Origin: Anseongella ginsenosidimutans
Lineage (GTDB): Bacteria > Bacteroidota > Bacteroidia > Sphingobacteriales > Sphingobacteriaceae
DNA length: 64,000 nt
Reading direction: 5' to 3'
Assembly: GCF_008033235.1 (NCBI RefSeq)
Contig: NZ_CP042432.1
Span: forward strand, 1,364,001-1,428,000
A program made the translations under genes and the position numbers. Positions within the stretch are counted from its first letter, which is position 1. Each line of letters starts with the position of its first letter. Under the pieces are notes generated by a model. That model was not told where the DNA came from. It did not search any database and was given only the letters and a program-made list of their open reading frames with translations. This document shows positions 1-64,000 of this stretch, piece by piece.

Positions 1-3000
1 CTCACACTAGCCGCGTTCATGGTATTTATGCAGGTCAGTACCGGAGGTTACGGTCGGGAAATCACGCTGAACTGGGAAAATACCCTCATTAGAGAATCAA
101 AAGCTGCTTCCCACCCCGGGGAACGTTTCCAGGAGACTGATGTCTCGGGTAACGTGACAAATGTCCTTGGGGAGCCGCTCCCCGGGGTAAATGTACTTGT
201 AAAGGGTACGGAAACCGGCGTTTCGACCGATCAGGAGGGTCGTTTTTTGCTAGAAGATATTCCTGAAGACGCTATCCTGGTGTTCTCCTTCCTTGGGTAT
301 AAAACGCGTGAAATAGCGGTAGCCGGGCAAAAGGAGATTAAACTGACGCTGGAGGAAGATCTGCAATCCCTGGAAGAGGTCGTGGTAGTAGGTTACGGGA
401 CCCAGAAAAAAGCAACCCTTACCGGTTCGGTAGCTTCGATCAATAATGAAGAGATCACGACCACCAAAAATGAGAATGTTCAGAACATGCTTACCGGTAA
501 GATTCCCGGAGTAAGAGTTGTTCAGCGGACAGCAGAGCCGGGCAGCTTCAATAATGCCTTCGATATCCGGGGAATGGGAACACCCCTGATCGTAATAGAC
601 GGCGTTCCGCGGACCATGGCGGATTTTCAACGTCTGAATGCAGACGACATTGATAATATTTCGGTTTTGAAAGATGCTTCGGCTGCAATTTACGGCGTGC
701 GTTCAGCGAACGGTGTCGTGCTTATTACCACCAAACAGGGGGGCAACCGCAAAAGCACACTTAGCTATGACGGTGATTTCGTATGGCAGTTTCCGTCAGG
801 CCTACCCGAAACGGTGGATATCTTCCAGTATATGACCCTGCGGAATGAGCAAGCCATGCATAATATAAACGGCGGATCGCCTGTTTTCAGTGACGAGGAG
901 TTTGAAGCCTATCGCAGCGGGGAAAAACAAAGTACTGATTGGTATCCATTGGTATTCGCCAACTTCGCTCCCCAAACCACACACAACCTTAGCGCATCCG
1001 GAGGAAATGAAGACATACAGTACTATGTAGGCGCCGGCTATATGAACCAGGGAAGTTTCTTCCAATCTGATGATCTGAATTACACTAGATATAATCTCCG
1101 GTCGAATATTACCGCGAAAATTGCCAAGCGTTTTACCTTGGAAGGTGGCATTAACCTGATTACGGAAACGCAAAATCGTCCATATCAGGATTCCTGGTGG
1201 ATCATTCGCGGTTTTTGGCGACAGGGTCCACAAATTCCGGCCTATGCCAATAATGATCCCAGCAGGTTGTATCACGGGTTGATAGAAGGGGATAACCCGC
1301 TTTCCTTCATGGATAAAGACGTTGTGGGTTACCGGAAATTCACGAATAGCTGGATACAGCCTACGCTTGGTCTGCGGTACGATATTCCCGGGGTAGAAGG
1401 ACTCTACGTCCGAAGTCTGTTCAGCTATGACTACAGCATGGATAACAGGTCCTATTTTCAGCAGGAATACGAGCAATACAGGTACGATGAAACTACTGAT
1501 ACGTACACCACATTTACGAGACAGTCTCCTAACAGGATAGCCCGCGAGGCCTATTTTCGTTCCCAGCTTTTATCCCAGACATCGCTCAATTATTCGGGCA
1601 CCTTTGATCAGCACGAGATCAGCGGGCTTTTAGTATGGGAAGCCCAGAAAAGGAAAGGGGATAACCTGATCGCCCAGCGGGATCTAGGGCTTCCGCTGCC
1701 TTACCTGTTTGCCGGAGTACCTCTGGGACAGGTTGCGCGGATGAACACTGGCGAGAATGACCTGTATGAAGATGCCAATATGGGCCTTGCCGGAAGGATC
1801 AATTATTCCTGGGCGGGCAAGTATCTGGCTGAATTCCTTTTCAGGTACGACGGATCTTCGAAATTTGCAAATACCTATCAGTGGGGTTTTTTCCCGGGCG
1901 CATCAGTAGGGTGGCGCATTTCTGAGGAAAGCTTTATAAAGGATGCGGCCGGCCTGGCATTCATTGATCAGTTAAAGGTCCGTGCATCCTATGGTCTTAC
2001 CGGCGATGACGGGGCTTCTACTTATCAATGGATCGCCGGATATAATTACCCTTCCTCATCAAGCAGCCGGAATTTTACCGGAGGTTATGTGTTCGACGGT
2101 AACTTTATCGCCAGCGCCAACAGTACTGGCATCTCAAACCCCAATATTACCTGGTACACTGCCGAGACATTTGACGTTGGGCTCGATTTCGAAGGTTGGG
2201 AAGGCCTTTTCGGGTTAACGGTCGATTATTTCAACAGAAAAAGAGAAGGTCTGCTAGCTCAAAGAAGCGGCGGCATTCCCACAGTAGTGGGCGCAGCGCT
2301 TCCAGAGGAAAACCTGAACAGCGATATGACTTACGGTTATGATCTGGAGATACGGCACCGAAATACCCTGGGCGATTTTTATTATGACCTGACAGGCATT
2401 GTTTCCTACACACGTATAAGAGCCATGTACGTGGAAAGAGGAACTTACGGGAGCTCCTGGAGCAACTGGAAGGACAATCAGGACAACCGGAACCAAAACC
2501 TTTGGTGGGGGTACGAAGGCGATGGCAGGTACGAATCCTGGGAAGAGATCTGGTCGAGCCCTGTATATATAGGCCGCGGTACGCTCCCGGGCGATTACCG
2601 GTATGAAGACTGGAACGGCGACGGTGAAATAAACGGATTGGATAGTCACCCTTTCCAACTGAGTTCTACCCCCTGGCTTAATTTCAGCCTCATTGGCAAT
2701 ATTGCGTTCAAGGGGTTTGACCTTAATTTTCTTTTCCAGGGTTCCGCCTTATCCAATGTTCAGTATCTGGAGCAGCTTCATCAGCCGTTATGGGGTAATA
2801 GTGAATCGGCCGCTATGGTCCAGTTTATGGACCGGTGGCATCCGGCGGATCCCAAAGCCGATCCCTATGACCCTGCTACCGAATGGGTCCCTGGTTATTA
2901 TGCCTATACCGGAACTCTGTCTGACATTAATTCATCGTTCAATGCGGTAAACGGCGCCTACCTGCGCCTGAAAAGCATTGAACTGGGCTATTCCCTACCG

Positions 3001-3174
3001 GCGGAAACGGTGAAGAGGCTTGGCATGAGCAGTGCGCGCATCTATGTCAATGGGTATAATCTGTTTACTTTCACGGAGGTGAAATATATAGATCCGGAAC
3101 ATCCAAACGATCTGTGGGGTTACCTCTATCCATTGAACAAAACGGTGTCGGCCGGAATAAATGTGACCTTTTAA
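1..3174 (+). CDS. SusC/RagA-family TonB-linked outer-membrane transporter, 5'-truncated by window edge
   Basis: TonB-dependent outer-membrane channel that imports oligosaccharides or similar nutrients together with its SusD lipoprotein. The frame is open through base 1 and codons before the first ATG (base 19) read as the end of a hydrophobic signal peptide, so the true start lies upstream of the window. Visible order: carboxypeptidase-regulatory-like domain (GNVTNVLGEPLPGVNV to about residue 110), the hallmark EEVVVVGYGTQKK segment before the plug, plug motifs (DIRGMGTPLIVIDGVPR; SVLKDASAAIYGVRSANGVV), then a long beta-barrel ending in an aromatic-terminated strand (INVTF). Followed 12 bp later by SusD and then DUF3823, a standard nutrient-uptake operon order. 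Substrate cannot be read from sequence; the downstream glycosidase-like gene suggests a glycan or glycoside. Confidence 0.95.
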   Translation, partial: LTLAAFMVFMQVSTGGYGREITLNWENTLIRESKAASHPGERFQETDVSGNVTNVLGEPLPGVNVLVKGTETGVSTDQEGRFLLEDIPEDAILVFSFLGYKTREIAVAGQKEIKLTLEEDLQSLEEVVVVGYGTQKKATLTGSVASINNEEITTTKNENVQNMLTGKIPGVRVVQRTAEPGSFNNAFDIRGMGTPLIVIDGVPRTMADFQRLNADDIDNISVLKDASAAIYGVRSANGVVLITTKQGGNRKSTLSYDGDFVWQFPSGLPETVDIFQYMTLRNEQAMHNINGGSPVFSDEEFEAYRSGEKQSTDWYPLVFANFAPQTTHNLSASGGNEDIQYYVGAGYMNQGSFFQSDDLNYTRYNLRSNITAKIAKRFTLEGGINLITETQNRPYQDSWWIIRGFWRQGPQIPAYANNDPSRLYHGLIEGDNPLSFMDKDVVGYRKFTNSWIQPTLGLRYDIPGVEGLYVRSLFSYDYSMDNRSYFQQEYEQYRYDETTDTYTTFTRQSPNRIAREAYFRSQLLSQTSLNYSGTFDQHEISGLLVWEAQKRKGDNLIAQRDLGLPLPYLFAGVPLGQVARMNTGENDLYEDANMGLAGRINYSWAGKYLAEFLFRYDGSSKFANTYQWGFFPGASVGWRISEESFIKDAAGLAFIDQLKVRASYGLTGDDGASTYQWIAGYNYPSSSSSRNFTGGYVFDGNFIASANSTGISNPNITWYTAETFDVGLDFEGWEGLFGLTVDYFNRKREGLLAQRSGGIPTVVGAALPEENLNSDMTYGYDLEIRHRNTLGDFYYDLTGIVSYTRIRAMYVERGTYGSSWSNWKDNQDNRNQNLWWGYEGDGRYESWEEIWSSPVYIGRGTLPGDYRYEDWNGDGEINGLDSHPFQLSSTPWLNFSLIGNIAFKGFDLNFLFQGSALSNVQYLEQLHQPLWGNSESAAMVQFMDRWHPADPKADPYDPATEWVPGYYAYTGTLSDINSSFNAVNGAYLRLKSIELGYSLPAETVKRLGMSSARIYVNGYNLFTFTEVKYIDPEHPNDLWGYLYPLNKTVSAGINVTF

Positions 3175-3186
3175 AAACCTACGGAA

Positions 3187-5229
3187 ATGAAACAATGCTA
3201 TTTGCTGTTTATATTGATGTCGGTAGCCGGATGTTTGCTGCCTTCTTGTCAAAAATATCTGGATATACCACCTAAGAATATTGTCCAGGATAAGGATATT
3301 TTCTCGGGCACGGAAGGAATGATGCTATACCTCTCCCGGATGTACAGCCAAATGCCCTTTGAAGACTTTAAATATTCGCCGGCCCGACAGTTCTTCGACG
3401 ATTGGCTGGTAACGCCCGGCACCAGCGAGGGTACTTCCATTGGCCGCGATGCCGGCGCTGCCATGACATCGGAAGGATGGGCTAGGAACGGTGCTTATTG
3501 GGTGCGGGCCTTCAATTTGCTGCGCGACGCCAATTACCTGCTCAGCAATCTGCCGGCCTACCAGGAGAACTTTAGCGAGGAGGAATATAATCATTTCCTG
3601 GGCGAGGGCCACTTTGCCCGCGCCATGGTGTTCTATGCACTGGCCAAGCGGTATGGCGGAGTACCGCTGATAGCCGACGTGCTTGAATATCCCGAGAACT
3701 CCGCCGCGGAACTGGAAACGCCGCGCGCTACCGAGGAAGAAACCTGGGGTCAGGTACTCGCCGATTTTGATAAGGCTATAGAATATCTGCCGGAAACCAG
3801 CCCTGTGCGTGGATATGCGAATAAATACGTGGCACTGGGATTCAAATCCGAAGCCATGCTGTTTGCCGGAAGCGTTGCCAAATACAACAAGATCACGGGC
3901 TTCGGCCAGAAAACCAAAGTAAGGGTCATCGGCTTTGATCCGGGAACGGCCGCCGCGGCCTCGAAGAAGTATTTCACTGAAGCCTACCGCGCCGCCGATA
4001 AGGTCATTGAATCCGGATTATATTCGTTGTACATGAAGAAATGGGTTGCGGGCGATAAGGAAGCTCAATACCAAAACATGGTGGACATGTTCTTCGATAC
4101 CTCAAGCCCGGAAAACATTTATGTGAAAGAGTACAAGTATCCTGATCTTGCCCATGGGTACGATTCCTATAATATTCCGCGCCAGCTCATGGGCGGTAAC
4201 GGGTATTCTGCAGGGAACTGCCCGGTACTCGATTTTGTAGAGCTGTTCGACGGGTTTGAAAAAAATTCCGATGGTACCATCAAGGTGCTGGACGAAAACG
4301 GGCACTATCTGTTGTTTGATCAAGCCATTGGAATATTCGCAAATGCCGAGCCACGGCTTCGCGCTTATGTAATCTTGCCGGGCGATGAGTTCAAAGGCGA
4401 GCAAATAGAAATTCGCCGGGGAATTTATACGGCAAGCGCTGAAGGGGGAATTGATCCCATTAGAACAGTAAACGGTGTAACAGACTACAATCTTTCCGGC
4501 CCGGCAAATTACAGCCAGGTAGACGCCTACACGGCTTCTGGTGATTTTTCCGGGAATAAATCATTATTTCTTTCACCCAACGGGACCACTCATGAAACGG
4601 TGACACTAGCGGGCGGAACCGTCATGAACGCGGGCGGTAAAAGCGGTCCGTTCACCGCTGACAGGACCGCGGCCTATACCGGCTTTACTGTACGCAAGTG
4701 GCTAAACCCAAATATGCCCCAGGCGCTGGTGCTGGAAGGGCGTTCAGAACAGCATTTCATATTAATGCGATACGCCGAAATACTGCTCAATGCCGCCGAG
4801 GCTGGTGCCGAACTCATATTAGCCGGAGAAACGACGCTGGACGGCGATAACCTTGAGGCGGTCGCCTATGATGCCATCCGGTCCATCCGCGAGCGCGCGG
4901 GCGCCGATCCTTTAATTACACCGCCCAACCTTGAGCTAATTCGCCGGGAACGCAGGAAGGAACTGGCTTTTGAGCATAAGATACTTTGGGATATCCGTCG
5001 TTGGAGAACCCAGCATTCCGACCGGTTGAATGGCCTTACCCAGCAGGACGGAGCTTACTACAGGGGGCTGTACCCCTTTTATTCGACAGATGCAAATGCA
5101 TACTTTTTTGACGCCGGGTTCGAAGAAAGCCGGACCCGTTTCCGGATGACCGAACAGGAATATTATCTCATGATACCAGCGGATGAGGTTGCTAAAAGCC
5201 CCGTGATCGATCAGCAGCCCGGCCGTTAG
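3187..5229 (+). CDS. SusD/RagB-family nutrient-binding outer-membrane lipoprotein
   Basis: Surface lipoprotein that caps the SusC channel and binds the substrate. The 680-residue product starts with a lipoprotein signal (VAGCLLPSCQKYLDIPP, likely lipidated Cys in LPSC) and has the family's features: KYLDIPPKN start, helical TPR-like core (FLGEGHFARAMVFYALAKRYGGVPL) and the conserved C-terminal block with RYAEILLNAAEA and RRERRKELAFEHKILWDIRRW. It is at the long end for SusD proteins. It lies 12 bp after susC and 26 bp before the DUF3823 gene, so co-transcription is likely. Family assignment is firm; the ligand is unknown. Confidence 0.95.
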   Translation: MKQCYLLFILMSVAGCLLPSCQKYLDIPPKNIVQDKDIFSGTEGMMLYLSRMYSQMPFEDFKYSPARQFFDDWLVTPGTSEGTSIGRDAGAAMTSEGWARNGAYWVRAFNLLRDANYLLSNLPAYQENFSEEEYNHFLGEGHFARAMVFYALAKRYGGVPLIADVLEYPENSAAELETPRATEEETWGQVLADFDKAIEYLPETSPVRGYANKYVALGFKSEAMLFAGSVAKYNKITGFGQKTKVRVIGFDPGTAAAASKKYFTEAYRAADKVIESGLYSLYMKKWVAGDKEAQYQNMVDMFFDTSSPENIYVKEYKYPDLAHGYDSYNIPRQLMGGNGYSAGNCPVLDFVELFDGFEKNSDGTIKVLDENGHYLLFDQAIGIFANAEPRLRAYVILPGDEFKGEQIEIRRGIYTASAEGGIDPIRTVNGVTDYNLSGPANYSQVDAYTASGDFSGNKSLFLSPNGTTHETVTLAGGTVMNAGGKSGPFTADRTAAYTGFTVRKWLNPNMPQALVLEGRSEQHFILMRYAEILLNAAEAGAELILAGETTLDGDNLEAVAYDAIRSIRERAGADPLITPPNLELIRRERRKELAFEHKILWDIRRWRTQHSDRLNGLTQQDGAYYRGLYPFYSTDANAYFFDAGFEESRTRFRMTEQEYYLMIPADEVAKSPVIDQQPGR

Positions 5230-5255
5230 TTCCGGATGAAGTAAAACCATAAGAT

Positions 5256-6056
5256 ATGAAAAAGTCATTGCTTGTTTTGATCTTACCCTTGCTAATGTCT
5301 GTTTATTCATGTGAAATAGATAATTATGAACCGCCCGGGGAAACTTTAAAGGGCAGGGTCGTGGACGCAGCTACAGGCGAACTGGTACTCACCGACCAGG
5401 GAAGCGAAGGAACGCGCATCCGGATGCGCGAACTCAGCTGGGAAGAAGCAGAGCCGGAGAACCTCGATTTCTATTGTATGAAAGAAGGGATTTTTCAAAA
5501 TACAAAGGTATTCCGCGGCTTTTATAACGTACGGGCAGACGGTGCATTCATTCCTCTGATACGGGTAAACACAAGCGGAGACACCCTGGCCGACGAGTCA
5601 ATGAACCTTCAAATAGAAGGGTTAACCGAAATAGAGTTCAGAGTACAACCTTTCCTGAAGTTAGAATGGGTAGGTCAGCCAACGGTAGAAGACGGGAAAG
5701 TAACCGCTACGGTTAAAGTGAGCAGGGCGGTGAGTCCCGAAGATTTTAGGGCCAAAATTGAGCCCATGGGAGGATACAGCGATGATTTTCTGAATGTGAC
5801 CGATGTGCGCTTGTTTGTTAGTCAGGTTCCTTATGTAGGTTACCGCGACTGGGATAACCGCTATTCGACAATTGTCGAGTATGCCGGAGATTCCTTTGAA
5901 GCCTTACTGGGCGAGCCAGTTACCATTACTACCCAGGGGACCATTCCGCCCGGCAGGACCGTTTTTATACGAGCCGCTGCAAGGATCAACTACGCAACGG
6001 AAAACATTCGGCGCCATAATTATAACGAAGCGATCAGAGTAGATATTCCCCGATAA
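5256..6056 (+). CDS. DUF3823 domain lipoprotein of the SusC/D operon
   Basis: A 266-residue predicted lipoprotein (signal ending MSVYSCEIDNYEPPGETLKG, Cys in YSC). The segment after the Cys (LKGRVVDAATGE, then RIRMRELSW and the FRGFYNVRADGAFIPL core) matches the DUF3823 family, small two-domain beta-sandwich lipoproteins that almost always follow susD in Bacteroidota and are thought to be surface accessory glycan-binding subunits. The second half (VEDGKVTATVKVSRAV onward) looks like a second beta-sandwich domain. It sits 26 bp after susD and ends 1 bp before the next gene. Role in substrate binding is inferred from position. Confidence 0.85.
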   Translation: MKKSLLVLILPLLMSVYSCEIDNYEPPGETLKGRVVDAATGELVLTDQGSEGTRIRMRELSWEEAEPENLDFYCMKEGIFQNTKVFRGFYNVRADGAFIPLIRVNTSGDTLADESMNLQIEGLTEIEFRVQPFLKLEWVGQPTVEDGKVTATVKVSRAVSPEDFRAKIEPMGGYSDDFLNVTDVRLFVSQVPYVGYRDWDNRYSTIVEYAGDSFEALLGEPVTITTQGTIPPGRTVFIRAAARINYATENIRRHNYNEAIRVDIPR

Positions 6057-6057
6057 T

Positions 6058-8241
6058 ATGAGAACTATTTTCCTTTACAGCCAGCTATTCTTTTTTTCCG
6101 TGGTTACTTATCTGCCTGCCGCAGCCCAGGAAATGAGCGGCCAGCCGCGGGAGAAAACCGCTTTCCAGATCGCCGCTCCCTGGAAGGCAGTCTATGATAT
6201 CCGGTCGGACGTAGCCATCGTGTATGGTGTTAACGATACCGATATACCGTTCGCTGAAAGGGTAGCGCTGTACCGGCAAAAGGGCTATGAAACTCATTTC
6301 ATGACCGGCATTGCCTGGGGCCAGTACCAGGATTATTTTTTGGGCGAGTATGACGGAACAAAGCATCTCGATGAAGGGCAGGTGGAACGTGATGGCGATA
6401 CCATATGGCACGGAAAAAATGTCCCTTATATTGTGCCATCCGCTTCATTCCTCGATTACCTGAAAACCCATGTAAAACAAGCTATTGACGCTGGGGTGAC
6501 CGCCGTCCATCTCGAGGAACCCGAGTTTTGGGCACGGGCCGGTTATAGCGAGGCCTTTAAAAAAGAGTGGAATAATTATTACGGTTTCGCCTGGATGCCC
6601 CAGCATGAGTCGCCCGAGGCTACTTACCTTTCGTCGAAACTCAAATACGAATTGTACTATAACGCGGTAAAAGAAGTTTCCGCCTATGTGAAGGAGTACG
6701 CCAAAAGCCAGGGGAAAAATATAAGGTGTTATATTCCCACCCATTCGCTTCTGAACTATTCGTCCTGGCAGATCGTAAGCCCTGAAGCCAGCCTGGCCAG
6801 GCTGAACACAATTGACGGGTACATTGCCCAGGTATGGACAGGAACATCACGGGAACCCGTGTACTTTAACGGCCTTGAAAAAGAAAGGGTTTTTGAGAAT
6901 GCTTTTCTGGAATACGGGTCCATGGTGTCCATGACGGCTCCAACGGGGAAAAAGCTTTTCCTGCTGACTGACCCCATTGAAGATTGGCCCCGTACCTGGG
7001 AGGATTATAAAGAAAATTACCAGGCTACTTTTACTGCCCAGCTGCTATATCCCGGTGTGGCCAGCTATGAAGTAATGCCCTGGCCCCAGCGAATCTACCT
7101 GGGCAAGTTCAAACTTGAGAATAACGATACCCCACAGCCAATTTCTCAGGCCTATGCCACGCAAATGCAGGTAATGATAAATGCGCTGAACCATGTGCCG
7201 CTATCAGATAATAAATTGAATGGGAGCCAGGGCATTAGCGTGCTGGTGGGAAATTCAATGATGTTCCAGCGGTTCCCCACCCATAATGGCTATGAAGATC
7301 CGCAGCTGTCCAATTTTTACGGAATGATCATCCCACTGGTGAAGCGGGGCATTCCCGCATCCATTATTCATATGGAAAACCTGGACACGGAATACGGACT
7401 GAAAAACACCAAAGTGCTGATCATGTCCTATGCCAATATGAAACCGCTATCTCCCAAGGTGCATGAGTACCTGGCTGACTGGGTAAGGAAAGGTGGCATC
7501 CTTTTGTACTATGGAAAAGATACGGATCCATTCCAGCAGGTGCGGGAATGGTGGAATACCAATGGAAATACTTACGAAGCGCCATCGCAGCATTTATTTG
7601 AACTTTTGCAAATTCCCGCTGCTACCGGAGATGGCGAGTATGAGGTGGAAAATGGCAAAGTGGTGATCAGACGGAAAGATCCGAAAGCACTGGTGCTGCA
7701 AGCCGGAGGGGATGAGGAGTTCATGCAACTCGTCCGCACTGCGTACCAGAAGGACGCTGCCGCTGGCAAGCTGATGATCAAAAATAATTTTTACCTGGAA
7801 AGAGGTCCTTACCTGGTTGCCGCGGTAATGGACGAACATCAGGACAAAAGCTCCTTGACAATCGAAGGGCCGGTTATTGACCTGTTTGACCCCGAATTAC
7901 CCGTTCTGGCGGAAAAAGAGGTGCCGCCTGGTACCCAGACTTTCTTGTTCGCACTGTCGGCAATCGATGATATGCAAAGGCCCCAAGTGCTGGCCGCCGC
8001 TTCCCGTATATACAATGAAAAAAGTACTGCAGACAGCTATTCTTTCTTAACCAAAAGCCCCGAAGGAAGTCATAACGTCATGCGGATTTTATTGCCCTCA
8101 GCGCCCTCAGAGGTGACTATTTCAAAAGCCGGAGATCATGTGAAAACGGAATTCAGCCAGGAATGGGACGCAGTAACCAATACTCTGAAGCTCGAATTCG
8201 AAAACAGCAGCAAGGGAATAAACGTTCATCTGCGGTTTTAA
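6058..8241 (+). CDS. secreted glycoside-hydrolase-like protein (TIM barrel plus GH42-like middle domain)
   Basis: A 727-residue exported protein (signal peptide to about residue 23, AAAQ cleavage) that starts 1 bp after the DUF3823 gene and is therefore part of the SusC/D operon. Residues 130-360 read like a (beta/alpha)8 barrel, with a strand ending in acidic residues (AGVTAVHLEEPEFWARAG, Glu153, Glu154, Glu156) where clan GH-A enzymes carry catalytic carboxylates, and later IDGYIAQVWTGTSR and ASYEVMPWPQRI. Residues about 430-520 (TKVLIMSYANMKPLSP, then WVRKGGILLYYGKD) resemble the Rossmann-like trimerisation domain of GH42 beta-galactosidases. I do not recognise a named GH family, so a glycosidase role is an inference from fold and operon context; it would be the only enzyme in this operon. 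Confidence 0.6.
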   Translation: MRTIFLYSQLFFFSVVTYLPAAAQEMSGQPREKTAFQIAAPWKAVYDIRSDVAIVYGVNDTDIPFAERVALYRQKGYETHFMTGIAWGQYQDYFLGEYDGTKHLDEGQVERDGDTIWHGKNVPYIVPSASFLDYLKTHVKQAIDAGVTAVHLEEPEFWARAGYSEAFKKEWNNYYGFAWMPQHESPEATYLSSKLKYELYYNAVKEVSAYVKEYAKSQGKNIRCYIPTHSLLNYSSWQIVSPEASLARLNTIDGYIAQVWTGTSREPVYFNGLEKERVFENAFLEYGSMVSMTAPTGKKLFLLTDPIEDWPRTWEDYKENYQATFTAQLLYPGVASYEVMPWPQRIYLGKFKLENNDTPQPISQAYATQMQVMINALNHVPLSDNKLNGSQGISVLVGNSMMFQRFPTHNGYEDPQLSNFYGMIIPLVKRGIPASIIHMENLDTEYGLKNTKVLIMSYANMKPLSPKVHEYLADWVRKGGILLYYGKDTDPFQQVREWWNTNGNTYEAPSQHLFELLQIPAATGDGEYEVENGKVVIRRKDPKALVLQAGGDEEFMQLVRTAYQKDAAAGKLMIKNNFYLERGPYLVAAVMDEHQDKSSLTIEGPVIDLFDPELPVLAEKEVPPGTQTFLFALSAIDDMQRPQVLAAASRIYNEKSTADSYSFLTKSPEGSHNVMRILLPSAPSEVTISKAGDHVKTEFSQEWDAVTNTLKLEFENSSKGINVHLRF

Positions 8242-8385
8242 GTTTTTCAGTTGGGATACGTTCTCCCCTGTCATCGCAATTCTGTCGTCGACTCTCGCCT
8301 GGTCCAGTCCTGTTTGGATTAATGTGTAAGCGGCAATAACATCTGAGTAGAGAAAAGTGCCACTTTTTATCTTCGCGCAACTTTT

Positions 8386-8393
8386 TATCTTTG
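8386..8393 (+). promoter_or_regulatory. Bacteroidota -7 box (TATCTTTG) for the SGNH/heme-protein operon
   Basis: TATCTTTG matches the Bacteroidota -7 consensus TAnnTTTG, about 46 bp before the ATG at 8440. The -33 position is a T-run rather than a clean TTTG. It separates this operon from the SusC/D operon ending at 8241. The remaining intergenic bases 8242-8385 show no gene. Confidence 0.5.
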
Positions 8394-8439
8394 TCCGGCG
8401 TCCTGTTGGACATGTGAAAAAATTATACCCTAAACCACA

Positions 8440-9687
8440 ATGTTAAAGCACCGGCTGTTACGCAGCACTTTCGTATCAATCTGGATTTTATTAGTTAGCA
8501 GCTGCTTCCAGGCGGCCGCTCAAAGCCCGGGCAATTTTCCGCCGCTGGAGTTCAGGAAAGGGGAAAGGATCGTTTTTCTTGGAGGTTCTCTTTTCGAAAA
8601 TGAACTGAAAGAAGGATACATTGAATTTGCCCTTGCTACCCGCTGGCCCGGCCGCGAACTTACGTTCCGGAACCTTGGCTGGACGGGCGACAATGTTTTT
8701 GGCGAGGCGCGCAGCACGTTTACTTCCACGCCTACGGCTTACCAGCAGCTTTTTCAGCAGATCAGAAGCACCAGGCCTGATTACGTGCTGATTGCTTATG
8801 GAACCGTGGAGGCGCAAAAAGGATCCGCGGGGCTTGACGCATTTAGCAAAGGGCTTGAAGTGATAATAGACTCGGTAGATGCTTTGGGGGCGCAGACGAT
8901 CCTGCTCTCTACCATTCCTGTGAAACTTGCCGGTACGCCGGAAAACACGGTGATACAGAATAAGTACCTTAAAACCTACAGCGACGCTATTTCCGGAATC
9001 GCTTCAAAACGAAAAAAGCGATTTATAGATCTCTATACGCCGGTTTCGCAGCATAAAGGAGCTATTTATGCTTATAACGGCATCCATTTGAATGATGAGG
9101 GCTATTATTACCTTGCCGGGCTGCTTGAAAAGGCGTTTGGCTGGCCAGCCCGGGGCGAAAAGGTCGCGATTGATGCGGCGGCGAACAGCGGCGGGGCGAA
9201 CAGTGGCAGCGGCGAAAAAGTTGAGTTCAGCATCGAAGAAAAGCTGCTGCCCCTTCCTGTACCGGCTTCGTCACAGGAAACTTCGAAGGCTTCGTCCCAG
9301 GGAACTCCGGCGCCGGCTGATCCTTCGGTTTCCGTTTCCATTCAAATCAGGGGCCTGAAGGCGGGGCGTTATATGCTAACGGAGAATGGTAAAGAATTAC
9401 TCACTGCCTCTGCAGATGAATTGGCGAAAGGAATAACACTTGATAAAGGTGTTTCCCAGGAGCAGTCAGCAAGGCTCAGTGATTCCATTGGCAGGAAGAA
9501 TAACCTGTTTTTCCAGCAGTATCGTCCACTGAACAGAACCTATATCCTGGGATTCCGGGAGTATGAACAAGGCAGGCATAAAAAGGGCCTCCAGGACCTC
9601 GGGTTAATAATCACACGGGTGGAAGAGGAAATTCACCAGCACTGCAAACCAGTTAAGAAAAACTACGCACTCAGCCCTGTAAAATGA
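8440..9687 (+). CDS. SGNH/GDSL-hydrolase-like secreted protein with altered active-site residues
   Basis: A 415-residue exported protein (signal peptide ending FQAAAQ). Residues 38-235 have the SGNH esterase fold pattern: block I IVFLGGSLFENE, block II NLGWTGDNVFG, block III IAYGTVEAQKG and block V YNGIHLNDEGYYYLAG. In active members these are GDS, Gly, GxN and DxxH. Here the nucleophile Ser is kept (GGSL), but the block III Asn is Val (GTVE) and the block V Asp is Asn (NGIH), so hydrolytic activity is doubtful. The C-terminal 180 residues are low complexity then an extension seen in relatives encoded with heme CxxCH proteins. Its stop codon overlaps the start of the next gene (ATGA, 4 bp), indicating translational coupling with the heme protein. 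Confidence 0.8.
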   Translation: MLKHRLLRSTFVSIWILLVSSCFQAAAQSPGNFPPLEFRKGERIVFLGGSLFENELKEGYIEFALATRWPGRELTFRNLGWTGDNVFGEARSTFTSTPTAYQQLFQQIRSTRPDYVLIAYGTVEAQKGSAGLDAFSKGLEVIIDSVDALGAQTILLSTIPVKLAGTPENTVIQNKYLKTYSDAISGIASKRKKRFIDLYTPVSQHKGAIYAYNGIHLNDEGYYYLAGLLEKAFGWPARGEKVAIDAAANSGGANSGSGEKVEFSIEEKLLPLPVPASSQETSKASSQGTPAPADPSVSVSIQIRGLKAGRYMLTENGKELLTASADELAKGITLDKGVSQEQSARLSDSIGRKNNLFFQQYRPLNRTYILGFREYEQGRHKKGLQDLGLIITRVEEEIHQHCKPVKKNYALSPVK

Positions 9688-12600
9688 CATTCGAAATGAA
9701 ATCAATACGCGCCTCCTATTCTATAAAAGCATTGGTGCTTCCGGTGTTCAGTACCCTCTTGCTTCCAGCCCTGTTTCTCACCGCATGTTCCGGTAATAAA
9801 GAAGATCGTCTCAAGGATCTTCCGGATGATCATCCCGAAAAGGAACTGGCATCCTTTGAAGTTGCAGAGGGCTTCGAGGTTAGCCTGTTTGCCGCCGAAC
9901 CGCTTGTTGAAAAACCTATTCAAATGAACTGGGACGCCCAGGGCCGGCTTTGGGTGGTCAGCAGCACGGCTTATCCGCATCTTAAAACGGGGGAGATAGC
10001 GAATGATAAAATTTTTATACTGGAGGATACCGATGGAGACGGAGCTGCGGACAAATCGACCATTTTTGCCGAAGGGTTAACAGTGCCAACCGGCATTCTG
10101 CCTGGAGACGGCGGAGTTTATGTAGCGAATTCCACGGAAATACTTCATTTATCGGATACCGACGGCGATGGCAAGGCCGATACAAGAAGAAAAATTCTGG
10201 ACGGTTTCGGAACAGGGGACGCTCACCATCTGATTCATACCTTCCGCTGGGGGCCTGAAGGAAGAATGTATTTCAACCAGTCGATCTACATCCACAGTCA
10301 TGTGGAAACCCCCTGGGGAATCAGAAGGCTAGAAGGCGGCGGTGTCTGGAAGCTTCAGCCGCAAACGCTAGAACTTGATGTGTATGCGAAAGGCCTTATC
10401 AATCCCTGGGGCTTGCGCTTTGATAAATTCGGTCAGTCATTCCTGACCGATGGCGCCGGAGGAGAAGGCATTAACTATGCCTTTCCCGGAGCTACTTTTG
10501 TGACCTCGCCTGGTGCAGAGCGGATTTTGCGCGGTTTGAATCCCGGACAACCTAAACACTGCGGGCTGGACATTGTTTCTGGGCGGCATTTGCCTGAATC
10601 ATGGCAAGGAAGCCTGATCGCGAATGATTTTCGCGCCAATCGTATTAACCGTTTTCAGCTTGAAGAGCAGGGCAGCGGGTACGCGTCCAAGCAAATGCCT
10701 GATCTCCTCTGGACCGACCATGTTGCGTTCCGGCCTGTTGACATCACCATCGGCCCCGACGGCGCCATTTATGTGGCGGACTGGTATAATCCGATCATAC
10801 AACACGGTGAAGTGGATTTTTATGATCCTCGAAGAGACCATCAGCGCGGCCGGATCTGGCGGATTACCGCGAAAGACCGGGATTTAGTGAAAAAACCTGA
10901 ATTAGCCGGCGCTGCGGTTACCGAACTGCTGGACGCATTGAAAGAACCTGAAGCCTGGACCCGTTCGCAGGCCCGGCAGCTTTTAAAGGAAAGAGGCGCG
11001 AAAGAAGTTGCTCCTGCCCTGAAGGACTGGATCGAGGCATTGGACAAAGAAAACGAGGAGTATGAACGCCTTAAGCTGGAAGCATTGTGGGTGTCTCAAG
11101 CGATAGATACCTACAACGGCCCTTTGCTGGAAAGCCTTTTGAACGCGAAGGATCATAAAGTAAGAGCGGCGGCCCTGAGAGCCTTGCAGCTGTGGCATAA
11201 ACAGACCGATAACCTGGAAGCCATCCTGCAGAAAGCCGCTAATGATACCCATCCCCAGGTTCGGCTGGAGGCCGTCATTGCGCTTAGAACGCTGAATAGC
11301 GCTGAGGCGGCTAAATCTGCGCTGGCCGTACTGGATCAGCCAATGGATGAATTCCTGGATTTCGCCCTCTGGCAGACGGTGCAGCAGCTCGAGCCGGAAT
11401 GGATAGCGGTCCTCAAAAGCGACCCTGCTTTCTTTGGCGATCCGGCAAAAACTTCGTATGCGTTAAAATCCGCGGCAAGCCCGGAGGCGATCACTTTGCT
11501 GACCCAGCTCTACAAAAAAGGCGAAGTCCCGGAAAAATATCGGCAGGATGCGCTTTCCGCCATTGCGAAAAGAGGACAGGTTCAGGACCTGAACGACATC
11601 CTGGACATAGCCATAACCGGTTTTTCACAACAAAAACGCGATGTTTCCGCTGAACTTGCTGCTATTGAAGCGGCTGCCGTGCAAAGAAAGGTAGCCGCCG
11701 GCAAGCAGCTATCCCGGCTCGGCGATATCATAAAGGGCGGGAACGAGGCTTCCGCCATGGCGGCGATGAAGCTTGCGGGCGCCCTCAAAGTAAACGCGCT
11801 GCAGCCACTCCTGAGATCACGGCTTAACCACGAGAACAGAAATTACGCCAGAACGGCCATGAGCGCGCTGGCGGCAATCAATCCTGCAAGTGCGCAAACG
11901 CTTATAAAAAACCTGACAACGGCAAAGCATCCGCTCGACCTCCGGCTTATCGCCGTTTCTGAACTTGCACTTATTAACGCACCGGAAGCAGCTAAGATCG
12001 GAGCGGGTCTTTTAAATGAGCTGGACAATCCCGAACAAGCTCAGGAAGTATTCAATGTCTTTCTTTCGGATCGCGGCCGGCTTCATGCCCTCGCAGAAGA
12101 GCTGGTTGCTACCCGGATCCCGGAAAAAGTAGCCCTGGCGGCCCGGCAGCACCTTCAAAAGACAATCCCGGCTAATCGCAGGGAAGAAGCAGACGTTAAA
12201 TTACTGGTACAAGGGCTGGAAGCATCCGGCGGCGTACTTGCCGCAGAGCGTATGCCCCAGGACCTTGATGCAGATCAGATCAAAAGCATCGCGGCCGAAG
12301 CGGAGAAAGGCGGGAACCCGTTAAAAGGTGAACATATTTTCCGCAGGCAGGAACTGGCCTGCCTGAACTGCCATGCAGTTGGAGGCGCCGGTGGCTTGAT
12401 CGGCCCCGATTTAAGCAGCCTTGGAACAAGTTCACCTGCAGAGACCATCATAAAGTCACTCATGTATCCTACGGAATCGATCAAAGAGGGATATGAGTTG
12501 CAGCGCGTAAGCCGCAAAGACCTTTCTGAAATAATGGGCTACCTGGTCAGCGACCGGCCAAACGAAATTGTGATGAGAAATGCGGCCGGCCAGGAAGTGT

Positions 12601-13193
12601 CAATTCCAAAAGATAATATCGGGGAATGGGAAAAAGTACCCGGTTCCCTGATGCCCCCCGGCCTAACCGCCCGCCTGGACAAACAAGAGTTCCTGGACCT
12701 GGTTAGCTTCCTGTCCAGCCTCGGTGAATCCGGTGATTTCAGGGTCCCCGCCGAACGATTTGTCAGGCGCTGGCAAATGATCCCGGCCAGCGAAGAACTG
12801 GCGGACAAGATTACCGCCGAAGGGGTTGAGGCTATTTCCAGGGAAGATAAGCTCAGTTTCCAGCCAAACTACAGTACTGTTTCAGGAACACTGCCTCTAG
12901 ACGAATTGCCTGTTATAGAACCGGGTTCCGGCGCACCATACAGCTTCGTCAGATTTCAGGTAGAAGTACTTACTCCAGGTGATGTAACGCTTAATTTTAA
13001 CGATCAAAGCGGTATCAGGAGCTGGGCCAATGCCAAAGAAGTGACAATAAAAGACGGCAAGCTGGTTACCTCGTTGCCCCAGGGCATCCACCATATCACG
13101 CTGGCCATAGACCGCAATACGCGGAAACAAGGTCCCTTATCGGTGATGCTTATAGACGGCGCGGCGCAAACACGTTTGGTGATGGGTAGATAG
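9684..13193 (+). CDS. PVC-type heme-binding CxxCH / membrane-bound dehydrogenase-domain lipoprotein
   Basis: A 1169-residue predicted lipoprotein (LLPALFLTACSGNKEDRL; alternative start at 9696 gives the same signal). Domain order: a beta-propeller of the 'membrane-bound dehydrogenase' type at about 50-400 (FEVSLFAAEPLVEKPIQMNWDAQ opening, EDTDGDGAADKS and DTDGDGKADT calcium-loop-like repeats, VADWYNPIIQHGEVDF end), HEAT-like alpha repeats at about 420-860, a mono-heme cytochrome c domain with CLNCH, GPDLSSLG and a possible distal Met in SLMPPGL, then a C-terminal beta domain. This architecture is best known in Planctomycetes/Verrucomicrobia but also occurs in Bacteroidota. A periplasmic or surface sugar/alcohol dehydrogenase passing electrons to heme is the usual guess; no substrate is proven. 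The last 11 codons lie in a 37-bp repeat found again 724 bp downstream. Confidence 0.85.
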   Translation: MTFEMKSIRASYSIKALVLPVFSTLLLPALFLTACSGNKEDRLKDLPDDHPEKELASFEVAEGFEVSLFAAEPLVEKPIQMNWDAQGRLWVVSSTAYPHLKTGEIANDKIFILEDTDGDGAADKSTIFAEGLTVPTGILPGDGGVYVANSTEILHLSDTDGDGKADTRRKILDGFGTGDAHHLIHTFRWGPEGRMYFNQSIYIHSHVETPWGIRRLEGGGVWKLQPQTLELDVYAKGLINPWGLRFDKFGQSFLTDGAGGEGINYAFPGATFVTSPGAERILRGLNPGQPKHCGLDIVSGRHLPESWQGSLIANDFRANRINRFQLEEQGSGYASKQMPDLLWTDHVAFRPVDITIGPDGAIYVADWYNPIIQHGEVDFYDPRRDHQRGRIWRITAKDRDLVKKPELAGAAVTELLDALKEPEAWTRSQARQLLKERGAKEVAPALKDWIEALDKENEEYERLKLEALWVSQAIDTYNGPLLESLLNAKDHKVRAAALRALQLWHKQTDNLEAILQKAANDTHPQVRLEAVIALRTLNSAEAAKSALAVLDQPMDEFLDFALWQTVQQLEPEWIAVLKSDPAFFGDPAKTSYALKSAASPEAITLLTQLYKKGEVPEKYRQDALSAIAKRGQVQDLNDILDIAITGFSQQKRDVSAELAAIEAAAVQRKVAAGKQLSRLGDIIKGGNEASAMAAMKLAGALKVNALQPLLRSRLNHENRNYARTAMSALAAINPASAQTLIKNLTTAKHPLDLRLIAVSELALINAPEAAKIGAGLLNELDNPEQAQEVFNVFLSDRGRLHALAEELVATRIPEKVALAARQHLQKTIPANRREEADVKLLVQGLEASGGVLAAERMPQDLDADQIKSIAAEAEKGGNPLKGEHIFRRQELACLNCHAVGGAGGLIGPDLSSLGTSSPAETIIKSLMYPTESIKEGYELQRVSRKDLSEIMGYLVSDRPNEIVMRNAAGQEVSIPKDNIGEWEKVPGSLMPPGLTARLDKQEFLDLVSFLSSLGESGDFRVPAERFVRRWQMIPASEELADKITAEGVEAISREDKLSFQPNYSTVSGTLPLDELPVIEPGSGAPYSFVRFQVEVLTPGDVTLNFNDQSGIRSWANAKEVTIKDGKLVTSLPQGIHHITLAIDRNTRKQGPLSVMLIDGAAQTRLVMGR

Positions 13194-13195
13194 AA
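13159..13195 (+). repeat. 37-bp direct repeat, copy 1 (3' end of the heme-protein gene)
   Basis: Starts GCGCGGCGCAAACACG and runs through the stop codon of the heme-protein gene (TAG, then ATAGAA). Matches bases 13883-13919 at 36 of 37 positions, the one difference being G/T just before the shared TAGATAGAA. The two copies enclose only the ORF6N gene. Confidence 0.9.
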
Positions 13196-13204
13196 GCCAG
13201 GAAA

Positions 13205-13762
13205 TTATGTTTTAAATCCAATTCTTTGCCTCTTTTCCCAATTCAATTGGGCAGCCTTTTCGTTCAGAAGATTTTCAGGCGAGTCATAGATATGGTTCAG
13301 CTGAGTATCATGTTCTCCCAGCCGCTCTTTTATTGCGTTCAATTGTTCCCTGAGATCAGTATGTTGTAATAAGATCTTTCTAACCTCGACAAAGGCTCTC
13401 ATAATGGCAATATTCATTTTTATGGCCTTATCAGAGCGCAATACTCCACTTAACATGGCAATGCCTTGTTCTGTAAAGGCAAAGGGCAAATATTTATCCG
13501 TTCGGTTTGACGGCAATTTGTTCATCATCACAAATTGTGATGATAAACGTTCCAGGGCATTGACCTGCCGTTCTATATTTTCATATTCATCGAATTTAAG
13601 CTGAAACATGAAATCATTTGGAAATCGTGCAATGTTCCGCTTTACGGCCTGATTTAAAACCCTTGTTTCAACCTCGTAAAGTGAAGCCAGATCGCTATCC
13701 AGCATAACCCGCTCACCCCTGATTTCATAAATCCGATTTTGAATTAATTGTATTATCTGCAT
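13205..13762 (-). CDS. ORF6N domain-containing protein
   Basis: A 185-residue protein whose first 100 residues match the ORF6N domain, a KilA-N-related putative DNA-binding module from phages and mobile elements: IYEIRGERVMLDSDLASLYEVETRVLNQAVKRN, then RFPNDFMFQL and the YLPFAFTEQGIAMLSGVLRSDKAI block. The C-terminal half is helical (ILLQHTDLREQLNAIKERLGEHD). I chose the ATG at 13762 rather than an upstream in-frame ATG at 13807, because the latter overlaps a good promoter (13805-13835) and only the former gives the usual MQIIQLIQNRIYEI start. The gene opposes its neighbours and sits alone between 37-bp direct repeats, so it was probably acquired. Function is unproven; such genes are scattered in Bacteroidota genomes. 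Confidence 0.88.
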   Translation of the reverse strand: MQIIQLIQNRIYEIRGERVMLDSDLASLYEVETRVLNQAVKRNIARFPNDFMFQLKFDEYENIERQVNALERLSSQFVMMNKLPSNRTDKYLPFAFTEQGIAMLSGVLRSDKAIKMNIAIMRAFVEVRKILLQHTDLREQLNAIKERLGEHDTQLNHIYDSPENLLNEKAAQLNWEKRQRIGFKT

Positions 13763-13804
13763 AATAGTAGATATGGTGCAACTTGCGCACAGGTTGATGT
13801 AGGA

Positions 13805-13835
13805 CAAAGCTATGTATAGGCTGTTTCTAATGCAA
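13805..13835 (-). promoter_or_regulatory. promoter of the ORF6N gene (TTG-N20-TAGCTTTG)
   Basis: On the minus strand TTG (13835-13833), 20 bp, then TAGCTTTG (13812-13805), an exact fit to the Bacteroidota -33/-7 pattern. Expected transcription start near 13801, giving a leader of about 40 nt to the ATG at 13762. It lies inside the direct-repeat-bounded segment, so the cassette carries its own promoter. Confidence 0.7.
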
Positions 13836-13882
13836 GAAAAAAACTAACCCTTATAGGAATACCAGTGATCGCAATACTAGCA

Positions 13883-13919
13883 GCGCGGCGCAAACACGTT
13901 TGGTGATGGTTAGATAGAA
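13883..13919 (+). repeat. 37-bp direct repeat, copy 2
   Basis: Second copy of the 3' end of the heme-protein gene. It keeps the reading frame of that gene end (AAQTRLVM-V-R-stop versus AAQTRLVM-G-R-stop in copy 1) although no gene now reads into it. This is the pattern left when an element inserts at a gene's 3' end and rebuilds it. Confidence 0.9.
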
Positions 13920-13939
13920 AATACCGGTTTCCCGGTATT
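13920..13939 (+). terminator. hairpin directly after repeat copy 2, likely the displaced terminator of the heme-protein gene
   Basis: AATACCGG-TTTC-CCGGTATT, a perfect 8-bp stem with a 4-nt loop, starting on the base after repeat copy 2. There is no clear T-run. Its place right behind the duplicated stop codon suggests it ended the heme-protein transcript before the ORF6N segment came in between. Confidence 0.45.
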
Positions 13940-13968
13940 GCGGATTTTGGCGCGGGCGGCTACTTTTG
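13938..13968 (+). promoter_or_regulatory. promoter of the propeller-like lipoprotein gene (TTG-N20-TACTTTTG)
   Basis: TTG at 13938-13940, 20 bp, TACTTTTG at 13961-13968. It fits the Bacteroidota consensus exactly and lies 13 bp before the ATG at 13982, so the leader would be only about 10 nt. The -33 box overlaps the last bases of the hairpin before it. Confidence 0.65.
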
Positions 13969-13981
13969 AACAAAAAACGTC

Positions 13982-14932
13982 ATGGAGCCCAAAAAGATAA
14001 TGATCCTGCTTTGCCTGGTTGTTTCATGCCTGTCCTGTTCAAAAGACGACGACGAGCCAGGCGCCAATGTTTTGGGTACTTTGAAAGGGCAAATTATCTA
14101 TGAATATACAAGTGACGTAAAAATAATTGACTTAGCCAGCGGTAAGGAAAGCGATTTCTTTGGCTATAATGCTTATTCGACGATTGGCTGGGACCTTAGT
14201 AAAGACGGCAAGCTGCGGCTGATCAGCGAGCGCGAGCCCGGCGAGTATGTAAAAACGCGATTCATGCTCGTAAGTCCGGATGACGGACGCATAAAAAAGG
14301 AATTCAATTATACGCCGCCAAGCGGGAATGCTCAAAAATCCGGCGTTTTATCGTACGATAATTCACTCATTTTGTTAAATCCTGATTTCGACAACGGGAT
14401 CGTTATCATGGATACCAACGGTGAGATCAAATATCAGCTTGACGGAATTAACGACCAGGAGCTGACTCTCGGCGACAGAGCTTACTGGTTACCGGGAAAC
14501 AGCATTTTGATCGTTTTCGATGAAAAATATATCCTTCGGTCTGATCCACCTTATACCAGCCTCACTCTTGTCAAAGAAATGGAATACGAGCAGTGGGGGA
14601 ATATACGGGTAAGCATGGACGGCAAAAAACTCTCTCTTTACGTTGGCAATCACATCTATTTAATGGATATCGACGGGAATAACCTGGTCCAGGTGACCGA
14701 AAGCGACGCCAGGGAGAATATGGCCGAGTTTTCCCCGGATGGCCGCCACCTGCTTGTGGGCTGCGATTATATCCATGCACCCAATGCCGGCCTTTCAAAA
14801 TGGGACTTAAAAATTATTCCCGCCGATGGAAAAAAGTACCATCTTGATAACAGCCCCGAAATCATTCCTGTGGTTCCGGTGAATACCGGGATGCTGGTGA
14901 CGGCCGGCGGACCAGTATTCTGGAGGCCCTGA
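13982..14932 (+). CDS. putative beta-propeller lipoprotein (TolB/WD40-like)
   Basis: A 316-residue predicted lipoprotein (ILLCLVVSCLSCSKDDDEPG). The body has repeated short beta motifs of the TolB/PD40 type: STIGWDLSKDGKLRLIS, NIRVSMDGKKLSLYVGNHIYLMDIDGNNLVQVTE and MAEFSPDGRHLLVGCDY, the last two being the clearest PD40-like blades. It therefore probably forms a small propeller at the outer membrane or periplasm. I see no catalytic residues. It has its own promoter and is convergent with the broken serine hydrolase gene 27 bp downstream. No specific function is recognised. Confidence 0.65.
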   Translation: MEPKKIMILLCLVVSCLSCSKDDDEPGANVLGTLKGQIIYEYTSDVKIIDLASGKESDFFGYNAYSTIGWDLSKDGKLRLISEREPGEYVKTRFMLVSPDDGRIKKEFNYTPPSGNAQKSGVLSYDNSLILLNPDFDNGIVIMDTNGEIKYQLDGINDQELTLGDRAYWLPGNSILIVFDEKYILRSDPPYTSLTLVKEMEYEQWGNIRVSMDGKKLSLYVGNHIYLMDIDGNNLVQVTESDARENMAEFSPDGRHLLVGCDYIHAPNAGLSKWDLKIIPADGKKYHLDNSPEIIPVVPVNTGMLVTAGGPVFWRP

Positions 14933-14959
14933 AGCCCGGTTCAGATTTGGCGCAGCTCC

Positions 14960-16119
14960 CTAGCGGAATAAGTTCCTGTAAACAGAATCGTACATCGCAA
15001 ATAGAAAATCGTTGATGACGTCGCCGTGCGAAAACCCTGTACGGCAGCCATTGGTGATCACTACGATGCCGAAGTGTTCTTCCGGCTGGAAATACATAGC
15101 GCTGTAGAGCCCGTAGGCGATGCCTTCGTGCCCCACGAGCTTCTTGCCGGGAATGAGATAGTCCAGGGTTCGGAGCGCCATGCCGTAGCCAGATTCGGGA
15201 CTTCTCACGCGCTGCATGCTGCGGCTACTCGCTTGCGACAGGATACGCACACCGTTTGCTTCACCGTAATTCATGTGCATGATCATGTATCTCGCCAGGT
15301 CTTCGGCCGACATTTTCATTCCGCCGGTAGGCGAGAAAACGGGCGTGCTGTAACCCATCTGGTAATCTTCCAGGGCTTCGGCACGTGACCGGTAAGCCGC
15401 AGGGGACGCGGTGAACCCTTTGGTATTGCCGTTATAGGCATATAAGGTCACGAAACGTGTGCTGTCCAGATCGTCCACGTTATACCCGCCATAAAGGCTC
15501 AGCGGCTGAAGTATATGCCGCCGTACGTAGTGATCCAGGCGTTCGCCGGAATATTTTTCCAGGATGGCGCCGGCCAGGTTAAAATTGAGATTGCAATATT
15601 GATAGTCCGCCCCGGGGCATAGTCATTATAGGCCTTTGCCCAGTTGGGATCCTTGTCCGGGTTAAAAACGTCCAGGGTAAAATAGCCGTTTTCGTCGCTG
15701 ATGCTTGAGCGATGAGAAAGCACCATCTCCAGGGTAATTACCGAATCAGGGAAGTTTGGATTGCGTACCGGGAACCCGATCAGCTCGCCCACGTCATCGT
15801 CCAGTGAAAGCTTGCCGGCTTCCACCAGTTGCATAATGCCTGTGGCTGTGAATGATTTCGAGATCGAGGCGATGCGGAAGATGTCCCCTGGTTCCAGCCG
15901 CTCCCGCGCGGCAGTATCTTTCCAGCCAAAGGATTTGCTGTAGACCACTTTGTTATCTTTAACAACCGCCACAGCTGCTCCCACTGCCTGGTAATCGGCC
16001 ATAATAGCCGCAATCTCTGCGGCTAACTGCTTTTTCGACTGTGCTGTTGAAGGTGCCCAGCCCAGGCAGGAAACCATGAAGGCCAGGCAAGCGCCGGATA
16101 ATATATGCTTTGCAACCAT
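14960..16119 (-). pseudogene. class C beta-lactamase-like serine hydrolase, single-base frameshift
   Basis: Two abutting minus-strand frames (16119-15499 and, one frame over, about 15613-14960) together encode one exported serine hydrolase of the AmpC/penicillin-binding family. The first frame has the signal peptide (LGWAPSTAQ) and the SxxK nucleophile motif (IASISKSFTATG). The second has the YxN motif (DYQYCNLNFNLAG) and HEGIAYG, the HxG version of the KTG box. The break is in the run of four C at 15610-15613 (GGGG on the coding strand, in CCGGGGCGGAC). One more G would restore YAPGADYQYCN. Everything after it is intact with no further stops, so this is a very recent mutation, a phase-variable site or a sequencing error. 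As written, translation ends about 30 residues after the shift and the product would be inactive. Confidence 0.85.
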
Positions 16120-16126
16120 GATAAAA

Positions 16127-16134
16127 CAAAGTTA
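16127..16134 (-). promoter_or_regulatory. -7 box (TAACTTTG) of the serine hydrolase gene
   Basis: TAACTTTG on the minus strand, only 7 bp before the ATG at 16119. The -33 position reads TTA rather than TTG. The expected transcription start is within about 4 nt of the start codon. Confidence 0.45.
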
Positions 16135-16199
16135 AACGTTCCCGGCTTTATTCCTAATCCGGTACAGGCATCCTTTTAGGCGTTTTTCAGGGAGAGCTG

Positions 16200-16207
16200 T
16201 ATATTTG
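16200..16207 (+). promoter_or_regulatory. -7 box (TATATTTG) of the GH76 gene
   Basis: TATATTTG exactly fits TAnnTTTG and lies 3 bp before the ATG at 16211. The expected +1 coincides with the A of the ATG, which would make a leaderless transcript. The TTG in this box (16205) is also a possible start codon in frame, but the ATG is preferred. Confidence 0.45.
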
Positions 16208-16210
16208 AAC

Positions 16211-17401
16211 ATGTTAAAACTTTTATTTTTCCCATTAAGTATTATTGCTGTATTGTTGAACCCCGCAGGCGCCACCGACACCACAGGCATCCGGTCCCAG
16301 GCAGGCTTTGAGGATCAGGCCAGCTTTGCGGACCAGGAATATACCGAAGCAGACATCACCGAAGCCTATAATGCATTTAACAAATACCTGCTTCACCCGG
16401 AGCGAAAGCTTTATATGCGCGATACCGAAGCGGTCACAGAGGTAGGGGCTATCTGGACGCAGGCCATCTATTGGGACATGGCCATGAACGCCTACAAGAA
16501 AACAGGATCGGCGGCGCACCGTCAGCTGATGGAAGATATATTCAAAGGGAATTACGAGCATTACGATAAGTTCAACTGGGATAATGGAAAAGTCTGGTTC
16601 ATCTACGACGATATCATGTGGTGGGTAATTTCACTGGCAAGGGGATATGAACTCACAAATAACGCACAATATCTTGAACTGGCCGAAACAGGATTTGAGC
16701 GGGTTTGGTCCGGGTCTCCGGTAGTTAAGGACGGCGGCTCTTACGACCCGGTGAACGGCGGGATGTACTGGCAATGGAATCAGAAAAACCCTTCCGCGCC
16801 AAAGGCGGGGGACGGGAAAATGGCCTGCATTAACTACCCGACGGTAATTGCCGCGATGACCTTATACAACAACACGAAGAACCCTGAATACCTGGCAAAA
16901 GCCAAAAAGATCTATGACTGGGCATCGGCAAACCTGTTCGATAAGCAGACAGGCGTCGTAGCCGACTCCAAACATGGCAACGGAGAGCCGCACTGGAAAA
17001 TGCATGTTTATAACCAGGGAACCTGCATTGGCGCTGCTATGCTGCTCTATAAAAATACAAAGGAAGAAAGATACCTCCACGATGCCGTGCTGGCGGCAAA
17101 TTATGTGAAAGAAACGATGAGTGACAGGAAGGGCATCCTCCCTTTTGGCGGTGGAGAGGAACAAGGTATCTATACCGCCATCTTTGCTCAATACATCATC
17201 CGCCTGATCGAAGACGGTAATAAGCCTGAATATCTGCCCTGGCTTCGCAGGAATATTAACAGGGGCTGGAAAAACCGGGATAAATCCAGGAAGCTTACCG
17301 GTAAAGACTACAAGCGGAAGGTTACAGCCGCTGAAGCCGTCAGCTGTTATGATGCTTCAGGGATACCGGCGCTGATGCTGGTTTGTCCTCCAAAATACTA
17401 A
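16211..17401 (+). CDS. GH76-family alpha-1,6-mannanase-like glycoside hydrolase
   Basis: A 396-residue exported protein (signal peptide ending near LLNPAGA). The body is an (alpha/alpha)6 barrel of the GH76 type: the paired catalytic aspartates are in WFIYDDIMWWVISLARGYELT (Asp133-Asp134), followed by the GGMYWQWNQ block, NYPTVIAAMTLY, and HVYNQGTCIGAAMLLYK. GH76 enzymes are endo-acting alpha-1,6-mannanases used on fungal-type mannan, with some transglycosidase relatives. Substrate is inferred from family. There is no SusC/D next to it; it is divergent from the broken serine hydrolase and followed, after 144 bp without a gene, by the T9SS locus. Confidence 0.88.
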   Translation: MLKLLFFPLSIIAVLLNPAGATDTTGIRSQAGFEDQASFADQEYTEADITEAYNAFNKYLLHPERKLYMRDTEAVTEVGAIWTQAIYWDMAMNAYKKTGSAAHRQLMEDIFKGNYEHYDKFNWDNGKVWFIYDDIMWWVISLARGYELTNNAQYLELAETGFERVWSGSPVVKDGGSYDPVNGGMYWQWNQKNPSAPKAGDGKMACINYPTVIAAMTLYNNTKNPEYLAKAKKIYDWASANLFDKQTGVVADSKHGNGEPHWKMHVYNQGTCIGAAMLLYKNTKEERYLHDAVLAANYVKETMSDRKGILPFGGGEEQGIYTAIFAQYIIRLIEDGNKPEYLPWLRRNINRGWKNRDKSRKLTGKDYKRKVTAAEAVSCYDASGIPALMLVCPPKY

Positions 17402-17545
17402 GCCTCAACAGGTTTGGAAATATTTCATAATTTACGGAAACTTTAGGTTTTTTCTTAATATCTTTAACTGCGATCTTGCTTAAAAGTATGGGGCATTACC
17501 CGTTGGTAAGGCTTAATTAATCGAATGCAGTAAAATCTTTACCCG

Positions 17546-18466
17546 ATGTTCTTATCTGCCAAATGGCCGGCGTTGCTGCCGGTACTATTGCTGTTGCTGT
17601 CCGTTCAACCGGCCCATGCCCAGCAGCCTTTTACCTATACCCAATATATGGATAATCTTGCGCCCATTAATTCCACGTACTCCCTCCTGGATAAAGCCGG
17701 GGCGGTACATGCTCTTGTAAGAAAGCAATGGGTGGGCATTGACGGAGCGCCGGCGACACTGATCGCGAACGGATATCTGCCCCTCGTTTCGTTCGGAGGT
17801 GCAGCGGGCCTGAATATTATGCATGACGAATTCGGGCCGGAGAAAATGATCGAGGCCAGTGCATTTTTGGCCAAGTCCGTCAGGCTTTCGAAAACCGAGT
17901 ACCTGGCAGCCTCAATGAGCTTTGGGGTACGCCGGTACGAAGCCAGGTATTCCAATCTTGATCCCGCGGACCCTCTTTTCCAGGACGACATTCTTGAGAC
18001 CGTAGGTACGTTTGGCCTTGGCCTGATGTACTTTATTCCGGAGAAATTCTATATGGGAGTTTCTGTGCCCCGTATCAGTTTCCGCGAGCTGGGACGAGCA
18101 TCGGTCGAAAATTCGCGCTATTTTAAAAATCATTATTACCTGATGGCCGGTTATCTTGCCGCTTTAGGTGAGAATATTAAAATAAAGCCGGCCGTCCTCG
18201 CCTCTTACGCCTCCAATATTCCGCTTCATGCCGACTTTTCCATGACACTCTATCTGAAAGAAACGCTCGGGCTTGGGGTCAATTACCGCACCAATAACGA
18301 AGTAGGGACCATTCTTTCAGTACTATTGAATAACCGGCTGCGCTTTGGCTATAGCTACCAGTTTGGCCTTGAAAGTTATCGCCTGGGGCATGCTAACGAC
18401 GGTACCCATGAGATCACCCTGGGGTACCGCATAGGTTCGGAGATCACGGGTAAGAAACTTCTGTAA
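17546..18466 (+). CDS. PorP/SprF family type IX secretion membrane protein (locus 1)
   Basis: A 306-residue outer-membrane beta-barrel protein with a signal peptide ending SVQPAHAQQ, followed by the family opening FTYTQYMDNLAPINSTYSLLDKAGAVHALVRKQWVGIDGAP. PorP/SprF proteins pair with large T9SS cargo that carry the gliding-motility-type (type B) C-terminal domain and help secrete or anchor them. Here the cargo is the 1993-residue adhesin three genes downstream. The next gene starts 34 bp later. Length and the aromatic-rich barrel strands are normal for the family. Confidence 0.9.
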   Translation: MFLSAKWPALLPVLLLLLSVQPAHAQQPFTYTQYMDNLAPINSTYSLLDKAGAVHALVRKQWVGIDGAPATLIANGYLPLVSFGGAAGLNIMHDEFGPEKMIEASAFLAKSVRLSKTEYLAASMSFGVRRYEARYSNLDPADPLFQDDILETVGTFGLGLMYFIPEKFYMGVSVPRISFRELGRASVENSRYFKNHYYLMAGYLAALGENIKIKPAVLASYASNIPLHADFSMTLYLKETLGLGVNYRTNNEVGTILSVLLNNRLRFGYSYQFGLESYRLGHANDGTHEITLGYRIGSEITGKKLL

Positions 18467-18500
18467 CACATTCTCACAAAAAAAACTAAACCACATAATC

Positions 18501-19049
18501 ATGGAAGAGTATTTAGCAATGATCAAAATGTTTGCGGGTAACTTTGCGCCCAGGTATTATATGCTCTGCAATGGGCAGCTCCTGTCAATCGCCCAAAATA
18601 CCGCCTTGTTTTCCGTGCTTGGCACCACATACGGCGGAGACGGGCAAACAACCTTCAGTTTGCCTGACCTGCGCGGCCGGGCGCCGGTAGGCCCGGGACA
18701 GGGGCCGGGCTTGCGGGGTTATACGTTGGGAGAGCGGGGCGGCGTGGAGTCCGTTACGCTGATCGCCACCCAGATGCCAGCCCATAACCACGGCTTTCGT
18801 GCAAGTACTAATGCCGGTACCGGTAACACGCCTTCCGGCGGAGCTTTATTAGGCGTTCCTCCGGCCATTGGAACAGGGCCATCAGCTGAGCCGGTTAATA
18901 TTTACACCGGGGACAGCGGCGCAAGCACTATGATGTCCCCTGTCAGTATTCTTCCCGCAGGAAATTCCCAGCCGCATGAAAACATGCAGCCTTACAGCGC
19001 GATCAATTTCGTAATTGCGGTTGCCGGAATATATCCTTCAAAAGACTAA
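18501..19049 (+). CDS. phage tail-collar domain protein (microcystin-dependent-protein family)
   Basis: A 182-residue protein with the tail-collar fold: YLAMIKMFAGNFAPRYYMLCNGQLLSIAQN, then LFSVLGTTYGGDGQTTFSLPDLRGRAPVG, LGERGGVESVTL and the MPAHNHGF motif, ending MQPYSAINFVIAVAGIYPS. These motifs match the free-standing collar proteins (MdpB-like) found in many Bacteroidota and cyanobacteria without a phage. It has no signal peptide. It lies between a PorP/SprF gene and a binding-protein-like gene on the same strand with 24-34 bp gaps, and no phage genes are near. Its role outside phage tails is unknown; surface or adhesive roles have been guessed for the family. Confidence 0.85.
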   Translation: MEEYLAMIKMFAGNFAPRYYMLCNGQLLSIAQNTALFSVLGTTYGGDGQTTFSLPDLRGRAPVGPGQGPGLRGYTLGERGGVESVTLIATQMPAHNHGFRASTNAGTGNTPSGGALLGVPPAIGTGPSAEPVNIYTGDSGASTMMSPVSILPAGNSQPHENMQPYSAINFVIAVAGIYPSKD

Positions 19050-19073
19050 GCCGGTTCAAGATCCAGCAATAGT

Positions 19074-20237
19074 ATGAAAAGACCTTTCCGAATAGGTTTT
19101 TTGACACCGTATTCCGGTATCTATCCATTTTATCCGCAGCACCTTACGGCGGGATGGCTGCTGGGTATGGGACTGGACCCTTTCCGGCAGGACCGGGTTC
19201 AGTTTGTGCATGAATACACCAAAACGGGAAGCGGCAGGGACTCGGTCCAGGCTGTCCGGAAGCTCGTTTTTTTCGATCGCGTTGACCTGGTTTCCGGCCT
19301 GGTGGGATATAAAGCCATCACAGAGGCCATTCCTGTGCTGGAACAGGCTGGTCAAACGGCTTTCTTTTTTGATATGGGCGAATACATTCCCTATTTTCCC
19401 TATTTAAGCCCTAATATTTTTTATGCATCCCACCAATTGTGGCAATCGGAATACGCCCTGGGTCATTGGGCGCAGCAATATTTCGGGGATGCAGGCCTGG
19501 TACTTATGCCCGTATATGAAGCTGGTTATCATTTTAGCGCCGCGTTTCGCCGTGGCGCAATTGCCGCCGGAAATACTGCCCTTCATCTTCAGGTACTGCC
19601 TGATGATCCCGGGCAGAGCATGCAGATTCGCCTCAAAAATTTCTTTGCATCGCTGGAAGAAAAGGAGCCGCCTTACGTTCATGCTATTTTCTGCGGGAAT
19701 CATGGTACCGCTTTCCTGGCGGAGTGGGCGAAAAGCAAATGGGCGAAGAGAATACCATTGCTGGTCAATGAACCTATGGCCTATGACGATATATTACAGG
19801 ATGTAGCAAATCTTGACCTGGAAATCTATTCTTCCACGATGTGGGATAACCAGGGCCAGCATGGGTTGAACAGGGAATTTGTTGACTCTTTCGAAGCCGC
19901 CTGCGGGCAAAAGGCCAATGTGTTCGCATTGATGGGATATGAAGCGGGCCTGGTATGGAAGGAGTTATGGCCTTCGGTGGAAAAGGCGGACTGGGACGGG
20001 ATACGTAACCTGTTGAGACAAGAGATCATTGTGGGGCCGCGAGGCGAAAGGAACTTTTATCCCCAATCGGGATTCGCCCTGCCCCAAACTACCATATATA
20101 AGATAAGAACCAGCCGGCAACAGCCGCAGAAAATGGCGCTCGCCCAGGGCAAAGGCATGCATTTTAATGCCGCAGCCTTCGAAGAGATCCACCGCGATAG
20201 TGTGTCAGGCTGGCAAAATCCATTTATGTGTGTTTAA
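19074..20237 (+). CDS. type I periplasmic-binding-fold protein without a signal peptide
   Basis: A 387-residue protein with the Leu/Ile/Val-type (Peripla_BP_6) binding fold: opening FRIGFLTPYSGIYPFYPQHLTAGWLLGMG, the first-lobe end DLVSGLVGYKAITEAIPVLEQAGQ, and a second lobe with VNEPMAYDDIL and LEIYSSTMWDNQGQHGLNREFVDSFE. ABC-transporter members are exported, but this one starts directly with the first beta-strand (MKRPFRIGFL) and has no signal peptide, so it is probably cytoplasmic, as in AmiC-like sensors. There is no ABC permease or ATPase in the locus. It ends 31 bp before the giant adhesin gene. The ligand is unknown; a sensing or chaperone role in the T9SS locus is a guess. Confidence 0.7.
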   Translation: MKRPFRIGFLTPYSGIYPFYPQHLTAGWLLGMGLDPFRQDRVQFVHEYTKTGSGRDSVQAVRKLVFFDRVDLVSGLVGYKAITEAIPVLEQAGQTAFFFDMGEYIPYFPYLSPNIFYASHQLWQSEYALGHWAQQYFGDAGLVLMPVYEAGYHFSAAFRRGAIAAGNTALHLQVLPDDPGQSMQIRLKNFFASLEEKEPPYVHAIFCGNHGTAFLAEWAKSKWAKRIPLLVNEPMAYDDILQDVANLDLEIYSSTMWDNQGQHGLNREFVDSFEAACGQKANVFALMGYEAGLVWKELWPSVEKADWDGIRNLLRQEIIVGPRGERNFYPQSGFALPQTTIYKIRTSRQQPQKMALAQGKGMHFNAAAFEEIHRDSVSGWQNPFMCV

Positions 20238-20268
20238 ATTTCATAAACGCAAAAATGAACGCAGAACT

Positions 20269-23200
20269 ATGAAGATGCAACTTTTTACCGGCTTGTTATT
20301 GTCCGTCATCAGCACATCAGTGGCGGGGCAAACAACCATTACATTTGATGACCAGGGCTATGCCCACGATGCTGACCTTGGAAAAACCGTCACCATCGGG
20401 AATTTTGAGTTCAGTGTGCGTGATCAAAATCTTCAGGAGCATGAGTTTGGTTCAAATATTTATTACGAATCAGATTTGGACGGGCATGGTTTTGGCGGGT
20501 CCGGGTTAATTTATGCCGGTGATCAGCTTAACACAGACGACCCCTTTTATTTTATTATAAAGACTGTCGATGGTACGGAACAGGACTTCCAAAGTTTTTA
20601 CATGTATGATTATGTTGGAATTTCCGGTTTTGGAATGAGCCTGACGGCTGAAGCCTACAGAAATGGCCTGTTGCAGGGAACGCAGGATCTGATCCTTAAC
20701 AATCAAAAAGACACATATTCTTTAAATTCACAGTTTGACAATGTGGACGAGATCAGAATAAGGCAGCGCACTCCCTTGCCACACCCCGATAATTCCGGCG
20801 TGGCCGTTACCTTCGATCATTTTGTTATCGGGTCAGCAGGTGTCAACGTTCCTCCCGTTGTCAGCGGGCTGCCCGCCAGCATTGAGATTATTGAAGATAC
20901 CAGGGGTGAACTTGATATCTCATCAAGCAGCTTCAGCGATGAAGATAGCGATGAGATCACGGCCATCTTGTCGGTATCCGACGGCACCATCGCTTTGGCT
21001 GCTACCGGCGGACGCCCGGTAGTACTCGCAGGAAACAATACCCCGACCATTACGGTAAGCGGTACTCCCGAGGCCATTAATGGGTACCTCGATATTCCTT
21101 CTAACGTTACTTATATACCACCGGCGGGCCTGAACGGTTCTCCCGCGGCCATCCTTACCGTCAGTGCCAGAGACAATGACGGCTCCGGGGATGTTGAACT
21201 TGGTACGGTTCCGATTAACATTACGGGCGCCAATGATGCCCCGGTAATCGCCACAAGCGGTGGCAGTACTACTTTTACGGAACCACGTACCGGCAGCCCT
21301 GAGCCGGTAGCAATTGACAACGCTTTAACGGTGGCCGATCCTGATAACACTACACTGGAGTCAGCTACTGTGATGATAAGTGATAATTTCCAGGACGGTC
21401 TGGAAGATGTACTTGCTTTTGCCAACGATGGCGTCACAATGGGCAATATTACCGGCAGCTATGACATCGCCATGGGCATACTGAACCTCTCCTCCGCGGG
21501 GGCGACGGCGACACTGGCGGAATGGCAGGCAGCCCTGCGCGCGGTCACATATAGCAACAGCTCATCGAACCCTGCCACCGTTAACCGCACAATTACCTTC
21601 GTCGCATACGATGGAACGGCCAACAGTGCGGGAGCTACGAAGGCTGTATCGGTGCAGGCAGTCAACACCATCCCGCTCGTTGCCAACCTGGATGGCGATA
21701 ACGTCACATTTACAGAGGGCGGACCTGCAGTCTTGCTTGACGCAGGCGCGGATGCCACGGTTTCTGATCCGGACACACCCAATCCGGACGACGGGTATGT
21801 AGTCATTCACATTATCAATGGCGTTGTGGGAGAAGATATGCTATCCATCCGGCACGAAGGAATGGGAGCGGGCCAGATTGGCGTTGTGGGCGGGGACCTG
21901 CATTACGACGGAACGCACATCGGTATGATAACCGGAGCAGGCACCAGTTCCATGAGTGTGGAATTCCTTCCCACCGCAACATTTGCTGCCGCGCAGGCGC
22001 TGATCAGGAACCTGGTCTATCTCAATTCCAGCACGAACCCCTCGTTAGATCCTCGTAAGATCCGTATTTCACTGAATGACGGAGTGGATCGCGTGAGTTC
22101 GTTGAACGATGTCATGGTAAACGTTAAAGCCCTAAGCAATGCGCCGGTGGTAACGACCAGCGCCGGTGTCACCACTTTTACCGAGTCGTTTTACGGCGGC
22201 TCAACCCAGGAGGTAATTGATAACGCATTAACGGTGACCAATCCTGGCAATACGAACATAGCTTCGGCGACCGTGAGCATCACCGCTAACTTCCAGTCCG
22301 GGGAAGATGTACTGAGGTTTACGGGCGACGGTGCTACAATGGGTAATATTACCGGTAGCTATAATGCGGGCACCGGCATATTAAGCCTTGCTTCCGCAGG
22401 CAGCGCGGCAACATTGGCGGAATGGCAGGCAGCCTTGCGGGCTGTTACCTATGACAACGGTTCACATACCCCGAATACGGCAAGCCGCACGGCCAGCTTC
22501 GTAGTGAGTAACGGCTCCGAAGACAGTAACCCGGCAACAAAAACAATTGATGTGGTAGCAGTGAATTCCAAGCCAGTTGCGGTGGATGACGCGTTAACGA
22601 CCAGTGAAGGTGTACCCGCAACCGGTAATATACGCACCAATGATTCCGATCCTGACGGAGATGAGCTGGTCGCGGCTCTTATTACCGCACCCCCAATCTC
22701 CCTGGGATCTGTGCTATTGCTTGCGGATGGCAGCTTTACCTTTACACCCACCTCCGCCAACCATGGGGGGGTGGCAAAGATGCAGTATCAAGTATATGAT
22801 TATGCTTTCCTTGCTGATACCGCATGGGTATATGTCACGGTAGAGGGGATAAACGACGCCCCTGAGGTAACAGCACCGGCAACTATCGATGTCGATGAAG
22901 ATGTAGCTGGTCCACTCCCCGGCATCAGTTTCGCCGACGCGGATGCCGGCAGCAGCAGCGTTACAGCAACATTTTCGGCAGCCTCCGGAACATTTTCGGC
23001 TACGTCTGGCGGCGGGGTGACCGTTGGCGGGTCCGGAACCGGCTCATTGACATTGGCCGGTCCAATCGCCGACCTCAATACGTTTATCGCCGCAAACAAC
23101 CTTACGTTTACTACGGCGCTTAACGCTACCGGCAATGTGACCTTCACCGTAAATATCGATGATGGAGGTAATACAGGTGCGGATCCCGGCAATTCCGGAA

Positions 23201-26200
23201 CCAGCAGCTCGGAGGCGGATATGACAGCGGTAACGGTGTTTGTGAAAGCCATAAACGATGCTCCTTTGAATGCTGTCCCCGCCCCCCAGTCCATTGACGG
23301 GGACGAATCACTGATATTCAGTACCGGCAACAGCAACCTGGTGTCCGTTTCAGACGCCGATGCAGGAGGCAGTTCAATACAGGTCAAACTAACGGCTACA
23401 AATGGCCTGGTGACCCTGCCCGGCGCTACCGGACTGATTTTTATAAGCGGCGACGGAGCAGATGACGGTACAATGGCCTTTTATGGTACTATTGCCGACA
23501 TTAACCAGGCCTTGCACGGGATGATATTCCAGCCGACGGCCGGTTTTAGCGGAGCTGCCAGCCTGCAAATCACTACCAGCGACCTTGGATCATCGGGGTC
23601 GGGAGAATCGCAGACCGATACTGATTTAATTAACATTACCGTAAACCCCATTAACCCGGTTATCACCACCGTAAACGCAAGCAGGCCTGACGGCGCTTAC
23701 AAATTGAATGAAGTGATCCCGGTAACGATCACTTTCAACCAGGCTGTCGATGTTACCGGAGGTACACCCAACCTGCTGTTGGAAACGGGCGCGACGGACC
23801 GGAAGGCAGTTTATAGTTCCGGTTCGGGATCCAATACCCTCCTGTTTAATTATACTGTACAGGCGGGCGATCTGAACGCTGACCTGGACTATGCTTCCAC
23901 AGCCGCGCTGGCGTTGAATGCGGCTACCATACAAAGTGGCTCAGGCATGGATGCGGTCTTAACGCTTCCGGTCCCTGGCGGCGGCGGTTCCATTGCCGGA
24001 CAGCATGACATCGTTATCGATGGGGTGAAACCTGTAGTAAGCTCGGCAGGTGTGCCGGCAGACGCTTATTACCAGGAGGGGGACGTGTTAGGGTTTATCC
24101 TGAACTTTGATGAGAATGTCAATGTAAACGATGGCGGCGGCACGCCTTATTTGGCGCTGACCATTGGTTCTGCAACCGTGCAGGCCGATTATACCAGCGG
24201 CTCCGGCTCCAGTGTTCTTAACTTCCAATATATTGTGCAGGCAGGGGAACAAGATCTGGACGGTATTGAACTCGGCAGCAGTATTGTGATGAATGGCGGT
24301 ACGATTCGCGACGCAGCCGGCAATGACGCGGCAGCAGCCCTCAACAATGCGGCATCCACGGACAATGTGTTCGTGTATTCTCTGATTCCTGGTGTAACGC
24401 TATCCACCACGGCCAGTTCACCGGTGAACCAGGCGTTTACCCTGAGCATCGTGTTTACTGAAGCTGTGACGGGCTTTGACTTAACGGATGTCAGCTTTGG
24501 CAACGCCACCCTGAGCAGCTTGCAAACCGCGGACAATATTACTTATACGGCCCTGGTCACCCCTTCGGCAAACGGAACAGTAAGCCTCAGCGTTCCCGCG
24601 GGTGCCGCACAAAACATTGCCAATAATGATAATACGGCATCAAATACGCTGAACCTTATTTACGACAATGCCATGCCGGCTATCCCGCAGGGGCTGGCTG
24701 CGGTTCCACGTAATGGCCAGCATGTCATTATCTGGACGGCTAATTCCGAGAGCGATCTGGCCGCCTATGCCCTTTACGGCGCCACTACACCAAATCCTAC
24801 CGCCTTGTTAACCCGGATTAATGCGCCGGCAACCACTTATACGCATACCGGCGTGGCAGCGGGCGTTACCTGGTATTACCGGCTTGCGGCAATAGACCAA
24901 GCAGGCAATGAAAGCGGCCGCAGCGAAGAAGCATCAGCTATTGTTAAGTTTGACCAGGAGATTACCTTTGCTTCATCCGCTTCGGTAATCTATGGCATGG
25001 CTGATTTTGATCCCGGGGCCATCAGCACTAACAGCAGCATGGAGATTATGTATCGCAGCAGCGATGAAGAGATCGCCAGTATTGCGGGAGGCATGGTACA
25101 CATAAACAAGGCCGGAACCGTAACTATTACGGCCAGCCAGGAAGGCAATGCTCTTTATAATGAAGCCATTCCCAGGGACCAGGTCCTCACGATTGAGAAA
25201 GCGCCGCTAACGGTCACGGCCGAAAACAAAACCCGGAAATTTGGCGAAGAAAATCCTCTTTTTACCTTTAGCTATGAAGGCTTTGTGAATGGAGAAGATG
25301 AAAGCCAGCTAGGCACTCCTCCATTGGCATCCACCGAAGCTACGCCGCTTTCACCTCCGGGCGAATACCCCATTATTGCCTCCGGAGCGGCCGCGGATAA
25401 CTATATGCCGCGTTATGTAAACGGAACGCTGACCGTTGTGCCGGCAGCGCGCACACTCACGTTCGCGCAACTTCCGGAGAAAACCTACGGCGATGCCGAT
25501 TTTGATTTGACAGGCGAAGCTAACACCGGGGAAACAGTCATTTACTCCAGTTCGAATACAGCCGTTGCTGAAATAGTGAACGGCAAGGTCCGGATCACCG
25601 GGGCCGGGACCGCCACGATCACCGCCACCTTGCCGGAAAACGCGAATTACAGCAATACTCCTGAAATAAGCCGGGAATTACTGGTAAAGAAAGCGCCCCA
25701 GGAGATCCATTTCGCCGAGATCGGGCAAGTGCAGCGGGATGCCGGAACCCTTCAGCTGGACGTAAGCGCTTCCTCCGGGCTGGCGGTGCAGCTGGAAGTG
25801 AGGGATAACCTCGTAGCCACCCTTACCGGGCCATCCGACCTGCTGGTGCTGCGCCTGGGCCGGACCATTATTACCGCTACCCAGCCCGGGAATGCAAATT
25901 ACCTGCCGGCCGCTCCGGTGGAAAGAGAACTGCTGGTAGTTGACCAGGCCGGTCAGCGCGTGCGCGTACACCAGGTAGTTTCGCCAAACAGCGATGGCAT
26001 CAACGATTTTCTCATCATTGAAGGCATCCGCGATTTCCCGGATAACAGAATGGTCATTGTTAACCGCAACGGCATATCCATGTTCGAAACAAAGGGCTAT
26101 GACAATGGAAGCAACATCTTTCACGGCAAAGCCAACACACGGGTAATCAGCGAGAACCTGCCCGCAGGAACTTATTTCTATTTACTCGAGTACCGGAACG

Positions 26201-26250
26201 GCAGCGAAATGCAGCGGCTAAAAGGATGGTTTGTGCTGAAATATCAGTAA
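20269..26250 (+). CDS. giant T9SS-secreted multidomain adhesin with gliding-motility C-terminal domain
   Basis: A 1993-residue exported protein. I start it at the ATG giving MKMQLFTGLLLSVISTSVAGQ, a clean signal peptide; an upstream in-frame ATG would overlap the previous gene and hide the signal. Order: a unique N-terminal domain (about 25-190), cadherin/VCBS-like beta-sandwich repeats to about 1200 (DNALTVADPDN, TLAEWQAALRAVTYSN, AVDDALTTSEGVPATGN, with TLAEWQAALRAVTY present twice), repeats with VTITFNQAVDVTGG and LGFILNFDENVNV, an fn3-like segment near 1480, MBG-like repeats (APLTVTAENKTRKFGEENPLF), and the type B sorting domain from about 1905 (VSPNSDGINDFLIIEGI to GWFVLKYQ). It should be exported by T9SS with the PorP/SprF of the same locus and probably acts in adhesion. 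Confidence 0.9.
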   Translation: MKMQLFTGLLLSVISTSVAGQTTITFDDQGYAHDADLGKTVTIGNFEFSVRDQNLQEHEFGSNIYYESDLDGHGFGGSGLIYAGDQLNTDDPFYFIIKTVDGTEQDFQSFYMYDYVGISGFGMSLTAEAYRNGLLQGTQDLILNNQKDTYSLNSQFDNVDEIRIRQRTPLPHPDNSGVAVTFDHFVIGSAGVNVPPVVSGLPASIEIIEDTRGELDISSSSFSDEDSDEITAILSVSDGTIALAATGGRPVVLAGNNTPTITVSGTPEAINGYLDIPSNVTYIPPAGLNGSPAAILTVSARDNDGSGDVELGTVPINITGANDAPVIATSGGSTTFTEPRTGSPEPVAIDNALTVADPDNTTLESATVMISDNFQDGLEDVLAFANDGVTMGNITGSYDIAMGILNLSSAGATATLAEWQAALRAVTYSNSSSNPATVNRTITFVAYDGTANSAGATKAVSVQAVNTIPLVANLDGDNVTFTEGGPAVLLDAGADATVSDPDTPNPDDGYVVIHIINGVVGEDMLSIRHEGMGAGQIGVVGGDLHYDGTHIGMITGAGTSSMSVEFLPTATFAAAQALIRNLVYLNSSTNPSLDPRKIRISLNDGVDRVSSLNDVMVNVKALSNAPVVTTSAGVTTFTESFYGGSTQEVIDNALTVTNPGNTNIASATVSITANFQSGEDVLRFTGDGATMGNITGSYNAGTGILSLASAGSAATLAEWQAALRAVTYDNGSHTPNTASRTASFVVSNGSEDSNPATKTIDVVAVNSKPVAVDDALTTSEGVPATGNIRTNDSDPDGDELVAALITAPPISLGSVLLLADGSFTFTPTSANHGGVAKMQYQVYDYAFLADTAWVYVTVEGINDAPEVTAPATIDVDEDVAGPLPGISFADADAGSSSVTATFSAASGTFSATSGGGVTVGGSGTGSLTLAGPIADLNTFIAANNLTFTTALNATGNVTFTVNIDDGGNTGADPGNSGTSSSEADMTAVTVFVKAINDAPLNAVPAPQSIDGDESLIFSTGNSNLVSVSDADAGGSSIQVKLTATNGLVTLPGATGLIFISGDGADDGTMAFYGTIADINQALHGMIFQPTAGFSGAASLQITTSDLGSSGSGESQTDTDLINITVNPINPVITTVNASRPDGAYKLNEVIPVTITFNQAVDVTGGTPNLLLETGATDRKAVYSSGSGSNTLLFNYTVQAGDLNADLDYASTAALALNAATIQSGSGMDAVLTLPVPGGGGSIAGQHDIVIDGVKPVVSSAGVPADAYYQEGDVLGFILNFDENVNVNDGGGTPYLALTIGSATVQADYTSGSGSSVLNFQYIVQAGEQDLDGIELGSSIVMNGGTIRDAAGNDAAAALNNAASTDNVFVYSLIPGVTLSTTASSPVNQAFTLSIVFTEAVTGFDLTDVSFGNATLSSLQTADNITYTALVTPSANGTVSLSVPAGAAQNIANNDNTASNTLNLIYDNAMPAIPQGLAAVPRNGQHVIIWTANSESDLAAYALYGATTPNPTALLTRINAPATTYTHTGVAAGVTWYYRLAAIDQAGNESGRSEEASAIVKFDQEITFASSASVIYGMADFDPGAISTNSSMEIMYRSSDEEIASIAGGMVHINKAGTVTITASQEGNALYNEAIPRDQVLTIEKAPLTVTAENKTRKFGEENPLFTFSYEGFVNGEDESQLGTPPLASTEATPLSPPGEYPIIASGAAADNYMPRYVNGTLTVVPAARTLTFAQLPEKTYGDADFDLTGEANTGETVIYSSSNTAVAEIVNGKVRITGAGTATITATLPENANYSNTPEISRELLVKKAPQEIHFAEIGQVQRDAGTLQLDVSASSGLAVQLEVRDNLVATLTGPSDLLVLRLGRTIITATQPGNANYLPAAPVERELLVVDQAGQRVRVHQVVSPNSDGINDFLIIEGIRDFPDNRMVIVNRNGISMFETKGYDNGSNIFHGKANTRVISENLPAGTYFYLLEYRNGSEMQRLKGWFVLKYQ

Positions 26251-26259
26251 GATCAAGGA

Positions 26260-26577
26260 CTACTTTTCTCCGCCTTCGGGGCCGTAAAAAAACACCCAGG
26301 TTGAAAAATTGTCTGAGAAATTAATAAACCTATGCTCGGCGCCTGCGGGTACGAACAGAAAGTCGCCCGGTTTAAAAGCGGTTATCTTCCCTTCCAGGAA
26401 GAAATCGCCCTCGCCTGAAATGATGATGTACACTTCGTCTTTGGAATGAGGTTGTTGATGATCCTCTATATGAGGCTGGTAAATTTCAACCTCCAGCGTT
26501 CCGTGAGTAAATAATTTTGCGAAAGGCTTATCGGACCTGGACAAGATGCCGCGTGCTTCGTTGGTGCTGATGTGCAT
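26260..26577 (-). CDS. small cupin domain protein
   Basis: A 105-residue single-domain cupin: LEVEIYQPHIEDHQQPHSKDEVYIIISGEGDFFLEGKITAFKPGDFLFVPAGAEHRF. The two cupin motifs are complete; the first carries the metal-ligand pattern with His and Glu (QQPHSKDEVY), the second has AEHRF. Such proteins bind a metal and a small molecule, often as isomerases, dioxygenases or sensors; none can be assigned here. It is cytoplasmic. It follows the DUF1801 gene by 12 bp on the minus strand, so the two are likely one operon, and converges on the adhesin gene with a 9-bp gap. Confidence 0.85.
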   Translation of the reverse strand: MHISTNEARGILSRSDKPFAKLFTHGTLEVEIYQPHIEDHQQPHSKDEVYIIISGEGDFFLEGKITAFKPGDFLFVPAGAEHRFINFSDNFSTWVFFYGPEGGEK

Positions 26578-26589
26578 ATTATAACGTAT

Positions 26590-26982
26590 CTACTTTAATC
26601 GCCGCAATTCACCTTTTCGTTTTACTACGTTTTTATAGTCCCATTGGATATGCCGGGATTTTTCAAGCCACCGCTTCAGGTCTTTGGCGCTGACCTGGTC
26701 TGCGCGGGTATAGCGGGCGGATGCGTCCCGGAATTTGCCGGTGCCGGGTTCTAAGCCTTCTTCATCGAAACTTGCGCCGCTCCAGAACATCAAACGTACA
26801 CTATCTTTAAGCTTGCTATAACCTACTATTGGATTTCCATCTAAAAACCATACTGGGTGCCGGTGCCAGATTTTGTTCTCCGCATCAGGGAGGCGTTTGC
26901 TGATCTCTCTTGATAACAAATCGCAGATCTCTCTGTCACCATGGGGCAGGGAGTCATTGTATTTCCGGATTTCGGGGTTCAT
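26590..26982 (-). CDS. DUF1801 domain protein
   Basis: A 130-residue cytoplasmic protein with the DUF1801/YdhG-like pattern: ISKRLPDAENKIWHRHPVWFLDGNPIVGYSKLKDSVRLMFWSGASFDEEGLE, then GTGKFRDASARYTRADQVSAKDLKRWLEKS. Some family members bind iron or act as frataxin-like chaperones, but the family is largely uncharacterised. It has its own promoter (26989-27019) and is followed by the cupin gene. It is divergent from the second SusC gene across a 177-bp region. Confidence 0.8.
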   Translation of the reverse strand: MNPEIRKYNDSLPHGDREICDLLSREISKRLPDAENKIWHRHPVWFLDGNPIVGYSKLKDSVRLMFWSGASFDEEGLEPGTGKFRDASARYTRADQVSAKDLKRWLEKSRHIQWDYKNVVKRKGELRRLK

Positions 26983-26988
26983 TGTTAA

Positions 26989-27019
26989 CGAAGATACTTA
27001 GCTGTTTTTTCTTCTGCAA
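26989..27019 (-). promoter_or_regulatory. promoter of the DUF1801-cupin operon (TTG-N20-TATCTTCG)
   Basis: Minus strand TTG (27019-27017), 20 bp, TATCTTCG (26996-26989), one mismatch to TAnnTTTG. The box ends 6 bp before the ATG at 26982, so a near-leaderless transcript is predicted. Confidence 0.5.
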
Positions 27020-27146
27020 TTCCGCACTTAATCTCATAGCGCGGATCATATGCGCGAAATATCCGGAAATTTTACGGGTATCCGATGCAGCGGCATATTA
27101 TATCTTGATTTAATACTCGCTGAACACCGGCTTAACAATGCCTCCA

Positions 27147-27154
27147 TAGCTTTG
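27147..27154 (+). promoter_or_regulatory. -7 box (TAGCTTTG) of the second SusC/SusD operon
   Basis: TAGCTTTG exactly matches TAnnTTTG and lies 5 bp before the susC ATG at 27160. No TTG is present at the -33 distance, so an activator may be needed. The rest of the 26983-27159 gap shows no gene. Confidence 0.45.
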
Positions 27155-27159
27155 CCGCC

Positions 27160-30100
27160 ATGAAAAATATGTTGTACGTTTTTAAGCTATCTGTGGGACT
27201 TCTTTTGGCTGCTTCTTTTTTTTCCGGACCTGAAGCGGCCGCTTCAGGATTTGTGAGGCCCATCCATCCTTCCATGACTGTCGGTTCTGCCGGTTTACGG
27301 CAGATTACGGTAACAGGACAAGTGAATGATCCGGCGGGAGAGCCCCTGGTAGGAGTTACGGTGGCTGTTCCGGGAACCAATGTGGGAACCAGTACCGACC
27401 TTGACGGCAAATATTCATTGAGCGTGGCAGCCGATGCCGCATTGTCTTTTTCTTTTCTGGGTTACGCTTCACAAACCATTGAAGTAGGCGGGCGGACGGT
27501 GATTGATGTGGTTCTCCGGGAGGATGCGGTGGCGCTTGAGCAGCTGGTGGTGGTGGGTTACGGTACGCAGAAGAAAATCAATCTTACGGGCGCTGTTTCA
27601 CAAATCGGGAGCGAGGTGATCGAGGACAGGCCGGCGCCGAACGTGTCCAGGCTCCTGCAGGGAACATTGCCGAACCTGAACATCAGGATGGTGGACGGCA
27701 GCCCCACCCGTACTCCTGACTTTAACATCCGGGGTGCAACCTCCATCGGTGCGGGCGGCAGTGCGCTGGTACTGATTGACGGGGTTGAGGGTGATCCCAA
27801 CCTGGTGAATCCCAGCGATATTGAAAGTGTTTCGATACTGAGGGACGCTTCCTCCGCGGCGGTTTACGGCTCAAGGGCGGCTTTTGGCGTGGTGCTGATC
27901 ACCACCAAATCGGCGCGGCAGGGGCAGTCGAATATCAATTTCAGGATAAGCCAATCGTTCAACCAGCGCACGGTGGTGCCTAACCTGGTAACCGATGGCT
28001 ATGAATGGGCCAGGAACTTTGACGAGGCCTTTTTCGCCTGGTACGACTATAAAACACATCCGATGTCGGTCAATAGTATCTTTCCTTTTTCCCTGGATTA
28101 CCTTGAACGGCTGAGGATCAACAGCCAGGATCCGAATGCGCCGGATGTCGTTTATAACGAAGACCTTGGGCGTTACGAATATTTCGGGAATACGGACTGG
28201 TTTGACCTGCTGCACCGGGAAATGACCCCGGCTACGGAAGCTTCCGTAAGCGCCTCCGGCGGGTCTGATAAGGCAAGCTATTATATTTCCGGCTTGTATT
28301 ACTTCCAGGACGGTATCTTCGAATATTCCCCGGATAAGTTCAGGAAATTCAATGTGCGGGCAAAAGGCGATGTGAACCTGAATTCCTGGCTTACATTAAG
28401 CAATAATATGGATATCAGTACCTTCAGCTATGACTATCCACTGCTGGCTAACGGCGACGGAAACGTTTGGCGTTATCTGAACGTACAGGGTTTTCCCATG
28501 GCGGTCATGAACAATCCGGACGGCACGTTTACCCATATCGGCGCCTATACGGGCGGGCCTTTCGCGGACGGGAGCAGCTTTTCGGAACAAAACAGGTTCT
28601 TTATCAGGACCACTCCGTCGCTTACCGCCACGCCATTCGGCGAATTATTGACCTTCAAGGCCGACTTTACCTATTCGAGGGATTTCGACAAAGATAAAAG
28701 GGTTAACAACTATATCAATTACAGCAATAGTCCCGGGTCGCTTGACCGCTTCGGACAAAGTCTCCTGCGCCAGTATAGTGATGAAACTAGCTACTGGGGT
28801 TCGAATATTACGGTAGAACTTAAGCCCGAAACCGGCGAAGACCACGAATTCAGCTTACTGGCGGGCTACAATGCCGAACACTCGGAACTGCAAAGGATGA
28901 ACGCAAGCCGGGATGGCCTTCTGGTACCTTCTAAGCCGGATTACAACCTGGTGGACGGACTGAATTATTCCCTTGCCGGAGGCGGGCTTGAATGGGCTTA
29001 CCAGGGCGTTTTTTACCGGGCGAATTACAGCTACAAGAACAAATACCTGCTTGAGCTGAACGGCCGCTATGACGGATCGTCAAAGTTTCCCGAGGAGCAG
29101 CGGTTCGGCTTTTTCCCGTCGGTATCGGCCGGATGGAACCTTGCAGAAGAGGCTTTTATGGACGGGACGAATAACTGGCTGGATCAGCTGAAGATCAGGT
29201 CGTCCTATGGGTCGCTGGGGAACGGAAATGTCGCTCCTTACCGGTACATGGAAGTCATGTCAGTAGCCAAATCAGGCGTGATACTGGAAGGCGTCCAAAA
29301 AGGATATACCTATCTTCCCGGGGTCGTTCCGGCCGGTTTGACCTGGGAAAAGGCGACCACCTTCAACATAGGGCTGGATGCTGCACTGCTGAAATCCAGG
29401 CTGAACATAAATTTTGATTGGTATAACCGCCAAACCACGGACATGTTTACCTATGGTCAGCCGCTGCCGAATGTTTTTGGCGCGACGGTTCCCTACGGTA
29501 ATTACGCCGACCTGCAGACCATGGGCTGGGAGTTAACGCTTGGCTGGAGGGATGACTTCAATCTGGGTAATTCGCCCTTTAACTATAGTTTCACCGGATC
29601 TTTATGGGATAACCGGTCAGAGATCACCAAATTCAATAACCCAACCAAAAGGCTGTCCAGCAACTATTACGTGGGTCATGAAATAGGGGAGATCTGGGGT
29701 TATGAGACCCTGGGATTCTTTACTTCGGAAGAGGAGATAGCCAATCATGCAGATCAGAGTTTCCTGCAGAATTCAAATAACAGGCAATATTTGCCCGGAG
29801 ACCTGAAATTTGCCGATCTGAACCAGGATGGCTTTATTAACCAGGGAGAGAATACCGTAGACAATCCCGGCGACAGGAAGATCATCGGGAACAGCTCGCC
29901 AAGGTACCAGTTCGGGTTTACCCTCGCCGCTGACTGGAAAGGTTTCGGGATTTCCGCTTTCTTCCAGGGTATCGGAAAAAGAGACTGGTATTTCGCTCCG
30001 GAAGCCGATTTATTCTGGGGGCCGTATAACCGTCCCTATGGCTTTCAGCCGGTTAAACTGATGGAAAATATATGGTCGGAGGAAAATCCGGATGCTTATT

Positions 30101-30438
30101 TCCCAAGATTCAGGGGATATACGGCGCTTGGGGTGAACCGCTCGCTGGGCGCCCCGCAGACCCGCTACTTGCAGGATGCCAGCTACCTGAGATTAAAAAG
30201 CCTGACGATCGACTATAATATTCCATCGAAGCTGCTGGAAAAGGCAGGCATGCGGCAGGCCACCGTGTATGTAACAGGCCAGAACATCTTTACATTATCC
30301 GGATTATTCAAGTATACCGACAACTTCGACCCCGAGATCATCGAAAATCCCGTTGGCGATATGCTGAACGGATACGGCCAGGGCGATGCCTATCCGATGC
30401 TGAAAACATTTACCCTGGGCCTCAACCTCACGTTTTAA
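27160..30438 (+). CDS. SusC/RagA-family TonB-linked outer-membrane transporter (second locus)
   Basis: A complete 1092-residue SusC protein. It has a signal peptide (VGLLLAASFFSGPEAAASG), a carboxypeptidase-regulatory-like domain (ITVTGQVNDPAGEPLVGVTV to about residue 115), the LEQLVVVGYGTQKK segment, plug motifs (FNIRGATSIGAGGSALVLIDGVEG; SVSILRDASSAAVYGSRAAFGVVLITTK, conserved) and a 22-strand-type barrel ending in LGLNLTF. It imports a nutrient across the outer membrane with the SusD encoded 18 bp later. No ECF sigma/anti-sigma, hybrid sensor or SusR gene is nearby, so its control is not visible beyond the -7 box. Its only enzyme partner here is the PHP phosphoesterase. Confidence 0.96.
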   Translation: MKNMLYVFKLSVGLLLAASFFSGPEAAASGFVRPIHPSMTVGSAGLRQITVTGQVNDPAGEPLVGVTVAVPGTNVGTSTDLDGKYSLSVAADAALSFSFLGYASQTIEVGGRTVIDVVLREDAVALEQLVVVGYGTQKKINLTGAVSQIGSEVIEDRPAPNVSRLLQGTLPNLNIRMVDGSPTRTPDFNIRGATSIGAGGSALVLIDGVEGDPNLVNPSDIESVSILRDASSAAVYGSRAAFGVVLITTKSARQGQSNINFRISQSFNQRTVVPNLVTDGYEWARNFDEAFFAWYDYKTHPMSVNSIFPFSLDYLERLRINSQDPNAPDVVYNEDLGRYEYFGNTDWFDLLHREMTPATEASVSASGGSDKASYYISGLYYFQDGIFEYSPDKFRKFNVRAKGDVNLNSWLTLSNNMDISTFSYDYPLLANGDGNVWRYLNVQGFPMAVMNNPDGTFTHIGAYTGGPFADGSSFSEQNRFFIRTTPSLTATPFGELLTFKADFTYSRDFDKDKRVNNYINYSNSPGSLDRFGQSLLRQYSDETSYWGSNITVELKPETGEDHEFSLLAGYNAEHSELQRMNASRDGLLVPSKPDYNLVDGLNYSLAGGGLEWAYQGVFYRANYSYKNKYLLELNGRYDGSSKFPEEQRFGFFPSVSAGWNLAEEAFMDGTNNWLDQLKIRSSYGSLGNGNVAPYRYMEVMSVAKSGVILEGVQKGYTYLPGVVPAGLTWEKATTFNIGLDAALLKSRLNINFDWYNRQTTDMFTYGQPLPNVFGATVPYGNYADLQTMGWELTLGWRDDFNLGNSPFNYSFTGSLWDNRSEITKFNNPTKRLSSNYYVGHEIGEIWGYETLGFFTSEEEIANHADQSFLQNSNNRQYLPGDLKFADLNQDGFINQGENTVDNPGDRKIIGNSSPRYQFGFTLAADWKGFGISAFFQGIGKRDWYFAPEADLFWGPYNRPYGFQPVKLMENIWSEENPDAYFPRFRGYTALGVNRSLGAPQTRYLQDASYLRLKSLTIDYNIPSKLLEKAGMRQATVYVTGQNIFTLSGLFKYTDNFDPEIIENPVGDMLNGYGQGDAYPMLKTFTLGLNLTF

Positions 30439-30456
30439 ATATTAGCAGAAGCAACC

Positions 30457-32205
30457 ATGAACACGACGTTTAAAATTCTGATACTAACCGCCATGACCGG
30501 GTTACTCGGCTCGTGCAGCGATTTCCTGGAAACCGAACCTGTTGATAAGCTGGTTCCTGCTGCTTTTTTTGAAAAGGAACAGGATCTTGAGCTGTATACC
30601 AACTCCTTTTATCAGCGCATGCTGCCCGGTGGCCTGGAAGTGGTACAGGCGGACGAAATGGGCGAATATACATCTAAAAACCAATCACCGGCATACATCG
30701 CAGGCTCCTATACTTCTGTGAACGAGCCTGCCTGGAACTGGACCGATCTGCGGAACATTAACTTCTTCCTGGAAAATTTCGACAACGCGGCGATCCCACA
30801 GGAAGTAAGAGATCATTACGAAGGCATTGCCAGGTTTTTCCGGGCCTATTTCTATTTCGATAAAGTGAAACGATACGGTGACGTTCCCTGGTATTCAAAA
30901 ACCATGACCCCCGGTGACCCCGATCTGTACAAGCCCCGGGATCCGCGGGAAATGGTGATGGATTCGGTACTGGCTGACCTTAATTTTGTCGCAGAACATA
31001 TTTATGACGAAAAGGACAATAGCTCCTCCCTGGTTACCAGGCAGGTCGCGCTTGCCTTTAAGTCGCGGGTATGCCTGTTCGAAGGCACCTTCCGGAAATA
31101 TCATACGCAGCTGAACCTGGCTTCTTCGGCCGGCAAGTTCCTGGAAGAAGCAGCGGATGCGGCTAAAAAAGTCATGGAATCCGGCCAGTACACCCTTTAT
31201 AACACGGGGAACCCGGCTGCCGATTACCGCAGCCTGTTTACCAGCGAAAATCCCGTTAACGAAGAAGTGCTTTGGGCAGTTGTTTACAATAACGCCCTGA
31301 AGAGATGGCATAATATTACCTGGAAGTTCAACAGCGCTACCTACGGCGCGCGCTGGGGACTGAACAAGCAGTTCATCAATACCTACCTGATGACGGACGG
31401 CAGCCGGTTTACGGACCGTCCCGGTTATGATACCATCCAGTTCGTCAGGGAAATGAAGGGCCGGGATCACCGTTTGGGCCAAACCGTTCGCTCGCTGGGT
31501 TATACCCGCAGTAACGGAACTCCTGCGCCTCCTAACTTCGGTTATACCTATACCGGGTATCATATCATGAAGCATAGTCTGGACGACCCCAAACTGGACG
31601 GGATCTCCGAATCGTATAATTCAATTCCCCTGATCCGCTATGCTGAAGTGTTACTGAACTATGCCGAAGCTATGGCAGAACTGGGCAAATTCGGCTTGCC
31701 GGAATGGAATATGACCATCGCCCCCCTTCGGGAAAGGGCGGGAGTGAACCCGGCCGCTCCCCAGGCCGCCGACCCCTATATGCAGGAAGTGTATTTTCCG
31801 GAGATAGCGGACAGGTTCCTGCTGGAAATCAGAAGGGAGAGAGGCATTGAACTTTGCTATGAAGGCCTTCGTTACGATGACCTGCTCAGGTGGAAAAAGG
31901 GAGAGCTGCTGGAAATGCAATGGCGCGGGATTTATGTTCCGTCACTAAATTACCCGATGGACCTGGACGGGAACGGCACGCCTGATGTTTCCGTAGTAAA
32001 GACGGTACCTGACAACAAGATTCCCGGTGTCAGCTATTTTGTGATAGACGAAAATGCCTCCAGGCTCTCAGAAGGCGATCACGGCCACATCATATGGAGG
32101 GATGACGAGGAACGGGTCTTTGATGAGAAAAAATACTTCCATCCAATTTCAAACAGCGATATTGTACTGAACCGGGAACTGGAGCAAAATCCAGGCTGGG
32201 AATAA
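30457..32205 (+). CDS. SusD/RagB-family outer-membrane lipoprotein (second locus)
   Basis: A 582-residue lipoprotein (MTGLLGSCSDFLETEPVDKL). The helical core (EGIARFFRAYFYFDKVKRYGDVPWYSK) and the C-terminal block (LIRYAEVLLNYAEAMAELG, LLEIRRERGIELCYEGLRYDDLLRWKKG) are typical of SusD. It binds the substrate on the cell surface above SusC. Its last codons lie in a run of degenerate short repeats that continues about 80 bp past the stop codon, so its C-terminus may vary between strains. Confidence 0.95.
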   Translation: MNTTFKILILTAMTGLLGSCSDFLETEPVDKLVPAAFFEKEQDLELYTNSFYQRMLPGGLEVVQADEMGEYTSKNQSPAYIAGSYTSVNEPAWNWTDLRNINFFLENFDNAAIPQEVRDHYEGIARFFRAYFYFDKVKRYGDVPWYSKTMTPGDPDLYKPRDPREMVMDSVLADLNFVAEHIYDEKDNSSSLVTRQVALAFKSRVCLFEGTFRKYHTQLNLASSAGKFLEEAADAAKKVMESGQYTLYNTGNPAADYRSLFTSENPVNEEVLWAVVYNNALKRWHNITWKFNSATYGARWGLNKQFINTYLMTDGSRFTDRPGYDTIQFVREMKGRDHRLGQTVRSLGYTRSNGTPAPPNFGYTYTGYHIMKHSLDDPKLDGISESYNSIPLIRYAEVLLNYAEAMAELGKFGLPEWNMTIAPLRERAGVNPAAPQAADPYMQEVYFPEIADRFLLEIRRERGIELCYEGLRYDDLLRWKKGELLEMQWRGIYVPSLNYPMDLDGNGTPDVSVVKTVPDNKIPGVSYFVIDENASRLSEGDHGHIIWRDDEERVFDEKKYFHPISNSDIVLNRELEQNPGWE

Positions 32206-32285
32206 ATCCGCTGCCAGGGAATAAATCCAGGCTGGGAGCAAATCCAGGGAGTAAATCAGGCCGGGAGTAAATCCGTTGCCCGGGA
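32183..32285 (+). repeat. degenerate 13-19 bp tandem repeats across the susD stop codon
   Basis: About six units of the form RTAAATCCaggctGGGA: AAATCCAGGCTGGGA, then AATAAATCCGCTGCCAGGGA, AATAAATCCAGGCTGGGA, GCAAATCCAGGGA, GTAAATCAGGCCGGGA and GTAAATCCGTTGCCCGGGA. The first unit encodes the last residues of SusD (NPGWE) and the second supplies its TAA. The array fills most of the gap before the PHP gene. Confidence 0.7.
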
Positions 32286-32345
32286 ATCAGCCTGCAGATG
32301 GGAATAATCCCTGCAAACCGGAAACAGACCAGAAACAAACGAATA

Positions 32346-33515
32346 ATGAAGAAATTAAAGCTGCTTGCCTTGTGCATCGCGTTTTCCGCGCTGGTGAAGG
32401 GGCCCCTGCTTGCCCAAACGGAAAAATTACATATACCCGACATTCCGGGTTACCTCACTTTGAAAGGCGACTTCCATATGCATACCGTCTTTTCGGACGG
32501 ACACGTCTGGCCTACTTTCAGGGTGCATGAAGCCCTGCGGGACGGACTGGATGTCATTGCCATTACTGAACACATCGACTACGAAGGTTTTCCGGAGGAA
32601 ATTGAAAAAAATTATAATAAATCCTTCGAGTTGGCAAAAGAGGCGGCCGGGAATAAAGAGCTGCTGATCATTCCTGGTGTGGAAATTTCTCCGCGGGTTC
32701 CGCCGTACCATAATAACGCCCTCTTCGTCACGGACGCCAACGCCTTGCCAAGCGATTACATGAAGAGCGGCAAGAAGGAATTCGTCATGAAGGAAAACAT
32801 GACCAGGGAGCAGCTGATGGCGCCGTTTTCCGAAGCCAAAAAGCAGGATGCTTTCGTCTTCTATAACCACCCCGGCTGGGGATGGTGGGACGGAAAAGAC
32901 ACCACGCTTTTCACTTCTTTCCACCAGGAACTGCTCGATGAAGGCATTCTCAAAGGAGTGGAAGTTGCTAATTCCGGGAAATACAACGTTATTGCCCACC
33001 GCCTGGCAATGAAATATAACCTGACCATAATGGGAAACTCGGATGTTCATTATGATGTGTACCCCCGCTACCGGGACAGCCACCGCCCAATGACGCTCGT
33101 TTTTGCAAAGGAAAAAACTGCTGAAGCGGTAAAGGAAGCCCTCCTGGCAAGAAGAACCGCTGTGTTCTTTGACGATTATCTTGTGGCGCGCCAACCAGAA
33201 GCCGAAGCGCTGTTCAAGGCGTCCGTTCATGTCCGTACCGAGCAAAAACAACGAAAGAAAGAACGCACGTTAATCGTTCACCTTTATAATGAAAGTGATA
33301 TTCCCTTCGAAATAGCTGCAAAGAGTGACTATGACATAGAAGGGCTGCCGCTCGGGCGGGTAACCCTGACACCACGCGATACTACCACCATTACCCTAAG
33401 AGCAGTTTGGGATTATCCGGACGAAACGGTACTGGGTATCGAGGTAAGCAATATCCTGGTTTCGCCGGAAGAAACATTTAAAACAAGCTTTATCCTCCGG
33501 AATGAAGAGAAGTAG
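32346..33515 (+). CDS. secreted PHP-domain phosphoesterase
   Basis: A 389-residue exported protein; the ATG giving MKKLKLLALCIAFSALVKGPLLAQ is chosen because it begins a clear signal peptide. The PHP metal-site motifs are present: GDFHMHTVFSDG (His44 and His46), AITEHIDYEGF, PGVEISPRV, FYNHPGWGWWDG, and MGNSDVHYDVYPRYRDSHRPMTLVF late in the domain. Such exported PHP proteins of Bacteroidota are annotated as Sb-PDE-like phosphodiesterases. The C-terminal 100 residues are a beta domain. It follows susD by 140 bp and probably acts in the periplasm, removing phosphate or sulfate-like groups from the imported compound; that role is inferred. Its last 26 bp overlap the convergent gene. Confidence 0.8.
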   Translation: MKKLKLLALCIAFSALVKGPLLAQTEKLHIPDIPGYLTLKGDFHMHTVFSDGHVWPTFRVHEALRDGLDVIAITEHIDYEGFPEEIEKNYNKSFELAKEAAGNKELLIIPGVEISPRVPPYHNNALFVTDANALPSDYMKSGKKEFVMKENMTREQLMAPFSEAKKQDAFVFYNHPGWGWWDGKDTTLFTSFHQELLDEGILKGVEVANSGKYNVIAHRLAMKYNLTIMGNSDVHYDVYPRYRDSHRPMTLVFAKEKTAEAVKEALLARRTAVFFDDYLVARQPEAEALFKASVHVRTEQKQRKKERTLIVHLYNESDIPFEIAAKSDYDIEGLPLGRVTLTPRDTTTITLRAVWDYPDETVLGIEVSNILVSPEETFKTSFILRNEEK

Positions 33516-34188
33516 CGGCAAATTCGGTGTTGCCATCGGCCGAAAGTAAACGAATGGTATAGGCACCTTTTTCTTCAATTTTTGCCGGGATGCTTTCCAT
33601 CTCAAAACTGGTGCTGTCCATTTGTTCTTTGGGCCGGTGGCTTTTGCTCATTTCGGTGCTTTTGGCGACATGGTAAGTGTCGTTTTCCACTTTCAGGATC
33701 TTGAACCAGCCATGTCCCACGCCGGCGCTTATACGACCCAGTTGTTCACTTTCTTTATATTCTTCAAAATGCCCGAAGAAAATATCACCTTCCGCCAATG
33801 GTTGCTCCTTAGCGGCCACATCTTCCGACTTCGGCAAAGGAGGTTTGTTTTCGTCGTAAACAATGAATCCCAGTACAGCGAAACATGCCAGGAGAAAAAT
33901 CCAGCCTGCGATGGTGATCTTAAAAAAGAAAGGAGGCTTAGGGGCTTCCTTTGCTTTTTGAGCGCAGTAGGCTTTCATCCGGGATGTCCAAAGCCTTTTT
34001 GATATCTTCTTTCCCTCGGCAACGTCCCAATATTCGCCAAAAGCTTGTTTAGTATGAGAGGTGTGAAAAAGCGTTCTTCCCTTCGTGCGGAACAGGACCA
34101 GCTCCATCTTGTTTCCCGGGTTTTTAGGGTTTTCCAGGCCTTCGGTTTCATGGGCGGCTATTTGATGTTGTCTGATACTAAAAAACAT
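33490..34188 (-). CDS. single-pass membrane protein of unknown function
   Basis: A 232-residue protein that I do not recognise. Residues 1-88 are basic and probably cytoplasmic, with FHTSHTKQAFGEYWDVAEGKKISKRLWTS. One membrane helix follows at about 89-110 (ITIAGWIFLLACFAVLGFIVY). The outside part is rich in Glu/Lys and contains GDIFFGHFEEYKESEQLGRISAGVGHGWFKILKVEND, possibly a small beta domain. It has a good promoter of its own. Its 3' end overlaps that of the PHP gene by 26 bp in a tail-to-tail arrangement. Confidence 0.7.
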   Translation of the reverse strand: MFFSIRQHQIAAHETEGLENPKNPGNKMELVLFRTKGRTLFHTSHTKQAFGEYWDVAEGKKISKRLWTSRMKAYCAQKAKEAPKPPFFFKITIAGWIFLLACFAVLGFIVYDENKPPLPKSEDVAAKEQPLAEGDIFFGHFEEYKESEQLGRISAGVGHGWFKILKVENDTYHVAKSTEMSKSHRPKEQMDSTSFEMESIPAKIEEKGAYTIRLLSADGNTEFAATSLHSGG

Positions 34189-34216
34189 ACCTCTTGATTT
34201 AATTTGAACGTGCTGG

Positions 34217-34247
34217 CAAAATTAGGGAGGCAGTGTACCTGAAGCAA
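34217..34247 (-). promoter_or_regulatory. promoter of the membrane protein gene (TTG-N20-TAATTTTG)
   Basis: Minus strand TTG (34247-34245), exactly 20 bp, TAATTTTG (34224-34217), a full match to the Bacteroidota promoter pattern. Leader about 25 nt to the ATG at 34188. Confidence 0.7.
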
Positions 34248-34316
34248 TCCTGCGCCACATATACAGCGACTACGTTCTTGGAAGGAGCGTCTACAAAGCG
34301 TTTACAGGAATTGTTA

Positions 34317-34324
34317 TATTTTTG
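34317..34324 (+). promoter_or_regulatory. -7 box (TATTTTTG) of the TPR-LuxR regulator gene
   Basis: TATTTTTG matches TAnnTTTG and ends 4 bp before the ATG at 34329. No clear -33 TTG. If used, the mRNA would start at or next to the start codon. Confidence 0.35.
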
Positions 34325-34328
34325 GCGC

Positions 34329-36173
34329 ATGAGGAAAACAATAGTTGTTTGTTTCTTAATTTTTTTAAGTGCCTCAATAGCCCCGGCTACCGGGCAAGCA
34401 CAATCTGTCATTGTTGATTCCTTAAAGACCATTATCGATAACGCCGGGACGGCAAACGGCGAACGCATCGAGGCAATGGAACGCCTTTCCAAAATCATGG
34501 CCGTCCAAAATCAACCGGAGGATGCCTTCGACATGTTAACGCGGGCGCAGCGGCTCAGCCATGGTGAAGAAGACGGACGGTACGGCGCGTTGGTGCATTC
34601 AGCACTGAGTTACCTGCACGTACAACGGGATAGCCTGAAACTCGCATTTCCGGCCATTGACAGCGCTGAATGGTATGCCTCCCGAACGGGGGATAAAGTC
34701 GTGAAAGGGCTTGTACGTTTTCGCAGGGGATGGCTGGAGCATATCATAGAAAACACAGACGAGGCTTACCAGGACATGCTGGAAGCGCTTCGCTTGCTGG
34801 AAGGAGAAGATACCTTTCTTTATCGGAGCAATATTTATCATTACCTGGCCGCGATACAGGGTTATTGGGGAAATACCGGTAAGCAATTGCATTATACAAG
34901 GCTTTGCCTCGATGCCGCGCTGAAAAGCGGAGACCCGGATGCGATGTCCAATGCCTGCCTCAGCATGGGCGCCAGTTATCTTTATCGTTTCCGTAAAGAG
35001 CCATCCCGGCGCAAATTGCTGGATTCCGCCAGCTATTACAACCAATTGGTACTGAAACTCACCGACTCCCTGAAAAAGCGCATTACCCTTCCGAGTACGG
35101 AGGGCATTGCCGCCCTGAATATGGCCAATCTTTACTTGGAATTTTACCCGCCTTCGTATAAAGATAGCGCCGAGGTGTACCTCAAGCAGGCGCTTGCTGT
35201 CGGACGGGAAGTGGATAATTCAGAGATTATTGCCAACAGCTATGGGATTTTAAGCGAATATGCGCTGAACGAAAGTAAATACGGACGGGCCGAAGAACTA
35301 TTGCTTCAAGCGCTGGACGAGATTTCCGGTAATGCGGGCGGCGCCCTGGTAAAATCACGGATCACTAAAGCGCTGGCGCGGGTGGCCGAGAAAAGCGGTG
35401 ATGCAGAGGGGGCTCTGGACTATTATAAACAGTACATGCAGCACGACAAGGCGTTATTTGACGAAGCAAAGCTTTCCATGACCCAACGACTTGAAGCACA
35501 GTACCAATCTGAAAAGCAAGAATTTGCCCTCGCAACAGCTGAGCAGGAAGCCGCTTTCTCAAAAAAACTGAACCGGTATTATTTGATTTTGATCATTGCC
35601 GGCGGGCTGGCCTTGTTTTTCCTGTTCCGGTCGTTTCGTTTTAAATTAAAAGCCTCCCGGCAGCGGGACAGCCTCAGGGCCGAGGAAGCTGCCCGCCTGG
35701 AAGCCGAGCGCGAACTCCTTCAGGAACGCCTGAACCAGCTTGAAAAAGAACTCCTTGCCGGTACCTTGCATGTAGAGGAAAAAAACAGGCTGCTGCAGCA
35801 CCTCCGTGAAAAGCTCGGGTCGCTGGACAGCAGCGACCCTTTGCACCGGCAAATCGACCGCCTGATTGCCAAAAATGATGAAGTGGATGAAGGCTATGAC
35901 AACATGAAGACGGAATTTGCCGAAATACGCCCGGAGTTTACCGGGGGCCTTCAGCAGCGGGCTGAAAATAAACTTACCCGCCTTGATCTGAAATACTGCT
36001 CCTATATCCTGATGGGGCTCACCAATAAGGAGATTGCTTCAAAGCTAAATGTCGATCCCAAAAGCATCCGGATGGCCCGCTACCGGATCAAGCAGAAACT
36101 GAAGCTTCAAAAAGACGAAAGTCTTGACCGGTTTATCAACGAGCTGGCTTCAAAGCAAGACATGAGCGCATGA
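34329..36173 (+). CDS. TPR - transmembrane - coiled coil - LuxR-type HTH regulator
   Basis: A 614-residue one-component regulator. It starts with a signal peptide ([24 protein letters not shown] chose this ATG over an upstream in-frame one for that reason). TPR-like helices fill the exported part up to about residue 390 (for example [40 protein letters not shown]). One membrane helix follows ([20 protein letters not shown]), then a coiled coil rich in Glu/Leu, and a C-terminal LuxR/GerE-like HTH ([45 protein letters not shown]). This layout, common in Bacteroidota, would pass a periplasmic signal to DNA in one protein. The HbpS-like gene 83 bp downstream is a possible target or partner. Confidence 0.85.
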
Positions 36174-36256
36174 AAATTTCTGTGAACGGTTTCGTTTCGC
36201 GGGTGTCAGATTTAAATTCTAACTTCGCATTTAAAGCGAAAAACAATAAAAAAATT

Positions 36257-36655
36257 ATGTCGATTACATTGGAACAGGCCGAAGCCGCCATTAAGGCCGC
36301 AAAACAAAAAGCGGAAGAACTCGGTACGCTTATGAATATCGCCGTTATTGATGCAGGGGTTAACCTTACCGCCTTTGCCCGTATGGACGGAGCCTGGCTG
36401 GGCTCTATCGATATTTCTATTAAGAAAGCCAAGACCGCCCGTTTTTTCAATATGAACACGGGCGATATCGGCGCGCTTTCCCAACCGGGAGGCCCGCTAT
36501 ATAATATTGAACATTCCAACAACGGACTCATCTCTTTCCCGGGAGGAGTGCTTATCAAGAATGAAAAGGGCGATATAATCGGCGCCATCGGCGTATCAGG
36601 AAGCACGGTGGAGAACGATCACGCCGTGGCAGTTGCCGGCGCAGAAGCCCTCTAA
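36257..36655 (+). CDS. GlcG/HbpS-family heme-binding-like protein
   Basis: A 132-residue cytoplasmic protein of the GlcG/HbpS (DUF336) family: [52 protein letters not shown], then [45 protein letters not shown] and [19 protein letters not shown], all family signatures. HbpS binds heme and helps sense oxidative stress in Streptomyces; most relatives are uncharacterised. The ATG at 36257 begins the conserved domain directly; an upstream in-frame ATG adds residues with no similarity. It follows the TPR-LuxR regulator on the same strand. Confidence 0.85.
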
Positions 36656-36742
36656 AAGACCTTTTTACCGGGAATCCTTAGTTCGTAGACGCTTTGTAGA
36701 TATATTTCTGCCGGCTGTAGGCGCTGTGTATGCGAATGAAGA

Positions 36743-36773
36743 TTGCCCGGGGCGTTCCGGTACGCTAAATTTG
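36743..36773 (+). promoter_or_regulatory. promoter of the second T9SS pair (TTG-N20-TAAATTTG)
   Basis: TTG at 36743-36745, 20 bp, TAAATTTG at 36766-36773. Predicted leader about 60 nt to the ATG at 36839. It should drive the beta-helix adhesin and its PorP/SprF partner. Confidence 0.65.
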
Positions 36774-36838
36774 CCCGCAATTGATTCATCGACCCCAAAT
36801 GGGTTCGTCCGTGCCAGCAACGGAACTTTTGCGAACAG

Positions 36839-39800
36839 ATGCAGCGTATCGTATTTTCATGTTTTTTAGTATTTCTGTTATCATGCGCGTTGGCGCAAGG
36901 GCAAACTGTCGTATATGTTTCACCCGGCGGCGCGGGTAACGGATCATCCTGGACACAAGCCAGCAGTTTAACAGATGCCGTGATGAATGCGCCTGAAGGC
37001 GCCGAGCTTTGGCTGAAACAGGGCATATATGCTATCACCCAAACCCTGGACCTTTCCGATTATGATCAAGCAGGAATGAGCCTGTATGGTGGATTTAACG
37101 GAACCGAAACGAGCCGCTCGCAACGTGATTATGAAAATAATGAAACCATCCTGGATGGCCTCGGTTCAGGAAGGATCCTGTATATCGATGCTGAGGACAT
37201 TACGGCGAACGGACTCATTTTCCGGAATGGCTTCATTGCGATGCTAAATGAAGGCGGAGGCGCTATTAGCATCCACCGTTCAGGAACCGTTTTGAAGAAT
37301 TGCATTTTCCGCAGTAATATTTCTGAAAGTGACCGCGGAGCCGGAGCTATTTATAACAGATCCGGTTCGGGACTTCTTATCGATAACTGCCTGTTTGAGA
37401 ACAATAGAACGCAGGCCTACGCAGGTGATGCAAACGGCGGAGGCGCGATCCATAACTGGGCCGACGATGTCACGATCACCAATTCCATATTCAGAAATAA
37501 TTCATCGCATAATTCCGGAGGGGCCCTTTATTCCTGGTACGACGACCTCATTTATATTGATGATTGCGTTTTTGAAGGAAACCAAAGCGCCTCTTCGGGC
37601 GGAGCCATTCATATGCGCTCCCAGCCTGCTATATCGAATACGGAATTTACCGGAAACAGCAGTGCCGGCGACGGAGGGGCCATCTATAGCGGCGAAGAAC
37701 TAACGCTGGATAAGGTGATCTTCTTAAATAATACCGCCGGGGGTGACGGAGGCGCCATTTACACCAATAGTGGCGCTCAAACCGACATTGTAAACGCGTT
37801 ATTTGCCGGCAACCAGGCTAACGGCGAGGGCGGAGCAGTTTTTAATAACGGCGGTTTAAAAATTTCCAACGCCACCTTTGTCAGTAATGAAAATTCGGCC
37901 ATTGCTATCAGGCCATATACGGCTGATTTTTCGAATATATACAACTGCATTTTCTATAACAATACGTCACCGGACGGAACTTCCCCGGATATTTTACAAC
38001 CGGTTGCCGGCAGCAATGCGGCTGATCTGGACGTAAGAAGAAATATTCTGCAAGCTGCGATAGACCCTGCTTACGGTTCAGGTAACCTGGTTGGTATTGA
38101 CCCTTTATTTGTTGATGCCGCTGGTGGCGTTTACACGCTTCAAACTTCAAGTCCGGCAATAGATGCCGGTGTAAATGCATTATTCAACGATGTTTCGGCC
38201 ACGGATGCCGCGGCATCCACGGATTTAGAAGGAAACACCCGTGTTCAAGGTCAATCGATAGATTTAGGCTCTTACGAGCTGGACCCGTCGACAATTACCA
38301 AACCTGGCTGCGCCGTTATCACCGTCCCGGCAGATGATGCTGGTGGTGTGGCGCTGGATGCGGGCATTAGCTGGAACGCGGTCGCTGATGCTTCCGGGTA
38401 CCGCGTGTTTATTGGTACTAGTGCCGGCGGGAGTGACGTAGTGAATGGGGAGCAGGTAACGGGTACGAGTTTTAATCCGCCTTCTGACTTTGAAGAGAAT
38501 ACAACCTATTATGTGCGGGTAATCCCGTTTAATTCCGCGGGCGTAGCTACCGGGTGTACAGAAATCAGTTTCACGACGGAAACCTTGTTGAGGGCGCCTG
38601 GCTGTGCCGTTATTACCGCTCCGGCGAACGGGGCAGGCGATGTGACGCTGGGGGCGGGCATTAGCTGGAATGCAGTTGCCGGAGCTTCGGGGTATCGCGT
38701 GTTTATTGGCACTACCGCGGGCGGCTCCGAAATAGTATCTGGCGAGGAAGTAACAGGTACCAGTTTTAATCCGCCTTCTGACTTTGAAGAGAATACGACC
38801 TATTATGTGCGGGTAATCCCTTACAACGCTGCCGGCGCTGCTACGGGATGTACAGAAATAAGTTTCACGACGGAGACCTTGCTGAGGGCGCCCGACTGTG
38901 CAGTTGTCACCGCTCCGGCGAATGGAGCCAATGACGTGACACTGAGGGCGGGCATTAGCTGGAACGCAGTTGCCGGAGCTTCGGGGTATCGCGTGTTTAT
39001 TGGCACTACCGCGGGCGGCTCCGAAATAGTATCTGGCGAGGAAGTAACAGGTACCAGTTTTAATCCGCCTTCTGACTTTGAAGAGAATACGACCTATTAT
39101 GTGCGGGTAATCCCTTACAACGCTGCCGGCGCTGCTACGGGATGTACAGAAATAAGTTTCACGACGGAAACCTTGCTGAGGGCGCCTGACTGTGCAGTTG
39201 TCACGGCCCCGGCGAATGGAGCTGATGACGTGACACTGGAGGCGGGCATTAGCTGGAACGCAGTACCTGGCGCTTCGGGGTATCGCGTGTTTGTTGGCAC
39301 CACCTCTGGTGGGAGCGACGTAGTGTCTGGCGAGGAAGTAACCGCTACCAGTTTTAACCCGCCGGGTGATTTTGAAGAGAATACGACCTATTATGTGTGG
39401 GTAATCCCGTTTAATTCGGCGGGCGCGGCTTCGGGATGTACAGAAATAAGTTTCACGACGGAGACCTTGCTGAGGGCGCCCGACTGTGCAGTTGTCACGG
39501 CTCCGGCGAATGGAGCCAATGACGTGACACTGAGGGCGGGCATTAGCTGGAACGCAGTTGCCGGAGCTTCGGCGTATCGCGTGTTTATTGGCACTACCGC
39601 GGGCGGCTCCGAAATAGTATCTGGCGAGGAAGTAACAGGTACTAATTTCAACCCGCCGGGTGATTTTGAAGAGAACACGACTTATTATGTACGGGTAATT
39701 CCGTATAATTCGGCGGGCGCGGCAACCGGGTGTACGGAGATAAATTTCACCACAGAAACCTTGCTGAGGGTGCCTGACTGTGCCGTTGTCATGGCCCCGG

Positions 39801-40363
39801 CGAACGATGCGAATAATGTGTCCCTTGATGCGAACATCAGCTGGCATGCGGTTGCCGGGGCTACGGGGTATCGCGTGTTTGCCGGTACTACCCCGGGCGG
39901 GATGAATGTAGCAAATGGCGAAGAGGTTACAGACACGAATTATGAACTGCCGACTGACCTTGAAGAGAATACGACTTACTATGTGCGGGTAATTCCTTAC
40001 AACGCTGCCGGGGCCGCTGTCGGGTGTACGGAAATCAGTTTTACAACAACCGAAACCAGCAAAAATATAAGCAGAACCAAGTATGGGATTTCTCCCAACG
40101 GAGACGGTATCAATGACCTATGGATAATTGAAGGTATTGAGTACTATCCGGAAAATACTGTTTCCATTTACAATAGATGGGGCGATATGGTGTTTCAGAT
40201 CCGGGACTATGACAACCAATCCAAAATATTTACCGGGCTTGCCAACAGGCTGACGCGCCTGGGCGCCGGCGCACTACCTTCCGGAACTTATTTTTTTAAT
40301 ATTAAGCACCCCGATAAACAAGGAATTAATACCGTCAAAGGATTCCTGGTTTTAAAACGATAA
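36839..40363 (+). CDS. T9SS-secreted beta-helix protein with six fn3-like repeats and gliding-motility C-terminal domain
   Basis: A 1174-residue exported protein (signal peptide FLVFLLSCALAQGQ). Residues 25-480 form a right-handed parallel beta-helix of the polymorphic-outer-membrane/choice-of-anchor type, with many GGAIxN-like turns (GAGAIYNRSGSGLLIDNCLFENN, SSGGAIHMRS, GDGGAIYTNSG, GEGGAVFNNGGLKISNATF) and the terminal SPAIDAGVNALF and DLEGNTRVQGQSIDLGSYE. Residues 489-1076 are six 98-residue fn3-like repeats. From about 1085 is the type B sorting domain (YGISPNGDGINDLWIIEGI to GFLVLKR). It should be exported by T9SS with the PorP/SprF encoded 1 bp downstream and act as a surface adhesin or glycan-interacting protein. 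Confidence 0.92.
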   Translation: MQRIVFSCFLVFLLSCALAQGQTVVYVSPGGAGNGSSWTQASSLTDAVMNAPEGAELWLKQGIYAITQTLDLSDYDQAGMSLYGGFNGTETSRSQRDYENNETILDGLGSGRILYIDAEDITANGLIFRNGFIAMLNEGGGAISIHRSGTVLKNCIFRSNISESDRGAGAIYNRSGSGLLIDNCLFENNRTQAYAGDANGGGAIHNWADDVTITNSIFRNNSSHNSGGALYSWYDDLIYIDDCVFEGNQSASSGGAIHMRSQPAISNTEFTGNSSAGDGGAIYSGEELTLDKVIFLNNTAGGDGGAIYTNSGAQTDIVNALFAGNQANGEGGAVFNNGGLKISNATFVSNENSAIAIRPYTADFSNIYNCIFYNNTSPDGTSPDILQPVAGSNAADLDVRRNILQAAIDPAYGSGNLVGIDPLFVDAAGGVYTLQTSSPAIDAGVNALFNDVSATDAAASTDLEGNTRVQGQSIDLGSYELDPSTITKPGCAVITVPADDAGGVALDAGISWNAVADASGYRVFIGTSAGGSDVVNGEQVTGTSFNPPSDFEENTTYYVRVIPFNSAGVATGCTEISFTTETLLRAPGCAVITAPANGAGDVTLGAGISWNAVAGASGYRVFIGTTAGGSEIVSGEEVTGTSFNPPSDFEENTTYYVRVIPYNAAGAATGCTEISFTTETLLRAPDCAVVTAPANGANDVTLRAGISWNAVAGASGYRVFIGTTAGGSEIVSGEEVTGTSFNPPSDFEENTTYYVRVIPYNAAGAATGCTEISFTTETLLRAPDCAVVTAPANGADDVTLEAGISWNAVPGASGYRVFVGTTSGGSDVVSGEEVTATSFNPPGDFEENTTYYVWVIPFNSAGAASGCTEISFTTETLLRAPDCAVVTAPANGANDVTLRAGISWNAVAGASAYRVFIGTTAGGSEIVSGEEVTGTNFNPPGDFEENTTYYVRVIPYNSAGAATGCTEINFTTETLLRVPDCAVVMAPANDANNVSLDANISWHAVAGATGYRVFAGTTPGGMNVANGEEVTDTNYELPTDLEENTTYYVRVIPYNAAGAAVGCTEISFTTTETSKNISRTKYGISPNGDGINDLWIIEGIEYYPENTVSIYNRWGDMVFQIRDYDNQSKIFTGLANRLTRLGAGALPSGTYFFNIKHPDKQGINTVKGFLVLKR
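38303..40066 (+). repeat. six tandem 294-bp repeats (98 residues each)
   Basis: Units at 38303-38596, 38597-38890, 38891-39184, 39185-39478, 39479-39772 and 39773-40066. Each encodes PxCAVxTxPAN...AGISWNAV..GYRVFIGT...FEENTTYYVRVIP, and so on. The exact 294-bp spacing has no indels. Units 2 and 3 share a stretch of nearly 200 bp without a visible difference, and unit 5 shares long parts of it; unit 6 and the start of unit 1 have diverged most. Confidence 0.95.
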
Positions 40364-40364
40364 G

Positions 40365-41240
40365 ATGAGAGTTAGAAAACGCTATTTTATAATTCTAGGT
40401 CTTATTATTTGGGGGCCTGGTATCGTCTGCGGCCAAAGAACACCGCTTTTTCCGGAGTATGACCATAATCCGCTTATCGTAAATCCCGCATACGCCGGTA
40501 TGACTTCGGGATCGGTAACGAGCCTGAGCCATAACAGGTATATCAATAATATGGAGGGTGCGCCTCAAAGTTCGTCGCTGTCCCACCATTCACCTCTATT
40601 GGATGGCAAAATGGGCCTGGGAGCAATTATCACCAATGAAAAAATCGGTGTAACAGCAAGCACAAGCGCCGTGGCGGCTTATTCCTACAAATTATTGTTC
40701 GGCACTAAAAGAAATAGATCATCCTGGAATACATACGCTCATGTATTTTCTTTTGGAATTACGGCAGGGTTTCAGCGCATTCGCGACAATCTGCTGGAAC
40801 TGGGTGTTGAAGACGATCCCGAGTTTGCAAAGAACCTTACTGAAACGAGCCTTGTGATCGGCGCCGGATTTTTATATAACAAGAATGATTTCTTTATCGG
40901 AGCTTCCGTTCCTAATTTGCTGGAAGAAAGGGCGGCTTACGGATACGCCGGATACAGGTTCTTCGCCGATCAATCTGAGTCAGTATTTTTGAAGCCAAGC
41001 GCACTGGTGAAATACGAAAAAGGCGCACCTGTTCAGATCGACATTAACCTTGCCGCAACACTAAATGACAAAGTCGAGATTGGAACAGGATATCGCAGTA
41101 CTTCTTCCCTGAATTTTCTGGCAGGAGTTTACCCCATTGAGCAATTAAGAGTGATCTACTATTATAACCTGGGACTGCAAAACGAGGTACTGGGCAATAA
41201 TCACGGCATCATCGCCTCGTTTGCTTTTGGGTATGATTAA
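40365..41240 (+). CDS. PorP/SprF family type IX secretion membrane protein (locus 2)
   Basis: A 291-residue outer-membrane protein with an N-terminal signal (IILGLIIWGPGIVCGQR) and the family signature FPEYDHNPLIVNPAYAGMTSGSVTSLSHNRYINNMEGAPQS, then GLGAIITNEKIGVTAS. It begins 1 bp after the stop of the beta-helix adhesin, so the two are co-translated as a T9SS cargo and partner pair. It is more typical of the family at its N-terminus (NPAYAG) than the copy at 17546. The 41241-41475 gap after it holds no gene I can support. Confidence 0.92.
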   Translation: MRVRKRYFIILGLIIWGPGIVCGQRTPLFPEYDHNPLIVNPAYAGMTSGSVTSLSHNRYINNMEGAPQSSSLSHHSPLLDGKMGLGAIITNEKIGVTASTSAVAAYSYKLLFGTKRNRSSWNTYAHVFSFGITAGFQRIRDNLLELGVEDDPEFAKNLTETSLVIGAGFLYNKNDFFIGASVPNLLEERAAYGYAGYRFFADQSESVFLKPSALVKYEKGAPVQIDINLAATLNDKVEIGTGYRSTSSLNFLAGVYPIEQLRVIYYYNLGLQNEVLGNNHGIIASFAFGYD

Positions 41241-41475
41241 GGCCGGCAAGTCAAGCCTTTGCTTCGCGGGACGTAAGCGACCAGCGTAGTACCTGCACCC
41301 CTTACCATTGGGCGCTACGGCCGGGTACACCTGCCGCATGACATGAGAGTCAGTATTTTTTCCACTCGTGCATAATCTGAAAAGGTTTAGTTAACATTAC
41401 TTTAGAATGGATAGCTCGCTTGAATTATTGAAGCTATCATTGATCCTGACACAAAATGTTAATTGAACAGCATAT

Positions 41476-42810
41476 ATGAGAAGAAAACTACTTTTATCGA
41501 CTTTGCTTTTTATAGGGTACTACGGCTATGGTCAAACTCTTCTTGATTCAACCCTATATCGTCAAACGCTGGATAATACCAGAAATAAGCTTTTTGCGAA
41601 AATACAGACGATAACCGAGGATGGAAAGGTCCGAACTAGCCTGGTCTCGGAGTATACCTTTAGGAAATTGGTTCAGGAAGATTTCTCCTTATTACTGACC
41701 GGCGATAAGAGTAAGACGGCACCTGGCCGCTATGCCGCGCTTGAGATTAACGAAGACGGTCAGCGAGTAACCATTACGCCATTCGCCTGGCACAGGGATC
41801 CAATGAAGGGCCCATCAAGATGGATGGGGACCTTGGATGTAAACGCAGGGGTGAACGGTAAAAACATCTGGGACTTTGGCGGGAGAAAGAAACTTTCATT
41901 GGGAGGTAGTATTACGCTCCTGGGAGCCAGATACCTTTTCCGGCCCCGCTGGAAGGAAACAGACAAAAAAAAGCAGCCAAGCGTGGATGATTATAATAAA
42001 ATTTATACCATTGCCCAGGAGGATATGATGGAAAAGCGAAATGCCATCAAACATATAATTGATACGTTGGATTTTGTCAAGATTGCCGGTGATACAACTT
42101 CATTAAAAAGAGCGTACCTGGAGCAAGCGAGTATCTATGAGCGGAAACTGACTGATGATAAATGGAATGCCAGATTATTTTATTGGGCCAAGTTGAATAT
42201 CGTTCCTGTTTCGCTCGACTATTTGGATATTGTTGGGTTGGAAGATTCTTCCTCCTATCAAAGTCCAATGAATAAGAAAGTTTTTACGCCTTCACTGCAG
42301 TTATCTGGGAACATTTATGGGGCAACGAGAAGATGGGGCGATGCTTATTTGAACGGCTGGATAAGAATAGGATTTAAACATAATCTATCAGAGATTTATT
42401 CAACAACTACCTGGAACAAGATCAGTCCTTTAGGAGATTCGGCGGTTGTTATAGAGGATAGTAAAGAAGTGTATGTACTTGAAAAAACGGCGCTTAGTAA
42501 AAAAGCATTGGCCGATGTTGGTGGTCAGCTAATATACTATGTACCTAAGTTCAAATGGCTATACGGGGCAAGGGTTGGTATTGATCTGTCAATGACTTCT
42601 AGCGCCTTTATGTCTCCCACGGATGCAAGTACCTCTCATCTTGAAACGTACCATGCGGGCTTCGTTGTCAGCCTGCCGGATAAAGACGGAACGCCTTCTG
42701 TAAACCTTCAGGTATTTCATCAATGGAAAAAATACATCGATTATCAAGGAGATGCCGAAGGCATGTGGGGGATGAAATTCAGTATTCCCTTTAATAGCCT
42801 GTTTAATTAA
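41476..42810 (+). CDS. exported beta-barrel-like protein of unknown function
   Basis: A 444-residue protein with a signal peptide (STLLFIGYYGYGQ). I do not recognise a family. The middle and C-terminal part has alternating hydrophobic/aromatic strands ending with Gly-rich turns (SLGGSITLLGARYLF, LQLSGNIYGATRRWGDAYLNGWIRIGF, WLYGARVGIDLSMTS, HAGFVVSLPDKDG, MWGMKFSIPFNSLF), typical of an outer-membrane barrel. A charged segment (residues 160-230, DDYNKIYTIAQEDMMEKRNAIKHII) would be a loop or plug. It stands alone; the repeat-bearing gene fragment follows directly after its stop. Confidence 0.7.
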   Translation: MRRKLLLSTLLFIGYYGYGQTLLDSTLYRQTLDNTRNKLFAKIQTITEDGKVRTSLVSEYTFRKLVQEDFSLLLTGDKSKTAPGRYAALEINEDGQRVTITPFAWHRDPMKGPSRWMGTLDVNAGVNGKNIWDFGGRKKLSLGGSITLLGARYLFRPRWKETDKKKQPSVDDYNKIYTIAQEDMMEKRNAIKHIIDTLDFVKIAGDTTSLKRAYLEQASIYERKLTDDKWNARLFYWAKLNIVPVSLDYLDIVGLEDSSSYQSPMNKKVFTPSLQLSGNIYGATRRWGDAYLNGWIRIGFKHNLSEIYSTTTWNKISPLGDSAVVIEDSKEVYVLEKTALSKKALADVGGQLIYYVPKFKWLYGARVGIDLSMTSSAFMSPTDASTSHLETYHAGFVVSLPDKDGTPSVNLQVFHQWKKYIDYQGDAEGMWGMKFSIPFNSLFN

Positions 42811-42811
42811 T

Positions 42812-43087
42812 ACTGGATATCGCGGTTTTAACACGTCAGGAACAATTTGCCATAGAGACGGCCGAACGGCTTATATCGGGCCGGGTTCAACTAACTCAGG
42901 ATATGTCTGCCACCACAATGGAGTTCAGGTTTTCATCGCAAGCGGAACGGCTCACGGCATGGGTTACTACCGGAATGGAGTAAAAGCCTTTGTAGGTCCC
43001 GGGCGAACTAATTCAGGTTACGCGTACTGCCCGAATGGACAGCTCGCCTCGCGAGACGGAAGTGGAAATGCTTATTTCGTTAATAAA
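42812..43087 (+). pseudogene. remnant of a gene encoding ~20-residue glycine-rich repeats
   Basis: Directly after the previous stop, a stop-free stretch encodes four similar ~20-residue units: CHRDGRTAYIGPGSTNSGYV, CHHNGVQVFIASGTAHGMGY, YRNGVKAFVGPGRTNSGYAY and CPNGQLASRDGSGNAYFVNK. The first, second and third share NG/DG-x-x-x-F/Y-I/V-x-x-G-x-x-x-x-x-GY. Sequence quality of this pattern shows it was once translated. No suitable start lies upstream (only an internal ATG at 42959), and the frame runs into the 3' end of the convergent AraC gene at 43080, so both ends are lost. It is probably a deletion relic. Confidence 0.55.
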
Positions 43088-44071
43088 CGGCGGTTTCTTT
43101 GCTGTATTTTTTCTTGTATCCCAGCGGGGACAGGCCGGTTATCTTTTTAAACACTTCCCGGAATGCTTTTTCATCCGAGTAACCCACTTCATACATTACT
43201 TCGTTGACGTTTTTTCGCGTGGCTTCAAACGCTTTTTTTGCCGACTCGATCTTTACCCGCTGCAGGTATTCAATGGGTGTGTTTCCCGTGGCCTTTATAA
43301 ATCGCCTGTCAAAATTCCTTCTGCCAACGGCGAATTTTTGCGAGAGTTCTTCAATAGATATTTTTTCGCGAAAATTGTCTTCGAGGTAGGCCTGCGCTTT
43401 TTTGACCACTTCATCCTCGTGCGATTTTTGCCCGGTGAAGATGGTAAAGGCTGATTGCTTTTGGCGTTCGATCTCTATCTGGTAGATCTTGGAGCAATAT
43501 ATGGCCGTTTCCCTGTCGTAATATTTTTCAATAAGATAAATTATAAGGTTTAAGAACGAATAGCCGCCCCGTTAGTGTAAATGCCGTGTTCATCCGTTAT
43601 TAAACTGTCCGGTTTTACAATTACTTTTGGGAATAGATTTCTTAAGCTATCGGCGGAACCCCAGTGAATGGAACAATTTTTTCCGTCAAGCAGGCCGGTT
43701 GATGCGAGGATCATCGCGCCGGTACACATACTCGCCACTTCAGCGCCGTTTTTATATTGCTTTTCAATCCAGCTTGCCAGCAGGGCATTTTCCTTTTCCG
43801 GCTTCTTGAAATCATGACTTATCGCAGGAATTATGATGAGATCCGTTTTCCTGACGGACGAAATGTACACTTCCGGCTTGATCGTTAAAAGGCCGTTATT
43901 AACCTCCGATTTTTCCGAGGCTCCGGCCAGTTCAACATGAAATACGGGTTCTTTGCCATTCGCCTTCCGGAACGTGTTGGCCCGGTTAAATATGTCGTAT
44001 GCGCCGCCAATGCAGGCAAATGTGTTGAAGGAGGTTTGAGCGGCGGGTACCAGGATGGTCAGGTGTTTCAT
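43080..44071 (-). pseudogene. DJ-1/PfpI-AraC (GlxA-type) transcriptional regulator, single-base frameshift
   Basis: The first frame (44071-43550) encodes the DJ-1/PfpI-like sensor domain (MKHLTILVPAAQTSFNTFACIGGAYDIF, EVASMCTGAMILASTGLLDGKNCSIHWG). The rest, one frame over, continues without stops: the linker SFLNLIIYLIEKYYDRETA, and the AraC HTH (EELSQKFAVGRRNFDRRFIKATGNTPIEYLQRVKIESAK, then VMYEVGYSDEKAFREVFKKITGLSP). The break is at the C-run 43567-43570 (coding ACGGGGCGGCT); one more G gives the frame expected from the intact paralogue at 60719-61696. As written the protein would lack the DNA-binding domain. It is divergent from an SRPBCC gene which it probably regulates. A sequencing error cannot be excluded. 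Confidence 0.85.
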
Positions 44072-44090
44072 TTTTTCAACTTGTATGTTA

Positions 44091-44121
44091 CAAAGCTAGC
44101 CGATTATCTTGTCTAAATCAA
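44091..44121 (-). promoter_or_regulatory. promoter of the frameshifted AraC gene (TTG-N20-TAGCTTTG)
   Basis: Minus strand TTG (44121-44119), 20 bp, TAGCTTTG (44098-44091), an exact match to consensus, with a leader of about 16 nt to the ATG at 44071. An intact promoter agrees with very recent or only apparent inactivation. Confidence 0.7.
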
Positions 44122-44195
44122 CCCGTTGGGAAGTCTATTTTACACCCACTTTTGATGCTGATATGTCAATAATTTTACAAAAAATATTTAAAGTC

Positions 44196-45128
44196 ATGAA
44201 AAACCAGGATTTTACAACAACAATGGTAGTTGAGGCAACGCCTTCTGAAGTATTTAACGCGGTAAATAACGTGCGCGGATGGTGGTCTGAAAATATTGAG
44301 GGTGCTACAGACATGCTGAATAGCGAATTTTCATACCATTACCAGGATGTGCATCGCGCCAAAATGAAGATTACTGACTTAGTGCCGGGCGAAGTGGTGG
44401 TTTGGCATGTGCTTGATAACTACTTTAAATTCACCACAGACGATACAGAATGGAAAGGCACTCATGTGGTGTTTGAGATTTCCGAAAAGGACGGTAAAAC
44501 GCAGCTGACATTTACACACCAGGGCCTGGTACCGGAATACGAGTGTTTTAAAATTTGCCAGGATGCCTGGACACATTATATCCAAGGCAGCTTAAAGGAT
44601 CTTATCGAAAAAGGTAAAGGCGACCCAACGCCGCGGGACGCCGGGAATGAAAGTGCTGAAACACAATCTCCTGAACAACAGCTATCAGCGGACCAGGCAG
44701 CCACCAAAAGCATTTATCACAGGCTGCTCATTGAATCACCGGTGGAAACAATTTATAAAGCGCTGACCACAGCGGAAGGATTGGCGGGCTGGTGGACGCC
44801 GGACACAACGGCAAAATCCGGAGGCGATATTTTAAGATTTGCTTTCGGCCCGGACTATTTTAAGGAAATGAAGGTAGAAGAACTGAAGCCATACAATAAA
44901 GTCAAATGGCTGTGTCTTAAAGGCTATGAAGAATGGATCGACACCACCATTACCTTTGAGCTGGAACCGCACCGCAAGGGATCCACGTTATTCTTTCATC
45001 ACGATAACTGGAAAGCAGCTACACATGAATTTGCCGGCTGCAGTTACGACTGGGCGCTTTTTCTCAGAAGCCTGAAACTGCTTTGTGAAACCGGCCAAGG
45101 ATTGCCTTATCCGGATTTCCGTAACTAA
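44196..45128 (+). CDS. double SRPBCC (AHSA1/START-like) domain protein
   Basis: A 310-residue cytoplasmic protein with two SRPBCC domains in tandem. The first (about 1-145) has TTTMVVEATPSEVFNAVNNVRGWWSENIEG and FTHQGLVPEYECFKICQDAWTHYIQGSL. The second (about 165-310) has IYHRLLIESPVETIYKALTTAEGLAGWWTPDT and ends KLLCETGQGLPYP. A Pro/Gln-rich linker joins them. SRPBCC domains bind hydrophobic ligands; AHSA1 members are general stress or ligand-binding proteins. I start at the ATG of MKNQDFTTTM, as the upstream in-frame residues from a TTG show no similarity. It is divergent from the frameshifted GlxA-type regulator. Confidence 0.85.
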   Translation: MKNQDFTTTMVVEATPSEVFNAVNNVRGWWSENIEGATDMLNSEFSYHYQDVHRAKMKITDLVPGEVVVWHVLDNYFKFTTDDTEWKGTHVVFEISEKDGKTQLTFTHQGLVPEYECFKICQDAWTHYIQGSLKDLIEKGKGDPTPRDAGNESAETQSPEQQLSADQAATKSIYHRLLIESPVETIYKALTTAEGLAGWWTPDTTAKSGGDILRFAFGPDYFKEMKVEELKPYNKVKWLCLKGYEEWIDTTITFELEPHRKGSTLFFHHDNWKAATHEFAGCSYDWALFLRSLKLLCETGQGLPYPDFRN

Positions 45129-45155
45129 CGCTTTAGGAGAGCGGCTTACCCCCAG

Positions 45156-45710
45156 TTATGTTCGTTTAAATAATTCCGGGTAATCAATAACAAGCCCGTC
45201 ACTATCGACGGTTATCAGCGCCTCAAAGTTATTAGGTACATTTTCGTACAGATATTGTGCTGGAGACATCCGGGTATACTTTTGCCGGACCGGTTTGGTT
45301 TCTCCGTTCAAGATGTCCAGGTATAATACCTGGATTTCGCTTGCTTCTCCAAGAGACAGGTCAAGCCGTCTGATGAGAAGCGTATTCGTGAAAGGGGTTA
45401 GGGAAATATCGATATCAATGCACCCCTTGAATAGCTCAATGGGGCGTCCTCCGTCAGTTGTCCAGTCACCCTTGCCGTTACTTTGAAGTACTATCTTGTG
45501 TTCCTCACCGTTGATCTGACTTTCTATGGAAAAGCCGGTTACCTCCCAGTAGGAATTAGCCAGGATCCTATATTTTACGAGATAGGCTATGTCCCGGTAA
45601 CTTCCCTCGATGGTTGAAACCGCCTCCATGCATTCGCTGGAAACCGTTATCCTGCAGCTTTCCCTGGAAGCATATTCACATCCTTTCCAATGCAAAATAG
45701 CGTTCATCAT
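45156..45710 (-). CDS. putative glycolipid-binding (DUF1089) family protein
   Basis: A 184-residue cytoplasmic protein with the PF06475-type pattern: ILHWKGCEYASRESCRITV at the start, YLVKYRILANSYWEVTGFSIE, GKGDWTTDGGRPIELFKGCIDIDISLTPFTNTLLIRRLDL and a final QKYTRMSPAQYLYEN. The family name 'putative glycolipid-binding' rests on structural resemblance to lipoprotein carriers and has no firm function. Two ATG codons open the frame (45710 and 45707); either may be used. It is convergent with the SRPBCC gene, 27 bp apart. Confidence 0.8.
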   Translation of the reverse strand: MMNAILHWKGCEYASRESCRITVSSECMEAVSTIEGSYRDIAYLVKYRILANSYWEVTGFSIESQINGEEHKIVLQSNGKGDWTTDGGRPIELFKGCIDIDISLTPFTNTLLIRRLDLSLGEASEIQVLYLDILNGETKPVRQKYTRMSPAQYLYENVPNNFEALITVDSDGLVIDYPELFKRT

Positions 45711-45830
45711 CTTGTGAAGAAAAAAAAAGAAGGGGAATTATCCGGAGATCCGGTGCGATTTTAACAGGGCGCTTTTACGTAATAATTATTAACTTGAAAC
45801 ACTGTAAAGGATATCCAAAAATTTAGCACA

Positions 45831-46571
45831 ATGTTTAAAGCAATAGTTGCATTTATCTTTTTAGCCGGTTTTCTTAGCGGTTTTTCCCGCCCGCCCGGGC
45901 CGGAACCGGCTATCAGAGCGGTAAAGATAATTTGGAATCTGGGCGGCGCGGGAATGGCCAACCCTGACGATACCGTACTGGTACCGGTTAATATTTCGGA
46001 CAGCATATTTCTTTTTTATGATAAAGACAAAATGGTTTACAAGTTGCCCCATACGGAAAGTGTTCATTATTATGACCGCCCAAGTAGCTGGAAAACCCGG
46101 TACAGCTATTTGTCACATCTGAAAGGCGCTGATTATGGTCTTTTTTTTGACTCCCTTGGGGCAAACTCCGGAAAGCGGTTGAATGTCGATTCCTTGTTGA
46201 AAGAAAAAATCAGCTACCGGATTGTACTTGATGATTACAGCCTGGTTGAAACAGTAAAGCTGTCCGATCAAGGGGTAATGATCGAAAAATACGGCTCTCA
46301 AATCACCAATCACCTCGCTTATCCGGATACGGCACTATTATATTACACAACGGGGTTAAAAGATGTCGACTATTCCATATCCGATTCGTTAGACCACGCC
46401 AAGGGTCAAAAGCTTTTTAAAGTCCGGTTCGTATCTAATTCCCAGTATTATCAAGATCATCCCCTTAAAATGCCGCGGAGAGAAATATCTTTGGAACTAA
46501 AAGAGTTCCAGGTATCCTCGGCGATGGAAAACGAGATCCGTAAGTTTTTTGGAAGAACGGGTATAGATTAA
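45831..46571 (+). CDS. exported protein of unknown function
   Basis: A 246-residue protein with a short signal peptide (AIVAFIFLAGFLSGFSRP). No family is recognised. It has evenly mixed beta-prone segments (AVKIIWNLGGAGMANPDDTVLVPVNIS, YSYLSHLKGADYGLFFDSLG, ISYRIVLDDYSLVETVKLSDQGVMIEKYG) and a charged C-terminal helix (AMENEIRKFFGRTG). No cysteines or evident catalytic motif. It precedes the DUF4180 gene by 24 bp on the same strand, so the two may be co-transcribed. Confidence 0.65.
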   Translation: MFKAIVAFIFLAGFLSGFSRPPGPEPAIRAVKIIWNLGGAGMANPDDTVLVPVNISDSIFLFYDKDKMVYKLPHTESVHYYDRPSSWKTRYSYLSHLKGADYGLFFDSLGANSGKRLNVDSLLKEKISYRIVLDDYSLVETVKLSDQGVMIEKYGSQITNHLAYPDTALLYYTTGLKDVDYSISDSLDHAKGQKLFKVRFVSNSQYYQDHPLKMPRREISLELKEFQVSSAMENEIRKFFGRTGID

Positions 46572-46595
46572 AGAGCTACCAGTAATGAACAAATT

Positions 46596-46964
46596 ATGAA
46601 TATAGAAGTCCATACCGTAAATGGCACAAGGATCGCCGAGCTAAGCTCCGGTGAACAGATTATCACGAGCCTTGAGGACGCTACGGACCTGATCGGAAAC
46701 CTCTACTACCAGGAAGCGGATAAGGTTATCGTTCACGAGAAGGCGATCACCCCGGCATTTTTCGATCTAAAAAATAAACTGGCCGGGGATATCCTGCAGA
46801 AGTTTTCTAACTACCGTATGCGCCTGGCGATTGTGGGCGATTTCGGAAAGTATCCCGGACAAGCCCTTGTGGACTTCATCCGGGAAAGCAATAAGGGCCG
46901 GCAGGTCAACTTTGTTTCTTCCCGGGTGGAAGCGATCAGCGTGCTGTCGGGGATCACTTTCTGA
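46596..46964 (+). CDS. DUF4180 domain protein
   Basis: A 122-residue cytoplasmic protein matching the DUF4180 family over its whole length: IITSLEDATDLIGNLYYQEADKVIVHEKAITPAFFDLKNKLAGDILQKFSNYRMRLAIVGDF, and SKGRQVNFVSSRVEAIS. The family resembles STAS/SpoIIAA-like folds in layout and is often found beside stress or regulatory genes; its role is unknown. No regulator lies next to it here. Confidence 0.82.
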   Translation: MNIEVHTVNGTRIAELSSGEQIITSLEDATDLIGNLYYQEADKVIVHEKAITPAFFDLKNKLAGDILQKFSNYRMRLAIVGDFGKYPGQALVDFIRESNKGRQVNFVSSRVEAISVLSGITF

Positions 46965-47011
46965 AGCAAAGTAATCATGTCAGCGCTGCTGTTTGCGGTT
47001 TACGACCCTTT

Positions 47012-47557
47012 TTATGTCCTGTACGTGATAACCACGCCACCTGTCTCCAATGGCTGGGATGAGATCAAGCACATTTTTTTCAACGGCAGCCCTTGTGGAA
47101 ATAAGCTTCTCCCTTTACCGGCAATGACCGGAGCGATGCCGATTCTCAGTTCATCATAGAGATCATCTTTGATGAGCGTCTCCGATAAATTGGCACTGCC
47201 AAAAGCATACATGTTCTTGTTTCCGGCTGATTTCAGCTTGGTTATTTCGTCCGATACATTTTCCCTGATAAGTGTGGAGTTATTCCAGCTTGCTTCATCC
47301 AATGTCCGCGAGCAGACAATTTTAGGAATCGCGTTCATTAATTCGGCTATTTCGCCTGTGGCTGTCTGCCAGTAGGCCGCCATGCCTTCGTAGGTTACAC
47401 GGCCGAATATAAGATAATCCGCGTTGTTCAGTTGCTCTAAAGAAAAAGCTTTCAATTCCTCTCCCCAAATAGTCTCGTGAAACCACAGGTCCCAGTTTTT
47501 TTCGCCTTCGAAATAACCGTCGAGGGTCATAATATTCCACATGATGAGCTTTCGCAT
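47012..47557 (-). CDS. dihydrofolate reductase-like (RibD C-terminal family) protein
   Basis: A 181-residue cytoplasmic protein of the RibD-C/DHFR-like family: MRKLIMWNIMTLDGYFEGEKNWDLWFHE at the start, ADYLIFGRVTYEGMAAYW, NAIPKIVCSRTLDEASWNNSTLI, MYAFGSANLSETLIKDDLYDELRIGIAPVIAGKGRSLF. These conserved positions are the NADPH-binding and substrate-pocket segments of the family. Free-standing members of this type (YyaP/YwjB-like) have no settled physiological role and are not the folate DHFR. It is a single gene on the minus strand. Confidence 0.88.
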   Translation of the reverse strand: MRKLIMWNIMTLDGYFEGEKNWDLWFHETIWGEELKAFSLEQLNNADYLIFGRVTYEGMAAYWQTATGEIAELMNAIPKIVCSRTLDEASWNNSTLIRENVSDEITKLKSAGNKNMYAFGSANLSETLIKDDLYDELRIGIAPVIAGKGRSLFPQGLPLKKMCLISSQPLETGGVVITYRT

Positions 47558-47743
47558 GGTGTTAAGTTTTAAGTGTTTGTTCCTGTCTTAGCCCTTGTGA
47601 AGGTAGGAAGAAAAAAGGCTTTCCAATGGGGCTGATGCGGCGAAATAGTGGTGTGTTTGCGGCAAAATATCATTGACGCTGTGAGATCCTGCCGGCCCAT
47701 TGAACTTCGTCAATGAGTTCGTAAAGCTTCCTTTGTTAGCTGG

Positions 47744-48229
47744 TCACTTTTGCTTGAAAAAAGGAAACTTATCCCTCACCAGGTTAAGCTCGATACCGAA
47801 TTCTAACCAGGCCTTTAGTCCGTCCAATACCGTCGTGTACCCGCCCGTATTATCGTTGATGGCTTCGATCAGCTCATTCCCGGTTTGCTGAAAACCATAT
47901 TTTTTGATAACCACGTAGGTGGTATCCGCTGTTAAGGCCTTAAACTCGAAATCTGTCGTTGTTGAAGAGCCAGCTGTTTTTGAAGGATCGTCCCATTCAA
48001 CAATGGTGATCTTCTCGTTGGGCACTATCTCCTTTACCAGCACGTCGCTCGACACATTATACATTTCCCATTCCCAGGTGATCGTTTTGCCCGCCTCCAG
48101 TTTTCCGCTTGATTTAGTAAACCAGAACCTGGTGGTGATGACGGGATCAATGAATGCCTGGAAAACTATTTCGACCGGTTTTCGGATCGTCATCTGGCAT
48201 TCTACTGTGGGTGTTGTTTGGTTGGTCAT
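47744..48229 (-). CDS. SRPBCC (AHSA1-type) domain protein
   Basis: A 161-residue cytoplasmic protein: ECQMTIRKPVEIVFQAFIDPVITTRFWFTKSSGKLEAGKTITWEWEMYNVSSDVLVKEIVPNEKITIVEWDD and the C-terminal GYTTVLDGLKAWLEFGIELNLV helix that closes the hydrophobic pocket. Single-domain member of the family; no catalytic role known. Third SRPBCC product in the window. The gap 48230-48406 upstream holds nothing I can support. Confidence 0.87.
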   Translation of the reverse strand: MTNQTTPTVECQMTIRKPVEIVFQAFIDPVITTRFWFTKSSGKLEAGKTITWEWEMYNVSSDVLVKEIVPNEKITIVEWDDPSKTAGSSTTTDFEFKALTADTTYVVIKKYGFQQTGNELIEAINDNTGGYTTVLDGLKAWLEFGIELNLVRDKFPFFKQK

Positions 48230-48406
48230 AGCATTAACGCTTAAATCAAATTTCGTTATTTTTACTTGAAGAAAGTTTAAACTTATGAAGAAAGTTCACT
48301 GCGCATCGTTTGAAGCTTTACACAGCCACTCCCTAGGGTCTGGAGGGTATATGGTCTTTCTTTTTCGGAGATAAGCGTATGTCAGGATGGAGTTAGAGAT
48401 CGGGTT

Positions 48407-49048
48407 TTAATCCTTCCAGTAAGGGAACTTCCTGGCGGTTTTTCTCATTAATCTCCGGATCATATCAGAATCGTCGGATCCTAATCCTCCCGCTACCTCT
48501 TTACCGTATGACCATATTAGCTCGCCGCTTTTGTCATAAATTTTTATGGTGGCTTTGGCTTTGTTGGTACTCCCGTAACCTATTAATATCGTAGTGGCCA
48601 GAGCGGCGCCTTCTGACATCGGCTGGCTGGCAATAATGTCGCCGGTCAGGATTGCATCTACTTCCAGGACTTTACACAGTTCTTCTGGCAGGTAATTCGT
48701 GATATTCGTCTCACTTATTTCGTTTCTTTTCAGGAGTGTATTGGTACGGGAAATATCCTGCATCTGAATGGTCATAACGCCTCTTTCCTTTTTTTCGAGC
48801 GCATAGGTATAAAAGCTGTTCTGCGCAGACAATGAACCTTTGCCTTCCTGCGATTTTATATTTTCCTGCGTCATGCCCTTCGGCATTTTCTTTAAGGCGA
48901 TTGAATAATTAAAGGGAACCACCGCAAAGTTTTTTTGCGTTTTTACGATTTCTGATAGGTTTTCCGACTCGTATATTTTTCCGAAAACCTGTCCGGCAGC
49001 ATTGGCGGCAGATAAAATTGAAATGCTAAATAGTAGTAATCTTCTCAT
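48407..49048 (-). CDS. exported CsgG/GNA1162-like protein
   Basis: A 213-residue exported protein (signal peptide ending NAAGQ). The body has the pattern of small CsgG-like or GNA1162-type periplasmic proteins: KNFAVVPFNYSIALKKMP, then a helix, LPEELCKVLEVDAILTGDIIASQPMSEGAALATTILIGYGSTNKAKATIKIYDKSGELIWSYGKEV. A 'name a bypass, then build a value' beta-alpha repeat is typical there. It lacks a lipobox Cys at the signal end, unlike CsgG. Function unknown; similarity is at the motif level only. Confidence 0.6.
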   Translation of the reverse strand: MRRLLLFSISILSAANAAGQVFGKIYESENLSEIVKTQKNFAVVPFNYSIALKKMPKGMTQENIKSQEGKGSLSAQNSFYTYALEKKERGVMTIQMQDISRTNTLLKRNEISETNITNYLPEELCKVLEVDAILTGDIIASQPMSEGAALATTILIGYGSTNKAKATIKIYDKSGELIWSYGKEVAGGLGSDDSDMIRRLMRKTARKFPYWKD

Positions 49049-49161
49049 ACGGTTTATTTTAAGCGAATATAAAATATTTTAGCGTTCTTCGCGCCAATGG
49101 GTTGCATCTTTTTTGCCGATTTTTCACCTTCTTTCCTATATTTAAAGTCAAAGCCAAAGAA

Positions 49162-49566
49162 ATGATTAATACCCTGTTAACTACGGTCTTTCTTCTAATA
49201 ACAAACTCAGCATTATTCGCGCAGAAAGAAAAATCGGCTGATTTAAAAGATTTTAAAATTGTTGTCGAAAAAACAGAAGATGGAATCAAAATGCAAAGCA
49301 TTGAGGGAAGTGCATGGACCAATTTGAGTTTCAGTATAAAAAAGGACCAGCCGCAGGCAATTGACGAATACGGCATGACGTATTTGGACAACGTTTCTTC
49401 TGATAAAAATCCGCGTCTTGCAGATTTCTTGTTTACCATAACAAAAACTGACAACGGAATTGCACTTAAAGGAATTGAGGGAACCGCCTGGACTAGTTTA
49501 AGCTTTTCTATAGCTGAAAATGGAAAGCAGGCAATTGACCAATATGGAATGGCTAAACCGAATTAA
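49162..49566 (+). CDS. small exported protein with two copies of a ~47-residue repeat
   Basis: A 134-residue protein with a signal peptide (MINTLLTTVFLLITNSALFAQ). The mature part is two similar halves: DFKIVVEKTEDGIKMQSIEG-SAWTNLSFSI...AIDEYGMT and DFLFTITKTDNGIALKGIEG-TAWTSLSFSI...AIDQYGMA, sharing the K-T-x-D/N-G-I-x-(x)-x-x-I-E-G-(S/T)-AW-T-x-L-S-F-S-I core. It is a tiny duplicated beta unit of a type often annotated only as hypothetical in Bacteroidota. The ATG gives the signal; a TTG-started longer frame (49102) does not. A possible promoter is TTG (49113-49115), 21 bp, TATATTTA. Confidence 0.75.
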   Translation: MINTLLTTVFLLITNSALFAQKEKSADLKDFKIVVEKTEDGIKMQSIEGSAWTNLSFSIKKDQPQAIDEYGMTYLDNVSSDKNPRLADFLFTITKTDNGIALKGIEGTAWTSLSFSIAENGKQAIDQYGMAKPN

Positions 49567-49655
49567 AAATACTGCACATTACAACCGGGATCGCTTTCGA
49601 TGCTGCCGGTCGTGGACAGCCTTTATAATAGTTGCGTTAATTGTGAACCTTCGGC

Positions 49656-52052
49656 TTATTCCGACTTCAATGACTTAACCGGATTCATCAATGCCGCTTT
49701 TACCGACTGAAGGCTTACAGTGATTAAGGCGACAGCTACAGCCAGCAGGGCGGCCAGGGTAAGCATCCACCACCTGATCTCGATCCGGTAGGCAAAACCT
49801 TCGAGCCAGCGGTTCATTACAAACCAGGCCACCGGGGTACCTATCACGATGGCGATCAGCACCAGCTTGATGAAGTCCCGGGACAATAAGGCTGCTATCC
49901 CTCCTACTGAGGCTCCCAACACTTTGCGGATGCCTATTTCCTTCACACGCTGCCGGGTAGCAAAGGTCGCAAGGCCAAACAGGCCCAGGCAGGCGATAAG
50001 AACAGCCAGTATGGTAAATGCCAGGGACAGCTGTTCCTGCTTTTGCTCAGCGCCGTACTGCCTGGCGAAATTCTGGTCCAGGAAATTGTAACTAAACGGA
50101 TTGGTACTGTCAAATCTTTTATAGACCGCTTCCAGGTACGCCAGCGCTTCCGCAGTTTTACCTGTATTGATTTTCACGTAGACATTATCTCCCATCGAAG
50201 GCATAGGTGGCACTACCATCACCATTGGCTCCACTTTATGTTGCAGGGAATACGTGTGGAAATCGTTCACCACTCCAATCACGGTACGTTCACGCATTGT
50301 CCCCTGGGCATCTACGGAGAAACGCAGTCTTTTTCCGACCGGGTTTTTCCAGCCCAGCTTTTTTACCAGTGTCTCATTGACCAGGGCGGCTCCGTATTTA
50401 TCCGCAGGCGAGGCTGCGGCGAAGTTGCGTCCCGCGATCAGCCTGATTTCCATGGTAGGAAGATAATCCTCATCGATCATTAATTCCTGACAGATCGCCG
50501 AACCGTTCGAAAAGCTGCCGTCTTCATTTTCAAACCAGTAACTCATGCCCCCGATGTTGTTATTGCCAATCGGATTACCGGCTACAGCGACACCCCGTAT
50601 CAATGCGTTTCGTTGTAATGCTGCCTTAATGGCTGCTGTCTGTTCCCGGACTTCCTGATCGTGGATATGAAAAGTGAGTACCTGGTCTTTGTTGAAACCA
50701 AGGTCTTTACCGGAAGCGTATTGCAGCTGCCGGTAAATGACCAGGGAGCCGGCAATCATGACCATCGTCACTACAAACTGGAACACGACCAGCGACTGCC
50801 GGAACAACACGCGCGAAGACTGTTTACCTGATTGGCCTCTTAAGGCCGGTATTGTTTTAAAGCGGGAAAGAAAGAACGCCGGGTAACTGCCGCTTGCCAA
50901 CCCAATAACGATGCCAAGGGCGCCCGCAGCCAGCAGGGCAGGCCAATGGCCAAAGCGCCAGATGCCCAGGTCCTTGCCGGACAGCTCATTAAAGAATGGC
51001 AATAAAAGAAGCACCAAAAAAATGGCGACGACGGCGGCCAGGAAGGTTTGCAGCACAGCTTCTGTCATAAACATACCTGCAAGGTGCTTGTTGGATGAAC
51101 CGACGACCTTACGCACGCCTACTTCCCGGATGCGGACCGTGGCGCGGGCCGTTGACAGGTTTACGTAGTTAATAACGGCGATCAGTAAGATCAGCAAGGC
51201 GATGGCGGCGAAAATATAGACGCGGCTAATGCTGCCATTGGAGCCGGTCTCAAAAGCCAGGTTAGAATACAGATGAATAGCAGTAAGAGGCTGCAACTCC
51301 ATTTTATAGTCATCAATCTGCATCATCTTCTGAATGCTCTTCGCGGCAAAAGCAGGAAGCTTTTGCTCCAGTTGCCTGTAATCGGTGCCCTTTTTCAGCA
51401 GCAGGTAGGTATACACATTAAACTGCTGCCATCCGCCGGTGTAATTTTCAGGCAATGATCGCAGCGCGCTGAAATGCAAATGTGTATTGCCAGGGACATC
51501 CCTGATGACGCCCGTGACCGTATTGGGATAATTATTTTCGAAATAGACGGTCTGATTGATTGCCATTTGCGGGCTGGAAAACAGCTTGCTGGCCAGGCTT
51601 TCCGTAATGACAATGGATTCAGGAGAAGCCAGCGCCGTAGCCGGATCACCGATAACGAACGGATACGTAAACACGGAAAATATACTCTTGTCGGCAAAAA
51701 AGATGTCATCGGCTATGACTGTTTTGCTGCCATTACGAATAACGCCTCCCCCCTCCGTCAGGATGCGGGCCGCTTCTTCTATTTCAGGAAACTCCGCCTG
51801 TAAAGCCGGTGCAAAAGGCGCCGAAGTAGTCGCCTGGTGAAGGTCGTTATTATTCCACCGGGCATGCTGGGTCACGCGCACAATGCGATCGGCGTTTTCA
51901 TGGAAACGGTCATAACTCGACTCATCTCCCACGTACAGGGCAATCAGGAGAAAGCTCATAAGACCAATCGCCAATCCCGAAATGTTGATCAGCGAAAAGA
52001 CCTTGCTTTTCCACAGGTGCCGCCAGGCGATTTTAAAATAATTTTTCAGCAT
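49656..52052 (-). CDS. FtsX/MacB-like ABC transporter permease (copy 1)
   Basis: A 798-residue membrane protein with the MacB/FtsX layout: one N-terminal helix (KVFSLINISGLAIGLMSFLLIALYVGDE), a large periplasmic MacB-PCD-like domain, three helices, a second periplasmic domain (SYWFENEDGSFSNG...), and three terminal helices. Signature parts include LSTARATVRIREVGVRKVVGSSNKHLAGMF, and ATFATRQRVKEIGIRKVLGASVGGIAALLSRDF with LQSVKAALMNPVKSLKSE at the end. Such doubled-domain permeases of Bacteroidota move lipids, peptides or antimicrobials across the inner membrane or do mechanotransmission. The ATG at 52052 fits the MLKNYFKIAWRHL start better than the upstream GTG. No ATPase gene is in view. It follows copy 2 by 59 bp and is probably co-transcribed with it. 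Confidence 0.9.
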   Translation of the reverse strand: MLKNYFKIAWRHLWKSKVFSLINISGLAIGLMSFLLIALYVGDESSYDRFHENADRIVRVTQHARWNNNDLHQATTSAPFAPALQAEFPEIEEAARILTEGGGVIRNGSKTVIADDIFFADKSIFSVFTYPFVIGDPATALASPESIVITESLASKLFSSPQMAINQTVYFENNYPNTVTGVIRDVPGNTHLHFSALRSLPENYTGGWQQFNVYTYLLLKKGTDYRQLEQKLPAFAAKSIQKMMQIDDYKMELQPLTAIHLYSNLAFETGSNGSISRVYIFAAIALLILLIAVINYVNLSTARATVRIREVGVRKVVGSSNKHLAGMFMTEAVLQTFLAAVVAIFLVLLLLPFFNELSGKDLGIWRFGHWPALLAAGALGIVIGLASGSYPAFFLSRFKTIPALRGQSGKQSSRVLFRQSLVVFQFVVTMVMIAGSLVIYRQLQYASGKDLGFNKDQVLTFHIHDQEVREQTAAIKAALQRNALIRGVAVAGNPIGNNNIGGMSYWFENEDGSFSNGSAICQELMIDEDYLPTMEIRLIAGRNFAAASPADKYGAALVNETLVKKLGWKNPVGKRLRFSVDAQGTMRERTVIGVVNDFHTYSLQHKVEPMVMVVPPMPSMGDNVYVKINTGKTAEALAYLEAVYKRFDSTNPFSYNFLDQNFARQYGAEQKQEQLSLAFTILAVLIACLGLFGLATFATRQRVKEIGIRKVLGASVGGIAALLSRDFIKLVLIAIVIGTPVAWFVMNRWLEGFAYRIEIRWWMLTLAALLAVAVALITVSLQSVKAALMNPVKSLKSE

Positions 52053-52111
52053 TATATGTGACACTTTAGCTTACGGATCCGGACGAGTCATCACGGCGGA
52101 CACACAATCAC

Positions 52112-54487
52112 TTATTCCGATTTCAGTGACTTAACCGGGTTCATTAACGCAGCTTTGACCGACTGAAAACTCACCGTTAGCAAGGCGACTGCCACGGCCA
52201 GCAAGCCGGCCAGGGCGAACATCCACCATTCAATGTCTATTCTGTAGGCAAAATCTTCCAGCCAGCGGCTCATCGCAAACCATGCAACAGGTATGGCGAT
52301 GACGATAGAAACAGTAACCAACAAGACGGAGCCTTTTGCCAGCAGCTGTACGACGCTGCCAACGCTTGCTCCAAGCACCTTACGGATGCCGATTTCCTTC
52401 ACGCGCTGGCGTACGGTATAGGTGGAAAGGCCTAACAAGCCGAGGCAGGAGATAAAAATGGCGATGCCTGCAAAACTGTTAAACAGCAGGCCGGCCCGGC
52501 GGTCGGAAATATACCTTGCCTCAAATTGCTTATCGAGGAAGCTGTAGCTGAAAGGAATATCTCCGGCGTACTTTTTATATTGCTGTTCAACCGCGGTAAT
52601 AGCTTGTTGCGCGTCCTGGGCGGTAGTCCGCACATACAGGACGTTGCCAGGCCACCACCTGAAGAACAGCAGGGGGGCGATTTCTTCCTTGAGAGATTTA
52701 TAATTGAAATCCCCGACTACTCCGATAATGGTTCCTTTCCGGCCGTGAAAACGGATGGTTTGGCCGGCATAAGGTGGTTTCAGGCCCATTTTCTTCACCG
52801 CCGCTTCGTTGATAATGTACAAGTTGCTGTCAGCCGGCGTTCCGGTGAAATTGCGTCCTTCCAGCAGTTCCATCTTCATGGTTGGTATGAAATCCTCATC
52901 GATTACCGCCTGTGTGATCATGGATTGGCTGCCCTCCGGCTTGCCGGCCCATTCAAGATCGCTGCTGGCTGATTCGTGGTTGGCAATATCGTAAATATCG
53001 GTAAGCGACACGTTGATAATGCCGTGCTGGCCCGTCAGTTCATTTTTTAGCGCATCTATATGCCCGGCTACGGTGTTGGGCAGCGGCACACTGAATACAT
53101 AGCTTTTATCGTACCCCAGGTCCATCTTCCGGACATAATTCAGTTGACGGCCGATAACCAGTGTCGCCACGACCAGCACGATGGAGATGGAAAACTGGAA
53201 GACGACCAGCGCTTTTCGGAACAGATCGTTGCCTATGCCTGAAGCAACTTTTCCTTTCAGCGCCCTGAGCGGATGGAAATCCGAGAGCAGGAGCGCCGGG
53301 TAGATGGAGGCGGCCAGCAAGGTGCCCAGGGCGGCATAGCCGATCGTCTTCCAAATGCTGGCATCGGTCAACGAAAGCTGAAGGGTTTTCCCGGTGATGA
53401 GATTATAAGCCGGCAAGAGCGCGAAGGCAAGCCCAATGGCCGCAAGGAGAGCCAAGCTGAACAGCATGGCGGTTTCCAAAACGAACTGGAAAAACAGCTG
53501 TTTCCTGCCAGCCCCGATGATCTTACGGATGCTGACCTCCCGTGCCCTGGTCAGCGCCCGGGCAGTAGAAAGGTTGACGTAATTGACGGCCGCGATGGCT
53601 AGTATCAATATGGCGACGATGAGAAAAATCCGCACCATTTTAGCAGCTGCGTCATTGCCGTCGGGGCTCACCAAATGCATGTCCGCCAGCGCTTGTAACC
53701 CAAAGCGCGTGCTGCTGTCGCCATCCCGGGCTTCCGTATGCAAGGTGGTGAAATCCCGGCCGGTAATGCCAGGGTCCGCTCCTTCATGCAATTTGACATA
53801 AGTTTTGAATACGTAGTTGCCCATGTCTTCATCGATGGTTTTCCAATCGCCGTTGCCACCCCTGGCAGTGAACAGCTGGGCGTAGGACCCCATTGGGAAG
53901 ACCGCATCGAACTGCATAGAAGAGTTGTCAGGAAAATCGTGCAGAATGCCCGTAATCGTAAAATTATCCCCCCTGAATTGCAACCCCTCGCCCAGCACGT
54001 CATCGTCACCGAATAGTCTATTTGCCGTGGACCGGGTAATTACGACACTGTTGTTGTTCGGAAGCGGACGCGCATCGTGGCCCTGCAGAAATTCAAAATC
54101 AAACAGCGTAAAAAAGGAACTGTCCACATAGGCGGTATGAAAGCCGTCCATGATCTTGCTGCGGTCAGCATTGGCCAATACCTGGTCAACCTCGTCGTTG
54201 ATACGAACAAGCGACGCAACCGAAGGTATGGACCGGGAAAGGACCGAAAGCGGGCCAGGCATCCCGTCCCACACCATTTCCTCGCCGTTAGCTTCAAAAT
54301 GCGCCAGCACCCGGTAAATACGGGAATAGCCCGAATGGAAGCGGTCATAGCTTTTTTCATGCTGTACCCAAAGCAGCAGCAAAATGGCCGTAGCCAATCC
54401 ACAGGCTAATCCACTAATATTGATGATACTGTAGAACTTACTGCCTTTGAGGCTCCGCCACGCAGTTTTAAAATAATTCTTGATCAT
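52112..54487 (-). CDS. FtsX/MacB-like ABC transporter permease (copy 2)
   Basis: A 791-residue paralogue of the neighbouring permease with the same topology (MIKNYFKTAWRSLKGSKFYSIINISGLACGLATAILLLLW start; LSTARALTRAREVSIRKIIGAGRKQLFFQFVLET; STYTVRQRVKEIGIRKVLGASVGSVVQLL; terminal SVKAALMNPVKSLKSE). The two differ mainly in the periplasmic domains, as expected for different ligands or partners. It is the first gene of the pair and has a sigma-54-type promoter 90 bp before the start codon. Bacteroidota permeases of this type are often controlled by a sigma-54-dependent NtrC-like regulator and sensor kinase, none of which are in this window. Confidence 0.9.
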   Translation of the reverse strand: MIKNYFKTAWRSLKGSKFYSIINISGLACGLATAILLLLWVQHEKSYDRFHSGYSRIYRVLAHFEANGEEMVWDGMPGPLSVLSRSIPSVASLVRINDEVDQVLANADRSKIMDGFHTAYVDSSFFTLFDFEFLQGHDARPLPNNNSVVITRSTANRLFGDDDVLGEGLQFRGDNFTITGILHDFPDNSSMQFDAVFPMGSYAQLFTARGGNGDWKTIDEDMGNYVFKTYVKLHEGADPGITGRDFTTLHTEARDGDSSTRFGLQALADMHLVSPDGNDAAAKMVRIFLIVAILILAIAAVNYVNLSTARALTRAREVSIRKIIGAGRKQLFFQFVLETAMLFSLALLAAIGLAFALLPAYNLITGKTLQLSLTDASIWKTIGYAALGTLLAASIYPALLLSDFHPLRALKGKVASGIGNDLFRKALVVFQFSISIVLVVATLVIGRQLNYVRKMDLGYDKSYVFSVPLPNTVAGHIDALKNELTGQHGIINVSLTDIYDIANHESASSDLEWAGKPEGSQSMITQAVIDEDFIPTMKMELLEGRNFTGTPADSNLYIINEAAVKKMGLKPPYAGQTIRFHGRKGTIIGVVGDFNYKSLKEEIAPLLFFRWWPGNVLYVRTTAQDAQQAITAVEQQYKKYAGDIPFSYSFLDKQFEARYISDRRAGLLFNSFAGIAIFISCLGLLGLSTYTVRQRVKEIGIRKVLGASVGSVVQLLAKGSVLLVTVSIVIAIPVAWFAMSRWLEDFAYRIDIEWWMFALAGLLAVAVALLTVSFQSVKAALMNPVKSLKSE

Positions 54488-54576
54488 GACAGCACTATTT
54501 AGTCCTGGTTTTATTTCCTGGTTTTTATTCGGTTACCGCCCGCCGAAGCATGGTTTCCACGATTTTCTATCGCGCC

Positions 54577-54591
54577 GCAAGAAGGCTGCCA
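54577..54591 (-). promoter_or_regulatory. sigma-54 (-24/-12) promoter of the permease pair
   Basis: Minus-strand TGGCAG-CCTTC-TTGC: GG and GC are at the spacing required for RpoN (-24 TGGCAC, N5, -12 TTGC). It lies about 90 bp before the ATG at 54487. A dyad of activator sites stands upstream (54646-54680). The conserved GG/GC core matches; one base (G for C) differs in the -24 hexamer. Confidence 0.72.
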
Positions 54592-54645
54592 TTAAACAAA
54601 AGGCCTTTTTTTGAGGTTCACGGCATGTTTTAAATTTTCCAGCGG

Positions 54646-54680
54646 TGTTCAGATACGAACACCGTGTCCGAAAATGAACA
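54646..54680 (-). promoter_or_regulatory. two tandem dyad activator sites upstream of the sigma-54 promoter
   Basis: TGTTC-N6-GAACA at 54646-54661 (the central part of a perfect 8-bp inverted repeat, CGGTGTTC/GAACACCG) and TGTCC-N6-GAACA at 54665-54680. Centres are 19 bp apart, roughly two helical turns, and 55-90 bp upstream of the -24 box, as expected for an NtrC-family enhancer. A self-complementary AAAAGGCCTTTT (54598-54609) lies between. Confidence 0.65.
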
Positions 54681-55048
54681 AACGGCGCCCAGGGGATGGT
54701 GCATTTGCTGCCCCAAAGTGGCGCAACCTAACACATATAGGATATTGTTAATACTTGGTGTCTAAAATATCCATTACCTTGCCGGCCATTTCCAGGATAT
54801 TGCCTTTTACGAATATTCGTTGAGCCGCATATCTAACAACCAGGCCGGAATAGGGATGTTATGACTTGCCATCCCTTTTAGTGAATCGAATCAGGGCGCA
54901 AAATCCATGCTTCGAAGCGAATATTCACGAACTATTTGTTTTAATTTTGAATATATAAGAAAATAAAATATATATTTACCATGCGTTGGTGATGGTGAAT
55001 AAACTTTTGTTTAATAACTCTCTTGTGATAACACCAAATAGATCCATT
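54681..55048. other. intergenic region between permease control region and metallophosphoesterase gene
   Basis: About 370 bp with no convincing gene. It contains a perfect 12-bp palindrome ACGAATATTCGT (54809-54820) and a related GCGAATATTCAC (54917-54928). A -7 box TAATTTTG at 54942-54949 and an AT-rich tract precede the next gene. A 36-codon minus-strand frame ending near 54750 is too short to support. Confidence 0.5.
54942..54949 (+). promoter_or_regulatory. -7 box (TAATTTTG) of the metallophosphoesterase gene
   Basis: TAATTTTG matches TAnnTTTG. The predicted transcript start near 54953 allows either the ATG at 54992 or the one at 55049. No -33 TTG at the usual distance. Confidence 0.4.
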
Positions 55049-57817
55049 ATGACATCAACTTTCCAGAATCCCCGAAATCCGCTTGCTGCTATGTGGGCAT
55101 CCGCCGCGGAATCCCATCTGCGTGAGCAAAATCCGAACCTGAGCATTCAGCAAATCAGGCAGTTGCCAATGATGCAAGGCGTTTATGCGCACCTGAACCA
55201 GCTGAAACAGAGGCAGCGTGTAATAAAACCGCCTGCTCAGGGGGCCGCTAGCGAGACTAGCCACGCTTTAAAGGTTGCTCAAATGGCTTACCTGTCCCAG
55301 GTGTTTTTCGATTTTGCAATGACTACCGCCGCTTTTTACAATTCCGGTAATGCGCTGTACCTGGATTATTTGACAAAGGTCATTGAGGATTACAATAATT
55401 CACATGACATTGATGATTTCAGTACGGAGGATCTCTGGGGTTTTGGATTATGTCTGATCGTCTGGGTAGGACTGGTTGGGCTGACTGATATAAACCCGGT
55501 CCAGTTGGAGCTGTTGAATTATATCATTAATCAGCTGCCGATCCCGCCGGAACTAAAGCAGGATATCAATGAATTCTGGAGCAGCATACCGAAGGACCGG
55601 TATTCCATTCAGTATCGTAATGCAGCGGATTATCCGGGCTACCAGATCATATCCTGGAAGATCCCTTCGGACGCGCAGATCATTATGCTGGGAGATTGGG
55701 GCACTTCCCTGGAGGATGCTCACGAATTCCTGTATGCTATCTGGAAAAAAGCTTATCAGAATAATCCGGGTAAAGCGATCGTATTTATCCATCTGGGGGA
55801 TATCTACTACTGCGGGCTGCCATATGAGTGCCAGGAATACTTCTATAATGTGTTTGTAAATGTAGGGCAACGGTTAAGGGAGGATATTGGTAACGATAAC
55901 TTCAATCCGAATCCGCCGATCTTTACGATACCTGGCAATCATGAGTACTATTCCTATGGTTATGGCTATTTTCAGTTGCTGGATACCCTGAACCAAAATG
56001 TACCCGGTGTCAATCCATCCGCCCTTGATCAGGAGTGCAGCTTCTTTTGCCTGCAAACCGAGGATCAAAAATGGCAGTTCCTGGGTATGGATACCGGACG
56101 GACCGAGGGTAACGCGCTGCTGGACCTCCTGCAACTTGCAGGGGATATAGTCAAAGAATGGATCGATGAGCATCGGCCGGACTGGAGCTGGGTCCACTGG
56201 ATCACGGACCTTGCTAAAGCAACTTATGACGACTACGTCGGGCCTTTCCAGCCAACGTTGGACCCTAACGAATTGAATTGGCTGGAGGATAAATTAGTGC
56301 ATTTCCATGGCAAGACCATCATGCTGTCACATCACCAGTTATTTTCCCGCGAAGCCGAGATCAACCACAACAGTCCTGAATATATGAACACCTGGCTGGA
56401 CAAACACTTCAGCAGTTATTATAAAGATAAGATAGCCGCCTGGTACTGGGGGCACGAGCATACGTTCGCAGTATACCTGGACGGGTTGATGGGGCTGAAT
56501 AAAGGCCGTCTGCTTGGTAGCAGCAGCTATGAAGCAACTGAGGACAGCGATACACCTTATGCCAATAACTATCCGGCAGTACCCTTCTCCCCAAACATGA
56601 CGGACACGCTGGTACACAAAAATAACGATGGATTATATTATCATACCGGCGCCATAATGCACCAGAGCGGTTCGGATATGGCTGTAAAATACTACCAGTT
56701 CCCTGCCTGGAGCCAATTGGGCCCACGTCCTGACACTCCGAAGCTGGAGGAAATCGGTGCGGTCGCCGAGAATATCACCACTTCGTTCAAATCGCTGAAA
56801 CCCACTTGGATCGGCGACGTCCCGATTAGCCAGGATGAGGTAACCACGGAACACAGTCCTTCTGTCGCTACCTGGAACGACGTATTATACATGTTATATG
56901 CCGATGGCAGCGACAGCCCGAAGCTAAAAGTATGTACCGCCAATGCCGCTGATTTTCAACCGGAAAAAAAGGGAAGCGTGCTGCATTGGAGCCATCCCAG
57001 TAAGATCGGGGTTAACAACAGCACAATTTCGACAAAGAATTCGCCTGTTGTTATCGCGGTAAACGGACAACTCTATGGGTTTTATATAGATAGTAATAAA
57101 TATCTGCAAGGGATCACTGCTGAGGCTGGTACCAGTATTCCCGACAATTGGAATTGGGCCTCAATTGGAAATTTGCCCGGTCAGGTAGGTGACGCGGCGC
57201 CCGCTGCATGCTTCTTCCAGGGAAGGATCTATATCGTGTATCGCCAAAGCGGGTCCGACAATAATCTCTGCTGGGCCTATTATGACCCTGAAGCAAGAAG
57301 CTGGCACAATTTCGGACCATTGAACAATACGGGAGGTAATAACTTTGAATCACCCAACGCACCGGCCCTGGCCGCTGATGCCTATCATATTTACCTGGCT
57401 TACCAGGTGAAGGACGGTACAGACATCAGATGGGCCGTTGGAACGCCATCAAACGCCGCTCCCGGTGGAAGTTCTGATAACATTTCCTGGGCCGATAAAG
57501 GAAAACTGGAAACCGCCGGCAAACAGGAAACTACTAATCCTGATACCGAAATTGGTATGACGTTACAATATGCCGACGGAATCTTTTTGCTGGTTTATAC
57601 ATCAACGAATTATAGTCTTACGCAGTGTGCCCTCAACGATACCGGTGCAGACAGTACCGGCAGCTGGGTCGGGAGTAATACAGTAAAAGCGAACGTAAAT
57701 ACCAATCCTTCAACAGTCCGGAGCGGCCGGGTACCGGCTTTGGCAATCACCGCGGGAGGAGGTTTCCTCGTCTACCGCGGAAAAGATCATGATGAGATCT
57801 ACTGGGCTTACTATTGA
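55049..57817 (+). CDS. metallophosphoesterase fused to a C-terminal beta-propeller lectin-like domain
   Basis: A 922-residue protein; ATG at 54992 (19 residues longer) is a possible alternative. It has no signal peptide. Residues 1-205 are a helical N-terminal domain with a short hydrophobic stretch (WGFGLCLIVWVGLVGL). Residues about 206-520 are a calcineurin-like metallophosphoesterase with all metal-site motifs: IMLGDWGTS (Asp216), FIHLGDIYY (Asp251), IPGNHEYY (about 296-299), MLSHHQLF and WGHEHTF. Residues 600-922 are six repeats of about 50 residues (SPSVATWNDVLYMLYADGS; SPVVIAVNGQLYGFYID; APAACFFQGRIYIVYRQ; APALAADAYHIYLAYQV; VPALAITAGGGFLVYRG, ending IYWAYY), a six-bladed propeller like bacterial fucose/sialic-acid-type lectins. 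Substrate unknown. Confidence 0.82.
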   Translation: MTSTFQNPRNPLAAMWASAAESHLREQNPNLSIQQIRQLPMMQGVYAHLNQLKQRQRVIKPPAQGAASETSHALKVAQMAYLSQVFFDFAMTTAAFYNSGNALYLDYLTKVIEDYNNSHDIDDFSTEDLWGFGLCLIVWVGLVGLTDINPVQLELLNYIINQLPIPPELKQDINEFWSSIPKDRYSIQYRNAADYPGYQIISWKIPSDAQIIMLGDWGTSLEDAHEFLYAIWKKAYQNNPGKAIVFIHLGDIYYCGLPYECQEYFYNVFVNVGQRLREDIGNDNFNPNPPIFTIPGNHEYYSYGYGYFQLLDTLNQNVPGVNPSALDQECSFFCLQTEDQKWQFLGMDTGRTEGNALLDLLQLAGDIVKEWIDEHRPDWSWVHWITDLAKATYDDYVGPFQPTLDPNELNWLEDKLVHFHGKTIMLSHHQLFSREAEINHNSPEYMNTWLDKHFSSYYKDKIAAWYWGHEHTFAVYLDGLMGLNKGRLLGSSSYEATEDSDTPYANNYPAVPFSPNMTDTLVHKNNDGLYYHTGAIMHQSGSDMAVKYYQFPAWSQLGPRPDTPKLEEIGAVAENITTSFKSLKPTWIGDVPISQDEVTTEHSPSVATWNDVLYMLYADGSDSPKLKVCTANAADFQPEKKGSVLHWSHPSKIGVNNSTISTKNSPVVIAVNGQLYGFYIDSNKYLQGITAEAGTSIPDNWNWASIGNLPGQVGDAAPAACFFQGRIYIVYRQSGSDNNLCWAYYDPEARSWHNFGPLNNTGGNNFESPNAPALAADAYHIYLAYQVKDGTDIRWAVGTPSNAAPGGSSDNISWADKGKLETAGKQETTNPDTEIGMTLQYADGIFLLVYTSTNYSLTQCALNDTGADSTGSWVGSNTVKANVNTNPSTVRSGRVPALAITAGGGFLVYRGKDHDEIYWAYY

Positions 57818-57820
57818 TGC

Positions 57821-59227
57821 TCATTCTATTCGTTTTCCCTGTCCTACCTGCTGACCATTGCTGTAGACTATAAAGTGAGTAACGTTGTCTTCCTTATTTT
57901 TGGCAAACTCGATTTCAAAACCGAAATCCCGGGAGAAGAATTTATTGTCTGCTTCGGGATACAGCATTGTTGAAAGAGTACTTTCGTTTGAGAAATGGAG
58001 GTATTTCCCTTTTACTGCAACCTGCATCTTTGTGCCATTGGGAAATACATACTCGCCCGCATAGGTTCTTACTATCGCCTCAGGAAGTTCGATCAACCGG
58101 GCGTCAAAGGTGGGATCGGGTTTTATTTCAATCCCTTCCATATCTCCCATACGAGCTATCATTCCCCTTCCCCAGCTAGGATCATTGGCCAGACCTATGA
58201 GCAGCTCGTTGGGCCCTTCCTTCAAGGGCAGCATGAACGATGTATTATCCACCGAGCAGCGTCCGCCCGGGTCCTTCTCCATTAACCGGCCTTGTAAATT
58301 TTTATCCAGATACAGGATTTGCCCGTTCAGAAAAACCCAAACACCGTCCAGGAATCCCAGATTCATTTTTTTCTTTTGTTCTTCAATTGACTGAATGTTT
58401 ACTTTCAGCCAAATAATGCTTCGGGCCTCATTTTCCCCAAAGGTACGGGTCAGGTTCATGAGCCCCCGCCGCTCGGCCTCCAGCACACTCCATGAGGTTT
58501 CCGGGGAGGGAAGTAAGTCATAGCTGAAATCTACATTTTCGGGAATCGGAACCGGATTCGTTACTGCCCATTTACGGATGTACCGGGGATCGTTATTCGT
58601 AGGGTCCATGCCTGGTAAAGAGGAAAGGGCTTCTGTCTTACCAGGCGTCACCACCAGGTTTGATACCACCATATCTCCCTCAAAGGCAATCGATCCTCTT
58701 TTCGGGTTCCCTGCTAAATGTTCGACCTCAAGGGCAGGCTGCTCGTTATCATTCACGTAGATGCGCATTTGCGCGCCGGAGATAACTAATTTTATGTGGT
58801 TCCAATCGCCACGGGTAAAAGTAGCATTGGATTGATAATGAGGATAGATATCCCATAACAGTACACCATCGATAAGGGGGGCATACTGTATTCCCTCTAA
58901 AGCCGTTGAATTTCCGGCCCGATTCATACGCAGATAAAAGCATTCATTTTCTTTGGCGTCCTGATAATGGAAATAAAAGGTCAGGCTGTTGGGTTTTACA
59001 TCAAATTCAATAGTGCCGTCGGAAAAGTCAAGGTCTTTGGCTACCACTTTCCCGGCTTCCGGTAAGATTTTCATCGCCGGCAGCTCCTTCTCCCGGATAA
59101 ACTCCACCGTCCCGGGCGCAAAGACCCATTGTGCTGCTTCCAGCGGAACGTTCTTCGTCTCACTCTTCTGGGCGAAGGCTGCAGAAAAAACCAGGCAAAA
59201 GCACAGGAATAAAACAGTCCTTTTCAT
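57821..59227 (-). CDS. secreted LamG/DUF1080-like protein with DUF3471-like C-terminus
   Basis: A 468-residue exported protein (MKRTVLFLCFCLVFSAAFAQK). Residues 30-195 look like a concanavalin/LamG fold (GTIEFDVKPNSLTFYFHYQDAKENECFYLRMN, WNHIKLVISGAQMRIYVNDNEQPALEVEHL, GSIAFEGDMVVSNLVV). A middle beta domain follows (NLGFLDGVWVFLNGQILYLDKNLQG), and the last 80 residues resemble DUF3471, a beta domain found behind serine hydrolases (IVRTYAGEYVFPNGTKMQVAVKGKYLHFSNES). No catalytic residues are obvious. It is the last gene of a minus-strand unit with the HTH-LamG and AraC genes (131-bp gap) and is convergent, 3 bp away, with the metallophosphoesterase gene. Confidence 0.7.
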   Translation of the reverse strand: MKRTVLFLCFCLVFSAAFAQKSETKNVPLEAAQWVFAPGTVEFIREKELPAMKILPEAGKVVAKDLDFSDGTIEFDVKPNSLTFYFHYQDAKENECFYLRMNRAGNSTALEGIQYAPLIDGVLLWDIYPHYQSNATFTRGDWNHIKLVISGAQMRIYVNDNEQPALEVEHLAGNPKRGSIAFEGDMVVSNLVVTPGKTEALSSLPGMDPTNNDPRYIRKWAVTNPVPIPENVDFSYDLLPSPETSWSVLEAERRGLMNLTRTFGENEARSIIWLKVNIQSIEEQKKKMNLGFLDGVWVFLNGQILYLDKNLQGRLMEKDPGGRCSVDNTSFMLPLKEGPNELLIGLANDPSWGRGMIARMGDMEGIEIKPDPTFDARLIELPEAIVRTYAGEYVFPNGTKMQVAVKGKYLHFSNESTLSTMLYPEADNKFFSRDFGFEIEFAKNKEDNVTHFIVYSNGQQVGQGKRIE

Positions 59228-59358
59228 GTGTTTAAGTTTTAAGTTAATGATTGAGTGCGTGCCGGCAAGATGGGAAAAGCAAACAGGAAGTGAGATTCTT
59301 CACTTGTTCAAGTTCTGTTCAAACGTGTTCAAGTATATGGAAACGTACGGAGGGCGGG

Positions 59359-60729
59359 TTAAAATGCTTCCGAGAAAACAGCAGTGCCATCTATACGGGA
59401 GAAACGGGCATAATTGACAGAGCCGGTTCCCGCAAAATTGTATTGAATACCAACTATCGCGGCGGGCGGATCATTAAAGGCCCCTTCAAATGCTTTTTTG
59501 CCGTTGACATGGATGACAAGTTTTTTATCGCGAACCCGGCAGGCTAACGTTACCCAGTGCTGCATATCACATCCAAATGCCGAAAGGTCGGCCTCTGAGC
59601 CCTTAATCATCGTGCTTCCGGCAAACAGCCCGAGATCCGCCACACAGCCGGGAATGCTCAGGGGAATGCTTATCATTCCCTCTTCGTACAGGATCGTGAC
59701 CCTTGAAGATTGGCAGATCGCAGATCCTTGCTTAAAATCACTTTTTAGTTGAATCTCAAAAGTGAAGCCGTCATTTTTCAGCCCATCCATATCACGGACA
59801 TAATAGTAGCTCACTACCGGGGGCTCCGGCTGCAGGGGAATATTCTTTTCCTTTATTGCCGGAAGAGGTAAGGATAATACCCCATTCCGGATAAGCTCTT
59901 TGGCGGGAAAATACACGGGAATGTGATCCCGCTCAACGAGAGCCAGCCAGCCGCCGGAAGGGACCAGCAGGTCATGTTCTTTCACCACACGGTCGCCGAT
60001 CAACAGCTTTGCCTTAAAAAAACCTGGCCGGTAGTAAATGGATAAATGCTCGTGCCGGTCTTTCGGTACGGCCGTGCGGCGCCGCACATCCCACGATTGC
60101 TGGATAAATACGGAGTCTTCCCCTGCCGCCAAGGCATCGTAATTAAAGATCACCGAGTTGGGAATGCCTTTGGCGAGCGGCTGGCTGCTAAAGGAAAAAT
60201 CTGCAGGAGATACATTTTCGTTTTTGGAAGACGACTTCCAGTACACGAGGAAGAGGATCAAGAAAATAACCACTGCGCCTGCCCCGGCCAAGAAGTAGCT
60301 TTTGAAGCGGTTTTTTGCGGGGGAAACGCCGCGCCCGGCGAGCGCCCGGAACGATTCGGGAGATGACGGTGCTACCGATATGCCGGGATCCCGATGCAGC
60401 GAAGGGCCGGGGGGCGTCTCAACGCTCGTCCGTTCGTCGGGAGGAAGGTCGCTGCCCGCCGGATTCTTCATTTTAAAGTCCCGCCAATTCTCGTATCCGG
60501 CAAAGACGGCCAGGGTATTTAACGTGGTTGCATTGGGCATGTTTTCATACCGGACTTTTCCCCATACCCGTTTAAGCGTACTGACACTTAAAGAGACTTT
60601 TGTCCGCTCGAAAATCCGTTGTCCCAGCATTTCGTAATCCTGGTTCTGCCAGGTAAGTGGATTTCCCCAACCCAGCTGCTGCTCAATCAGCCTCCGGCAT
60701 ATCGCCAAATTTCTCTCGTTATACCTCAT
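59359..60729 (-). CDS. membrane-tethered HTH-like protein with extracytoplasmic LamG domain
   Basis: A 456-residue protein of a Bacteroidota type without a name. Residues 1-88 form a small helical, DNA-binding-like domain (NLAICRRLIEQQLGWGNPLTWQNQDYEMLGQRIFERTKVSLSVSTLKRVWGKVRYENMPNATTLNTLAVFAGYENWRDF), with the SVSTLKRVWG helix resembling a recognition helix. A Pro-rich linker, one membrane helix at about 145-164 (YFLAGAGAVVIFLILFLVYW), a beta domain and a C-terminal LamG-like sandwich (FTFEIQLKSDFKQGSAIC, HWVTLACRVRDKKLVIHVNGKKAFEGAF) follow. The ATG at 60729 overlaps the end of the AraC gene by 11 bp, indicating translational coupling. A sensor that links surface ligand binding to transcription is an inference. 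Confidence 0.72.
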   Translation of the reverse strand: MRYNERNLAICRRLIEQQLGWGNPLTWQNQDYEMLGQRIFERTKVSLSVSTLKRVWGKVRYENMPNATTLNTLAVFAGYENWRDFKMKNPAGSDLPPDERTSVETPPGPSLHRDPGISVAPSSPESFRALAGRGVSPAKNRFKSYFLAGAGAVVIFLILFLVYWKSSSKNENVSPADFSFSSQPLAKGIPNSVIFNYDALAAGEDSVFIQQSWDVRRRTAVPKDRHEHLSIYYRPGFFKAKLLIGDRVVKEHDLLVPSGGWLALVERDHIPVYFPAKELIRNGVLSLPLPAIKEKNIPLQPEPPVVSYYYVRDMDGLKNDGFTFEIQLKSDFKQGSAICQSSRVTILYEEGMISIPLSIPGCVADLGLFAGSTMIKGSEADLSAFGCDMQHWVTLACRVRDKKLVIHVNGKKAFEGAFNDPPAAIVGIQYNFAGTGSVNYARFSRIDGTAVFSEAF

Positions 60730-61696
60730 TGGCCACCCTTGCAAACCTATTCCGGTAATCAATTGGCGTAAGCCCGGTGATCTTTTTAAATGTGTCCCTG
60801 AATGCTCTGGTATCCGTGTAGCCTACATCATACATGATTTCGGTTACGTTTCTCCTTGATGCTTCAAAGAATTTTTTGGCGGCTTCTATCCTTACCCTTT
60901 GTATATACTCTATTGGGGTATTATTGGTAGCCATTTTAAATCTTCGTTCAAAAGTCCTGCGGCCGGTATTAATTAGCTGTGCTAACGTTTCTATTGTTAT
61001 TTTTTCGTTGTAGTTTTTTTCAATGTAATCCTGTACTTTTTGGATTTCATCATCTCCGTGATTTCGCTGACCGTTGAATATGGCGAATTGCGCCTGACTA
61101 TCTCTCCCGATATCCAATGCAAAATATTTTGAGATCATGACTGCTGTTTCTCTATCGGCAAACTTTTCAACCAGGTATAATATCAGATTCCACAAACTGC
61201 TTGCCCCGCCGCTGCTGTAAATATTATCATGCTCTGTGATTATGGCGCCATCTTCTACTTCTACCTCCGGGTATCTTTCTCTGAAGTCGTTTATATAAGC
61301 CCAGTGTGTAGAGCATTTTTTACCATTGAGGATACCTGTTTCAGCTAGAAGAAATGCGCCGATACACAAACTGGCAATACTTGAACCTGTCTCCTGCAGC
61401 TTTTTAAAATATGGTATCGCTTCTGCGTTGGCCTGAATCCCTGTGGCGATGTCGCCATATGCTGGTGGAATGATCAGCAGGTCCGTTTCGGTCACCTCTT
61501 TGAGTAACCTGTTGGTCTTTATCATGTATTCGCCGTTGTTGGCAGGTACATGTTCTCTCAGGCCCACATACTCAACCTCGAAAATGGGCTTTTTGCCAAA
61601 TGTGGCCAAAAACTCATTGGCGGTCTGGAAGGTCCTGAAAGCCGGTGTAACGGCTTCAATCACCCCGTACTCAGGTACAAAGACAGAAATTTGCAT
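60719..61696 (-). CDS. DJ-1/PfpI-AraC (GlxA-type) transcriptional regulator
   Basis: A 325-residue intact regulator. The first 190 residues form a DJ-1/PfpI-like domain (QISVFVPEYGVIEAVTPAF; SIASLCIGAFLLAETGILNGKKCSTHWAY, with the nucleophile-elbow Cys), and the last 100 an AraC HTH pair (ITIETLAQLINTGRRTFERRFKMATNNTPIEYIQRVRIEAAKKFFEASRRNVTEIMYDVGYTDTRAFRDTFKKITGLTPIDYRNRF). GlxA-type regulators control amine and other small-molecule catabolic genes. The ATG at 61696 gives the canonical first beta-strand; an upstream in-frame ATG adds unrelated residues. It is divergent from the SRPBCC-DoxX-VOC operon and overlaps the HTH-LamG gene. Confidence 0.9.
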   Translation of the reverse strand: MQISVFVPEYGVIEAVTPAFRTFQTANEFLATFGKKPIFEVEYVGLREHVPANNGEYMIKTNRLLKEVTETDLLIIPPAYGDIATGIQANAEAIPYFKKLQETGSSIASLCIGAFLLAETGILNGKKCSTHWAYINDFRERYPEVEVEDGAIITEHDNIYSSGGASSLWNLILYLVEKFADRETAVMISKYFALDIGRDSQAQFAIFNGQRNHGDDEIQKVQDYIEKNYNEKITIETLAQLINTGRRTFERRFKMATNNTPIEYIQRVRIEAAKKFFEASRRNVTEIMYDVGYTDTRAFRDTFKKITGLTPIDYRNRFARVANEV

Positions 61697-61794
61697 ATCA
61701 ATAAAAAGTATTATGATGCAAGATAAAATAGTTTTGTCGTAATTCACCCCTAAAGTTGTCGTTTCCACAACAGCCATTATCTTTTGCCCGCTCG

Positions 61795-61802
61795 TATTTT
61801 TG
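61795..61802 (+). promoter_or_regulatory. -7 box (TATTTTTG) of the SRPBCC-DoxX-VOC operon
   Basis: TATTTTTG, leader about 28 nt to the ATG at 61834. It lies in the 137-bp divergent region shared with the AraC-type regulator gene, a likely place for its binding. No -33 TTG at the right distance, which fits an activated promoter. Confidence 0.45.
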
Positions 61803-61833
61803 AATCATAAATTTTAATAAAAAATAACGAACA

Positions 61834-62259
61834 ATGGCACAATTAGAAAGAATCACGGTAGAAGCAACAGTAAATGCTCCCGTAGCAAACGTTTGGAAGG
61901 CTTGGAATACACCAGGCGATATTATGCAATGGAACACCCCTGACCCGAGCTGGCATTGCCCAAGCAGTGAAAATGATCTGAGAACAGGCGGTAAGTTCAA
62001 GAACAGAATGGAAGCGAAAGACGGCAGCTTTGGTTTTGACTTTGAAGGCGTTTATGATAACGTGGAATTACACAAGGAAATATCCTACACCATGGGTGAT
62101 GGAAGAAAGGTCACTACTTTGTTTACTGAACAGGATGGTAAAACCCATGTTGCGACCACATTCGATCCTGAAACAGAAAATGACCCTGAATTTCAGAAAC
62201 AAGGATGGCAAGCGATCCTGGAAAACTTTGTAAAATACACCGAATCGGCCAATTCGTAA
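61834..62259 (+). CDS. SRPBCC (AHSA1-type) domain protein
   Basis: A 141-residue cytoplasmic protein: RITVEATVNAPVANVWKAWNTPGDIMQWNTPDPSWHCPSSENDLRTGGKFKNRMEAKDGSFGFDFEGVYDNV, ending FQKQGWQAILENFVKYTES, typical of the AHSA1/START group with its C-terminal helix. Encoded with DoxX and VOC proteins, 12 bp before the DoxX gene. Probably binds or senses a small hydrophobic molecule; no enzyme activity is known for the family. Confidence 0.9.
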   Translation: MAQLERITVEATVNAPVANVWKAWNTPGDIMQWNTPDPSWHCPSSENDLRTGGKFKNRMEAKDGSFGFDFEGVYDNVELHKEISYTMGDGRKVTTLFTEQDGKTHVATTFDPETENDPEFQKQGWQAILENFVKYTESANS

Positions 62260-62271
62260 ATAATTGAATTT

Positions 62272-62652
62272 ATGAAGAAGAATAAAATAGTTTTTTGGGT
62301 GGCAACGACCATCATCATACTTTGGGAGGGGGTAATGCCGCTTGGCACCCTCCTGTTTGCACCAGAGTATGTGAACGCGGGAACAAAACCTTTGGGTTAT
62401 CCCGATTACTTTGCCTACACGCTGGTCATCTGTAAAGTACTCGGAGTATTTGCTATATCCTATCCTAAGACGCCAGGGAAGTTAAAGGAATGGGCATATG
62501 CAGGGCTCACATTTAGTTTAATCTTTGCATTCATCAGCCATGCATGTGTAGATAAGAACATCGGGTTTATGCTGTTGCCTCTTGTGGTGCTGGGCATTCT
62601 CGCAGTTTCTTATGTATATAACAATAGAATCCAAACCATTGGCGGAAAATGA
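62272..62652 (+). CDS. DoxX-like four-helix membrane protein
   Basis: A 126-residue inner-membrane protein with four predicted helices (IVFWVATTIIILWEGVMPLGTLLF; YFAYTLVICKVLGVFAISY; WAYAGLTFSLIFAFISHACV; FMLLPLVVLGILAVSYVY). The spacing and the LGYPDYFAYTLVICKVLGVFAI segment match DoxX-like family members common in small Bacteroidota operons. Function of this group is unknown. Its stop overlaps the VOC start (ATGA). Confidence 0.82.
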   Translation: MKKNKIVFWVATTIIILWEGVMPLGTLLFAPEYVNAGTKPLGYPDYFAYTLVICKVLGVFAISYPKTPGKLKEWAYAGLTFSLIFAFISHACVDKNIGFMLLPLVVLGILAVSYVYNNRIQTIGGK

Positions 62653-63050
62653 ATGACCCTAATCATGGTAAATTGGTGAGTGCAGTCTTCATTACCTTTT
62701 CCGGTAATTGCAGGAAAGCACTCACCTATTACCAAACCTGCTTCGGCGGTACCTTGCATTTTGAAACTTTTGAACGGGAATTACAAGGTTACCCGGAAAC
62801 TCCTGTCATTATCGGGTCGCTTTTTTCTGATCGTTTAACTATTCATGGTTCGGACCTGGTACACGACGAAGGAAGAACACTCGGCAATTACCTGTCTGTT
62901 TTTCTTTATTGCACAAATATCGATGATCGAAAAGCGCTTATAGAAAAGCTGATGTGTACTAAAAAGGAGCCTCTTCCCAATCATGGCGACGACGAAAAAC
63001 TCATTGAAGTAACCGATGCTTTTGATGTAAGGTGGGTATTGGGAGTTTGA
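62649..63050 (+). CDS. VOC/PhnB-like glyoxalase-superfamily protein
   Basis: A 133-residue cytoplasmic protein: LVSAVFITFSGNCRKALTYYQTCFGGTLHFETFE, then ETPVIIGSLFSDRLTIHGSDLV and NYLSVFLYCTNIDDRKALIEKLM. It matches PhnB-like VOC proteins, which bind metal or small molecules and often mediate resistance or breakdown; the exact ligand is not visible. Start overlaps the previous stop by 4 bp, so it is translationally coupled to DoxX. Confidence 0.85.
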   Translation: MNDPNHGKLVSAVFITFSGNCRKALTYYQTCFGGTLHFETFERELQGYPETPVIIGSLFSDRLTIHGSDLVHDEGRTLGNYLSVFLYCTNIDDRKALIEKLMCTKKEPLPNHGDDEKLIEVTDAFDVRWVLGV

Positions 63051-63118
63051 CAGTATTATGTCCAAATCGCCCCGAAAGAAAGTCCGTTTTTCACCCCATT
63101 AAAATAAAAAATAGACAA

Positions 63119-63126
63119 TACTTTTG
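63119..63126 (+). promoter_or_regulatory. -7 box (TACTTTTG) of the GNAT gene
   Basis: TACTTTTG, 23 bp before the ATG at 63150. An exact match to TAnnTTTG; -33 region not convincing. Suggests the GNAT gene is transcribed apart from the VOC operon. Confidence 0.45.
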
Positions 63127-63149
63127 TTATAAATGAAAATGGACACGAT

Positions 63150-63725
63150 ATGGCAATTAAAATCGCTCAAGCATCGGATGAGGCCAGCGCCATCGATGCG
63201 TTGACATTGGCATTCAGTGTTGACCCCATGGTCCGTTGGTCCCTGCCGGATCCCGCAAAATATTTGGCAACTTTTCCTTCGTTAGCGCGGGCTTTCGGCG
63301 GAAGCGCGTTCCGTACGGGTACAGCCTATTTTGCCGATGGTTTCGCGGGTGTTGCCTTATGGTTGCCACCCGGTGTCAGATCTGATGAGGAATCCCTGAT
63401 GAGGCTGTTCGACGAAAACACCAGCGACGATGTAAAGGAAGATCTGCCAGGAATTTTTGAGCAGATGGAAAAGTTTCATCCCACCCAGCGGCATTGGTAT
63501 TTGCCCATGATAGGTGTCGACCCGGCGTATCAGGGTGCGGGCCTGGGCACCGCATTGATGACCGAGGCGCTAAAAGTGGTAGACCGTGATGGATTAATTG
63601 CCTATCTCGAATCTTCGAATCCTAAGAATATTTCGTTATATGAGCGTCACGGCTTCGAGGTTATCGGCGAGATTCAATCCGGCAGCTCACCTGTTTTACG
63701 CCCTATGCTGCGAAGAGCGCGATAA
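63150..63725 (+). CDS. GNAT-family N-acetyltransferase
   Basis: A 191-residue cytoplasmic acetyltransferase. The acetyl-CoA-binding motif A is HWYLPMIGVDPAYQGAGLGTALMTEALKVVDRDG (GVDPAYQGAGLG gives the Q/RxxGxG/A loop), followed by AYLESSNPKNISLYERHGFEVIGE (motif B). N-terminal SDEASAIDALTLAFSVDPMVRWSLP resembles members acting on small amines or antibiotics. Substrate unknown. It stands alone with a -7 box upstream. Confidence 0.9.
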   Translation: MAIKIAQASDEASAIDALTLAFSVDPMVRWSLPDPAKYLATFPSLARAFGGSAFRTGTAYFADGFAGVALWLPPGVRSDEESLMRLFDENTSDDVKEDLPGIFEQMEKFHPTQRHWYLPMIGVDPAYQGAGLGTALMTEALKVVDRDGLIAYLESSNPKNISLYERHGFEVIGEIQSGSSPVLRPMLRRAR

Positions 63726-63790
63726 ACAGGGGCGCTGGATTCAATATCAGCAACCTGATGAGCAGAAGCGTTGGGTTAGTGTCGTGTAAT

Positions 63791-64000
63791 TTAGCTCAAT
63801 GCTTCCATGAATTCCCTGAAACGTAATACTCGCGCACTATTGGCCCGGTTAAAGAGCAAGTGTTCAAAGTCTCGCTGCCTTATTTTCAGGTCTACTGTTT
63901 TGAGCCGCTCGGCTGTGGCCGATTTCAATTGTGCCAGTGTCCCGATACCACATCGTTTCTCAAGAAAATGATAGTCAGGTTTCGACTGCGCCACCGGTCG
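63791..64000 (-). CDS. C-terminal part of an AbiEii-like nucleotidyltransferase toxin, cut by window edge
   Basis: The minus-strand frame is open through base 64000. Its last 69 residues (PDYHFLEKRCGIGTLAQLKSA, then DLKIRQRDFEHLLFNRANSARVLRFREFMEAL) resemble the C-terminus of nucleotidyl transferase AbiEii/AbiGii toxins, where RRDFEHLLF and a closing F..FI block are common. The catalytic domain would be outside the window. The antitoxin (AbiEi-like) cannot be seen. Assignment rests on short motifs. Confidence 0.5.
   Translation of the reverse strand, partial: RPVAQSKPDYHFLEKRCGIGTLAQLKSATAERLKTVDLKIRQRDFEHLLFNRANSARVLRFREFMEALS

Follow-up and report, generated by a model that had tools for sequence, protein, structure and literature searches.

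Results

Permease pair and its control region

The window analysed here, i.e., the whole 64-kb stretch of DNA at G000:C1:1364001-1428000 of a 4.32-Mb single-contig genome, contains two minus-strand genes for large permeases and, in front of them, a compact control region (Table 1). Both permeases contain two stretches each of the MacB_PCD (PF12704) and FtsX (PF02687) domains. The second gene starts 59 bp past the stop codon of the first, on the same strand, and is likely co-transcribed with it, which agrees with the permease pair named in the preliminary description of this DNA. Its ATG lies at 52052, the GTG at 52064 being only the mechanical start of the open reading frame. Both proteins match the ADOP family (TIGR03434) over their full length with E about 1e-91, but their scores of 308.9 and 307.3 bits are half of the family cut-off of 622.3 bits.

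Table 1. Features of the control region, its target genes and other module-bearing units (window positions unless marked as genome positions)
Feature	Position	Strand	Remarks
First target gene	52112..54487	-	791-aa permease; two MacB_PCD and two FtsX domains, without ATPase domain
Second target gene	49656..52052	-	798-aa permease of the same family
Putative sigma-54 (-24/-12) promoter TGGCAGCCTTCTTGC	54577..54591	-	fits the TGGCAG-N2-TTCTTGC consensus of the 14 modules of the genome
Proximal dyad, putative activator site	54643..54664	-	core 54646-54661 = TGTTCGTATCTGAACA; 62 bp between its centre and the T of TGGCA
Distal dyad TGTTCATTTTCGGACA, putative activator site	54665..54680	-	19 bp from the proximal dyad
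Module-bearing operon, MacA-type adaptor and MacB/LolD-type ATPase	genome 2415994 onward
Module-bearing operon, ATPase-TolC-adaptor	genome 2440533 onward
Module-bearing DUF4097/LiaG-like gene with pentapeptide-repeat gene (L157)	genome 2420268-2422086

Read on the minus strand toward the permease, the region consists of the distal dyad TGTTCATTTTCGGACA, the proximal dyad CGGTGTTCGTATCTGAACACCG, 51 bp of intervening DNA, the promoter element TGGCAGCCTTCTTGC, and another 89 bp up to the ATG at 54487. The distance from GG to GC in TGGCAGCCTTCTTGC is 10 bp, which is the exact spacing of a -24/-12 promoter. The proximal dyad, TGTTC-N6-GAACA, extends to 8-bp perfect arms (CGGTGTTC/GAACACCG); the distal one is TGTCC-N6-GAACA, and the two are 19 bp apart from start to start, both 16-bp dyads lying 55-90 bp upstream of TGGCAGCCTTCTTGC. 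All coordinates of the preliminary description, which had placed TGGCAG-N5-TTGC 90 bp before the permease ATG and the two dyads upstream of it, hold.

Taken separately, neither the promoter match nor the dyad beats chance strongly within the 64-kb window. The promoter pattern is found twice (about 0.95 expected), one of the two matches being intragenic, and the strict dyad once (about 0.17 expected), with the looser dyad beside it. No strict sigma-54 site was detected toward the divergent phosphoesterase gene (55049+), and the sister modules described below have their sigma-54 site on the permease side; control of the phosphoesterase gene by this region was rejected for these reasons.

Recurrence of the module in the genome

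Over the whole genome, pairs of TGTYCN6GRACA within 30 bp of each other occur at six places, compared to none for the reversed control pattern, and five of the six are located directly upstream of MacB/FtsX (MacB_PCD) permease genes. When mismatches are allowed, the full module of dyad pair and downstream promoter element is found at 14 places with near-constant geometry, including all 11 transcription units of the ~800-aa MacB_PCD/FtsX permeases; this is the outcome of the search that the preliminary description had proposed, for the paired dyad near other TGGCAN-N5-TTGC sites and FtsX/MacB operons. The module also precedes two operons for export partners and a LiaG-like gene (Table 1). The centres of the two dyads are separated by 19-23 bp in each of the 14 modules, and 57-62 bp lie between the centre of the proximal dyad and the T of TGGCA. 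Dinucleotide-preserving shuffles of the DNA downstream of the dyads placed an equally good promoter-like site at 57-62 bp in 0.1 loci on average and in at most 2. Given this genome-wide recurrence (six pairs against none, and 14 modules whose geometry is fixed in comparison with the shuffles), we rejected the possibility that the region in the window is a chance match.

The 28 aligned dyad sites of the 14 modules yield the consensus TGTYCG-N4-CGRACA and the promoters yield TGGCAG-N2-TTCTTGC, with TGG at -24 and TTG at -12 kept in the aligned copies. The dyad as originally worded, TGTTC-N6-GAACA, is thus present in the window but is not the consensus of the regulon. Likewise, the module does precede the permease pair, as had been proposed, but it is not specific to the pair, which has one of 14 genome copies. 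Single dyads with one mismatch are barely commoner than those of the reversed control (57 compared to 43), and for this reason lone dyads were left out of the target counts.

Three of these loci deserve separate mention. The LiaG-like gene at 2420268 has its promoter 193 bp before the ATG; no other non-export target was found in this genome. A perfect dyad pair (G000:C1:4096049-4096084, L073) adjoins a gene for a TIG/NHL-repeat lipoprotein; neither a permease nor a sigma-54-like element was seen downstream of the pair, which is perhaps a remnant left after a rearrangement. At G000:C1:2700412-2703515 (L078) the module is followed by an apparent truncated permease remnant and then by an intact permease, an arrangement that suggests recombination between permease copies.

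Candidate regulator

The genome encodes RpoN (PF04552 at G000:C1:3773440-3773916, E 2e-55) and four true sigma-54 activators, namely the product of the gene at 2414499-2415848 and those at 561650-, 616887+ and 1242343-. The first is a 449-aa protein with a receiver domain (PF00072), an AAA+ domain (PF00158) and a Fis-type HTH (PF02954). Its GAFTGA loop reads GAFTDA, a variant listed among those expected to keep activity and compatible with activation (PMC4641369); T-D-A is found in 90 of 93 members of its class. The gene shares an overlap with the beginning of a histidine kinase gene. The adaptor/ATPase genes run divergently from it, and the stretch between contains a dyad pair; in the stretches examined no dyad pair was found at the promoters of the other three activators. 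By its score, the protein falls far below every NCBIfam equivalog cut-off among those listed.

The activator of the module is most likely this NtrC-type protein. The link between regulator and site is one of association, through gene context, co-occurrence and clade, from which we infer binding. The response regulator that the preliminary description had predicted to be encoded elsewhere has a plausible candidate, whose own locus carries the same dyad pair. The reading of the region as RpoN/NtrC-type is supported by the promoter geometry, the tandem dyads at a fixed distance, the presence of rpoN and the module at all other permease units.

Regulator and dyad pairs across the phylum

Similarities of the permeases and the regulator indicate that the organism belongs to Bacteroidota. 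Of 395 genomes from the phylum, 15 have strict dyad pairs and one has a match of the control pattern. Orthologues of the candidate regulator (E <= 1e-118) are found in 103 of the 395 genomes and in 13 of the 15 with strict pairs (Fisher p about 1e-6 for the co-occurrence, or 3e-6 without the genome of the window). There are two exceptions: in G287 the pair lies inside a reading frame and is probably a chance match, and G429 has a regulator of 42% identity that belongs to a sister clade. As in the genome of the window, the pair lies directly between the regulator gene and the divergent adaptor gene in six pair-bearing genomes. The relative G004 has an operon, with a dyad pair in front, that encodes a permease sharing 66% identity with the first permease of the window. 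Many genomes have the regulator without a strict dyad pair, so the dyad site is subject to drift or loss.

At least seven modules are present in the relative G015; no orthologue of the candidate regulator was found in its assembly of about 120 contigs. Given this fragmentation an assembly gap is a possible reason, or else another activator may have taken over. One permease cluster of this genome (G015:C115:71788-95328; L148, L149) contains five modules in 25 kb. In G004 and G015 the promoter element is more degenerate, but the spacing is retained, with TGG kept at 60-62 in most cases.

Module and regulators across GTDB genomes

A full-module scan of GTDB genomes yielded at least 119 stretches, in Bacteroidota, Beta- and Alphaproteobacteria, Aminicenantes and others. 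Among the matches listed, BLASTP finds a homologue of the regulator or of the exporter parts within at most 8 kb at 57 of 80 loci examined, and some of the remaining loci have MacB_PCD genes by Pfam. In a tree of the activators, the module-locus regulators of Bacteroidota, Pseudomonadota and Aminicenantes form one clade, apart from the other three activators of the genome; the SH-aLRT support is 99 for the main regulator clade (37 rows) and 90 with the sister group added, both values being approximate because a quick tree method was used.

These data bear on the possibility that the promoter and the dyads are real but the activator is the protein at 561650-, 616887+ or 1242343-, or else a second regulator that shares the DNA specificity. 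The genome does have four true activators to choose from, and G015 keeps the modules with no orthologue of the candidate found there. On the other hand, the 2414499-2415848 regulator is, in the stretches examined, the only one in this genome with the dyad pair at its own locus, and among the matches listed the activator is of the candidate's class at 22 of the 23 module loci that have an activator gene within range. Another genome of the genus, G001, carries one or more orthologues of the other activators and neither the candidate regulator nor dyad pairs. We consider a different activator improbable.

Spacing between the dyads and the promoter

Among the matches listed, the distance between the proximal dyad and the promoter falls into three classes, 46-54 (47 cases), 58-63 (30) and 68-74 (10), and none of the 87 distances is 55-57 or 64-67. 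A test of the spacings against a uniform null is only indicative, since related species inflate the counts. The classes are about 11 bp, or one helical turn, apart, which suggests that activator and polymerase have to be placed on matching faces of the helix.

With the dyads bound by a repressor or an unrelated factor, the TGGCA-N6-TTGC match would be fortuitous and a housekeeping promoter would transcribe the genes. Such an explanation could appeal to each element alone being near chance level in the 64-kb window, but it conflicts with the spacing, which is fixed in 14 of 14 modules compared to the shuffles and falls into three phased classes across bacteria; the dyads are tied to the promoter element for that reason, and we regard this explanation as very improbable. 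Finally, the dyads are almost certainly neither chance inverted repeats nor RNA hairpins (terminator, attenuator): the 8-bp perfect arms of the proximal dyad could form a hairpin, but no T run follows the dyads, their position upstream of the promoter makes them absent from its transcript, and the fact that they recur across the genome with unchanging geometry but different middle bases already contradicts such an origin.

In Porphyromonas gulae (L230:5650-7999) one shared dyad pair has a sigma-54-like site on each side; it is located between genes that are TolC-like and HlyD-like by inspection, near genes resembling PorP/K/L/M. The module precedes non-export genes for Lumazine_bd_2-like proteins in Sphingobacterium (L236, L286) and for PCMT-like methyltransferases in Pseudomonadota (L245, L247).

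Discussion

We propose, with a probability of roughly 0.85, that the region represents one of the target promoters in a sigma-54 regulon, where an NtrC-type regulator bound to tandem dyads drives permeases and their export partners. Every step of the mechanism that follows is modelled on what is established for NtrC-type activators. A signal would act through the histidine kinase beside the candidate regulator and lead to its phosphorylation. The phosphorylated regulator would occupy the tandem dyads (TGTYCG-N4-CGRACA) as two dimers, side by side on the same face of the DNA, and oligomerise, and its ATP hydrolysis would open the sigma-54 polymerase poised about 60 bp away at TGGCAG-N5-TTGC. 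The window permease pair would in this way be turned on along with the ten remaining ADOP/MacB-like permease units scattered over the genome, the operon of MacA-type adaptor and MacB/LolD-type ATPase, the operon of ATPase, TolC and adaptor, and the LiaG-like gene. Permeases without an ATPase of their own would have one supplied, i.e., the ATPases may be shared.

The purpose is likely a coordinated envelope export or defence response. Because the targets include a LiaG-like gene and MacA/MacB/TolC-type partners, our best guess is a response to envelope stress or to antimicrobial compounds; the stress or ligand induction of the permeases named in the preliminary description is a conjecture of the same kind.

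The system has much in common with the NtrC/ZraR/AtoC class of sigma-54 systems, namely the -24/-12 element, the upstream tandem dyads and a regulator of receiver-AAA+-Fis HTH architecture adjoining a histidine kinase, and the closest solved relatives of the candidate are NtrC-family proteins and ZraR. It differs from that class in its targets, which are dispersed FtsX/MacB permeases with MacA/MacB/TolC-type partners, and in a site-to-promoter spacing that is nearly fixed and phased. GlrR/QseF of Enterobacteriaceae recognizes TGTC-N10-GACA sites before glmY and acts with sigma-54 in envelope homeostasis (PMC8745638, PMC6075780). TGTC/GACA half-sites, several sites per promoter, sigma-54 and envelope-related targets are shared with that system (PMC8745638, PMC6075780), but the half-sites described here are 8 bp apart (TGTC-N8-GACA) rather than 10, the candidate scores 315 bits against the GlrR cut-off of 763, and the targets are export permeases. 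The window permeases also resemble DarB of the darobactin exporter, and the partner adaptor and ATPase are most like DarC and DarD, with all scores below the respective curated cut-offs for DarB, DarC and DarD. The hypothesis of Francke et al. (2011) that sigma-54 controls the bacterial exterior (PMC3162934) fits the regulon. The words Bacteroidetes, ABC and macrolide did not turn up in a word search of that paper, and the regulon is not described there (PMC3162934). Our literature search, which covered open-licence papers and is not proof of absence, found no account of it either.

Since the module recurs at eleven permease units and their partners, and in several phyla with a matching regulator, it marks an envelope-export regulon, apparently an undescribed one. 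More tentatively, a single two-component system may govern a multi-phylum regulon of many dispersed ATPase-less permeases and of the ATPase, adaptor and outer-membrane channel that they share, in which the permeases would be exchangeable parts of a single envelope exporter and new copies would join through the fixed promoter module that they bring along.

Genomes of this kind contain many copies of ADOP/MacB-like permeases. A shared promoter module with an assigned candidate regulator provides a testable handle on all such permeases at once and links them to a candidate set of ATPase, adaptor and channel. It makes target prediction from sequence alone possible in several phyla, and its constrained, phased spacing constitutes a natural data set on the placement of activator sites relative to sigma-54 promoters.
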